From Oscillospiraceae bacterium (GTDB taxonomy: Bacteria; Bacillota; Clostridia; Oscillospirales; Acutalibacteraceae): a stretch of 37,703 nucleotides of DNA. Position numbers and translations under genes: made by a program. Positions 1 to 37,703 of the stretch are shown one piece after another. Location of the stretch: positions 1 through 37,703 of the forward strand of contig SVOI01000020.1 in the NCBI GenBank assembly GCA_015066465.1, given 5' to 3'. Each line of letters starts with the position of its first letter. Within the stretch, counting starts at the first letter, position 1. The notes beneath the pieces were generated by a model that saw only the letters and a program-made list of their open reading frames with translations, was not told the DNA's origin and did no database searches.

Positions 1-1
1 A

Positions 2-292
2 GTAGATAACCCTGCACCAACCTATCAACAGGTTGTAACTCTTGTTCTTGACGTTCTCGATCAGGACGTTTTATCAGGTATTGATGTCGATATCAGTATT
101 TTAGGTATCACTATCAGCCTTACTTCTGTTGATAACGTTTTCAAAACCCTCGACTCTGTAAACGGCATTAAAGGTCTTGCTGGTGGCGACCTTAAAAACC
201 TTAACTTGAATGCAGTTAAAGGTAAGCAGACACGTGCTAAAACAGGTGACTTGCAGCTCGTTTACAATTTTTGGGTACTCGCCAGGTTGTAA
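2..292 (+). CDS. C-terminal end of a repetitive protein (partial, 5' end outside window)
   Basis: An open frame enters the window at base 2 and stops at TAA 290-292, giving about 96 residues. It is rich in Val, Leu, Asp, Ile and Gly with short alternating hydrophobic stretches such as ISILGITISL. The look is that of a beta-rich repeat from a large surface or secreted protein; I recognise no family. The last residues (NFWVLARL) come from the junction of a 238-bp duplication: the second copy is in another frame, so this frame terminates a few codons after entering it. The natural C-terminus may therefore have been altered by the duplication. No function is assigned. Confidence 0.5.
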   Translation, partial: VDNPAPTYQQVVTLVLDVLDQDVLSGIDVDISILGITISLTSVDNVFKTLDSVNGIKGLAGGDLKNLNLNAVKGKQTRAKTGDLQLVYNFWVLARL

Positions 293-520
293 CTCTTGTT
301 CTTGACGTTCTCGATCAGGACGTTTTATCAGGTATTGATGTCGATATCAGTATTTTAGGTATCACTATCAGCCTTACTTCTGTTGATAACGTTTTCAAAA
401 CCCTCGACTCTGTAAACGGCATTAAAGGTCTTGCTGGTGGCGACCTTAAAAACCTTAACTTCAACGCTGTTAAGGGCGAACAAACACGTGCTAAAACAGG
501 TGACTTGCAGCTCGTTTACA
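29..520. repeat. Out-of-frame 238-bp direct duplication
   Basis: Bases 29-266 recur at 283-520 (offset 254, 16 bp between copies). The copies are identical except for eight substitutions confined to 208-229 versus 462-483. The offset is not a multiple of three, so the second copy is out of frame with the gene entering from the left. The clustered differences fit gene conversion between repeats of a larger array, or a collapsed or misjoined assembly at a repeat. Confidence 0.9.
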
Positions 521-606
521 AAGCTTTGATTTTTTCTCAGCAAACTGCACACCAAAATTCTTTTAAATTCGACAAACTCGATATTGCAAAACGAAGAATA
601 ATGTAA
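271..606 (+). pseudogene. Second repeat copy read as an ORF without ribosome site
   Basis: The duplicated copy stays open for 111 codons from a TTG at 271 to TAA 604-606. It then leaves the repeat into a different tail (VYKALIFSQQ...). There is no Shine-Dalgarno sequence before the TTG, and the first codons are junction sequence. It probably represents the displaced 3' end of the repetitive gene rather than an independent gene. If the 16-bp junction is an assembly error, this would be the true C-terminal end of the upstream protein. Confidence 0.4.
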
Positions 607-612
607 TATAAT
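584..612 (+). promoter_or_regulatory. Sigma-A-type promoter for xpt
   Basis: TTGCAA (584-589), 17-bp spacer, perfect TATAAT (607-612), about 38 bp before the xpt start. The leader is too short to hold a purine riboswitch. Confidence 0.75.
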
Positions 613-650
613 AAAAAATGTATCACTATATTTTTTGAGGTGTGTTCAGA

Positions 651-1226
651 ATGAAGCTTTTAGAAGATAAAATAAGATGTGACGGACAAGTTATCGGCAC
701 CGATATTTTAAAGGTAGATATGTTTTTGAATCACCAGATTGACGTTAATCTTTTAGATGAAATGGGTAAAGAGTTTTTTAGACTTTTTAAAGATAAAGGT
801 ATAAACAAAATTTTAACTGTTGAAGCTTCAGGTATTGCCATTGCTGTTATGGCGGCAAAATATTTTAATGTTCCTGTAGTTTTTGCAAAAAAATCAAGCC
901 ACAAAAACGTTGGTGATGATGTATTTAAGGCACAAAGCCATTCTTTTACACACGGCAAAGACTACGAAATGATAGTTTCTAAAAAATATCTTTCAGAAAA
1001 CGACAATATTCTCTTTATTGACGACTTTTTAGCCGGTGGCAACGCCGCTTTCGCTGTTCTTGATATTCTGAAACAATCAGGTGCAAACCTCCAAGGAATT
1101 GGTATTGCAATTGAAAAAGGCTTTCAGAATGGCGGTAAGAAGCTCAGAGAGATGGGAATTTCAGTCGAGTCGCTTGCGATTGTTGACTCTATGAATGAAG
1201 TTGATGGGATTGTTTTTAGGAATTAA
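651..1226 (+). CDS. xpt: Xanthine phosphoribosyltransferase
   Basis: Converts xanthine plus PRPP to XMP in the cytoplasm (purine salvage). The 191-residue length matches the family (about 190). Recognisable signatures are LKVDMFLNHQID near the N-terminus, TVEASGIA, the PRPP-binding stretch ILFIDDFLAGGNAA and the C-terminal GIGIAIEKGFQ. I chose ATG 651 over the in-frame GTG 642 because the GAGG ribosome site (638-641) is correctly spaced from 651. It has its own promoter. The next genes encode a BMP-family nucleoside importer, so uptake and salvage are probably linked. The TAA stop lies inside a 7-bp motif (gaattaa) identical to the heptads of element B downstream. Confidence 0.95.
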   Translation: MKLLEDKIRCDGQVIGTDILKVDMFLNHQIDVNLLDEMGKEFFRLFKDKGINKILTVEASGIAIAVMAAKYFNVPVVFAKKSSHKNVGDDVFKAQSHSFTHGKDYEMIVSKKYLSENDNILFIDDFLAGGNAAFAVLDILKQSGANLQGIGIAIEKGFQNGGKKLREMGISVESLAIVDSMNEVDGIVFRN

Positions 1227-1258
1227 GAATTGTAGGGGATGACCTTTGGTCTCCCGCA
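1220..1258 (+). other. Two heptads plus hairpin at the xpt 3' end
   Basis: gaattaa (1220-1226) and gaattgt (1227-1233) are the same heptads that end the left arm of element B. They are followed by AGGGGATGACC-TTT-GGTCTCCC, a GC-rich hairpin without a T-run. It may act as the xpt terminator or be the remnant of another heptad element whose insertion supplied the stop codon. Confidence 0.45.
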
Positions 1259-1261
1259 ATA

Positions 1262-1506
1262 AAGTGCTGAGTGCAAAGTGCTGAGTGCTGAGTTAAGGGG
1301 CTACGCCGTAATTGTAATTATTTACAGATAAATGGTAGTTTGTAGTGTCATTTTTGTGGTATATATTAATTAAACATTTGAAAATAATGTGCATCGAGTA
1401 AGAATGCCCGAGTGTACTGAAAAAGGAAATCGCCGTAGTTATTATAATTATAATAGCCGACCGCAGGTCCCGTAACTCAGCACTTTGCACTCAGCACTCA
1501 GCACTT
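1262..1506. mobile_element. Element A: 245-bp gene-less element bounded by inverted 5x7-bp arrays
   Basis: Left arm 1262-1296 is five heptads (aagtgct, gagtgca, aagtgct, gagtgct, gagttaa). The right arm 1472-1506, read on the minus strand, is five heptads of the same kind (aagtgct, gagtgct, gagtgca, aagtgct, gagttac). Inside the left arm lies GGGGCTACGCCGTAATT (1297-1313), identical to the sequence inside the left arm of element B. Inside the right arm lies AATAGCCGACCGCAGGTCCC (1452-1471), related to B's right side. The 175-bp interior has no convincing ORF. It looks like a non-autonomous relative of element B, sitting between xpt and the BMP gene. Confidence 0.75.
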
Positions 1507-1523
1507 TTCAACTCTGGCTTTTT

Positions 1524-1547
1524 GGTGCAGTTAAATCTAACTGCATC
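1524..1547 (+). promoter_or_regulatory. Leader hairpin before the BMP gene
   Basis: An 8-bp perfect stem (TGCAGTTA/TAACTGCA, loop aatc) extends by a wobble and a GC pair and lies 24 bp before the ribosome site. There is only a short T stretch after it. It could be an attenuator or an mRNA 5' stabiliser. No purine aptamer was seen. Confidence 0.4.
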
Positions 1548-1583
1548 TTTAAGATAAATTCATTTCAAACGGAGGTAATTCCA

Positions 1584-2858
1584 ATGAAAAAAGTAATCGC
1601 ACTTGCTCTCGCTCTTGTACTTGCTATTGGTGTTTTAGCTGCTTGCGGCGGCACTGGTGACAATGGCGACGACAACAAAATGCTCGGTATGAGTGAATCT
1701 CCACTCCCAGCTCCTGAAATCACAAAAGATTATGAAATCAAAGAAGATTTCAAAATCGGTTTCATCTGCTTACACGACGAGCAATCAACTTATGACCTCA
1801 ACTTCCTTAATGCTGCTAACAGCGTTCAGGCTGCTTTAGGTCTCACAAACGAACAAGTTATCATCAAGACTAACATTCCTGAAGGTAACGAATGCTACGA
1901 AGCTGCTAAAGACCTTGTTAACCAGGGTTGCAACATCGTTTTCGCTAACTCTTTCGGTCACGAAGACTTTATGATTAAAGCAGCTAAAGAATTCCCAGAA
2001 GTTGAATTCTGCCACGCTACTGGTACTAAGGCTCACACAGAAGGCCTTAAAAACTACCACAATGCTTTCGCTTCTATCTACCAGGGTAGATATTTAGCAG
2101 GTATTGTTGCTGGTATGAAGCTTAACGAAATGATTGAAGCTGGCAAAATTACTGCAGACCAGGCTAAAATGGGTTATGTTGGTGCTTTCACATACGCTGA
2201 AGTTATGTCAGGCTACACATCATTCTATCTTGGTGCAAAATCAGTTTGCCCATCAGTTACAATGGAAGTTCAATTCACAGGTTCTTGGTATGACCCAACT
2301 GAAGAAAAGAACGCTGCTGAAGCTCTTATTAACAACAAATGTGTTCTTATAAGCCAGCACGCTGACTCAATGGGTGCTCCTTCTGCTTGTGAAACTGCAG
2401 GTGTTCCTAACGTTTCTTACAACGGCAGCACTTATGAATCATGCCCAGAAACATTCTTGGTTTCTTCTGCTATTAACTGGGCTCCTTACTTCAACTACAT
2501 CATTGCTCAGGTTAACAAAGGCGAAACTATTGATGCTGACTGGTGCGGTGGTATTGAACAAGGTTCAGTTGTTCTTACAGGTCTTAACCAGGATGTTATT
2601 GCCGAAGGTACTTTAGCAAAGGTTGAAGAAGCTATTACAGGCTTCAGAGCTGGTACTATTAAAGTATTTGATACGAAGAACTTTACAGTTGACGGCAAAG
2701 CTTTAACAACTTATATGGCTGACGTTGATACTGACGCTGCTTACGAAAAAGATACAGAAGCTATTACAGACGGTTACTTCAATGAATCTGCTGACCGTTC
2801 AGCTCCTTACTTTGATGTTAAAATCGATGGTATTAAGCTTCTTAATGAAAAATTCTAA
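1584..2858 (+). CDS. BMP-family nucleoside-binding lipoprotein (ABC transporter)
   Basis: Substrate-binding lipoprotein of the basic membrane protein/PnrA family, which binds purine or other nucleosides outside the membrane for an ABC importer. The start ATG 1584 follows GGAGG (1571-1575). Residues 1-21 form a lipoprotein signal ending VLAAC with lipid-modified Cys21. The mature 403 residues contain typical BMP patches: FKIGFICLHDEQSTYD, NIVFANSFGHEDFM, FASIYQGRYLAGIVAG and KMGYVGAFTYAEV. A stable hairpin follows, then element B, then the ATPase and permease genes at 3527-7112. Binding proteins are usually expressed above their transporter; the hairpin would achieve that. The exact ligand cannot be read from sequence; xpt upstream favours purine nucleosides. 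Confidence 0.93.
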   Translation: MKKVIALALALVLAIGVLAACGGTGDNGDDNKMLGMSESPLPAPEITKDYEIKEDFKIGFICLHDEQSTYDLNFLNAANSVQAALGLTNEQVIIKTNIPEGNECYEAAKDLVNQGCNIVFANSFGHEDFMIKAAKEFPEVEFCHATGTKAHTEGLKNYHNAFASIYQGRYLAGIVAGMKLNEMIEAGKITADQAKMGYVGAFTYAEVMSGYTSFYLGAKSVCPSVTMEVQFTGSWYDPTEEKNAAEALINNKCVLISQHADSMGAPSACETAGVPNVSYNGSTYESCPETFLVSSAINWAPYFNYIIAQVNKGETIDADWCGGIEQGSVVLTGLNQDVIAEGTLAKVEEAITGFRAGTIKVFDTKNFTVDGKALTTYMADVDTDAAYEKDTEAITDGYFNESADRSAPYFDVKIDGIKLLNEKF

Positions 2859-2866
2859 TTTTTCTA

Positions 2867-2898
2867 AAACAATAGGCGGAGAAATCCGCCTATTGTTT
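2867..2898 (+). terminator. Strong hairpin after the BMP gene (partial terminator or stabiliser)
   Basis: Perfect 14-bp stem AAACAATAGGCGGA / TCCGCCTATTGTTT with a GAAA tetraloop. The expected T-tract is cut short because the first heptad of element B begins at the very next base (2899). Confidence 0.85.
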
Positions 2899-3505
2899 GA
2901 ATTGAGAATTAAGAATTGAGAATTAAGAATTGTGGGGCTACGCCGTAATTATATTTTTCTAACAATTAATCCGTTGTTTCGTTTATAGTTTGTTTATAAA
3001 ATATGTTTTATATATACTTCCAAGGAGACTATAATGGGAAATCCTATAAAAGAAAAAAGTTATAAATTCGCAATAAGAATTGTTAACCTTTGCAAATATT
3101 TGAATGAGGAAAAAAGCGAATACATTTTATCAAAACAACTACTGCGAAGTGGTACAAGTATTGGTGCAAATGTGGCTGAATCACAAGCTGCACAGAGTAA
3201 CGCTGATTTTATAAACAAATTAAACATAGCACTAAAAGAAACTTTGGAATCTAAATATTGGATTGAACTATTAACCGAAACAAATTACTTAACAATAGAA
3301 CAAGGCAAATCATTATTAAAAGATTGTACTGAAATTGAAAATATTTTAGCTCAAATCGTCAAAACCACAAGAGAACGACACGGACTTTAATTTTTAAAAT
3401 TCGCAAACCACAAATAAAAAAACAATCCAATTGGTTCTACAAGCCGTTGTTACAATAGCGTCGCAGACCCAAAATTCTTAATTCTCAATTCTAAATTCTT
3501 AATTC
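2899..3505. mobile_element. Element B: Avd-like gene bounded by inverted 5x7-bp arrays
   Basis: Left arm 2899-2933 holds gaattga, gaattaa, gaattga, gaattaa, gaattgt. Right arm 3471-3505, read on the minus strand, holds gaattaa, gaattta, gaattga, gaattaa, gaatttt. Each arm has exactly five units. Inside the left arm is GGGGCTACGCCGTAATT (2934-2950), 17/17 identical to element A. Inside the right arm, on the minus strand, is GGGTCTGCGACGCTATT, resembling A's GGGACCTGCGGTCGGCTATT. The cargo is one four-helix-bundle gene (3034-3390). It separates the BMP gene from its ABC genes. No target-site duplication is obvious. Mobility is inferred from the repeated architecture, not observed. Confidence 0.75.
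3034..3390 (+). CDS. Four-helix-bundle protein of the 23S rRNA IVP / Avd-like family
   Basis: 118 residues, all predicted helical. The family core is visible: LSKQLLRSGTSIGANVAES followed by the second helix pair (NADFINKLNIALKETLESKYW) and a C-terminal helix. Relatives (PF05635/TIGR02436) include ORFs in intervening sequences of 23S rRNA genes and the Avd accessory subunit of diversity-generating retroelements. The molecular function of stand-alone members is unknown to me. The ribosome site is AAGGAG (3022-3027). Here it is the only gene inside element B, with no rRNA gene and no reverse transcriptase anywhere in the window. A second, divergent family member lies at 19161. Confidence 0.88.
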   Translation: MGNPIKEKSYKFAIRIVNLCKYLNEEKSEYILSKQLLRSGTSIGANVAESQAAQSNADFINKLNIALKETLESKYWIELLTETNYLTIEQGKSLLKDCTEIENILAQIVKTTRERHGL

Positions 3506-3526
3506 CAATAAAAGGTTGGTGTTTAC

Positions 3527-5068
3527 TTGAACAGTTCAAATAATATCGCCCTCGAATGCCGTAATATTACCAAGACCTTTGGTAGTGTTGTTGCTAACAA
3601 GAATGTTAATCTTTCTGTTAAAAAGGGTGAAATTCTTTCTATTTTAGGTGAAAACGGTAGTGGTAAAACCACTCTTATGAATATGATTTCTGGCATCTAC
3701 TTTCCTGATGAAGGTTCTATTTTAGTAGATGGCAAAGAGGTTACTATCCGTTCACCAAAAGATGCTTTCGACCTTAAAATCGGTATGATTCACCAGCATT
3801 TTAAGCTCGTTGACGTTTTTTCTGGTACCGAAAACATTGTTCTTGGTATGAGAAATAAAAAATTCAACATAAAAAAAGCTTATCAGGAAATCAAAGAAAC
3901 CTGTGATAAATATGGGTTTGAAATAGACCTTAATAAGAAAATTTATGATTTATCTGTTTCTGAAAAGCAGACTATTGAAATTGTAAAGGTTATTTATAAA
4001 GGTGCCGATATTTTAATTCTTGACGAGCCTACTGCGGTTTTAACTCCTCAAGAAATCACCAAGCTTTTCAACGTTTTAAGAAAAATGCGTGATGATGGCA
4101 AGGCAATTATTATCATCACTCACAAATTAAACGAAGTTTTAGAAATTTCTGATAGAGTTTCTGTTCTTCGTAAGGGTGAATATATAGGCACAGTTGAAAC
4201 AAAAAATGCTACTGAACAGAGTCTTACAGAAATGATGGTTGGCGAAAAAATCAGCCTTGATATTGAAAGAAGCGAACCTAAAAATTCTGTTGACAGGCTT
4301 ATTGTTAAAGGCGTTGACTGCTTTAACTCTGACGGAATCAAAGTTCTTGATGATATTTCATTCACAGCAAAAAGTGGCGAAATTCTTGGTATTGCCGGTA
4401 TTTCTGGCAGTGGTCAGCGTGAGCTTTTAGAGGCTATTGCTGGTCTCCAGAAGCTTTCTGGTGGTGAGGTTATTTACCATGACCCTAAAACCGACAAGGA
4501 AGAAAATTTAAGAAACAAAACTCCTATTGAGATAAGAAACTTAGGCGTAAGACTTTCTTTCGTTCCTGAAGACAGACTCGGTATGGGTCTTGTTGGTAAT
4601 ATGGGCATTACAGATAATATGATGCTCAGAAGCTATAAAAAAGGTAAATCCTTCTTCTTGCAGAAAAGAGAGCCTAAAAAATTAGCTAATAAGATTATTG
4701 AAGACCTCAAGGTTGTTACCCCTGACGCCAACACCCCTGTAAGAAGACTTTCTGGTGGTAACGTTCAAAAGGTTCTTGTAGGTCGTGAAATTGCTGCTTC
4801 TCCTACTGTTTTAATGGCGGCTTACCCTGTTCGTGGTCTTGATATCAACTCATCTTACACAATTTATAATCTTCTAACTGAACAAAAGGAAAAAGGCGTT
4901 GCCGTTATCTTCGTTGGTGAAGACCTCGACGTGCTTATTGACCTTTGTGACAGAATCCTCGTTCTCAGCGGTGGTAGAGTTACAGGTATTGTTGACGGCA
5001 GAACCACTAAAAAAGAAGAATTAGGTTTACTTATGACTAAAACAAAACAAGGAAAGGAGAATGACTAA
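3527..5068 (+). CDS. Nucleoside/simple-sugar ABC transporter ATPase with two nucleotide-binding domains
   Basis: Energises the BMP-dependent importer from the cytoplasmic side. 513 residues in two tandem ABC domains. Domain 1 has Walker A GENGSGKT, signature LSVSEKQ and Walker B ILILDEPTAVLT. Domain 2 has a degenerate Walker A (GISGSGQRE), signature LSGGNVQK and a degenerate Walker B region AAYPVRGLD. This asymmetric pattern is normal for RbsA/NupA-type ATPases. The start is TTG 3527 with AAAGG at 3511-3515. It overlaps the next gene by one base (TAATG). The gene begins only 21 bp after element B's right arm, so its natural leader may have been replaced. Confidence 0.94.
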   Translation: MNSSNNIALECRNITKTFGSVVANKNVNLSVKKGEILSILGENGSGKTTLMNMISGIYFPDEGSILVDGKEVTIRSPKDAFDLKIGMIHQHFKLVDVFSGTENIVLGMRNKKFNIKKAYQEIKETCDKYGFEIDLNKKIYDLSVSEKQTIEIVKVIYKGADILILDEPTAVLTPQEITKLFNVLRKMRDDGKAIIIITHKLNEVLEISDRVSVLRKGEYIGTVETKNATEQSLTEMMVGEKISLDIERSEPKNSVDRLIVKGVDCFNSDGIKVLDDISFTAKSGEILGIAGISGSGQRELLEAIAGLQKLSGGEVIYHDPKTDKEENLRNKTPIEIRNLGVRLSFVPEDRLGMGLVGNMGITDNMMLRSYKKGKSFFLQKREPKKLANKIIEDLKVVTPDANTPVRRLSGGNVQKVLVGREIAASPTVLMAAYPVRGLDINSSYTIYNLLTEQKEKGVAVIFVGEDLDVLIDLCDRILVLSGGRVTGIVDGRTTKKEELGLLMTKTKQGKEND

Positions 5069-6162
5069 TGGCAAAAGCTGAAAACAAAACACGTTCTCCT
5101 CTTTTCCATATTGTAAAAAGAGAACCACTCCCATGGTATGGTGCTTTGGGTGTACGTGCAGGCGCTATTGTTATAGCACTTTTACTCTCTGCAGTAGTTA
5201 TAATGTTACTCACCCAGAAAAACCCTATTGAAATTTACAAAGCGATGTTTGAGGGTGCATTTGGTTCTTCAAACCGTATCTGGAATTTACTTCAGCAGCT
5301 TTCTATGCTCCTCTGTGTTTCATTGGCTGTTACTCCAGCTTTCAAAATGAAATTCTGGAACATTGGTGCTGAGGGTCAGGTGCTTGTAGGCGGTCTTGCA
5401 ACTGTCAGCGTTATGATGTTCTTCGGTGACAAAATGAGCTTGCCGGTGCTTTTAATAACTATGATTGCAGCAAGTATTTTTGCTGGTATTATATGGGCAC
5501 TTCTCCCTGCAGTAGCAAAGGCTTTGTGGAACACAAACGAAACACTTTTCACTCTTATGATGAACTATGTTGCTATTCAGCTTATTGCGTATTTCCTTAA
5601 AAAGTTCGTTAAAAGTGGTTCAGGTGTTTTGACCCCTATGCCAGAATATGGTCTCCCTATTTTAGCAGACAAGCCATATTTACTTAACATAATTATTGTT
5701 GCTGTTTTAACTATAATGGTTTACATTTACTTAAAATACAGTAAACAGGGCTACGAAATCTCTGTTGTTGGTGAAAGTGAAAACACTGCAAAATACATTG
5801 GTATAAACGTTAAAAAGGTTATAATAAGAACTCTTATTATTTCTGGTGCACTTTGTGGTATTGCTGGTCTTCTTTTAGTTGGCGGTACTGACCACACAAT
5901 AAGCACTACTACTGCTGGTGGCAGAGGATTTACTGCAATTATGGTTTCATGGCTTGCTAAATTCAACCCTATTGTTATGGTTCTTACATCATTCATTATA
6001 GTATTCCTTGAGCGTGGTGCTGAGCAGGTTTCTTCTCAGTTCAGAATTTCAAGCTCTATTTCAGATATTGTTACAGGAATTATTCTTTTCTTTATTATAG
6101 GTTGTGAATTTTTCCTTCAATACAAAATTGTATTTTCAAAGCACAGAAAGGAGAATGAATAA
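5068..6162 (+). CDS. ABC transporter permease (BPD_transp_2 family), first subunit
   Basis: 364-residue integral membrane subunit of the nucleoside importer. Multiple hydrophobic segments are visible (AGAIVIALLLSAVVIMLL near residue 30, then LLCVSLAVTP and others). The family patch MKFWNIGAEGQVLVGGL, seen in NupP/YufP-type permeases, is present, as is the cytoplasmic EAA-like loop near GINVKKVIIRTLIISGALCG. The start codon overlaps the ATPase stop, and the ribosome site AAAGGAG lies within the ATPase end. The same GGAGAATGA-TAATG arrangement joins this gene to the next, indicating translational coupling and equal stoichiometry. Confidence 0.94.
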   Translation: MAKAENKTRSPLFHIVKREPLPWYGALGVRAGAIVIALLLSAVVIMLLTQKNPIEIYKAMFEGAFGSSNRIWNLLQQLSMLLCVSLAVTPAFKMKFWNIGAEGQVLVGGLATVSVMMFFGDKMSLPVLLITMIAASIFAGIIWALLPAVAKALWNTNETLFTLMMNYVAIQLIAYFLKKFVKSGSGVLTPMPEYGLPILADKPYLLNIIIVAVLTIMVYIYLKYSKQGYEISVVGESENTAKYIGINVKKVIIRTLIISGALCGIAGLLLVGGTDHTISTTTAGGRGFTAIMVSWLAKFNPIVMVLTSFIIVFLERGAEQVSSQFRISSSISDIVTGIILFFIIGCEFFLQYKIVFSKHRKENE

Positions 6163-7112
6163 TGTTAGCCTTTCTTGTCAGTGCAATTCGCCTTGGTATG
6201 ACCTTCCTTTTAGGCTCTACCGGTGAAACTATTACAGAAAAATCTGGTCACTTAAATCTTGGTACACCTGGTGTTATGTGTGTGGGTGCCGCTTGCGGAT
6301 GCTATGCAGAATACCTTTATTTCAAAGCCGTTGGTGTATTCGGAATAAATCCTGTTGTTGCAGTTATTCTTCCTATTCTTGCAACATTAATCGGTTCTGC
6401 TTTAATGGGCGTTATTTTCTGTTTCTTAACAGTTACGTTAAGAGTTAACCAGAACGTTACTGGTCTTGCTCTTACAACATTTGGCGTTGGTGTTTCTGAC
6501 TTTTTAATTGCAAACACAACTCCTATTTTCTCAAAGGGTAGCAAATACTTTACAGCTCATCTTTCTTTTGCAGATGATTTAGGCTGGTTCGGTCAGATAT
6601 TTTTTTCTCACGGTATTTTAATCTACCTTGCAATTATTATTGCTTTACTCTCTGCATTTGTTTTAAATAAAACAAAAATCGGTCTTCACCTCAGAGCAGT
6701 TGGTGAAAACCCTGCAACTGCTGATGCTGCTGGTATAAGCGTTTCTAAATACAGATATGCTGCCACATGCATTGGTTGTGGTATTTCTGGTCTTGGTGGT
6801 CTCTCATTTATTATGGACTACCTCAACGGAAACTGGGAATACTGTATTGATGCTATCGGTTGGCTTGCTATTGCACTTGTTATTTTCACTGTGTGGAAGC
6901 CAAACCTTGCTATTATCGGCTCAATCATCTTTGGTGCTCTTTACATTGTAAGCACATATATTCAGGGCTTTGCTATTGAAACAAAAGAAATTTTCAAAAT
7001 GCTCCCTTACATTGTTACTGTTATTGTTCTTCTTTTCACAAGTATCCGTGACAGCAAAAACAGTCAACCACCACAAAGCCTTGGTCTTAACTATTTCAGA
7101 GAAGAAAGATAA
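6162..7112 (+). CDS. ABC transporter permease (BPD_transp_2 family), second subunit
   Basis: 316 residues, about eight to ten membrane segments, pairing with the preceding permease. Recognisable family sequence: GSTGETITEKSGHLNLGTPG near the N-terminus, LRVNQNVTGLALTTFG in the middle and the loop LHLRAVGENPATADAAGI. This is the NupQ/YufQ type of importer subunit. It is the last gene of the xpt-linked uptake cluster; an intrinsic terminator follows 19 bp later. Confidence 0.94.
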   Translation: MLAFLVSAIRLGMTFLLGSTGETITEKSGHLNLGTPGVMCVGAACGCYAEYLYFKAVGVFGINPVVAVILPILATLIGSALMGVIFCFLTVTLRVNQNVTGLALTTFGVGVSDFLIANTTPIFSKGSKYFTAHLSFADDLGWFGQIFFSHGILIYLAIIIALLSAFVLNKTKIGLHLRAVGENPATADAAGISVSKYRYAATCIGCGISGLGGLSFIMDYLNGNWEYCIDAIGWLAIALVIFTVWKPNLAIIGSIIFGALYIVSTYIQGFAIETKEIFKMLPYIVTVIVLLFTSIRDSKNSQPPQSLGLNYFREER

Positions 7113-7131
7113 TTTTACTAATAAAAAGAAT

Positions 7132-7164
7132 TCACTCGTTAATAATATTAACGGGTGATTTTTT
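7132..7164 (+). terminator. Intrinsic terminator overlapping the next gene's ribosome site
   Basis: Stem TCACTCGTTAA (7132-7142) / TTAACGGGTGA (7148-7158) with one mismatch, followed by six T (7159-7164) directly before ATG 7165. The 3' stem arm contains GGGTGA, the only plausible Shine-Dalgarno of the next gene. Confidence 0.8.
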
Positions 7165-7593
7165 ATGGGCATTATAACTGCTATTATTTCAGGTGCTTTA
7201 ATGAGCTTACAAGGCGTATTTAACGAAGGTGTTACAAAGCAGACTTCAATATGGGTTTCGGCTTCTTTTGTGCAATTAACTGCGTTTATAGTCTGTATTT
7301 TAGCCTGGTTTTTCACAGGTCGTGACGGCAATTTTGCTTCACTCTTTACTATTCAGAATAAATACATGCTTTTAGGTGGCATAATGGGTGCTTTAATTAC
7401 CTACACCGTTATTCGTAGTATGTCTAACTTAGGACCAGCAGAAGCTGTTATGATTATTGTTACAGCTCAAGTTTTAGTTGCATATTTAATTGAACTTTTT
7501 GGACTTTTCGGAGTAGAAAAGGTGAATTTTCAGTGGTCTAAGCTCATTGGTGTTCTTCTTGCAGTAGGTGGAATTATTTTATTCAAAAAATAA
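7165..7593 (+). CDS. Small DMT-superfamily membrane protein (YdcZ/DUF606 type)
   Basis: 142 residues with four to five hydrophobic segments, matching the single-domain YdcZ (PF04657) length. The N-terminal motif ALMSLQGVFNEGVTKQTSIW resembles the G-x-x-N-x-x-L helices of this family. Substrate is unknown. The start ATG 7165 directly follows the T-run of the upstream terminator. The gene ends at a bidirectional terminator shared with the convergent acyltransferase gene. Confidence 0.8.
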   Translation: MGIITAIISGALMSLQGVFNEGVTKQTSIWVSASFVQLTAFIVCILAWFFTGRDGNFASLFTIQNKYMLLGGIMGALITYTVIRSMSNLGPAEAVMIIVTAQVLVAYLIELFGLFGVEKVNFQWSKLIGVLLAVGGIILFKK

Positions 7594-7595
7594 AA

Positions 7596-7626
7596 TCGGA
7601 GTAGAATTAACTACTCCGACTATTTT
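7596..7626. terminator. Bidirectional terminator
   Basis: 9-bp stem TCGGAGTAG / CTACTCCGA (7596-7604 and 7611-7619), a T-run on the plus side (7621-7627) and an A-run on the other side, between convergent genes. Confidence 0.85.
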
Positions 7627-8373
7627 TTATTCTACATCCTGTGGGATTGCGCCGTCTTCTTTTAAAACTGTAACAATTTTTTGTCTTATTTGTTCTGGTA
7701 ACGCTTTCATTTCATCTCTTGAAAGATTTTCAGTTTCAATGGCTGGTAAAAATGTAACCGTAACAGTACCTGGTGTAATATTTCCTGTACCCTCAAATCT
7801 ATCAATAATACCCTCAAGCACAACAGGAACAATCTTTGCCTTAGTTTCTTTAGCAATCATCATAACGCCTGATTTAAACGGCAACGGAACACCATCTTTT
7901 GAGCGGGTACCCTCTGGGAAGATTACCATACTTCTGCCCTTATTTATAAGCTCAATTGATTCTTTGATTGCTACCCTCGCTTCTCGTTTATTCTGTCTGT
8001 CAATAAATACACAGTCAAGAAGCCACATCCACGTTCTTACAATCGGAACTTTTTTAAGCTCAATCTTTGCAATAAAGCCACAAGGTGTTGGTGTGTTTAA
8101 AATAAGTGCCGGCATATCAAAAAGACCCTGATGATTAGGTACATAAATTACAGCTTCATCTTCCGGAATATTTTCTTTGCCTTTAACTATAAAATCAACA
8201 CCAGCTGATTTCATTAAAGGATTTAACCACTTTCTTAATTCCTCATCTACAAATGGTTTATATGTAGCCATATCCCCCGTATTTTTGAGCTTAACGCCCT
8301 TTTTCATTTTTGGAATAAGTCTTAAAAGTGAACAAGCCACCTGAGCAAACCACTTAATTGTACGAAAAGTCAT
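7627..8373 (-). CDS. plsC: 1-acyl-sn-glycerol-3-phosphate acyltransferase
   Basis: Transfers an acyl chain to lysophosphatidic acid at the membrane, the second step of phospholipid synthesis. 248 residues, usual size. The catalytic motif H-x4-D is NHQGLFD (His81, Asp86) and the glycerophosphate-binding motif is FPEGTRSKDG (152-161). A hydrophobic N-terminal stretch (IKWFAQVACSLLRLI) could anchor it. The ribosome site GAAGG precedes ATG 8373. Single-gene unit with its own extended -10 promoter (8407-8436), divergent from the gene at 8509. Confidence 0.93.
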   Translation of the reverse strand: MTFRTIKWFAQVACSLLRLIPKMKKGVKLKNTGDMATYKPFVDEELRKWLNPLMKSAGVDFIVKGKENIPEDEAVIYVPNHQGLFDMPALILNTPTPCGFIAKIELKKVPIVRTWMWLLDCVFIDRQNKREARVAIKESIELINKGRSMVIFPEGTRSKDGVPLPFKSGVMMIAKETKAKIVPVVLEGIIDRFEGTGNITPGTVTVTFLPAIETENLSRDEMKALPEQIRQKIVTVLKEDGAIPQDVE

Positions 8374-8406
8374 ATTATCGCCTTCTTTCTCACACTATCA
8401 TTTTTG

Positions 8407-8436
8407 ATTTTACCATACCCCTAATATAAATTGCAA
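8407..8436 (-). promoter_or_regulatory. Promoter of plsC (minus strand)
   Basis: TTGCAA (8436-8431), 18-bp spacer, TAAAAT (8412-8407) preceded by TG+1, i.e. an extended -10. Confidence 0.6.
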
Positions 8437-8451
8437 CATAAATTTTATTTC

Positions 8452-8486
8452 TTGATATAACACTCTTGTTATGTTAATATAACAAT
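8452..8486 (+). promoter_or_regulatory. Promoter with overlapping palindrome (putative operator)
   Basis: TTGATA (8452-8457), 17-bp spacer, TAATAT (8475-8480). A near-perfect palindrome TTGTTATGTTAATATAACAA (8467-8486) covers the -10, the position of a repressor operator. Confidence 0.55.
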
Positions 8487-8508
8487 ATAAATTCATTGGG
8501 GTGATTTT

Positions 8509-10716
8509 GTGCAGTTTAAAAAAATATATATTATTGCTGAAAATGATGCAGAATTAAAAGCCGTTGAATACTTCAAAGCCGAGTTAAAAAAGCGCAATGC
8601 AACTATTTCTCAAGATAGAACCGATGCTCTTAACGTTATTTTCAAGCAAGATGATACTTTTTTAAATAATGATTGTTATAATATTATTTTCAACAATAAT
8701 ACCCTTACTTTCTTTGCAAAAACAATCCGTGGTTTGATTTTCTCTTACTCACATTTTTTAAGAAAATGCGAATTTAAAGATGGAAAAATCATTTTAACAA
8801 AAGACATAAGTGGTACATATACACCTGAAAAGAAAATCCGTGGTCATCAGATTGGTTACCGTACAACGCCTAACACCTACGATGCATGGGATTACGAGCA
8901 ATATTTTCAGTATTATCTCGATATGATGGCATTTACCACAAACACCTGTGAGCATATTCCTTATGAAAAGGGCGTTTCTAAAAGAAACTGTCTTATGAAA
9001 TATGACGAGGAAGAATTTTTAATTGAAGCTTCACGCCTTGCTGACACTATTAATATGGCCGTTTCTTTGTGGCATCCGAATTCAGATGATGAAACACTCG
9101 AAGAAGCGGTAACAAAAAGACGAGAGCTTTACAAAAAAGTCCCACGAATTGATTATTTATTCATTCCCGGTGGCGACCCTGGTGAATATTATGCCGATGA
9201 ATTCATTAAAAGAACAAAAGCAATTTCAAAAGTGCTTAAAGAAAGTCACCCCAAAGCACTTATGTATCCATCTGCACAAGCTCCGCATAAATATCACGAC
9301 TGGGGCGACGCTTTAATTAAGGAATTAGAAAAAGAGCCCGAAGAAATTGACGGACTTATTATGGGTCCTAACCACGCTTTTCCTATGCACGAATTAAGGG
9401 CTAAAACTCCGCAAAAATATCCAATGAGATTTTACCCTGATATTACTCACAATCTGCGTTGCGAATACCCTGTTCACTTTTTAAATGACGACTGGCACTA
9501 TGCCTTTGCTTCTACTCTTTCAAGAGAAAGTGTAAACCCAAGACCTGTTGAATTTTCTACACTTCACAGATTGTATTCTCACTACACAATTGGTAGTGTA
9601 AGTTACTCTGAGGGTGTTCACGATGACCTTAATAAAATGGTGTGGTCACTTTTAGAATTTGATTCTGATTATCCATTAAGAGAAGCTGTGAGCGACTATG
9701 TAAGATATTTCTTTTATGGCACCGACACCGAATATCTTACAGACGCAATTTTGGGTCTTGAAAAAAACTGGGAAGGCAATCCACTCAACAACCCTTCTAT
9801 AAACAACACATATGAGGCATTCTGGGAATTAAGATATGATTACCCCACACTTTCAGAAAACTGGCGTTTCTTACTTCTTTATTTCAGAGCGTGCTGTGAC
9901 AAACTCATATTAGAAAGAATTAAATTTGAAAATTCTTTAATAGAAGAAGCAAAGTGTTATCTGAAAAAATCAGATATTAAAAAAGCAAAAGAAATTTTAA
10001 ATACCGATTTTCCAGAGTGGTATAAAGATTTTCGTAATGAGATATTTGATTTGGGTGAAAAGCTCTTTAATCTTATTGGTATTCAGCTTGACGTTGAGCA
10101 TTACCATACAGATGGCTGGGAGCGAGGTGCTACGCTCGATACCATTGATCGACCAATTACTGACAGGTTGTGGCTTTTAAACCGCCTCAGCTACTGTAAG
10201 AACTTAACAGAAAATGAGCAAAATGGTTTTATAACTCGCCTTTTAAGCAGAAACAAGGTAGCGCCTGACGAATATTACTACTCAGTTGCTTTACACGAGT
10301 TAGTTGCTTTAGGTGTTAAGCAGGAAGGCGAATTCTACATGAATTTCCAAGGCGACAGACCTGTTAACAACGGCTCCATCCCTATGAGTATGTTAAAAGT
10401 CTATGACCATTTCAGTTTTCATGCAAAGCTTGGTGGATTTTCTGACTGCGATTACGCTCTCACTGTAATTTACAAGGACCACTCTACCGAAAATACTCAC
10501 CAGAAAATCACTGCTAACGGCTTTACTGTTTACGAGGGTGTTTCATTTGGTGGCGAAAGAAATCCACAATTTGATAAAGAAATGCTTTCAGAAGGCTTCT
10601 TAAGTGCAACTTATAAAATACCTAAAGAATTCTTCATAAATGGTACTCTTGATTTATTAATAACCGAAGAAACTAAAGGTATTGAAATCTGCGAATTTTT
10701 CATTAAGAAACTATAA
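8509..10716 (+). CDS. Large glycoside-hydrolase-like protein, family not assigned
   Basis: 735 residues, no signal peptide, therefore probably cytoplasmic. GTG start at 8509 with GGGGTG ahead of it. The N-terminal ~110 residues look like the alpha/beta domain that precedes the barrel in GH20/GH67/GH84-type enzymes (IRGLIFSYSHFLRK resembles their NGLRGLxYG region). A conserved-looking block follows, RGHQIGYRTTPNTYDAW and FTTNTCEHIP, typical of the first barrel strand, with acidic clusters IPGGDPGEYYADEF and MGPNHAFPMHELR farther on. A C-terminal beta-rich segment resembles a carbohydrate-binding or sandwich domain. Assignment to a hydrolase clan is inference from fold-like features; substrate and catalytic residues are unknown. 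It stands alone with its own operator-like promoter, as expected for an inducible sugar enzyme. Confidence 0.6.
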   Translation: MQFKKIYIIAENDAELKAVEYFKAELKKRNATISQDRTDALNVIFKQDDTFLNNDCYNIIFNNNTLTFFAKTIRGLIFSYSHFLRKCEFKDGKIILTKDISGTYTPEKKIRGHQIGYRTTPNTYDAWDYEQYFQYYLDMMAFTTNTCEHIPYEKGVSKRNCLMKYDEEEFLIEASRLADTINMAVSLWHPNSDDETLEEAVTKRRELYKKVPRIDYLFIPGGDPGEYYADEFIKRTKAISKVLKESHPKALMYPSAQAPHKYHDWGDALIKELEKEPEEIDGLIMGPNHAFPMHELRAKTPQKYPMRFYPDITHNLRCEYPVHFLNDDWHYAFASTLSRESVNPRPVEFSTLHRLYSHYTIGSVSYSEGVHDDLNKMVWSLLEFDSDYPLREAVSDYVRYFFYGTDTEYLTDAILGLEKNWEGNPLNNPSINNTYEAFWELRYDYPTLSENWRFLLLYFRACCDKLILERIKFENSLIEEAKCYLKKSDIKKAKEILNTDFPEWYKDFRNEIFDLGEKLFNLIGIQLDVEHYHTDGWERGATLDTIDRPITDRLWLLNRLSYCKNLTENEQNGFITRLLSRNKVAPDEYYYSVALHELVALGVKQEGEFYMNFQGDRPVNNGSIPMSMLKVYDHFSFHAKLGGFSDCDYALTVIYKDHSTENTHQKITANGFTVYEGVSFGGERNPQFDKEMLSEGFLSATYKIPKEFFINGTLDLLITEETKGIEICEFFIKKL

Positions 10717-10726
10717 ATTAAAATCT

Positions 10727-10769
10727 TATAGGCATGTATTATTCTTCAAAGGAATAATGCATGCCTATA
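10727..10769 (+). terminator. Long hairpin after the glycosidase-like gene
   Basis: 18-bp stem (10727-10744 with 10752-10769, one G-T wobble), loop ttcaaag, followed by ACTGTAATTTTT. Probable terminator with a delayed T-run. Confidence 0.6.
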
Positions 10770-10813
10770 CTGTAATTTTTATTGAAATTTTGAAACTATT
10801 TTGTAATAAATTG

Positions 10814-10843
10814 TTGAAAAATCATCTCGGTTTATGTTATTAT
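10814..10843 (+). promoter_or_regulatory. Promoter of the zinc-ribbon/TPR gene
   Basis: TTGAAA (10814-10819), 18-bp spacer, TATTAT (10838-10843) with TG at 10835-10836 (extended -10). Confidence 0.6.
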
Positions 10844-10907
10844 AGATTGAATATTGATTTCTTGTAAGAGAATTCAAAATATATTTCCGCACTATACGGG
10901 GGTAACT

Positions 10908-13415
10908 ATGGAAAAAATTCTTTGTGAAAAGTGCAAAAACGCTTATTTACAGAAAAATGAAGACGGATATTTCTGCTCAAGCTGTGGTATGTTCCACCCA
11001 AAAGCAGAAGAAAATCTTCTTTTAGGTATTCACTGTTATAAAGAAGGAAGATTAGAAGAATCATCAGATTATCTTATGAAAGCTATTGTAAGTGATGGTA
11101 GTAACCACAAAGCGCTTTTATATAAAGCTTTGGGCGATGGCTTCAAATTTGACGAAGATTCTACTTCTCTTAAAGATATTTATGAAAAAATCATTTTTGC
11201 TATTGAGTTAGTTCCAGACAACGATTTCCCTATGATTTTAGAAATTGCTAACGATGAAATGGAAAAACTCGAATTAGCTCTTGCAAAAATCCATATTAAC
11301 GCTTTTGAAACTGCTGATGCAGAAAAAATTAAGAGCCTCGTTGCTTTAATATTAAAAATCCAGAAAGATGCTATTGATTTCAGAAACACTTTGTCAGATT
11401 TTGCTGATAAATTTAACGAGCGCAATAATAACACTCTTGTTTTCAATCCTTCAAAATGCTACCTCGTTACACCTGAGCTTGCAAACGAAGTAGGTGTAAA
11501 GAAGCTCGATAAAATTAAATCAGATGTTGCTTCTCACACTGTTTTCACAGGTATTCTCACAACTGATATAAGAAACCTTGAGATTTATTATCGTTGTATT
11601 GTTATGTTCTTTGAAAAGAGCAGAGCAAAGTACGATTTTCTTATGGCAAATGCAGAGAATTTTATAATTCTTGATAATATACTTGAAGAAGGTAATTACA
11701 CCTCTGTTCAAGGTACCAAAAATACTGCTGAAAAACTCAAAATTACAGCTTACTCTTTCCTTGAAGAAAGTTTAAAGGGCGAAGAAGCAGATGAAACAGA
11801 TGGTGAAACCAAATCTGTTGTAATTATCAATGAAGAACCAGCACAAATTGAAACCCAGGATATTGAAATCGCAGTTGAAGACGTGCAGGTTACAGACGAT
11901 ATTCCTACAACAGAAGAAGTTGAAATTGACACAGTTGACGTAATTGAAGCTGACGACACTGTTATTGAAGAAATAACAGACTTAGGTGAAATTAGTGAGA
12001 CTGAAAACGAAAGTGTTACAGAAGACAATTTAAGCTTCGAAGATACTCCTGCCCAACAACACAGTGTTTCTGAGCCTGTTCTTGAGGCTGATGAAGTAAA
12101 AGACTTACCTAACACAACCATTTCTCTTGGTAATATTTTTGGTAATAGTTCAAGCGAAGAAGCTTCTGTAGAAATTGATACTCAAGAAAACGAAGAAACT
12201 ACTACGGAAGAAGTTTCAGATGAAGAATTAGAAGTAAACAGAACTGCCAAAACACAAGAATATCCTGAGCTTTCAAAAGAAGAGCAAGATGATATTGCAC
12301 GTCATGAACGCTTCAAAAAAATTAAGACTGTCAACACAGAAACAGAAGAATTCCAGAAGCTTGCAAGTAAGTTTGACCGTGCAAGAAAAAATGACCCTGA
12401 CAGAGAAACAACTCTTGTTCCTAAGAAAAACAACAAACCTAAAATCTTCATTGCCATTGCAGTAGTTGTTGTTTTAATTATCGCTATTAATGCAATAAGA
12501 TTTTTACCAGGATTTATTGTAGAAACAAAATATAATTCTGCAGTAGAGCTTCAGGAAAGCAAAAATTACTCAGAAGCAATTACAAAATTCCAGGAGCTTG
12601 GCGACTACGAAGACTCTGAGAAGAGAATAAAAGAATGTAAATACCAGAACGCTCTTTTACTTATAGAAGCAGAAGATTTCTCTGGTGCAAAGGGACTTCT
12701 TTCTGAATTAAAAGGTTATAACACAGATATCGAAACAAAGCTTCAGATTTGTGATTACTCAATTGCAAAAAAATATCTCGAAAAAGGTAAATATGACAAA
12801 GCAGAAGAGTTATTCAAGGAATTAGGCGATTATGGTGACAGCAAAGAAATGATTAAAGAATGCTCTTACAGAAAGGCACTCTCATTCATTGAAGGCAAAA
12901 AATACACCGAAGCTATTGAAATTCTTTCAACAATGAAAAAATATTCTGAGGCCTCAGAAAAAATTAACGAAGCAAAATATCTATATGTAACAGAAAATCT
13001 TTCTGCTGAAAACGAAACAACCGTTAAATATCTCAAAGAATTAGCAAAAGCAAATTATAGAAACAGTGCAGATTTAAAAACCGAGCTTTTAGGTACTTCT
13101 GGCGACTCCAGCCTTAAGTTCTTTGTAAACGAAGCATCAACAGATACTACATCTACTGTTGATAGTGTAAGTCACTTAAGAAGCGCATACTTCCATGTTG
13201 TTGCATTAGATGAAACTTATTATGGTGAAAAACTTACTATTAAGTACACAACACAGTATAATTACTCTGCTTCCGATACAGTAACATTCTCTGAAAATAA
13301 TACAAGCACAGTCTTTGTTTACCCACCAACAACTACCTCAGGTTATACAGTAACATTCTCAATTCACGCTGCTGATGGTACAACAATAGGCTCACAAAAG
13401 ATTACTATCTCATAA
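10908..13415 (+). CDS. Zinc-ribbon, TPR and single-membrane-span protein
   Basis: 835 residues from ATG 10908 (GGGGG just upstream; the longer frame from 10854 has no ribosome site). Order: zinc ribbon with Cys6, Cys9, Cys23, Cys26; helical TPR-like region to about 300; a long Glu/Asp/Thr-rich low-complexity linker (about 300-500); one membrane span near 511-533 (IFIAIAVVVVLIIAINAI); then repeated helix pairs of the type YSEAITKFQELGDYEDSEKR, found at least three times; and a C-terminal beta-rich domain of about 100 residues. The zinc ribbon would be cytoplasmic and the TPRs plus beta domain outside. Similar tandem EL-GDYxDS repeats occur in uncharacterised Clostridia proteins. No enzymatic motif seen; an envelope scaffold or sensor is a guess. 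Confidence 0.8.
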   Translation: MEKILCEKCKNAYLQKNEDGYFCSSCGMFHPKAEENLLLGIHCYKEGRLEESSDYLMKAIVSDGSNHKALLYKALGDGFKFDEDSTSLKDIYEKIIFAIELVPDNDFPMILEIANDEMEKLELALAKIHINAFETADAEKIKSLVALILKIQKDAIDFRNTLSDFADKFNERNNNTLVFNPSKCYLVTPELANEVGVKKLDKIKSDVASHTVFTGILTTDIRNLEIYYRCIVMFFEKSRAKYDFLMANAENFIILDNILEEGNYTSVQGTKNTAEKLKITAYSFLEESLKGEEADETDGETKSVVIINEEPAQIETQDIEIAVEDVQVTDDIPTTEEVEIDTVDVIEADDTVIEEITDLGEISETENESVTEDNLSFEDTPAQQHSVSEPVLEADEVKDLPNTTISLGNIFGNSSSEEASVEIDTQENEETTTEEVSDEELEVNRTAKTQEYPELSKEEQDDIARHERFKKIKTVNTETEEFQKLASKFDRARKNDPDRETTLVPKKNNKPKIFIAIAVVVVLIIAINAIRFLPGFIVETKYNSAVELQESKNYSEAITKFQELGDYEDSEKRIKECKYQNALLLIEAEDFSGAKGLLSELKGYNTDIETKLQICDYSIAKKYLEKGKYDKAEELFKELGDYGDSKEMIKECSYRKALSFIEGKKYTEAIEILSTMKKYSEASEKINEAKYLYVTENLSAENETTVKYLKELAKANYRNSADLKTELLGTSGDSSLKFFVNEASTDTTSTVDSVSHLRSAYFHVVALDETYYGEKLTIKYTTQYNYSASDTVTFSENNTSTVFVYPPTTTSGYTVTFSIHAADGTTIGSQKITIS

Positions 13416-13438
13416 GACAATAAAAATCTTAAAAATCA

Positions 13439-13472
13439 GGCGACAGCTACATCAATAGCTGTCGCCTTTTTT
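13439..13472 (+). terminator. Intrinsic terminator
   Basis: Perfect 11-bp stem GGCGACAGCTA / TAGCTGTCGCC with loop catcaa and a TTTTTT tail. Confidence 0.95.
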
Positions 13473-13491
13473 ATTCAAAATAAGAGATTTC

Positions 13492-15165
13492 TTATTTCAT
13501 GCCTTCTTCGTATGATTTAATCATCTTTTTAGTCGTGTGACCCGTACGACTTTGAAGTTTTTTTATAATCTTCTCACAAGATTTACCTGTGAAAAGTTTT
13601 ATATCTAACTTCATTTGATTATCAGTTATCGGAGTAACAATTATTTTATCAATAAATTTGTTAACAAAAGCTTTTGATATCAACCCTTCTTTTACTTCAG
13701 CTTTTGCTTGAGTTAATGTCTTTTGTATATCATCCATCCTTTCCTTTAATTCCGATTTAGATAAGAGTTGTTCTTCTAACTCTCTGATTTCCTCAGATAT
13801 TTTTTCAATTTCTGCATCACATTTTCTAGAACTTCTTAAATACTCCGCATCAGAAATTTTTCCTGCTACATTAAAATCTAATAATTTATCTTTTTTCTGC
13901 TCTTCCAAATTTAGTTGTACCTTGTAGTTTTCAATATTTCTTTGTATTTCACCATCCGCAAGTACTTCTTTAAACATTTCTAAATAATCATCAATTAATT
14001 TTTGTATATCTATTTCTAAATCTACAAAAATATCGATTAAAATGTCTTTAACTTCATTTTCATATATCGCAAAACTTTTACAAGAATCTGCACCGTTATT
14101 TATTTTACCGGAACAAACCCATTTACTAACTATTTCTCCGGTATTTCTGTTCTTGGCTTCTTTACGATAATATGATTTACCACAATCTGAGCAAAACAGT
14201 TTCCCAGTTAATAAATTACCGTGATTACATTGCCCTTGTCTGTTTTTTACATCATCGCTTCGACGTTTTAGTATTTCATTAGCCTTATCCCATAAAGCCT
14301 CTTCTACTATTGCAGGAACTATTTCACCTGTTTCATCTTTAAACATTACCCATTCTTCTTCGGGAAGAAAACGTTGTTTTTTAGTAAACATATCAACAAC
14401 TTTCACTCTATTACCTACATAGTAACCTTTATATTTTGGATTTGCAATAATCCCTGACATAGTACTATGAGCGATTTTATTTCCGTTGCGATTTCTATAA
14501 CCTTTTTCCCAAAAAACTTTTTCTAACTGTTTCATACTATATTCATCTGTTGAATATAAAGTAAACAGTTCTCTTACCATTTTAGCTTCTTCTTCATCAA
14601 TTACTAATCTCTTGTTATCTTTTGTATAACCAAAAATTCGATTATTCCCGAGAACAACACCTGATTTTATAGCTTGTTTATGTCCAAAACGTATTCTTTC
14701 CGACATTTTGCGTATTTCTTCTTGTGCAATACTCGACATAATTGTCAGCCTTAATTCACTATCTGGGAAAAGAGTATTTAAATTATCGCTCATAAATAGT
14801 ACACCAACACCAGCACTTAAAAGTTGTCGTGTATATTGCAATGAATCTATTGTGTTTCTTGCAAATCTAGAAATTTCTTTTGTTAAAATCAAGTCAAATG
14901 TTCCACTCTCACCATCTTCTATCATTTTATTAAAATTTTCTCTTTTTCTCGTGGACATCCCAGAAATACCTTCGTCTACATAACCTGGAATAAATGTCCA
15001 TTTAGAATTTTTAGTTATTATCCCTTTGAAATAATCGACTTGATTTTCTAATGAATTTAACTGTTCGTCACTATCACTTGAAACACGAGCATAATATGTA
15101 ACCCGCAAAGGGATATCATAAATCGATTTTGTTTTAAGTTCTTCTCTTATATTATCTATTACCAT
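13492..15165 (-). CDS. Large serine recombinase
   Basis: Site-specific DNA recombinase of the resolvase/invertase superfamily, used by integrative elements. 557 residues. The N-terminal catalytic domain has YARVSSDSDEQ with catalytic Ser29, DEGISG and the Arg-containing ISRFARN loop. The recombinase domain spans about 170-300, followed by a zinc ribbon (Cys325, Cys328, Cys351, Cys362) and a coiled coil (about 395-500). AAAGGAG precedes ATG 15165. It contains no in-frame TAG and ends at TAA, unlike the two genes farther right in this island. It abuts the terminator of the host gene on its left, placing that element edge near 13475-13490. Cognate att sites were not identified. Confidence 0.95.
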   Translation of the reverse strand: MVIDNIREELKTKSIYDIPLRVTYYARVSSDSDEQLNSLENQVDYFKGIITKNSKWTFIPGYVDEGISGMSTRKRENFNKMIEDGESGTFDLILTKEISRFARNTIDSLQYTRQLLSAGVGVLFMSDNLNTLFPDSELRLTIMSSIAQEEIRKMSERIRFGHKQAIKSGVVLGNNRIFGYTKDNKRLVIDEEEAKMVRELFTLYSTDEYSMKQLEKVFWEKGYRNRNGNKIAHSTMSGIIANPKYKGYYVGNRVKVVDMFTKKQRFLPEEEWVMFKDETGEIVPAIVEEALWDKANEILKRRSDDVKNRQGQCNHGNLLTGKLFCSDCGKSYYRKEAKNRNTGEIVSKWVCSGKINNGADSCKSFAIYENEVKDILIDIFVDLEIDIQKLIDDYLEMFKEVLADGEIQRNIENYKVQLNLEEQKKDKLLDFNVAGKISDAEYLRSSRKCDAEIEKISEEIRELEEQLLSKSELKERMDDIQKTLTQAKAEVKEGLISKAFVNKFIDKIIVTPITDNQMKLDIKLFTGKSCEKIIKKLQSRTGHTTKKMIKSYEEGMK

Positions 15166-15179
15166 ATACTTTCTCCTTT

Positions 15180-15226
15180 AGTTCGTTTTATCATCACTAT
15201 ATTTCTAAATATACATCAAACGAACT
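15180..15226. promoter_or_regulatory. Nested inverted repeats before the serine recombinase
   Basis: AGTTCGTTT (15180-15188) and AAACGAACT (15218-15226) are perfect 9-bp arms flanking another palindrome, ATATTTCTAAATAT (15199-15212). The left arm lies a few bases from the recombinase ribosome site. It could be an operator, an attenuating hairpin or a recombinase binding site. Confidence 0.5.
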
Positions 15227-15254
15227 CAAATTTCAATAGAAATAAAATACCAAT

Positions 15255-15425
15255 TTATAGTTTTTTAGAATTATTGCTTTTCATAATTTTGTTAATCATT
15301 TTATTCTTTTCATTTTCAGTAATAGAATTATTAACATACAAATAATTGTTGAAATATAATAATATACTTTCTTCAACAAATTTTTGCTCCTTTAGGAGTT
15401 CGTGTTTAACAACTTTTCCAGCCAT
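15255..15425 (-). CDS. 56-aa protein upstream of the serine recombinase
   Basis: ATG 15425 with a good ribosome site (AAAGGTGAGG); 56 residues, starts MAGKVVKHELLKEQKF and ends at TAA. It is charged and helical with a central hydrophobic heptad pattern (ESILLYFNNYLYVNN). Small helical proteins directly upstream of large serine recombinases are common in clostridial elements, where they may be regulators or directionality factors; that role is only inferred. Same strand as the recombinase and probably cotranscribed. Confidence 0.6.
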   Translation of the reverse strand: MAGKVVKHELLKEQKFVEESILLYFNNYLYVNNSITENEKNKMINKIMKSNNSKKL

Positions 15426-15559
15426 TAAATCACCTCACCTTTCCTAAAAGATAAGTTTGACTTTTTATAAAAAAAATATACATTTTCTTTCTATAAAAAG
15501 CTCATTAAGTTATTAAAAATTTTCATAATTTAATAAAATCCTTTCATAAAATTAAGTTT

Positions 15560-16525
15560 TTAAATCGCCAACATATACGAAGCAACTGTTACATCGTTTC
15601 GCCAGTGGCTTAAGTGAAATACAGAAACTGCCATTAAAGCAAGTTTATCGTATTCTGTAGGTAAATCATTGGCTAAAGCCAACTCTTTATTTTTACCCCT
15701 TAATTTGTAAGTACCATCTATAAGCTCATATTTAAATTTTTTATGTTTAACTTTTCCATCATCATCTGGAACTGCAAATCTTGCTTTTATTTCCTAAATC
15801 AAATTTTCTCTTCCTTCTTCAGTTGATATTACCTCAAGGTAATACTTATAACATCTTTGAGCATTCATTGCTCTTAATGTATGATACGATTGTCTGTTAT
15901 TTAATTCATTTGCACCAAAAATTCTTTCATTTGCTTGTTTACCCTCAAAATATGTTCTTACAAATTCATAATCTTGTGGTAGGATTCGTTGCAGCTGTTT
16001 TTTGCCACCTTTACCACATTTAACTCTTACACAGAAGTGCCCTGATTCATCAATCACTAAATCATCACCTGTAAGTTTCTCAAGTTCGGCTCTTCGAATG
16101 CCGACTCTTTTTTGAAACTCTACAGAATACTTGTATTTAGGATTGCTGAAATCATTGTCACTTCTTTTCTTTTTGTCATTGTTTGTTCTTCCACGTTTAT
16201 AATCAGCAGTACTTCTTATATCTTTTTTTATTTCTCTCATATTTATATTATGGTAACTACAAACCGGAGCAATATATGTATGTATCGTGCTCGGCTAATA
16301 TCCATTTTCTTTAAGATAATCAGCATAAGCTTGTATATGCACTCTACACTCAGCTTTAGTTTGCTAACCATACTTGCTTCTACAGAAATCTATAAACTTC
16401 CTATAGTTTCCAATGTAGATTTTTCTCGTTACATCATTTGGATAAGTTTTTTTGAAATAATCCCTTGCTTCTTCAAATAACATTCTTGAAGTAGTTTTCT
16501 TTCTAACCTTATTCCGTTTAGCCAA
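15560..16525 (-). CDS. Tyrosine recombinase/integrase with three in-frame TAG codons
   Basis: One continuous 322-codon frame runs from TTG 16525 (preceded by AAGGAGGTGG, 16540-16531) to TAA 15562-15560. It is interrupted only by TAG at codons 54 (16366-16364), 77 (16297-16295) and 244 (15796-15794). The translation is a complete tyrosine recombinase. The N-terminal core-binding region includes PSTIHTYIAPV. Box I is GIRRAEL (Arg144/145), box II is H215-T-L-R218, and the C-terminal HLSHWRNDVTVASYMLAI carries His307 and the likely nucleophile Tyr317. The last two residues lie beyond the third TAG, so termination there would leave no active enzyme. There are no frameshifts and no TAA or TGA interruptions. 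Either TAG is decoded as an amino acid when this element is expressed, or the gene has decayed by TAG mutations only. What TAG would encode is unknown; Gln or Lys would fit. Confidence 0.8.
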
Positions 16526-16616
16526 AATACCACCTCCTTTCATTATTTAATTTATATGAAAGATTTATTTCTCACGGCTCTTTCTACCGTGCCCGAGCCA
16601 AAGCTCTGTTAAACTG

Positions 16617-16769
16617 TCAATGTCTCCATTTTTCTGATATATGTAGATATATCGCCGAGAAAAGGCTGTCCATACACTTTGACATTATGTGTACGCTACC
16701 GTGAAGCAAAACTGAATTTTTATTTTCATATATATCTTTTTTTATTTTATCTATATACAAAAAACTCAA
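16617..16769 (-). CDS. Possible 50-aa protein
   Basis: TTG 16769 preceded by AAGGGAGAAGG; 50 residues rich in Lys and aromatic residues (MSFLYIDKIKKDIYENKNSV...), ending at TGA. It lies on the same strand between the Rep and integrase genes. Codon content looks coding, but no family is recognised; it may be chance. Confidence 0.35.
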   Translation of the reverse strand: MSFLYIDKIKKDIYENKNSVLLHGSVHIMSKCMDSLFSAIYLHISEKWRH

Positions 16770-16778
16770 TTTCCTTCT

Positions 16779-16889
16779 CCCTTACTGGTTATTCTCCAAA
16801 TTCTTCGAATTTATCCAATAACCGTAAGGGCTTCTCACTTTCTTCTAAAATCAAATCCTACATCTTTTATAAAGTGAGAACAGGTTATT
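16779..16889. other. Mutually exclusive hairpins between Rep and integrase
   Basis: AATAACCGTAAGGG (16817-16830) can pair with CCCTTACTGGTTATT (16779-16793, one bulge). Alternatively AATAACC (16817-16823) plus TTCTCACTTT (16832-16841) pairs with AAAGTGAGAA (16871-16880) plus GGTTATT (16883-16889). The shared AATAACC makes the folds exclusive. Such switches fit an attenuator, countertranscript control or a single-strand origin of a rolling-circle replicon. A 24-residue frame with a TAG second codon (16863-16789, minus) lies inside. Confidence 0.55.
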
Positions 16890-17029
16890 TCTTATAAATT
16901 CAGAAACAACCGTAACCGATTAAATCGGCTACATAGATTGATTTACTGTATCAATCCAATTAAACTCCTTTCATCTTTATCTTTACATATGTAAGTATGA
17001 CAGATGGCAAAATCAAACAAGAAACACTA

Positions 17030-17923
17030 TTATTTCAATTCCTTGTTCATATAAAGTTCGAACTCTTGATAAACAGAAACATTACCAAAACTTTTATCAT
17101 TTTCTGCAAAGTTAATGGGTATGTCTCCATTTATCTTAATTCCTTCCAAAGCCTCTTTATATGTTTTGTATTCTTTCTTAGCTCTTTTTAAACCTTTGCT
17201 ATGTCTTATCATTCTGAAGTTTTGAGGATACAACTCAAGACGTGCATTTTTTACACACTTCTTTTTATTGAAGTCACCATCTACACACTTATATGTCGCT
17301 ATTTTATCAACATCTCTTGTTGGAAAAGCAAGTTTATATTCTTCTTCCGACATATCACATAAATGAGAAGTCAGATAAGCAACTATATTCTTTATATCTT
17401 CATTCTTTTTTATTTGAGTAATATATGCTTCACCTTTTGTCCATAACTCTTTTTTTATATTAGGAGCAGTTTTATCAAAATACATTAAGAAATGACAATG
17501 ATAACTTCTATCCGCCCCTATTTCTATTGCTACTGAATATTTAATTTCAAAATCAGGATAGTGACATCTCAACTTCTTTATATACGCTTTTATATCTTTA
17601 TTGAGATTTTCAATCTCATACTCTGGATTATCGTAAGTTAAAGTAATAAATAAACTTTCCTAAGAACAGTTAAAATTAGAAAAGATAATTTCTTTATCTT
17701 TCTTACGTGTATTATGTAAAGACTTTTTATTAGAAGCTCTGCTTTTTCCTTTTTTATTTGGTTCGCTTTCATATACCTCTCCCGTTTTTGTGTTTGCATA
17801 ATGGTCTTTATCCACTCGAGAAACAGAACCTGCTTTACCTTTAAGTTCTGAAAACATAATTTCAGTAAAGTTGTTCATTTTAGTTACTTTTACAATTACA
17901 TCGTTTTTGATTGACATTTTCAT
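17030..17923 (-). CDS. Rolling-circle replication initiator-like protein with one in-frame TAG
   Basis: A single 298-codon frame runs from ATG 17923 (AAAGGTAGG upstream) to TAA 17030, interrupted only by TAG at codon 88 (17662-17660). The N-terminal 87 residues are basic. Immediately after the TAG comes motif 1, FITLTYDNP (92-100). Then comes the metal-binding HUH motif in DRSYHCHFLMYF (His142-x-His144), typical of Rep endonucleases of rolling-circle plasmids and related elements. A helical C-terminal half follows. Internal initiation after the TAG (a TTG at 17572) would lose motif 1, so a functional Rep needs the TAG to be read through. The neighbouring integrase shows the same behaviour. 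Alternative: a decayed gene. Confidence 0.75.
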
Positions 17924-18393
17924 TACCTACCTTTATTTTAATATATTTTGTTAAGTTTAAAACTCTTAGCTTAATACATCTTTTGTACCATTTTAATAGA
18001 CAAAAAAAGAAGCTAACTAAAAACAATGAATTCACACTGTTTTTCATTCGAGTTTCAAACTCTATATCTAAGTGTGACAGAGTAAGATTAATTTTTCGTC
18101 AAAAAATGCAAAGCCTAAAAGACAAAATGTAAAAAACACCCTAAAACACATTCTTTAAGGTACAAGAAAAAGATAAAATCTGCTTCTTTTGTCAAAAATC
18201 TTTGTTTAAATTGCGAATAAAAACATTCAAAACAGCCTTAACATTGTTAAAATCTACAAACTTTTTGAAAAATCACAAAATTTGCTGTTTTCAAGCCTAA
18301 ATTTATCATTTTTGCTTCTTATTCGATTTTATAAAACGTCATAATAGCTATATATAAGTCAACAGGTAAAAATTTAACGAAGGAGATGAAAGT
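17924..18393. other. 470-bp AT-rich intergenic stretch at the island edge
   Basis: I see no convincing gene. The plus-strand frame at 17911-18132 lacks a ribosome site and overlaps the Rep start. The stretch should hold the Rep promoter (leftward) and the promoter of the LRR gene (rightward, around TATATA 18351). It probably includes the right boundary of the accessory island, which I cannot place exactly. Confidence 0.4.
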
Positions 18394-18861
18394 ATGTTGA
18401 ATCAGCACAGAGAGTATCAGCAATTTCAATTTGAATTAGGTGAACAAAACAGTTACACCTTAGTACGAGCATCTGAAGAAATGAAAGGACATATATTAAT
18501 TCCAAGTTTTTACAGAGGTAAACCTATTACTCAGATTGGTGACTATGCATTTCTTACTTGTAAGAAATTAGAAACAATTACAATTCCAACTACTGTATAT
18601 AAAGTTGGTTGTTGTGCATTTGCGGAATGTTCGGCTTTAGAAAAACTTGTGCTTGAAGGTTATGTGGAGTTAATTGATAAAGCAGCATTCTATAATTGCA
18701 TAAATTTATCAGATGTTGAATTTAAAAATAATGTTGGTAAGATTCGTAAAGATGCATTTGAAAGTTGTAATAAAATAGGTTTTTTAAACTTAGAAGAAGC
18801 TACATATTCCTTTCCAGAGAAGTGTGTTTTTGATTCGATTTTGAGTGCAAAATATTTCTGA
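18394..18861 (+). CDS. BspA-like leucine-rich repeat protein (LRR_5), short
   Basis: 155 residues, ATG 18394 after GAAGGAG. Tandem ~23-residue LRR_5 units are visible: ITQIGDYAFLTCKKLETITIPTT, then VYKVGCCAFAECSALEKLVLEG, then VELIDKAAFYNCINLSDVEFKN, then VGKIRKDAFESCNKIGFLNLEE. Each carries the I-x-x-x-A-F-x-x-C-x-x-L signature. There is no signal peptide or anchor, which is unusual for this mostly surface-displayed repeat type, so it may act inside the cell by protein-protein contact. The partner is unknown. A small gene follows 35 bp later and is probably cotranscribed. Confidence 0.85.
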   Translation: MLNQHREYQQFQFELGEQNSYTLVRASEEMKGHILIPSFYRGKPITQIGDYAFLTCKKLETITIPTTVYKVGCCAFAECSALEKLVLEGYVELIDKAAFYNCINLSDVEFKNNVGKIRKDAFESCNKIGFLNLEEATYSFPEKCVFDSILSAKYF

Positions 18862-18896
18862 AAGTTTTTCACAAAATTATTGAAAGGAGTGATTTT

Positions 18897-19058
18897 ATGT
18901 TGAATGAAAAATATGGTTTATCGGATTGGGTGAAATTTTCAAATGTTAATGAAGATGAAGAATATGAAATATTACCTTATTTTGAAATAGTTGACCCTTC
19001 TTGTGATTTAGAAAGAATACAAAGAGTTTATAACGAAATAATGAAATCAGAAGATTAA
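18897..19058 (+). CDS. 53-aa acidic protein
   Basis: ATG 18897 with AAAGGAGTGA (18883-18892); 53 residues, strongly acidic (MLNEKYGLSDWVKFSNVNED...), ending at TAA. No family recognised. The strong ribosome site and close spacing to the LRR gene support it as real, second in that two-gene unit. Confidence 0.6.
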   Translation: MLNEKYGLSDWVKFSNVNEDEEYEILPYFEIVDPSCDLERIQRVYNEIMKSED

Positions 19059-19106
19059 AGGTTGGATTTTTGTTTTCAAAATTTTAGGTATATATGAAAA
19101 TTAGTG

Positions 19107-19134
19107 TTGCAAAACCTAAAAAATGTTGTATAAT
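19107..19134 (+). promoter_or_regulatory. Promoter of the second Avd-like gene
   Basis: TTGCAA (19107-19112), 16-bp spacer, perfect TATAAT (19129-19134), 26 bp before the TTG start. Confidence 0.65.
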
Positions 19135-19160
19135 AAATTTTAACCGAAAGGGGTTTTTCT

Positions 19161-19526
19161 TTGATTTATAAAGATTTGATTTTATGGCAGAAATCAATGG
19201 AATTAGTAAAAGAAGTTTATTTATTAATCAAAAAACTGCCTCAAGAAGAAAATTACGCTTTATCAAGTCAAATGCGAAGAGCTGTTGTTTCAATTCCTTC
19301 AAATATAGCTGAAGGCAGTGGAAGAAAATCACAAAAAGACTTCATACGATTTTTAGACATAGCTCGTGGCTCTCAATACGAATTAGAAACACAGTTACAT
19401 ATTTGTATTATGTTAAATTATCTTACTGAAGATGAAACAAAAAAAGTATTTTCATTATTGTCTGAAGTAGGAAAATTATTAAATTCATTTATTAAAAGAA
19501 ATGATACTAACAGTACTAGTGCCTAG
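19161..19526 (+). CDS. Four-helix-bundle protein of the 23S rRNA IVP / Avd-like family (second copy, element C)
   Basis: 121 residues from TTG 19161 (AAAGGGG at 19147-19153). Family core: LILWQKSMELVKEVY, then SSQMRRAVVSIPSNIAEGSG, then KDFIRFLDIARGSQYELETQ. It shares the SxQxxRxxxSIxxNxAE pattern with the element B protein but is clearly another subfamily (WQKSMELV type). It has its own promoter. Its last codons and its TAG stop (19524-19526) lie inside a five-unit heptad array, as if the array were part of the element's 3' end. No matching left array was found upstream, so the element may be truncated or have another architecture. Function unknown. Confidence 0.88.
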   Translation: MIYKDLILWQKSMELVKEVYLLIKKLPQEENYALSSQMRRAVVSIPSNIAEGSGRKSQKDFIRFLDIARGSQYELETQLHICIMLNYLTEDETKKVFSLLSEVGKLLNSFIKRNDTNSTSA

Positions 19527-19545
19527 CACCTGATACCTAGTATCT
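19511..19545. repeat. Five degenerate heptads at the end of element C
   Basis: cagtact, agtgcct, agcacct, gatacct, agtatct: exactly five 7-bp units, as in the right arms of elements A and B. Read on the minus strand they are agatact, aggtatc, aggtgct, aggcact, agtactg. They end 11 bp before the ribosome site of the next gene. Confidence 0.7.
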
Positions 19546-19568
19546 GATTATCAAAGGAGAGATTTATA

Positions 19569-20072
19569 ATGAAAAAACTTATTTTAGCAATGGTGTTAAT
19601 CTTAACACTTACATTCGTATTCGTAGGTTGTAATAAAGATAAAACAGAAGAAACACCTACAACAACAGAAAAGGTTTCAACTACAGAACCTACAACAAAG
19701 TTTGAAGCGCCTGAAATTAAAGATGAGCCTACAACAGAACCTACTACAGAAGAAACAAAAGCTTCTGCTCCTGAGACTGCTACAAAGAAGCCTGTTTATA
19801 ACTCAAATTCAGGTAGTTCATCAGGTTCAGGTTCAAGTAATTCTGGTTCAAACTCAAAACCTGCTTCTACCACAAAGGCAAGTTCAAGTAGTGGTTCAGG
19901 CTCAAATGTTTTTAATTCAGCAGGTAAAGATGAAAATGGCAACGATGTTTATGTAAATGAAAACGGCTTTAAGATTACTGTAGATACAAGTAGCACTGGC
20001 GGTCACGGTGATGCAAGTGTTTATGAGACTGACCCAGATTTAGAAGGCGTTTTTGGTGCAAATGGTAGATAA
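19569..20072 (+). CDS. Ser/Thr-rich lipoprotein
   Basis: 167 residues, ATG 19569 after AAAGGAG. Lipoprotein signal ends VFVGC (Cys21). A long Thr/Pro/Glu region (TTEPTTEE type, about 28-75) is followed by a Ser/Gly tract (about 80-115) and a short C-terminal segment (DENGNDVYVNENGFKITVDT). The linkers suggest a flexible stalk placing a small domain across the wall. No enzymatic function visible. An intrinsic terminator follows. Confidence 0.85.
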   Translation: MKKLILAMVLILTLTFVFVGCNKDKTEETPTTTEKVSTTEPTTKFEAPEIKDEPTTEPTTEETKASAPETATKKPVYNSNSGSSSGSGSSNSGSNSKPASTTKASSSSGSGSNVFNSAGKDENGNDVYVNENGFKITVDTSSTGGHGDASVYETDPDLEGVFGANGR

Positions 20073-20095
20073 AACTAAATAAAAGCAAAAAAAGA

Positions 20096-20130
20096 AAGCT
20101 CTCCCTTTCATTGGGAGAGCTTGTTTGTTG
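20096..20130 (+). terminator. Intrinsic terminator
   Basis: 10-bp stem AAGCTCTCCC / GGGAGAGCTT with loop tttcatt and a T/G-rich tail. Confidence 0.85.
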
Positions 20131-20142
20131 AAAAAATTATTG

Positions 20143-20175
20143 ATAAGTCACTTAATAAGTGGCTTATTATTTTTT
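20143..20175 (+). terminator. Second hairpin with T-run
   Basis: ATAAGTCACTT (20143-20153) pairs with AAGTGGCTTAT (20157-20167, one wobble); TTTTTT at 20170-20175. Possible back-up terminator. Confidence 0.6.
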
Positions 20176-20190
20176 GTTTTCTGTCAGAAT

Positions 20191-20225
20191 AGAGTCAGGG
20201 ACTAGTTGCAAGGGATTAGTAACTA
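20191..20225. repeat. Solo heptad array
   Basis: agagtca, gggacta, gttgcaa, gggatta, gtaacta: five degenerate 7-bp units with no gene attached, resembling the heptads of element C (AGNNNYT-like). Probably a remnant or lone end of the same element type. Confidence 0.45.
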
Positions 20226-20260
20226 AATAAAAAATGCCCTTAACTTTTTAATAAAATTGC

Positions 20261-20298
20261 AAAATAAAAAGCACATTTCTTATTATATAGAAATGCGC
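20261..20298 (-). terminator. Terminator of the SASP gene
   Basis: On the minus strand, stem GCGCATTTCT / AGAAATGTGC (one wobble), then TTTTTATTTT. Confidence 0.8.
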
Positions 20299-20305
20299 CT
20301 TTTAT

Positions 20306-20566
20306 CTACAGTATTAAAGAATACTCATATTCGATTTGATTTATATGTTTTGGCAATACTCTACTTTGTCGCCTAAACTTTTTCAATCCTGTTCGTATGG
20401 GTTCTATCTTTTTTACCATCTGACCGCCGATGCTACCTGCCTGACGAGATGTTAAATCACCGTTGTAACCTTGCTTAAGGTTAACGCCTACTTCAGAAGC
20501 AGCTTCCATCTTAAATCTGTTGAGAGCTTCACGTGCCTCTGGAACTACATTTTTCTTTGATGCCAT
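20306..20566 (-). CDS. Alpha/beta-type small acid-soluble spore protein
   Basis: Coats and protects DNA in the dormant spore. The family core is plain: ALNRFKMEAASEVGVNL (contains the GPR protease site region) and YNGDLTSRQAGSIGGQMVKK. 86 residues, longer than the usual 60-75. After MVKK, the usual short MIE-type ending is replaced by a 31-residue basic tail (IEPIRTGLKKFRRQ...) ending at TAG, one of the few TAG stops in the window. A frameshift in the last codons or a true extension are both possible. ATG 20566 follows AAAGGAG. The gene marks the host as a spore former. Confidence 0.92.
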   Translation of the reverse strand: MASKKNVVPEAREALNRFKMEAASEVGVNLKQGYNGDLTSRQAGSIGGQMVKKIEPIRTGLKKFRRQSRVLPKHINQIEYEYSLIL

Positions 20567-20668
20567 GTCTTTTTCACTCCTTTTTGAAGATTTGTTTTGC
20601 GTTTGTAATCATATTATTTTCTAAAAGAGTGAAAATATTTAAAAATTTTTTTGACAATGTTTGTAAAT

Positions 20669-21469
20669 TTAAAATTCAGAATTATAGCCTTTTTCTTTTG
20701 CGATTTTCATAACTTCCTCGTGGGCTTTCTTTGTACCAGCCAAAATTGAACAAGGCTCAGTTAATGAAATTTCACCACCGCCGATTCTTGTAATAACGCC
20801 ACCAGCTTCTTCTAATATTACAGATGCTGCAGCATAATCGTAAGGCTGGAGCTTTAATTCTATATAAATAACGTTTGCACCTTTAGCAATTCTTGATATA
20901 TCAATCGCCGCAGAACCACCACTTCTTATAGAAAGGCTTTTTAAGAATAATTCTTTTACAGTGCTGAATAAAATATCAACTTTACTTTCATTATAGCGTG
21001 CACAACCAAATGCAATAATGCCTTCTGAAACAGCTTTGTTTTCCATTTTAAGTGGCTTATCATTAACAAATGCTCCTTCGTTTCTTACTGCCTTATACAT
21101 TTCGTCAACATAAGGGTTATAAACAAAGCCTGCAATCATTTTCCCGTTACGAGCAAGTCCTACAGATATTGAACTGTGATTATACCCGAACATAAAATTT
21201 GTTGTTCCGTCAATAGGGTCAATATAAAAAGTGTATTCTCTGCTCAAATCTTTTATATTATTACTTGTTTCTTCTTCACCAAAAAATGAAGCTTCTGGTA
21301 AAATTTTTGAAAGTTCATCAATTAAAAATTTCTGTACTTTAACGTCATACTCTGTGCAGAAATTAGCGTCACCTGTTTTCTTCTCTACAGAAGCATTTTC
21401 TAAATTTGCCGCTAAAACTATTTGCCCTGCTTCTTTTACACATTTTTCAATAGCTTTAAAATCAATCAC
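20669..21469 (-). CDS. Inositol monophosphatase family protein
   Basis: Mg-dependent, Li-sensitive phosphatase fold acting on inositol phosphate or related sugar/nucleotide phosphates. Signatures: GEEE (metal ligands), DPIDGTTNF (motif A) and YDYAAASVILEEAGG (motif B; the usual W of WD is Y). I place the start at GTG 21469 rather than TTG 21493 because GGGTGAG precedes it and it overlaps the MATE stop by 8 bases, indicating translational coupling. 266 residues, usual size. Last gene of the GDPD-MATE-IMPase operon; substrate not determinable. Confidence 0.92.
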   Translation of the reverse strand: MIDFKAIEKCVKEAGQIVLAANLENASVEKKTGDANFCTEYDVKVQKFLIDELSKILPEASFFGEEETSNNIKDLSREYTFYIDPIDGTTNFMFGYNHSSISVGLARNGKMIAGFVYNPYVDEMYKAVRNEGAFVNDKPLKMENKAVSEGIIAFGCARYNESKVDILFSTVKELFLKSLSIRSGGSAAIDISRIAKGANVIYIELKLQPYDYAAASVILEEAGGVITRIGGGEISLTEPCSILAGTKKAHEEVMKIAKEKGYNSEF

Positions 21470-22829
21470 AATTCTCACCCAACAGTTTGTCAACTTTAAA
21501 TTTTTTCTTCAATTTTTTCATTACCACAAAATATGCAGGAATAAGTAACACGTTTGCCGCAAACCAAGCCGCAGGGTTTGCATAGCACGCTGCTGCAAAA
21601 CCATGTTTTAAAACGAACCCGAAGCCTACGCCTCCACGTGCCGCAAGCTCAAAAAAGCCTGCAAACATTGCAGTTGTACCATATCCCAGACCTTGCAAAG
21701 CGTTTCTGTAGATAAAAATAAATGAAAGCACAGGGTAAAACCAGCTACATGTATCTAAAAATCTCTGTGCAAGACTAAGAACTGCAGTCTCACTTGCATC
21801 AATAAATAAAAGTCCTATATATGAGCCTAAATATCTTGCTATAAAGAATGCTACGAATGAATATAAAATACCTAAAATTGTACCACACAGCACACCTTGT
21901 TTAATTCTATCGTATTTTTTAGCACCTAAATTCTGACCACAATAAGTTGCCATTGTAATACCTATTGTTTCAGATGGGAGGACAATCATAAGTTGCGTCT
22001 TACCACCGATTGTCATTGCCGCAATAGCATTTGAACCTAACGTATTAACACATGATTGAAGCATTACAGAACCTACCGCAGTTATTGAGCATTGAAGTGC
22101 CATTGGAACACCATTGCCTATAAGCTCTTTTATGCATTTAAAATCAATTTTCATGTCACCTTTTTCAAAATGAAGCATAGGGTAATTTTTCTTTACAAAA
22201 ACCAAACAGAGTACACCTGAAATAACCTGAGCCAACACTGTTGCTATTGAAGCACCCTTTACACCCATCTTAAAAACAATTATGAAAAGCAAATCTAATC
22301 CGATATTTAAGAATGATGAAAAAATAAGAAAATAAAGCGGAGTTTTACTATCACCTAAAGAGCGGATAATACCTGCTAAAATATTATAAAGCATTGTAGC
22401 GCCGATGCCTGCAAAAATTATAACTATATAATTATATGCATCTGTGAAAATATCATCTGGTGTGTTTAATACTCTTAAAAGAGGTTTCGTAAACACTACT
22501 GCTAATATTGTAAGAATAACCCCTGTTGCTATTCCTGTATAAATAATATTTGCAGTGATTTTTCTTAATTTTTTAAAATTCTGTGCGCCAAAGCTTTGTG
22601 CTATTGGAATTGCAAAGCCAGTGCAAAGACCAATTATTGAACCTATAACAAGAAAGTTCAGAGCACCAACAGAGCCAACTGCAGAAAGTGCAGTTTTACC
22701 AACAAATTTACCAACAATAATCGTGTCTGCCATATTGTAGAATTGTTGGAATAAATTACCAAGCATTAAAGGAAGGCAAAACCTTATGATTATTTTCATA
22801 GGATTGCCTTTTGTCATATCTTTAACCAT
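21462..22829 (-). CDS. MATE-family efflux transporter
   Basis: Cation-coupled multidrug or metabolite exporter with about 12 membrane segments. 455 residues from ATG 22829 (ribosome site GAGGAG); the longer frame from 22871 overlaps the upstream gene's end region and lacks a site. Family patches: NLFQQFYNMADTIIVGKFVG near the N-terminus, SAVGSVGALNFL, and the repeat-related IAAMTIGGKTQLMIVLPSETIG in the second half. It sits between GDPD and the phosphatase genes in one operon. Confidence 0.94.
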   Translation of the reverse strand: MVKDMTKGNPMKIIIRFCLPLMLGNLFQQFYNMADTIIVGKFVGKTALSAVGSVGALNFLVIGSIIGLCTGFAIPIAQSFGAQNFKKLRKITANIIYTGIATGVILTILAVVFTKPLLRVLNTPDDIFTDAYNYIVIIFAGIGATMLYNILAGIIRSLGDSKTPLYFLIFSSFLNIGLDLLFIIVFKMGVKGASIATVLAQVISGVLCLVFVKKNYPMLHFEKGDMKIDFKCIKELIGNGVPMALQCSITAVGSVMLQSCVNTLGSNAIAAMTIGGKTQLMIVLPSETIGITMATYCGQNLGAKKYDRIKQGVLCGTILGILYSFVAFFIARYLGSYIGLLFIDASETAVLSLAQRFLDTCSWFYPVLSFIFIYRNALQGLGYGTTAMFAGFFELAARGGVGFGFVLKHGFAAACYANPAAWFAANVLLIPAYFVVMKKLKKKFKVDKLLGENCD

Positions 22830-22872
22830 AAAAACTCCTCTGGGGTGATAGTTTCCTACCACCCCATTCATT

Positions 22873-23910
22873 TTAATTATTTATAACGTCATAAGCCATA
22901 TCTGGAACGTCAGACATAATACAGTCTGCGCCGATTTCTGAAAGTCTTTTTACTTCATCTTCTTCGTTTATTGTCCAATACTGAACTGCTAAATTATGTC
23001 TGTGAGCATAGTTAATAACTCTTTCTGAACCAAGCATTAAAAATCCATATTGGTTTGTAGGAATCTGTAATGCATCAAACTTATAAAAACTTTCGTTTAA
23101 TTCTACGTTATAAGCTGCCGCTAAATAGAAAAGAACTACTTCTACAATAGATGACGAACGAAGCATATCAGGGTAATTTTCGTCAACGTATTTTGTTACG
23201 TCACCATTAAACGTACCGAAAACTACTTTTTCGAGTAAGTTTTTCTCTTTTAAAATTCTGTAAAGCTCATCTGCTGCTTTAAAGCCGTTTTCGCCCTTAT
23301 CTTTAATTTCGATTATGTAAGTAAACTCACCATTAGCCTGAAGATAATCAAGAACCTCTTCTAAAAGCACAACCCTAAGATTTTCTGGTATTTCAGCACC
23401 ACGAAGATTTCTATAAGGATATTTTCCATCAGGTGTCTCAAAATTCTCACCGAAATTGAGAACACTTAATTCTTCGTAAGTTTTTGTGCTTGGTTTTACT
23501 TCTTCATACCCGAATTCTTCAACTGCATTTGTTGTTCTGTCTAACGTGTCATCGTGAAGAAGAATGAGTTTATTATCTTTTGTTATATGTAAATCGAACT
23601 CAAACGTATCAACGTTAAAATCTTCGTTTTCAACACAGAACTCGAACGCCATCATTGTATTTTCAGGAGCAATATCGGCACCTGAGCGGTGTGCTGAAAC
23701 AAAGGTTTTATCAGTTTTAATAAATGGGTTTGTCATTTCTTCTTTTACTGGTGCTTCACCGCTTGAAGCATAGCACAAAACAGCTGCACCAAGCATAATT
23801 GCAACTAAAACTGCAAGTAATAAAGCAAGGGCTTTAATAATCTTTACAAAGATTTTTTTATTGTTTTTCTTAACAGTTTTCTTTTTATTATTTTTTCTTT
23901 TCTTACTCAT
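22873..23910 (-). CDS. Membrane-anchored glycerophosphodiester phosphodiesterase
   Basis: Hydrolyses glycerophosphodiesters to glycerol-3-phosphate and an alcohol. 345 residues from ATG 23910 (GGGGG site). A very basic cytoplasmic start (KKRKNNKKKTVKKNNKK) is followed by one membrane span (about 25-48), so the catalytic domain faces outside. GDPD motifs: HRSGADIAPENT, EFDLHITKDNKLILLHDDTL (catalytic His and metal ligands Glu/Asp) and the late IIEIKDKG. Role: scavenging phospholipid or teichoic-acid derived diesters. First gene of a minus-strand operon. Confidence 0.93.
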   Translation of the reverse strand: MSKKRKNNKKKTVKKNNKKIFVKIIKALALLLAVLVAIMLGAAVLCYASSGEAPVKEEMTNPFIKTDKTFVSAHRSGADIAPENTMMAFEFCVENEDFNVDTFEFDLHITKDNKLILLHDDTLDRTTNAVEEFGYEEVKPSTKTYEELSVLNFGENFETPDGKYPYRNLRGAEIPENLRVVLLEEVLDYLQANGEFTYIIEIKDKGENGFKAADELYRILKEKNLLEKVVFGTFNGDVTKYVDENYPDMLRSSSIVEVVLFYLAAAYNVELNESFYKFDALQIPTNQYGFLMLGSERVINYAHRHNLAVQYWTINEEDEVKRLSEIGADCIMSDVPDMAYDVINN

Positions 23911-23948
23911 AATAATTCCCCCTGAAGAGATTATTTTAATATAAAATA

Positions 23949-23977
23949 AATCTACCATAATTATACTAAAAAGTCAA
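23949..23977 (-). promoter_or_regulatory. Promoter of the GDPD operon (minus strand)
   Basis: TTGACT (23977-23972), 17-bp spacer, TAGATT (23954-23949) preceded by TGG. Confidence 0.6.
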
Positions 23978-24006
23978 TTTACAAAGAAGCTAAAAAATGG
24001 TAATAT
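23978..24006 (+). promoter_or_regulatory. Promoter of the AlkD-like gene
   Basis: TTTACA (23978-23983), 17-bp spacer, TAATAT (24001-24006) preceded by TGG. Its -35 is directly adjacent, back to back, to the -35 of the divergent GDPD promoter. Confidence 0.65.
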
Positions 24007-24021
24007 AAGGGCGGTGATTTT

Positions 24022-24708
24022 ATGAATAAAATACTTAGTGATTTATTTTCATTTCAGGATAATGAATACAGAGATTTTAACAGCAAGCTTATCCCTAATA
24101 TAGCCAAAGAAAATGTAATTGGTGTAAGAGTTCCTGTTTTAAGAAAATATGCGAAAGAAATTAAAAATTCTTCTCTTGAAAATGATTTTTTAAACTCATT
24201 ACCACATAAATATCTTGAAGAAAATATTTTACACGCTTTATTACTTGAAAATATAAAAACTTATGGTGATACAATAAACGCTTTGAATGAATTTTTGCCT
24301 TTCGTTGATAACTGGGCAGTTTGTGACATAATGAGCATAAAAATCTTCAAAAAACATCTTGATATTTTACCAGAACAGCTTGACGGGTGGCTTAATTCTT
24401 CACACCCATATACAATCCGCTTTGCGATAAAAATGTATATGACTTATTATCTTGACGAGAGCTTCAGCACCTCTTATATGACTAAAATATCAGAAATACA
24501 ATCCGGCGAATATTATGTAAATATGATGATTGCGTGGTATTTTGCTACCGCCCTCGCCAAACAATATGACACTGCAATAAAGTTTCTTGAAAGTAACAAA
24601 TTGCCCATTTGGGTGCATAACAAAACAATTCAGAAGGCAATAGAAAGCTATAGAATTACAAAAGAACAAAAAGAATATTTAAGAACGTTAAAAAGACAAA
24701 AGAACTGA
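24022..24708 (+). CDS. AlkD-like DNA alkylation repair protein
   Basis: HEAT-like-repeat glycosylase family (PF08713) that removes alkylated bases without base flipping in characterised members. 228 residues, usual length. Family features: IGVRVPVLRKYAKEI near the N-terminus, FVDNWAVCD in the centre, and GEYYVNMMIAWYFATALAK with the aromatic residues that line the DNA cleft. ATG 24022 follows GGGCGGTGA. Single gene with its own promoter; the stop codon is inside the terminator stem. Enzyme activity cannot be confirmed from motifs alone. Confidence 0.88.
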   Translation: MNKILSDLFSFQDNEYRDFNSKLIPNIAKENVIGVRVPVLRKYAKEIKNSSLENDFLNSLPHKYLEENILHALLLENIKTYGDTINALNEFLPFVDNWAVCDIMSIKIFKKHLDILPEQLDGWLNSSHPYTIRFAIKMYMTYYLDESFSTSYMTKISEIQSGEYYVNMMIAWYFATALAKQYDTAIKFLESNKLPIWVHNKTIQKAIESYRITKEQKEYLRTLKRQKN

Positions 24709-24734
24709 AGAACACCAATTCTTCAGTTCTTTTT
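24699..24734. terminator. Intrinsic terminator between convergent genes
   Basis: Perfect 14-bp stem AAAGAACTGAAGAA / TTCTTCAGTTCTTT, loop caccaa, then TT; it should work in both directions. Confidence 0.9.
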
Positions 24735-24738
24735 AAGT

Positions 24739-25026
24739 TTATCTCATTGCGTTTCTCATATCTCGAGCACCTTCTGAAACGCCTTCTGATACGTCAGTTA
24801 CAATGTCGCCTACTATTCCGTTTTCATTTTCACCTGAAACATCAGAAACTACGCCATCACTAACATCAGGTAAAGTCACAATATCTGTTGTATCGGAAGT
24901 TGTGTTTTCAGTTGTAGTAATAGTAGTTGTTGTCATATCCTCTGCATCATTACCACAGCCATAAAATAAAACTGCTACTAAAGCCACGCAAAGAATTGCA
25001 ACTGAGAGTGTTATAATCTTTTTCAT
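24739..25026 (-). CDS. Small Thr/Asp-rich lipoprotein
   Basis: 95 residues. ATG 25026 is preferred to the GTG at 25035, which sits too close to the AAAGGA site. Lipoprotein signal ends LFYGC. The mature part is a TTTTITTTENTTSDTT stretch followed by acidic repeats (DVSDGVVSDVSGENENG) and a short basic end (ARDMRNAMR). No domain recognised. It follows the ypeB gene on the same strand with a 54-bp gap and may be cotranscribed, hinting at a spore or germination role (inference only). Confidence 0.75.
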   Translation of the reverse strand: MKKIITLSVAILCVALVAVLFYGCGNDAEDMTTTTITTTENTTSDTTDIVTLPDVSDGVVSDVSGENENGIVGDIVTDVSEGVSEGARDMRNAMR

Positions 25027-25080
25027 TGATTTCACATCCTTTCTTTTTTATTTTTTCACAAATATTCTCTTTTATTACTG

Positions 25081-26424
25081 TTATTTTGTAAGAACTCCGT
25101 TATCGCTGTAAAGAAGTATTAAAATCTCCTCTTCTACACCTGTTTCTGGATTAATATAAACTAAAATTTCTTTTTCATCAGGTGCTACACAATGGTATTC
25201 ATAAGCAAAAACCTCTGTTCCGAAATCTGTTGGAATATAAACCTCTTTTGAAGATTTCACTTTTAATGTTGAATTAAGAAGTTTTTTTGCTTCATTTATT
25301 GTGTACTTCTTTTCAGTAGCATCATTTCTTTTAGTGTGGTTCATAAGATAACCCGTAGAATCAAACGCCGTTATATCGCCATTATCAAGAGCTATACTTA
25401 CCTTTATCAAATCGGTGTAATAAGTTATATTATCTTCATAAAAAGCAAAGTTAATTGTCATAATGCCATCTATCACGGCGTAATAGCTTTCTTTCACATT
25501 TTTGTAACCACGTTGGTTAAGGAAAAACTTTGCTTTTTCTATCGCTTCTTCGTGTGTTAAAGTGCTTTCATCTGCAAAGCGTGAATAAAGCATATAAGTC
25601 ACTATTCCACCCTTTTTAGTTACAGATATTGTCAAATCTGTATTGTAAAAGTTATAGCAATCAAGATTACCCTTGCTTTCACTAAGAAAATATAGCTCTG
25701 TTTCGTTTATATTTAAAAAAGTTGCCGCTTTTTTAAGTGCTTCTTCTTTAGAAATTTCTGGCAGATTTTCTATTAAATCAGATTTCTTTGTATCAACGTT
25801 ATCTGAAAACGGACCATCGTAAATAAGTGTAGGATAATCCTTCATAGTTTCAGTTGCATCGTCAAGCTCCTGACCTATATAAAGCTTTTCGTTTTCTGTA
25901 TCAGCTTTGAGTGTTGATTTTACGTGTTCAAAGCTCAAATCACCATTCTGCTCTTCACTTATGAGGTAATTGACTTCCTCGCTTAATTTATCAGCGTACC
26001 CTGAAAGTTTTTTCAAATTCTCTGTTTCTTCTTTTGAAATTTTTTCGCCCTTAGCACTTTTTTCATTGAGTGTCATTGTATATTCTCCTACCTGAGAGAG
26101 AAATTTATATATACTTGAAAGCTCTGCTTCACCATCTGTAATTTCTGAAAGATTTGTTTTTGCAGCAGTTGAAGCACGCCACACCTCAGTAGAAATACCT
26201 GCTATCATAGGCGTGGTTGAAGCGTATAAGCATTTATCTAAATTCACACTTATTGTATCAAGCTGTGTACCTAATTCTGTTAACGCTCTTTCTCTTGATG
26301 CCTTTAAAAGTCTGCTGCTTTTAACATAATTTACAGTACTTACCGCAGAAAGCGTTACAAGGCACACCATTATCGCCACTAAAAATGACGTTATTCTTAT
26401 TGACTTTCTTCTGCTTTTTTTCAT
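25081..26424 (-). CDS. ypeB: Germination protein YpeB
   Basis: In Bacillus, YpeB stabilises the cortex-lytic enzyme SleB in the spore inner membrane. 447 residues from ATG 26424 (GGGTGA site). One N-terminal membrane span (ITSFLVAIMVCLVTLSAVS) is followed by the YpeB core (LGTQLDTISVNLDKCLYAST), then PepSY-like repeats in the C-terminal half (ISKEEALKKAATFLNINE, LTHEEAIEKAKFFLNQRG, YTINEAKKLLNS). The usual neighbour sleB is not present in the window; instead a small lipoprotein gene follows. Fits the SASP gene in marking a spore former. Confidence 0.9.
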   Translation of the reverse strand: MKKSRRKSIRITSFLVAIMVCLVTLSAVSTVNYVKSSRLLKASRERALTELGTQLDTISVNLDKCLYASTTPMIAGISTEVWRASTAAKTNLSEITDGEAELSSIYKFLSQVGEYTMTLNEKSAKGEKISKEETENLKKLSGYADKLSEEVNYLISEEQNGDLSFEHVKSTLKADTENEKLYIGQELDDATETMKDYPTLIYDGPFSDNVDTKKSDLIENLPEISKEEALKKAATFLNINETELYFLSESKGNLDCYNFYNTDLTISVTKKGGIVTYMLYSRFADESTLTHEEAIEKAKFFLNQRGYKNVKESYYAVIDGIMTINFAFYEDNITYYTDLIKVSIALDNGDITAFDSTGYLMNHTKRNDATEKKYTINEAKKLLNSTLKVKSSKEVYIPTDFGTEVFAYEYHCVAPDEKEILVYINPETGVEEEILILLYSDNGVLTK

Positions 26425-26503
26425 ATTTATCACCCAAATTTTATTTTTTCCAAAAATTTAAAGATTTATTCATTATTTTCATAAGGAAACTTTATTAAAA
26501 GCA

Positions 26504-26532
26504 TTTACAAATTTTCTTTTATATTGTATAAT
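26504..26532 (+). promoter_or_regulatory. Promoter of the desulfurase-thiI operon
   Basis: TTTACA (26504-26509), 17-bp spacer, perfect TATAAT (26527-26532). Confidence 0.75.
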
Positions 26533-26560
26533 AAATCAGTTAAATGGAGGTGTATGCTCT

Positions 26561-27688
26561 TTGGCTTATTTTGATAATAGTGCTACTACAAAGCCTACTG
26601 AAAATGTTATTGATGCTATTAACTTTTCTCTTAGAGAATGTTGGGGTAATCCATCATCTCTTCACTCTTTAGGTACTAATTCAAACAATGCACTTAATAA
26701 AGCCAGAAAGCAGGTTTCTTCACTCTTAGGTTGCCCACCTGAAAATTTCTTTTTTACTTCGTCCGGCACAGGTGCTAACAACACCGCAATTTTTGGTGCT
26801 TACGAAAAACAAAAAAGACTCGGCAACAGAATTGTTACTACCTCTATTGAGCATCCAAGTGTTTTAGAGCCTATTAAAAGACTCGAACAAAATGGCGTTG
26901 AAGTCATAAGACTTACACCAGATAAAAACGGCAAAATAAACGAAGATGAATTATTTTCTGCAATCAATGATAAAACAATTTTAGTTTCTATGATGGCAGT
27001 AAATAATGAAGTTGGTTCCATTATGCCGGTTTCAAAAATCCGTTCTGCAGTCAAAAGAGCAAAAGCTCCCGCTTTAGTTCATTCTGACTGTGTTCAGGCT
27101 TTCGGTAAAATACCACTTTCACCAAATGCTCTTGGTGCAGATATTATTACCATAAGCGCTCATAAAATTCACGGCCCAAAAGGCGTTGGCGGAATTTATA
27201 TTAAAGCAAAAAATATTATTAAACCATATATGTTAGGTGGCGAACAGGAAAGCAATATTTTTGCTGGTACACAAGGTACACCTGCTATTATGGGCTTCGG
27301 CATTGCGGCAGAAGAAGCAAAAGATATAAAAGAAAACGCTGAAAAAGTTACAGAACTAAAAAACTATTTAGTTGAAAACATAAAAGCTTTAAAGAGTGTA
27401 AAAATCAACTCACCTGAGGATTCTATTCCTTATATTCTCAATATTTCAATTCTCGGTTTGCCAAGTCAGCCAATAGTAAACTTTATGAGTGAAAGAAATA
27501 TTCAGATTTCTGCTGGCTCTGCTTGTAAGATGGGTCACAGAAGCCCAGTCTTAACTGCAATGGGGTTAGACAGTAAAATAATTGATTCTGCTGTAAGAAT
27601 CAGTTTTTCAAGATATAACACACTCGACGAAGTCGAACAGTTAATAGAAGCAGTTAAAGAAATTAATAATAAGTACGGAAAAGGATAA
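26561..27688 (+). CDS. Cysteine desulfurase (NifS/IscS-like)
   Basis: PLP enzyme that removes sulfur from cysteine as an enzyme persulfide. 375 residues from TTG 26561 (GGAGGTG upstream). N-terminal YFDNSATTKP; PLP-lysine in ISAHKIHGPKG (Lys202); persulfide Cys322 in SAGSACKMGH, on a short loop. The next gene is thiI, 12 bp away, so the main sulfur acceptor is probably ThiI (as with NifZ-ThiI pairs in Firmicutes) rather than an Fe-S scaffold. Confidence 0.95.
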   Translation: MAYFDNSATTKPTENVIDAINFSLRECWGNPSSLHSLGTNSNNALNKARKQVSSLLGCPPENFFFTSSGTGANNTAIFGAYEKQKRLGNRIVTTSIEHPSVLEPIKRLEQNGVEVIRLTPDKNGKINEDELFSAINDKTILVSMMAVNNEVGSIMPVSKIRSAVKRAKAPALVHSDCVQAFGKIPLSPNALGADIITISAHKIHGPKGVGGIYIKAKNIIKPYMLGGEQESNIFAGTQGTPAIMGFGIAAEEAKDIKENAEKVTELKNYLVENIKALKSVKINSPEDSIPYILNISILGLPSQPIVNFMSERNIQISAGSACKMGHRSPVLTAMGLDSKIIDSAVRISFSRYNTLDEVEQLIEAVKEINNKYGKG

Positions 27689-27700
27689 TCAAGGATAATT

Positions 27701-28888
27701 ATGAAAGAAATTATTCTCATTAAAGACGGCGAATTAGCTTTAAAAGGGTTAAACCGTTCTACATTTGAAGACGTTTTAGTTAAAAATATTCGTTGGCGTA
27801 TAAAAAAATATGGCAACTTTCAGTTTAAAAAATCACAATCAACAATAACTATTACCCCTATTGATGATGACATTGATTTTGAAGCAGTTTGTTATGAAAT
27901 TTCTCACGTTTTCGGTATTGCAGGTTTTTCACGTGCCGCAGTAACTGAAAAGGATATTGATAAAATATTAGATTTAGCTCCGGTATATTTAAAAGACCAG
28001 TTAGAAGAAGTTACAACTTTTAAAGTTGAAGCAAAAAGAGCAGATAAAAAATTCCCTCTCACTTCACCTGAGATTTCAGCTGCCTTAGGTGAAAGACTTT
28101 TAGACACTTTCCCTCACCTTACTGTTGACGTTCACAACCCTGAAATCACAGTTACTGTTGAAATTCGTGAAGATGCTTACATAAGAGGTAATCAAACAAA
28201 GGGTGCTGGCGGTATGCCAGTTGGCACGTCAGGTAAAGGTTTACTTCTCATTTCTGGTGGTATTGATAGCCCTGTCGCAGGGTATATGATGGCAAAACGT
28301 GGTATTGACCTTTCTGCAATTCACTTTGCTTCACCACCATACACTTCAGAAAGAGCAGAGCAAAAAGTTCACGAGCTTCTTTCAAAGGTTGCTCTTTACA
28401 GTGGCAGAATTGCTCTTTACACAGTTCCTTTTACACACATTCAGGAAGAAATCAAAGAAAAATGCCCTGAAGATTGCTTTACACTTATTATGCGTCGCTT
28501 TATGATGCGAATTGCAAATATGTTGGCAGAAAAAATTGACTGTCACGCTCTTATTACTGGTGAAAGCGTAGCTCAGGTTGCAAGTCAGACAATGCTTGCA
28601 TTAGGTTGTACTGATGCCGTTTCTTCACTTCCTGTATTCCGTCCTGTTATTGGTATGGATAAGGAAGAAATTATAAGAATTTCAAGGCAGATTAATACTT
28701 TTGAAATTTCAATTCAGCCTTACGAAGATTGTTGCACAGTATTCACACCTAAGCATCCTAAAACAAAACCGATTTTAGCCGATATAGAAAAAGCAGAAGA
28801 ACCATTAGATATTGATGCTCTCTGTGAAGAAGCTGTTAACGGCATAAAGAAAATTTTTATAAATTCAGACGGTGTTCAGAATGCTTGA
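27701..28888 (+). CDS. thiI: tRNA 4-thiouridine synthase ThiI
   Basis: Adenylates and thiolates U8 of tRNA. 395 residues: N-terminal ferredoxin-like and THUMP domains (about 1-165), then the PP-loop ATPase with SGGIDSPVAG (185-194) and conserved KAxx-type region TGESVAQVASQT. There is no C-terminal rhodanese domain, as usual in Firmicutes, where the desulfurase upstream provides the persulfide. ATG 27701 follows AAGGA. It overlaps pncC by 8 bases. Confidence 0.95.
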   Translation: MKEIILIKDGELALKGLNRSTFEDVLVKNIRWRIKKYGNFQFKKSQSTITITPIDDDIDFEAVCYEISHVFGIAGFSRAAVTEKDIDKILDLAPVYLKDQLEEVTTFKVEAKRADKKFPLTSPEISAALGERLLDTFPHLTVDVHNPEITVTVEIREDAYIRGNQTKGAGGMPVGTSGKGLLLISGGIDSPVAGYMMAKRGIDLSAIHFASPPYTSERAEQKVHELLSKVALYSGRIALYTVPFTHIQEEIKEKCPEDCFTLIMRRFMMRIANMLAEKIDCHALITGESVAQVASQTMLALGCTDAVSSLPVFRPVIGMDKEEIIRISRQINTFEISIQPYEDCCTVFTPKHPKTKPILADIEKAEEPLDIDALCEEAVNGIKKIFINSDGVQNA

Positions 28889-29375
28889 AAATGAATTAAT
28901 TTCTCTCGGCGAAAGAGTTGTTGAAAGATTCAAAAAAGAAAAACTCACCTTAAGCACGGCAGAATCGTGCACTGGTGGGTGGCTCAGTAAAATTATCACC
29001 GAAATAAGCGGTGCCTCAGAAATTTTTATGGGTGGCATTTGCTCTTACAGTAACGATATAAAAATGAACGTTTTAGGCGTTAAAGAAGATACTCTTAAAA
29101 CTTTTGGTGCTGTAAGCGAAGAAACCGCAAGAGAAATGTCACAAGGTGTCTTAAAACTTATGAAAACCTCTGTCGGTGTCGGCATTACTGGTATTGCTGG
29201 TCCAAACTCTGACAACACCAATAAAAAAGTAGGGCTTATATTCATTTCGATAACCCATAACGGCAAAACCGACGTAATAAAATTAGAAAATGATTTTTCT
29301 GACGATGTTCGTTATAAAAATAGGTTTACTGCGGTAAAAACAGTACTTAATTTTTTAGGGAATGAGGAATTATGA
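28881..29375 (+). CDS. pncC: Nicotinamide-nucleotide amidase PncC (CinA C-terminal domain)
   Basis: Deamidates NMN to NaMN, recycling pyridine nucleotides. 164 residues, stand-alone CinA C-domain. Signatures: TLSTAESCTGGWLSKIITEISGAS (with catalytic-region Ser/Cys), GGICSYSNDIKMNVLGV, GAVSEETAREM and GITGIAGP. ATG 28881 overlaps the thiI stop; its own stop overlaps the sortase start (ATGA), so all three are translationally coupled. A degenerate full-length CinA-like protein is encoded two genes downstream. Confidence 0.93.
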   Translation: MLENELISLGERVVERFKKEKLTLSTAESCTGGWLSKIITEISGASEIFMGGICSYSNDIKMNVLGVKEDTLKTFGAVSEETAREMSQGVLKLMKTSVGVGITGIAGPNSDNTNKKVGLIFISITHNGKTDVIKLENDFSDDVRYKNRFTAVKTVLNFLGNEEL

Positions 29376-30445
29376 AGGATAATAACAAAGCTACAGTTTC
29401 AGAAAACTTAGTTCACTTTGAAAAGGTTGAAGAAACAGTTATCCGCTCATATAATCCTAAAAAAGAAGAAATCAAGAAAAAAGTGAGAAGAAAATTCGCT
29501 TTAAGAAAACTGCGCCAGATAGTTTCACTTATTTCTGCCTTTGCAGTTTTAGTTTCTGCCTTCTTTTTAGGAAAACGCGGATTTGAAACTTACCTTGCTC
29601 ACAATCAGGAAAAAAAGAGTGAGGAATTAATTATACCTAACGAAGTAACAAAAGAACTTTCTAATATGACAGAAGAAGAAGCGTGGGCTTATCTTTATGA
29701 GAAATATCCACATCTTTTAGATATTGTCTTCCCTGTCGGCTTCAATCACGAATATGCATTATATTATGCTGAAAACCCTGACACAGTGGGATACATTAAA
29801 ATTGAAGGGACTAATATAGATACTCCCGTGGTACAAGCAGACAACAATAAATATTACTTAAACCACGACTTCCACGGCAAATACACAAGCTACGGCGAAA
29901 TTTACGCTACTTATATAGCAAATCTTAATCCGCTTGACAGAAATATTCTTATATATGGTCACAATATGAACGATGGTTCCCGTTTTGCTTCATTAAAGCA
30001 TTACAAATCCATTGACTATTTCAAAAAACATCCTGTTATAGAATTCAACACACTTTATGAAAAACACAAGTGGAAAATTTACGCTGTTATTATCACAAAC
30101 GGCAATGTTAAAGGCGATAACGGTTATTTCTTCGACTTCACCTTTAACCAATGCTCAGACACTTGTTTTGAGGAATATTTAGTTGAAGTTGATAAACGAA
30201 AGCTTTACGAAACAGGCGTTGACATTCTCCCGACTGATAAGCTTATAACTCTCTGCACCTGTACTTATGAATTCAACGATGCAAGGCTTATTGTTATAGC
30301 AAGAATGGTACGTGACGGCGAAAGTGAAGAGGTTGATGTTTCTCTTGCCAAGAAGAAAGAAACACCAGTAAAATATCCTTCTTCTTATTACAGTGATAAA
30401 TCAAAAAATCCATATAAAGACGACCCTAAGTGGTATTTATACTAA
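29372..30445 (+). CDS. Class B sortase
   Basis: Cysteine transpeptidase that attaches surface proteins to the wall. 357 residues: basic cytoplasmic N-terminus, one membrane span (about 48-67), extracellular sortase domain. Catalytic triad: His197 (YGHNMNDG), Cys297 (TLCTCTYEF) and Arg305 (FNDARLIVIAR). The acidic segment before the core and the KHKWKIYAVI strand are typical of class B. A substrate with a C-terminal sorting signal was not found adjacent; the following membrane protein has a Pro/Thr tail but no obvious motif plus hydrophobic helix plus basic end. Confidence 0.93.
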   Translation: MKDNNKATVSENLVHFEKVEETVIRSYNPKKEEIKKKVRRKFALRKLRQIVSLISAFAVLVSAFFLGKRGFETYLAHNQEKKSEELIIPNEVTKELSNMTEEEAWAYLYEKYPHLLDIVFPVGFNHEYALYYAENPDTVGYIKIEGTNIDTPVVQADNNKYYLNHDFHGKYTSYGEIYATYIANLNPLDRNILIYGHNMNDGSRFASLKHYKSIDYFKKHPVIEFNTLYEKHKWKIYAVIITNGNVKGDNGYFFDFTFNQCSDTCFEEYLVEVDKRKLYETGVDILPTDKLITLCTCTYEFNDARLIVIARMVRDGESEEVDVSLAKKKETPVKYPSSYYSDKSKNPYKDDPKWYLY

Positions 30446-30463
30446 TTGCGAGGTGTAACTGAA

Positions 30464-31966
30464 TTGAAAATTAAAGCATTTTCATTTGAGCGTGACAGTT
30501 TTACTCTTTCTGATGTAAAAAAATCTGTTATTGATACTCTTGATGGTGCAGGACTTTATTTTGAAAGCTTTTCTAATGCAAATTCATTCTTTGAAGCAGT
30601 ATCTTCTTCAATGGATGATAACGATGCAGTTATTTTAGGTATCGAAAGCTCTCTTTACTTAAAATTCAAACCAATTCTTATAAAAGCTTTTAACTTCACC
30701 CCTGCTTACAGTTCAAGAATTCAGAGCAGAATCCCAGGAAGTATTTCTGATGAAAAAACAAGAAAAGCTCATATGCTTATTCCAAATGAATCATCAGAAC
30801 TTTTAACTCCTGATGGACTTTACAGCGGTTTCTACATTATTTCTGAAGGTAAGCACATTGTTGTTCTTCCATTAAAGAAAGATTTAAGTGTAAATCTTCT
30901 TAAAAATACTGATTTCCCTTTCATTAAAAAGCAGAAAATTTCAGTAGTTTCTGTTGACGAAGAACCTACAGATGATATTTTAGTAAAAGCCGAGGCAGTT
31001 GTTCAGAAATTAGTTGATTATGATTTAACAGTTGCTATTCCTACAACTCCTGCAGCTTTGACTCTTCAGGACAGATTAAACACAATAGATGGTGGCGATA
31101 GAATTATTTTCACACCATTTGTGAGCGATAAAGGCATTACTGAGCCAAAAGAATATTCAGCAGAATTAGCACGTGGCGCTAAGGAATTAAGAAATGCCAA
31201 TATCGGTGCTACAATCTCTACAATATTCAGAGAGAAAAAGGGTGACATCACTCTCAGCTACTACGCTTTTATAGGCGTTGCTATTGAAGATAAGGTTGTT
31301 GTAAGAAAACTTATTGCAACTGCAGATGAAAGCGTTCCTAACTTAGTTAAAGAAGCAACTATTGAGCTTTATAATTTAATAGATAAATACATTGATGAAT
31401 ATGTATTTAAAGCAGACGCACCTGAAGAAGAAATTGAAAAATATGAAACTGCACAAATTGAAACTGAGGTTGCAGCCGAAATGCGACCAACCGCTTCACT
31501 TAGCAGAAATGGTATGATTGCAGCAATATCTATCCTCGTTCTTGCAGTTGTTGCTTGTATTGCAGTGGGATTCAAATTCAGTGATTATTTAGTTTCAACT
31601 GATGATGAACCCGAAACAGAAGTGCTTCAGCAACAAGTTGAAACAACTACTCCAGGCGGTGGCGAATTACCACCAAAGACAACATTACCAATTCCATCTT
31701 CTACAACTGAAAAAGAAGATGACGAACCTTCAACTAAAAAACCTAATCAGATTACTGAGTTTGTATCAAAACCTGAACCTACAACTTCTATTTTTGATGT
31801 AGAAGAAAACAAAATTCCAAATACAACTCGTCCACAACAGCAAAGACCTACTACAACTAAACCTACAACTACAAAACCAACCACAACAAAAGAACCAGAA
31901 ACAGAAAAACCAACTGAAGAAGAAACAACAAAAAGACCTGGTTTCATTGTGGATTCAATGGGTTAA
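30464..31966 (+). CDS. Membrane-anchored degenerate CinA-like protein with Thr/Pro-rich tail
   Basis: 500 residues from TTG 30464 (GAGGTG upstream; the frame opens at 30446 but lacks a site there). The first ~165 residues loosely follow the MoCF/CinA N-domain: early KSVIDTLDGAGLYFES, later KAHMLIPNESSELLTPDGLY and HIVVLPLKK. The next ~170 resemble a CinA C-domain (YDLTVAIPTTPAALTLQDRL, then ELARGAKELRNANIGATIST) without the catalytic TAESCTGG core. A membrane span follows (about 352-372), then an extracellular Thr/Pro/Glu tail (TTKPTTTKPTTT). The CinA relationship is inferred from partial resemblance and from pncC two genes upstream. Function unknown; probably no longer catalytic. Confidence 0.6.
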   Translation: MKIKAFSFERDSFTLSDVKKSVIDTLDGAGLYFESFSNANSFFEAVSSSMDDNDAVILGIESSLYLKFKPILIKAFNFTPAYSSRIQSRIPGSISDEKTRKAHMLIPNESSELLTPDGLYSGFYIISEGKHIVVLPLKKDLSVNLLKNTDFPFIKKQKISVVSVDEEPTDDILVKAEAVVQKLVDYDLTVAIPTTPAALTLQDRLNTIDGGDRIIFTPFVSDKGITEPKEYSAELARGAKELRNANIGATISTIFREKKGDITLSYYAFIGVAIEDKVVVRKLIATADESVPNLVKEATIELYNLIDKYIDEYVFKADAPEEEIEKYETAQIETEVAAEMRPTASLSRNGMIAAISILVLAVVACIAVGFKFSDYLVSTDDEPETEVLQQQVETTTPGGGELPPKTTLPIPSSTTEKEDDEPSTKKPNQITEFVSKPEPTTSIFDVEENKIPNTTRPQQQRPTTTKPTTTKPTTTKEPETEKPTEEETTKRPGFIVDSMG

Positions 31967-32006
31967 TAAATTTACAACAAAAAATTCTTAAGAAGGGGTT
32001 TTAAAA

Positions 32007-33023
32007 ATGGCAGTACTTATTACAGGCGGTGCAGGCTACATTGGCTCTCACGCAGCAGTTGAATTTTTAAACAATGACAGAGATATAATTATTCTCGACA
32101 ACTTCTATAACAGTTGCCCTGAATCATTAAACAGAATTAAAAAAATCACAGGCAAGGATTTTAAATTCTATGAATGTGATATTAATGACAGAGAGGGCTT
32201 AGAAAAGATTTTCTCAGAAAACGAAATTGATTCTGTTATTCACTTTGCAGGTCTTAAGGCTGTTGGTGAATCTTGTGAAAAACCACTTTTATATTACTAC
32301 AATAACATTTCTGGTACAGTTGCTCTTTGCGAGGTAATGGCAAAATATGGCTGTAAAACAATCGTTTTCAGTTCTTCTGCAACTGTTTATGGTGAGCACA
32401 ATGTTTCACCACTTAATGAAGAAATGCCTACTGGTGGCACAACTAACCCTTACGGCACAACAAAATATTTCATTGAAAGAATTCTTATAGACTTAGCAAA
32501 AGCAGACCCAGAATGGTCAGTTTGCATTCTTCGTTACTTCAACCCACTCGGTGCACACGAAAGTGGTACTATCGGTGAAGCACCAAACGGAATTCCAAAC
32601 AACTTAATGCCATATATCACACAGGTTGCTGTTGGCAAACGCCCTCATCTTAATGTGTTTGGTGACGATTACGACACACCAGACGGCACAGGCGTTCGTG
32701 ACTACATACACGTTGTAGACCTTGCAAAAGGTCACTTAAAGGCTTTAGACAAAGCGTATTCAGTAAAAGGCGTTAATATTTATAACCTTGGTACTGGTTG
32801 TGGTTACAGCGTTTTAGAAGTTGTTAAAGCATTTGAAAAAGCTTCTGGCGTTACAATTCCTTACGTGGTTCAGCCACGTCGCCCTGGTGATATTGCAACT
32901 TGCTATTCAAATCCACAGAAGGCAGAAAAAGAATTAGGCTGGAAAGCAGAAAAAGGCATTGACGAAATGTGTGCTGACTCTTACAGATGGCAGAGCCAGA
33001 ACCCTAACGGATATGAGGATTGA
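32007..33023 (+). CDS. galE: UDP-glucose 4-epimerase
   Basis: Interconverts UDP-glucose and UDP-galactose using bound NAD. 338 residues, standard length. Rossmann motif GGAGYIGSH, substrate region [11 protein letters not shown], catalytic SSSATVYG with Tyr-x3-Lys as YGTTK, then RYFNPLGAH and [26 protein letters not shown] precedes ATG 32007. The stop is within a few bases of the GH13 gene, so both are probably cotranscribed for glycan use or surface polysaccharide synthesis. Confidence 0.96.
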
Positions 33024-33031
33024 TTAAATTG

Positions 33032-34891
33032 ATGAATTTTGTACCTTTTAATTCAAGAGATATAAGGCACAAATCAATATTCGGTAGTTTAGCCGCAGGT
33101 GAAAGCTTGCGGTTTTCTGTTCTTATGCCCCGTTCATTTCGTTGTAGCAAAGTAACCCTTGTTATTCACGATGATTTTAATAACTACTCTTACCACGATT
33201 TAACGTGGAGCGGTATGAACAGCGAAAACGAAGAATGGTGGAGTGCTGACTACACCTTCCAAAGCGCAGGTCTTTATTTCTACCACTTTGATTACGAAAC
33301 ACCATTTGGCACAAACCACATTTATTTACAGTCTTCTGGTGTTGGTGTTTTTGCTTCAACTAATAAAGAATGGCAACAAACTATTTATTCTCCCGATTAC
33401 AAAACACCTGACTGGGTAAAGGGTGGAATTATGTATCAGATTTTCCCTGACAGATTTTATTTTTCAGGCGAAAAGAAGAAAAATGTACCACAGGACAGAG
33501 TCATTCATAATGATATTACAGATACACCTGTCTGGAAGCCAAACGAAGAAGGCAAAATTTTAAACAACGATTATTACGGGGGCGATTTAAAGGGAATTAA
33601 AGAAAAGCTTCCCTATATCGCATATCTTGGTACTACAATTCTTTATTTGAACCCTATTTTTGAAGCACATTCAAACCATCGTTACAACACCGCCGATTAC
33701 TCTAAAATCGACCCACTTTTAGGTGACGAAAACGATTTTAAAGAGCTTTGCAAAGAAGCTGAGAAATATGGCATAAAGGTTATTCTTGATGGTGTTTTCA
33801 GCCACACAGGTAGTGACAGTATTTATTTTAACCGTGAAAACCGCTACGACTCTGTTGGTGCTTTTAATTCAAAAGACTCAAAATATTCACCTTGGTTTAC
33901 CTTTAATGGTGACGGTACTTATAAAAGCTGGTGGGGAATTGACACTCTCCCTGAAACAAATGAAGAAAATGATGAATATATTGAATTTATTACTGGTAAA
34001 AATGGCATTTTAGAAAAATGGTTAAATCTCGGTGCTGCTGGTTACCGTTTAGACGTTGCAGACGAATTGCCAGACAAATTTATAGATGCACTTTATAAAT
34101 CTGTAAAATCACTTAATAATGAATATTTCGTTATTGGTGAAGTGTGGGAAGATGCCACAAATAAATTCAGTCACGGTGGCAGAAGAAGATATTTATTAGG
34201 CGGTCAGTTAGACAGTGTAATGAATTATCCCTTCGCTAACGCAATTCTTGATTTTATGCGTTTTGGCGTAGCCGAAAACTTTATGGAAGCAGTTGTTTCC
34301 GTTTATGAAAACTACCCGAAACCAGCATTAGACGTGCTTATGAATCACATTGGCACTCACGATACTGCAAGAATTCTCACAAGACTTATTAATTTTGAAT
34401 TAGAACACAAGCCTCGTGAAATGCAGGCAGGCTACAGATTAATTGATAACGAATATGCTCTTGCAAAAAGACTTTTAAAAACTGCTACTGTTTTACAATA
34501 TACACTACCTGGCTTCCCATCAATTTATTATGGCGATGAAGCAGGTCTTACAGGTGGTAGTGACCCATTTAACAGAGCATTTTACCCTTGGGGTAATGAA
34601 GACAAGTCCCTTATTAACTGGTATAAAAAGTTAGGCGAGCTTCGTCACTCTCTCCCTTGCCTGAAAAAAGGTAAATTTATTCCTTACTCTGCAATGCTCT
34701 CTTGTGTGGCATATATAAGAGAAGGTAAAGAACAAAAAATATTCGTGATTGCCAATAAAAACAATCACGATATAACCTATAATTTGCCTTATGAATTCCA
34801 CAACACAGTTGAACTTATAAAGGATATTCCTGTTACTGATTCGGTTACTGTACCGGCATTTGGGGCAGTATTACTTTTAAAAGATTTTTAA
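33032..34891 (+). CDS. GH13 alpha-glucan hydrolase (neopullulanase/cyclomaltodextrinase-like)
   Basis: Cleaves alpha-1,4 linked glucans or cyclodextrins. 619 residues without signal peptide, so cytoplasmic. N-terminal CBM34-like beta domain (1-125), then the (beta/alpha)8 barrel starting VKGGIMYQIFPDRF. Conserved regions: DGVFSHTG (253-260), GYRLDVADE with nucleophile Asp341, VIGEVWED with acid/base Glu370, and IGTHDTARI with Asp444. MNHIG in front of region IV is typical of this subfamily. ATG 33032 is chosen; a TTG at 33020 overlapping the galE stop is also possible. A perfect hairpin spans its stop codon. Confidence 0.93.
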   Translation: MNFVPFNSRDIRHKSIFGSLAAGESLRFSVLMPRSFRCSKVTLVIHDDFNNYSYHDLTWSGMNSENEEWWSADYTFQSAGLYFYHFDYETPFGTNHIYLQSSGVGVFASTNKEWQQTIYSPDYKTPDWVKGGIMYQIFPDRFYFSGEKKKNVPQDRVIHNDITDTPVWKPNEEGKILNNDYYGGDLKGIKEKLPYIAYLGTTILYLNPIFEAHSNHRYNTADYSKIDPLLGDENDFKELCKEAEKYGIKVILDGVFSHTGSDSIYFNRENRYDSVGAFNSKDSKYSPWFTFNGDGTYKSWWGIDTLPETNEENDEYIEFITGKNGILEKWLNLGAAGYRLDVADELPDKFIDALYKSVKSLNNEYFVIGEVWEDATNKFSHGGRRRYLLGGQLDSVMNYPFANAILDFMRFGVAENFMEAVVSVYENYPKPALDVLMNHIGTHDTARILTRLINFELEHKPREMQAGYRLIDNEYALAKRLLKTATVLQYTLPGFPSIYYGDEAGLTGGSDPFNRAFYPWGNEDKSLINWYKKLGELRHSLPCLKKGKFIPYSAMLSCVAYIREGKEQKIFVIANKNNHDITYNLPYEFHNTVELIKDIPVTDSVTVPAFGAVLLLKDF

Positions 34892-34900
34892 AAGTAATAC
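34868..34900 (+). terminator. Hairpin spanning the GH13 stop codon
   Basis: Perfect 13-bp stem GTATTACTTTTAA / TTAAAAGTAATAC with loop aagattt, no T-run. It opens the hairpin array that follows. Confidence 0.55.
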
Positions 34901-34904
34901 AACT

Positions 34905-35069
34905 AAGTTTGCCTTTCAGCAAGTGATGTTACTTCGTAGTGAAGTTGTTTCACAGTGAAGTTTTGTCTTCGACAAAGTTATTAGCAAACTTAACATCACT
35001 TTACACCGTAGGTGTAAAACATCACTGTGCTTTAGCACAACATCACTTTTGCACAGCAAAAACATCACT
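34905..35069. repeat. Array of small hairpins joined by GTGAWGTT / AACATCAC motifs
   Basis: Left half: GTGATGTT (34923), GTGAAGTT (34939) and GTGAAGTT (34955), spaced 16 bp. Right half: AACATCACT at 34992, 35018, 35039 and 35061. Each interval folds by itself, for example TTTGTC-TTC-GACAAA, TTTACACC-GTA-GGTGTAAA, TGTGCT-TT-AGCACA and TTTTGC-ACA-GCAAAA. The stem sequences differ while the joints are kept. AAGTTTGC (34905) also pairs with GCAAACTT (34984). No ORF. This accounts for the 210-bp gap before the next gene. Confidence 0.7.
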
Positions 35070-35101
35070 ATTAACAACCAATTTCTTAATCGGAGAATAT
35101 A

Positions 35102-35821
35102 ATGAAACCTATGTTTTCAAAAATAAAATCACGAACTCGGCACTATCATTATCTTTGTCTACCATTTTTGTTTATATGTTGTTATCTATTAATCAGTACA
35201 ATGGTCGAAACTTATTTCAGAGCAAATGGTGCAATATATTTTTCTTTGAGCAATCCAACTATTGCTAACACTTTATCTGGTGCATTAATTCTTGTAAATC
35301 TTTTTCTCTTCTCTACTTATTACAATAGAACAATCAGAGAAAATGATGAGCGTGATAACATCTCTTTGCAATCCAATTTAATTGCTAAAAAAATCACTGG
35401 CAAGTTTTTTATTGTCAGTACAGTCATATTTATGATTTCATTACCGCTATTTTATTTTTCTATGTTTTCAAGATATGAAGCAGATAGCGAATCTTTTAAA
35501 AAATACAATTTAATTTCTGAAGATGTCACTATTTTTACCTATGATGAAGTAACACAGATTGAAGTTTATCTTCAAAGGGAAAAAAGGGGTAAACACAATA
35601 ATGGCTATGCAACCAACATTGAATTAGAAACAAAAAACGGAACTTATACTTTATCTTCTTCTGGTTTTGATGATGACTATTCACTCATAAAGCAATTTTT
35701 ATCATATTTTAACGAAGACATTATAATGGTAGATAATACACACGCTGATGAAACAGAAGATAATAAATTTTATGGTTACATAGACCACCCTGAAATATTT
35801 GAAGAAATATATTTGAACTAA
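35102..35821 (+). CDS. Uncharacterised membrane protein
   Basis: 239 residues, ATG 35102 after GGAG (35092-35095). Three likely membrane spans: about 16-35 (CLPFLFICCYLLIS), 55-73 (ALILVNLFLFSTYY) and 102-122 (FFIVSTVIFMISLPLFYFSM). A ~115-residue soluble C-terminal part follows, with alternating strands (TQIEVYLQREKRG, YATNIELETKNGTYTLSSSG) resembling PH-like/DUF domains found after such anchors. I recognise no named family. It ends at a strong terminator shared with the convergent hydrolase gene. Confidence 0.75.
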   Translation: MKPMFSKIKSRTRHYHYLCLPFLFICCYLLISTMVETYFRANGAIYFSLSNPTIANTLSGALILVNLFLFSTYYNRTIRENDERDNISLQSNLIAKKITGKFFIVSTVIFMISLPLFYFSMFSRYEADSESFKKYNLISEDVTIFTYDEVTQIEVYLQREKRGKHNNGYATNIELETKNGTYTLSSSGFDDDYSLIKQFLSYFNEDIIMVDNTHADETEDNKFYGYIDHPEIFEEIYLN

Positions 35822-35827
35822 ACACTC

Positions 35828-35876
35828 GGGACTGATTAAGTTTTCTTTTGTAAAACTTAATCAGTCCCATAATTTT
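35828..35876. terminator. Strong bidirectional terminator
   Basis: Perfect 17-bp stem GGGACTGATTAAGTTTT / AAAACTTAATCAGTCCC with loop cttttgt, then ATAATTTTT. Confidence 0.9.
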
Positions 35877-37495
35877 TAATATATATCTTTACGACCTACC
35901 AAACGACCCTTATGCCTTGGTTCTAAAATCCACGGCACGTATTTGGTAGCTTTCTGCATTACTTTAACAACTAAATCATTTTCAATAACTTCTGAAGTGG
36001 CACCAACTAAAGATACTGCCATCTCTTTAACCTTTGGTGTAGAAAGTGGTTTCATGATAACGTTTTCCATACCAACAAATGTAAATTTAAGCTTTCTTTT
36101 TGATGCAGTTTCAAGTGGTCTTATGTTTACTTTTAAAATATCACTTTCATCCCACTCTGCATAGCAACAAACCTTGTATTTTACACCACCCAAAGTAATA
36201 TCGCCATAACGAAGGTGACCATCCATACCACAAGTGACTGTGTTTTTCTCAGCACCCTCACACCAGCTCATTAAGCATTCATTTTCTTTGAATGTAAAGT
36301 TGATGTTATCAATATTACCCGCCTTTTTACCATTTAAAAATGTAACAGTAAACGGAATTACACTAACTGGGAAACCGATAAGATTTAAAAGAACTTTTCT
36401 TTTTAATTCTATTGTTTTGTTATTTAATTTAGCTTCTTGTAATGAACGAATAGAAACTACAGGATTATCTATTTTAAATTCATCGGCTATTTTATAAAAA
36501 TCTTCATAAACTGGCTTTTTAGCCTTTTTATCAGGCTCAATAAATGCCTTAGGGAAGTGTCTCCAGATACAGTCTCTTGCCTCTTGCTCACTTGCTATTG
36601 CACCAAAGCAGACTAAAACTGCATTTTCTTCTGGGAACACAATACCAAATTGTGAAAACATACCGTTTGCTCTGTAACTACTGTTACCACCATTACGCCA
36701 TACACAGTAGCCGTAGCCTTTATTAGTATCAATATTTTTACAAATTGACGTGTCAGCGTGGGCATCTGTCATTTCAAGAACCCAGTTTTCTGGAATAATC
36801 TGTTTCTTTTCAACTTTACCATTATTACTAAGGCAATACATTATTTTAGCAAGGTCTTCTAATTTCAAAGAGAGTCCCCAGCCACCTGCTTCAATGCCAT
36901 CCTGATTTGTCTCCCATTCAGGAAAATCAATTCCTAATGGTAAGAAAAGTCGTGGCAATAAATATTCACGTAACGTCTCACCCGAAAGCTTACAAATCAT
37001 AGCACTGAGAACAAAAACATTCTCATTCACATAACGAAACGTACCAGGCTCGCCATAAAATGGAGATTTAAAATATTCTTTTAACCAATCCGTTTTATTT
37101 TTATCGAGCAAAAGATTTGGTGACACACCTGCAGTCATTGTAAGAAGATTGCGAACAGTAACTTTAAAAATTCTGCCGTCAACTTTTTCAGGAATGCACT
37201 CTGGGAAAACGTCTACTATTCTTGTATCGAGTGAAAATAATCCTTCATTTATAGCAAACCCTACTGCAATAGCAGTTACAGTTTTACTTATAGAATAAAC
37301 AGAATGTGGTGTTTCATTGTTAAATGGTGAACGATATAATTCACAAGCAACTTTACCATCTTTAACAACCATAAAACTGTGAAATTCAAGTTTATTTTCT
37401 TTCATATCTCTTAAAAATTCCACAATCTCTTTTGAAGAAACGCCAACTTCTTCAGGACTTTTTGCACGTTCAAGGTTAAAAGTATCTTTTGCCAT
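35876..37495 (-). CDS. Serine beta-lactamase/D-aminopeptidase-like hydrolase (class C fold)
   Basis: 539 residues from ATG 37495 (AAGGAG site); the longer frame from 37555 has none. Catalytic Ser-x-x-Lys in VYSISKTVTAIA, the Tyr-x-Asn element as YVNENVF, and a Gly-rich FSQFGIVF region in place of the HxG/KTG strand. No signal peptide, hence probably cytoplasmic, arguing against true drug resistance and for an esterase or peptidase role (PBP4*/EstB-like family). A ~190-residue C-terminal beta-rich domain follows the catalytic domain. Substrate unknown. Confidence 0.88.
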   Translation of the reverse strand: MAKDTFNLERAKSPEEVGVSSKEIVEFLRDMKENKLEFHSFMVVKDGKVACELYRSPFNNETPHSVYSISKTVTAIAVGFAINEGLFSLDTRIVDVFPECIPEKVDGRIFKVTVRNLLTMTAGVSPNLLLDKNKTDWLKEYFKSPFYGEPGTFRYVNENVFVLSAMICKLSGETLREYLLPRLFLPLGIDFPEWETNQDGIEAGGWGLSLKLEDLAKIMYCLSNNGKVEKKQIIPENWVLEMTDAHADTSICKNIDTNKGYGYCVWRNGGNSSYRANGMFSQFGIVFPEENAVLVCFGAIASEQEARDCIWRHFPKAFIEPDKKAKKPVYEDFYKIADEFKIDNPVVSIRSLQEAKLNNKTIELKRKVLLNLIGFPVSVIPFTVTFLNGKKAGNIDNINFTFKENECLMSWCEGAEKNTVTCGMDGHLRYGDITLGGVKYKVCCYAEWDESDILKVNIRPLETASKRKLKFTFVGMENVIMKPLSTPKVKEMAVSLVGATSEVIENDLVVKVMQKATKYVPWILEPRHKGRLVGRKDIY

Positions 37496-37574
37496 AGTGT
37501 AACACTCCTTTACTAACGTTTTTTCTATATTAACATATTTAAAAACAAATCTCAACTTTTATTTTAATTAATCC

Positions 37575-37602
37575 TTGACACTACTTTTAAATATGGTAGA
37601 AT
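37575..37602 (+). promoter_or_regulatory. Promoter of the last gene
   Basis: Perfect TTGACA (37575-37580), 16-bp spacer, TAGAAT (37597-37602) preceded by TGG (extended -10). Confidence 0.75.
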
Positions 37603-37635
37603 ATTCCTTGTTATTTTATTTTAGGAAGCGATTAT

Positions 37636-37703
37636 TTGAAAACACAACATTATTTAGAAAGCAAAAAATATTCTACGCTTGTTTTCATAGCGTGTTTTAT
37701 AGC
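37636..37703 (+). CDS. N-terminus of a probable membrane protein (partial)
   Basis: TTG 37636 after AGGAAG; 22 residues visible, MKTQHYLESKKYSTLVFIAC then a hydrophobic run. It looks like the start of a first membrane helix, as in an MFS-type transporter, but too little is present to name it. It runs off the right end. Confidence 0.5.
   Translation, partial: MKTQHYLESKKYSTLVFIACFI

Follow-up and report, generated by a model that had tools for sequence, protein, structure and literature searches.

Inverted heptad arrays at IVP genes of several phyla and covariation of one IVP residue with one heptad base

Heptad arrays were found at IVP genes of several phyla, with five as the commonest number of units, with a heptad type shared between the two ends of an element irrespective of register, and with a fifth heptad base that could be predicted from the protein, as the statistics given below show. 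What is new is that a single IVP column (Ala52 in the protein of element B) covaries with heptad base 5. The analysis was centred on two small elements, A and B, in a window of 37,703 nucleotides (the whole stretch of DNA that was analysed; contig SVOI01000020.1 of an Oscillospiraceae bacterium, assembly GCA_015066465.1). We consider it likely that A and B are mobile elements, that an IVP pentamer binds each of their ends via five heptads and that the protein demands matching ends.

Both elements (A, 1263-1505; B, 2900-3504) are intergenic, with protein-coding genes of the ORF list on either side, and their ends consist of inverted 31-nt arms (four times ARTNNNN, plus ART), followed by TNN-GG and a mini-hairpin. 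The left arm of A (1263..1293, plus strand) reads AGTGCTG, AGTGCAA, AGTGCTG, AGTGCTG and AGT, with five ART triplets, and precedes the subterminal motif GGGGCTACGCCGTAATT (1297..1313, plus strand) with the mini-hairpin GGC.TAC.GCC. The core of A (1314..1458, plus strand) is similar by eye to the cores of elements L010 and L011; it is followed on the minus strand by the inward mini-hairpin GACC.TGC.GGTC (1459..1469) and the right arm (1475..1505), which reads inward AGTGCTG, AGTGCTG, AGTGCAA, AGTGCTG and AGT. The left arm of B (2900..2930, plus strand; AATTGAG, AATTAAG, AATTGAG, AATTAAG and AAT) again has five ART triplets. It is followed by the same GGGGCTACGCCGTAATT letters (2934..2950, plus strand), an identity already seen in the preliminary description, and by an IVP gene encoding a four-helix protein of 118 aa (3034..3390, plus strand). 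On the minus strand, B ends with a subterminal GGG plus the mini-hairpin GTC.TGC.GAC (3458..3470, by eye) and the right arm (3474..3504; inward AATTAAG, AATTTAG, AATTGAG, AATTAAG and AAT). The genes beside A and B were named by reading only (xpt-like, BMP-type lipoprotein, ABC), and terminators directly adjoin, by eye, several elements (L001, L009, L013 and B). No Rfam match at the gathering threshold was obtained within the window.

Some details of the preliminary description had to be revised. Its five 7-bp units stand as five ART triplets at a spacing of 7, but the arm itself comprises four heptads and an ART that begins a fifth. The heptads of A and B do not differ completely, since AGTGCTG and AATTGAG have ART in common, and of the GGG(G/A/T)CT-type subterminal sequence the GG holds, the better description being GG plus a hairpin with compensating stems. 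These mini-hairpins beside GG are a feature of the ends in this genus and mostly have a loop of 3 nt and stems that vary with compensation.

The proposal of a family of small elements, some with an IVP gene and some gene-less, was borne out: the 17-nt motif has 17 copies in the element's own genome at up to two mismatches, and the reversed pattern none. An end scan of the window paired A and missed B because the right hairpin GTC.TGC.GAC scores under the cut-off; the right end of B was taken by eye. The same scan gave no paired element in the reversed window, and one end and no pair in 20 dinucleotide-block shuffles. In the wider collection 50 paired inverted elements were found, against none in reversed sequences, so that terminal inverted repeats, a trait of MITEs, are present in the family. 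The arms were said to hold exactly five heptads, and five is indeed the commonest count, although it is no strict rule: 122 of 203 genus ends have five ART triplets, 13 have four, 11 six or more and 57 none to three. Five ART were also present in 76 of 124 arms of a mixed set, in 48 of 76 arms from outside the genus and at both ends of 31 of 40 paired elements. Array length peaks at 31-33 nt; among 128 far arrays, 41 exceed 38 nt and 14 fall short of 28.

The protein of B is Avd/IVP-like, as had been suggested, matching PF05635 (23S_rRNA_IVP; E 1e-28, 100.1 bits, cut-off 33.8) and PDB 2rld (E 1.8e-38), and its model is a four-helix structure (pLDDT 96.7). A, in line with its description as non-coding, has no ORF of at least 70 aa confined to it in the ORF list. 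The solved relatives 2rld and 2gsc have 5 chains per entry; 2gsc is XCC0516, an IVP-family protein of Xanthomonas campestris, and the title of a 2006 report by Lin on Xcc0516 reportedly speaks of 'five four-helix bundles'. The window contains a second IVP gene, of a bAvd-like branch and outside A and B (19161..19526, plus strand), which matches PF05635 (E 4.6e-42) and, just below the cut-off, PF22296 (E 1.4e-9). Behind it lies an AG-type heptad array (19516..19548, minus strand; about five AG at a spacing of 7, by eye) that was not picked by the period scan, and no clear left array was seen.

Heptad arrays flank IVP genes of several phyla, being found on 112 of 132 sides as against 19 of 138 control stretches. 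They do not accompany every gene: period-7 arrays on both sides were absent at 61 of 96 genus IVP loci and at 56 of 120 held-out IVP loci, with 24 more of the latter having no ART phase. Heptads also flank cyanobacterial IVP genes (L263, L316, L481 and the Nostoc plasmid loci L482 and L484), the arrays of L481, L482 and L484 measuring 33 nt on either side, with a weak case in Nostoc L483; they are tandem heptanucleotide repeats in cyanobacteria, the trait that defines STRR. Matching of gene-less arms to IVPs of the same genome had a mixed outcome: in G000, the genome of A and B (80.6% complete), only 14 of 30 agreed with an own IVP at six or more of seven bases, in G005 18 of 18 were identical to those of an own IVP, and all 30 arms of G000 had a counterpart among the IVPs of G005.

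The two ends of one element carry the same heptad type, as had been noted from A and B: agreement was 0.796 as against 0.474 expected by chance (0 of 10000 permutations) in 40 paired elements, 10 others having been dropped, including the mismatched-looking L137, L200 and L218, and the mismatched-end pairs L142 and L178 (0.43 each) having been retained. The right ends of L137 and L200 are perhaps false. Sharing beyond chance was found in three analyses, each with 0 of 10000 permutations. This shared end type is better explained by both ends having to fit one reading protein. In another reading, which we regard as unlikely, the arms serve to pair in a transcript, whereupon the insert folds away or RNase III cuts it, and the IVP is incidental or binds this RNA. 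As RNA, A and B do fold much better than shuffles (z -8.6 and -9.6), and the Coxiella IVS, as described in the available passages on it, offers a precedent with its terminal stem, heptameric repeats and RNase III cleavage in vitro (PMC4990558). Selection for pairing should, however, favour agreement in register, and the in-register value of 0.796 is no higher than that obtained after a shift by one or two units (0.77-0.81). Such pairing alone also leaves the recurrent ART, the count of five and the covariation between residue and base without explanation.

The covariation concerns one column, at which Arg or Lys goes with C at base 5 (24 of 27), Gln with G (19 of 19) and Tyr with A (10 of 10). 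The Arg-C and Gln-G pairings were found in both Bacillota and Bacteroidota. The column had the highest mutual information (MI/H 0.75, next 0.50) and, after control for identity, stood far above the rest (effect 0.394, next 0.151). A code fixed beforehand predicted base 5 at 20 of 25 held-out loci, a figure that none of 10000 shuffles reached (mean 8.2, maximum 17), with the held-out loci including relatives of the training set, only identical proteins having been removed, and the shuffles ignoring kinship. Cys, called A from two training sequences, was right in 1 of 5 held-out loci. In a second column, Thr (V109 in B) goes with G at base 6 (16 of 17; post hoc, pooled data). A link of Glu or Asp with G at base 7 in pooled data (17 of 22) had no support from two independent pairs. 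In a nearest-neighbour test over all columns, column 54 scored 83 of 98 in same-residue success, more than any other of the ten columns listed; this form of the test does not single it out, because two others show a larger difference. Greater freedom at base 5 beside small residues was considered but was not significant (mean entropy 0.88 for Ala as against 0.26 for Arg; pooled p 0.22). In the model, residue 52 would lie in the loop between helices 2 and 3 and V109 near the end of helix 4, which in an up-down bundle would put them at the same pole. The code also bears on the implied partnership of A with B, which looks wrong: base 5 of the A heptads is C, which goes with Arg/Lys-type IVPs (e.g. 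L033 and L086), and B combines Ala52 with AATTNAG heptads.

Alternatively, IVPs and heptads could simply travel together, similar proteins having similar heptads without any contact between them. IVP identity indeed correlates with heptad similarity (Mantel 0.541, 0 of 2000), a tree restricted to well-supported branches gave only 1 independent pair, and at 70% identity or above base 5 mostly agrees irrespective of the residue (13 of 17 pairs that differ in it). Co-inheritance nevertheless seems improbable to us, for it does not account for one column standing out after the identity control or for the pairs at 45-70% identity, which share base 5 in 58-88% of cases when the residue is the same and in 20-31% when it is different, i.e. 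about 2.8-3.9 times as often. It is also opposed by the held-out prediction and by parsimony, which on the best, weakly supported tree counts 9 changes involving Arg/Lys and 8 involving Gln.

That the elements are present or absent as a unit was supported at corresponding sites of relatives. At the site of A, 3 of 18 genus relatives hold heptad elements by eye, and the other 15 lack them; at the L007 site, the relative G015 is empty (14-bp gap) and G005, G006 and G012 carry other elements. Orthology of the elements at the L007 site was rejected: the G000 and G005 cores rank about 63-94 of 101 against their site mates, and only the G006 and G012 loci, with several cores per locus, rank each other first or second. 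In view of these low ranks, it is more probable that elements entered this spot several times than that one was rewritten where it stood. A BLAST search with one gene-less core gave 59 matches for G000 and 72 for G005, and some cores match both strands. The junctions are T/A-rich stretches by eye; the flanks have diverged and no target-site duplication was resolved.

With their neighbouring GG, the mini-hairpins are reminiscent of REP ends. Movement could be driven in trans by a retroelement or a Y1 transposase, with the IVP as a helper (cf. Avd in DGRs, or REP/RAYT), a scheme to which we give little credit. The IVP family resembles Avd, according to the accessible part of PMC10053308, and two of the copy-rich genomes, G005 and G015, have Y1 genes. 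A search for RT and Y1 linked neither to the heptad-element family: RVT_1 was detected in 4 of the 22 genus genomes, though not in the copy-rich G005, G006, G012 or G015, and G006 and G012 yielded no Y1 gene, negatives that are limited by a completeness of 80-83% for G000, G005, G006 and G012. The Y1 loci of G005 and G015, when read through, carry their own GGGGACGG repeats, and heptad ends occurred at none of the six Y1 loci fetched (four true, two false). The Y1 matches in G000 (weak) and G014 were discarded as AraC-like proteins by eye. With no linked enzyme found among RT and Y1, mobility is argued from the copy number and the empty sites.

The preliminary description suggested that the heptads are renewed or matched at both ends independently of the core, for example by templating from the insertion site or by copying of one end from the other. 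Uncoupling from the core is seen: L012 and L013 have cores that are 85% identical and different heptads, and G005 and G006 have, by eye, near-identical cores beside one terminator with differing left arms. Neither source of renewal was supported, and we hold this model to be very improbable. Templating does not fit because copies at different sites (A, L001, L007, L009 and L010) carry the same left array CTG-CAA-CTG-CTG. Copying between ends does not fit because unit orders differ between left and right arrays, no register is preferred and likeness is not specific to the element (within a heptad class, ends of the same element are 0.865 alike and ends of different elements 0.886); moreover, only one arm changed between G005 and G006. 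Ordinary simple-sequence repeats that cluster near genes and expand by slippage are scarcely credible, since, even with some long arrays (one genus pair with 15 + 6 ART, up to 23 ART in the mixed set), lengths peak at 31-33 nt, the arms are inverted about a gene or core in 50 pairs as against none in reversed sequences, the units are mostly ART and the best period on 124 strong sides is 7 (106) or 14 (15).

We thus return to recognition of the ends by the IVP, which, where a gene is present at all, is the only gene of such elements. One IVP pentamer would bind each end, perhaps with one protomer per heptad, in which case five heptads fit five protomers. The protein would accept only elements whose two ends both bear its word, and gene-less copies such as A could be served in trans by an IVP that fits their word. 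More speculatively, the synapsed ends might open as single strands with extruded mini-hairpins, and a host enzyme might cut and rejoin the DNA. A spacing of 7 bp corresponds to 240 degrees on B-DNA, so that the equal contacts of a planar ring would be easier on single strands of DNA or RNA than on a DNA duplex. A bolder proposal, to which we give rather less than even credence, is that of a class of mobile elements free of any known recombinase domain, in which the pentameric IVP is a programmable reader that single residue changes re-address to a new word, the IVP alone or with a host enzyme moves the element, and many unexplained heptameric repeats and the 23S rRNA intervening sequences are members or relics. 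Reading of the heptad word by the IVP, with one residue choosing one base, would provide a function for the old IVP family and for so far unexplained bacterial seven-base repeats, and a code of one residue and one base, in the usual number of units, would make a simple recognition system.

Several known systems share parts of this arrangement. REP/BIME with RAYT and IS200/IS605 have, like the heptad family, inverted end pairs with small hairpins and a high copy number, but they differ in that the heptad family has heptad arrays and is not tracked by a Y1 gene. TRAP and other ring proteins bind regularly spaced triplets, one per protomer; the heptad system, in contrast, would be five-fold, act on the ends of DNA elements and owe its specificity to a residue that varies between copies. 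The bAvd protein of diversity-generating retroelements (PDB 4DWL; PMC10053308, available part) belongs to a related four-helix family, but A and B showed neither a reverse transcriptase nor a template or variable repeat. Heptameric repeats have been described as over-represented among the genomes of bacteria though not studied in detail, for instance GGGAATC in Xanthomonas, mostly in arrays of four units with some inverted pairs, and GGGGA(C/T)T in Nostoc (PMC4692102, in part), and Geobacter metallireducens has four tandem GGGACCG heptads (PMC2700814, in part). Compared by description only, these are intergenic heptad arrays like those of A and B, and the available parts of both descriptions make no link to IVP genes. 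In the mostly non-subscription literature covered, as far as its accessible parts go, the only paper found to connect IVP genes with heptad arrays was that on the Coxiella burnetii IVS. IVS have been known for more than 25 years and their function and origin are still called unclear; in Coxiella, the IVS possesses a terminal stem of 28 bp, and its S23p gene is preceded by tandem heptameric repeats that differ in number between strains; the passages available give no residue-base code (PMC4990558). Like the A/B family, it is a small insert with pairing, stem-forming terminal inverted repeats, an IVP gene and heptameric repeats at its left end. Unlike it, A and B lie outside rRNA and bear a shared word in arrays at either end, usually with five ART, and the link between IVP and heptads makes the origin of 23S rRNA intervening sequences directly testable.

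Element A (1263-1505) lies between an xpt-like gene and a BMP-type lipoprotein gene, and element B (2900-3504) between the terminator of that lipoprotein gene and an ABC gene, in an operon-like stretch (all gene names read by eye) on contig C65 of a 2.53 Mb genome (92 contigs, 80.6% complete). Each arm, the heptad array at one end, follows the plan (ARTNNNN)x4 + ART (31 nt, ART being the triplet A[AG]T), three bases, GG and a mini-hairpin, the stems of which vary with compensation (GGC.TAC.GCC, GACC.TGC.GGTC, AAGGC.TTC.GCCTT, AACGC.TAC.GCGTT, AAGTCC.TGC.GGACTT and others). B encodes a 118-aa protein that matches PF05635 (23S_rRNA_IVP; IVP hereafter) and has a clean four-helix bundle as predicted structure (pLDDT 96.7), as the preliminary description had proposed; its claim that A is gene-less agrees with the ORF list of the window, in which no ORF of at least 70 aa is confined to A. 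Immediately outside A (1233-1260) a hairpin word TTGTAGGGGATGACCTTTGGTCTCCCGC was seen by eye, and with similar words adjoining the loci L010 and L011 there seems to be a second repeat family next to these three.

Copies of the 17-nt subterminal motif beyond those of A and B, expected by the preliminary description, were found: the genome has 17 copies at up to 2 mismatches, against 0 for the reversed control. This genome carries nine PF05635 genes, and the domain is present in 20 of the 22 genomes of the genus. The gene-less core of locus L013 gave 59 matches in the same genome (G000) and 72, 52, 62 and 52 in its relatives G005, G006, G012 and G015, numbers that exceed the true copies since some cores match on both strands, and 0 to 5 matches in each of the remaining 17. 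A scan for ends (hairpin, GG and period-7 array) on all loci fetched up to then yielded 203 distinct ends and 50 paired elements (reversed control 0), from genus loci that were chosen for motif, IVP or core content and include related, non-independent copies. Exactly five heptads per end had been proposed; five proved the commonest number of successive A[AG]T triplets spaced 7 apart (122 ends), and other numbers occur as well (four in 13 ends, three in 12, six or more in 11, at most two in 45). Selection of the ends accounts for the invariant A and T in the inner four ART copies of the 146 ends that have four ART or more; the informative features are the bases in between and the sharp outer boundary.

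The two ends of an element do share one heptad type. Agreement at variable positions was 0.796 within elements and 0.474 between them (0/10000 permutations) for 40 of the 50 pairs, the ten left out (nine for having under three ART at one end, one for being truncated) including some mismatched-looking ones (L137, L200, L218). The consensus heptad was identical at both ends in 23/40 (0.126 expected), and two, L142 and L178, were clearly mismatched. Similarly, left-right similarity in the 35 IVP loci of the genus that are flanked by arrays on either side was 6.31/7 versus 4.04 (0/10000). Copying of heptads from end to end, as suggested before, is not visible, for arms shifted by one or two units agree equally well (0.77-0.81, n=40) and there is no element-specific excess: inside one heptad class agreement was 0.865 within and 0.886 between elements. 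An identical hairpin at both ends was found in 1/40 (0.158 expected). From the shift test, the class comparison and the hairpin mismatch in these 40 elements it follows that the heptad word matters and that neither in-register pairing nor end-to-end copying is visible. A less likely alternative is that the arms act through pairing in RNA; folding of A and B indeed has their arms pair as RNA, but the equal agreement of shifted arms leaves no in-register pairing between arms to be seen. Of the 96 unique IVP loci in the genus, 61 are not flanked by period-7 arrays on both sides. Among these 61, and partly by eye, L022, L024 and L025 have arms in which mini-hairpins alternate with heptad-like words (ATTTCAC, ACTTCATT, AACATCACT), a second arm architecture, and L019 and L067 have arms of period 9 and period 8, respectively.

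Sites A and B were read by eye in 18 relatives sharing the operon. At site A, heptad elements were seen in G005, G006 and G015, with three IVP genes and three heptad sets among them, and the other 15 relatives have none. Site B has a different element in G005, in G014 a short inverted stem of heptads lacking a core, and no heptads in the remaining 16. The site of locus L007 is empty in G015, with 14 bp separating the flanks, measures 91 bp without heptads in G014 and is occupied by other elements in G005, G006 and G012. At these sites the elements are present or absent as units, as the preliminary description had anticipated. Elements at the same site are mostly not mutual nearest relatives, so insertion seems, judging from these sequences, to recur at the same spots. 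Beside one terminator, G005 and G006 have near-identical cores and equal right arm types with different left arms: the arms can change with the core preserved.

A single pair of protein residue and heptad base stood out when variable alignment columns were scored against heptad positions, with overall identity controlled, in a training set of 62 IVPs with ART-type arrays at both ends (23 from the genus, 39 others): base 5 and the residue three places past the Glu of GTSIGANxxE (Ala52 in B). Arg went with C in 16/18, Gln with G in 14/14, Gly with A in 7/8 and Tyr with A in 3/3; Asn (C 4, G 4) and Ala (A 3, T 2) were mixed. The code (R,K-C; Q-G; G,Y,C,F-A) was fixed before a test on 121 held-out loci from 13 viral-contig loci, 398 phylum and 300 family genomes and 60 further stretches, excluding 10 loci of the genus. 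An IVP ORF was present in 120; removal of 2 duplicates, 56 loci without both-sided arrays and 24 without ART phase left 38 for the test, and the code covers the residue found in 25 of these. Base 5 was predicted correctly in 20/25 (shuffles: mean 8.2, maximum 17, 0/10000 reaching 20) in a set purged of identical proteins only, in which relatives of training sequences stay, and with shuffles that ignore relatedness. By residue the score was R 5/6, K 2/2, Q 5/5, Y 7/7 and C 1/5; pooled (n=100), Arg/Lys-C held in 24/27, Gln-G in 19/19, Tyr-A in 10/10 and Gly-A in 7/8. IVP pairs at 45-70% identity shared base 5 in 58-88% with the same residue versus 20-31% with different residues, and pairs at 70% identity or more with different residues shared it in 13/17. 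The pooled set revealed another column, at V109 in B, where Thr went with base 6 G in 16/17. An independent-pairs test of the code, resting on a tree with few supported branches, gave no support to E/D with base 7 G.

The heptads of A have C at base 5 and IVPs with that word (L033, L086) have Arg, whereas in B residue 52 is Ala and base 5 of the heptads is A in 4, G in 3 and T in 1; A is on this ground probably not B's dependant, and its own reader is probably missing from this genome or not assembled in it.

The association extends far beyond the genus. A collection of species genomes was scanned with the IVP alignment and the pattern [RK][SC]GTSIGAN, and the best 80 loci of at least 588 matched stretches came from Bacillota, Bacteroidota, Cyanobacteriota, Acidobacteriota, Ignavibacteriota, Planctomycetota and other phyla. 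Removal of 3 genus records left 77, of which 66 had 360 bp on both sides. Period-7 arrays stood beside the gene on 112/132 sides (both sides in 48/66 loci), compared with 19/138 outer control stretches. On 124 strong sides the best period (5 to 14 tried) was 7 in 106 and 14 in 15, and the lengths of 128 arrays were 28-38 nt in 73 (peak 32), longer in 41 and shorter in 14. Left and right consensus heptads agreed at 6.28/7 against 4.37 (n=54; 0/10000). Five of the six plasmid loci read had both-sided period-7 arrays, the Nostoc locus L483 being weak; perfect 33-nt TAATTCG or CAATTCG arrays flank the IVP gene on the Nostoc plasmids L482 (NZ_CP040273.1) and L484 (NZ_CP026682.1), which offer clean material for bench tests.

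Both relatives with a solved structure have five chains, and the title of the Xcc0516 paper mentions 'five four-helix bundles' (cited in PMC10053308). Protomers and heptads both number five, which suggests that each IVP protomer would read one heptad, with five protomers per end. Such a reading protein is the most likely mechanism and would account for the shared word, the free order, the preferred number of five and the arms kept in gene-less copies. A step of seven bases covers two thirds of a turn of B-DNA, and equal contacts round a flat ring would therefore suit single-stranded nucleic acid better. Where Arg/Lys goes with C on the ART strand, the base opposite is G, a familiar contact for these residues, so the opposite strand may be the one read. 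No catalyst for movement was found among RVT_1 (reverse transcriptase) and Y1 transposase genes in the genus genomes, and both were rejected as partner enzyme since neither tracks the family there.

Elsewhere in the window, a tandem duplication (29-521; 1.9 copies of 254 bp, 96%) lies within coding-like sequence where the contig begins. A second IVP gene (19161-19526), of the branch resembling the bAvd proteins of diversity-generating retroelements, has an AG-type heptad array only behind it (19516-19548); this locus (19161-19548) may be a decayed element, or its left arm may have gone unrecognised. Genes read by eye at 13492-17572 resemble serine recombinase and replication functions, which suggests an integrated mobile element. 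In loci L232 and L233, outside the window, RAYT-like Y1 genes sit among their own GGGGACGGTTCT repeats.

Our literature search found no paper linking IVP genes generally with heptad arrays or describing such a code. The accessible parts of the sources describe heptameric repeats in Xanthomonas and Nostoc without a link to mobile elements, the Xanthomonas arrays being mostly of four units with some in inverted pairs (PMC4692102), and 49 elements of four heptads in Geobacter metallireducens (PMC2700814); all three are set beside the family of A and B by published description only. The 23S intervening sequence (IVS) of Coxiella, described in part of another source as having a terminal stem, tandem heptameric repeats of varying number and an IVP gene (PMC4990558), looks like a relative that sits at an rRNA site.
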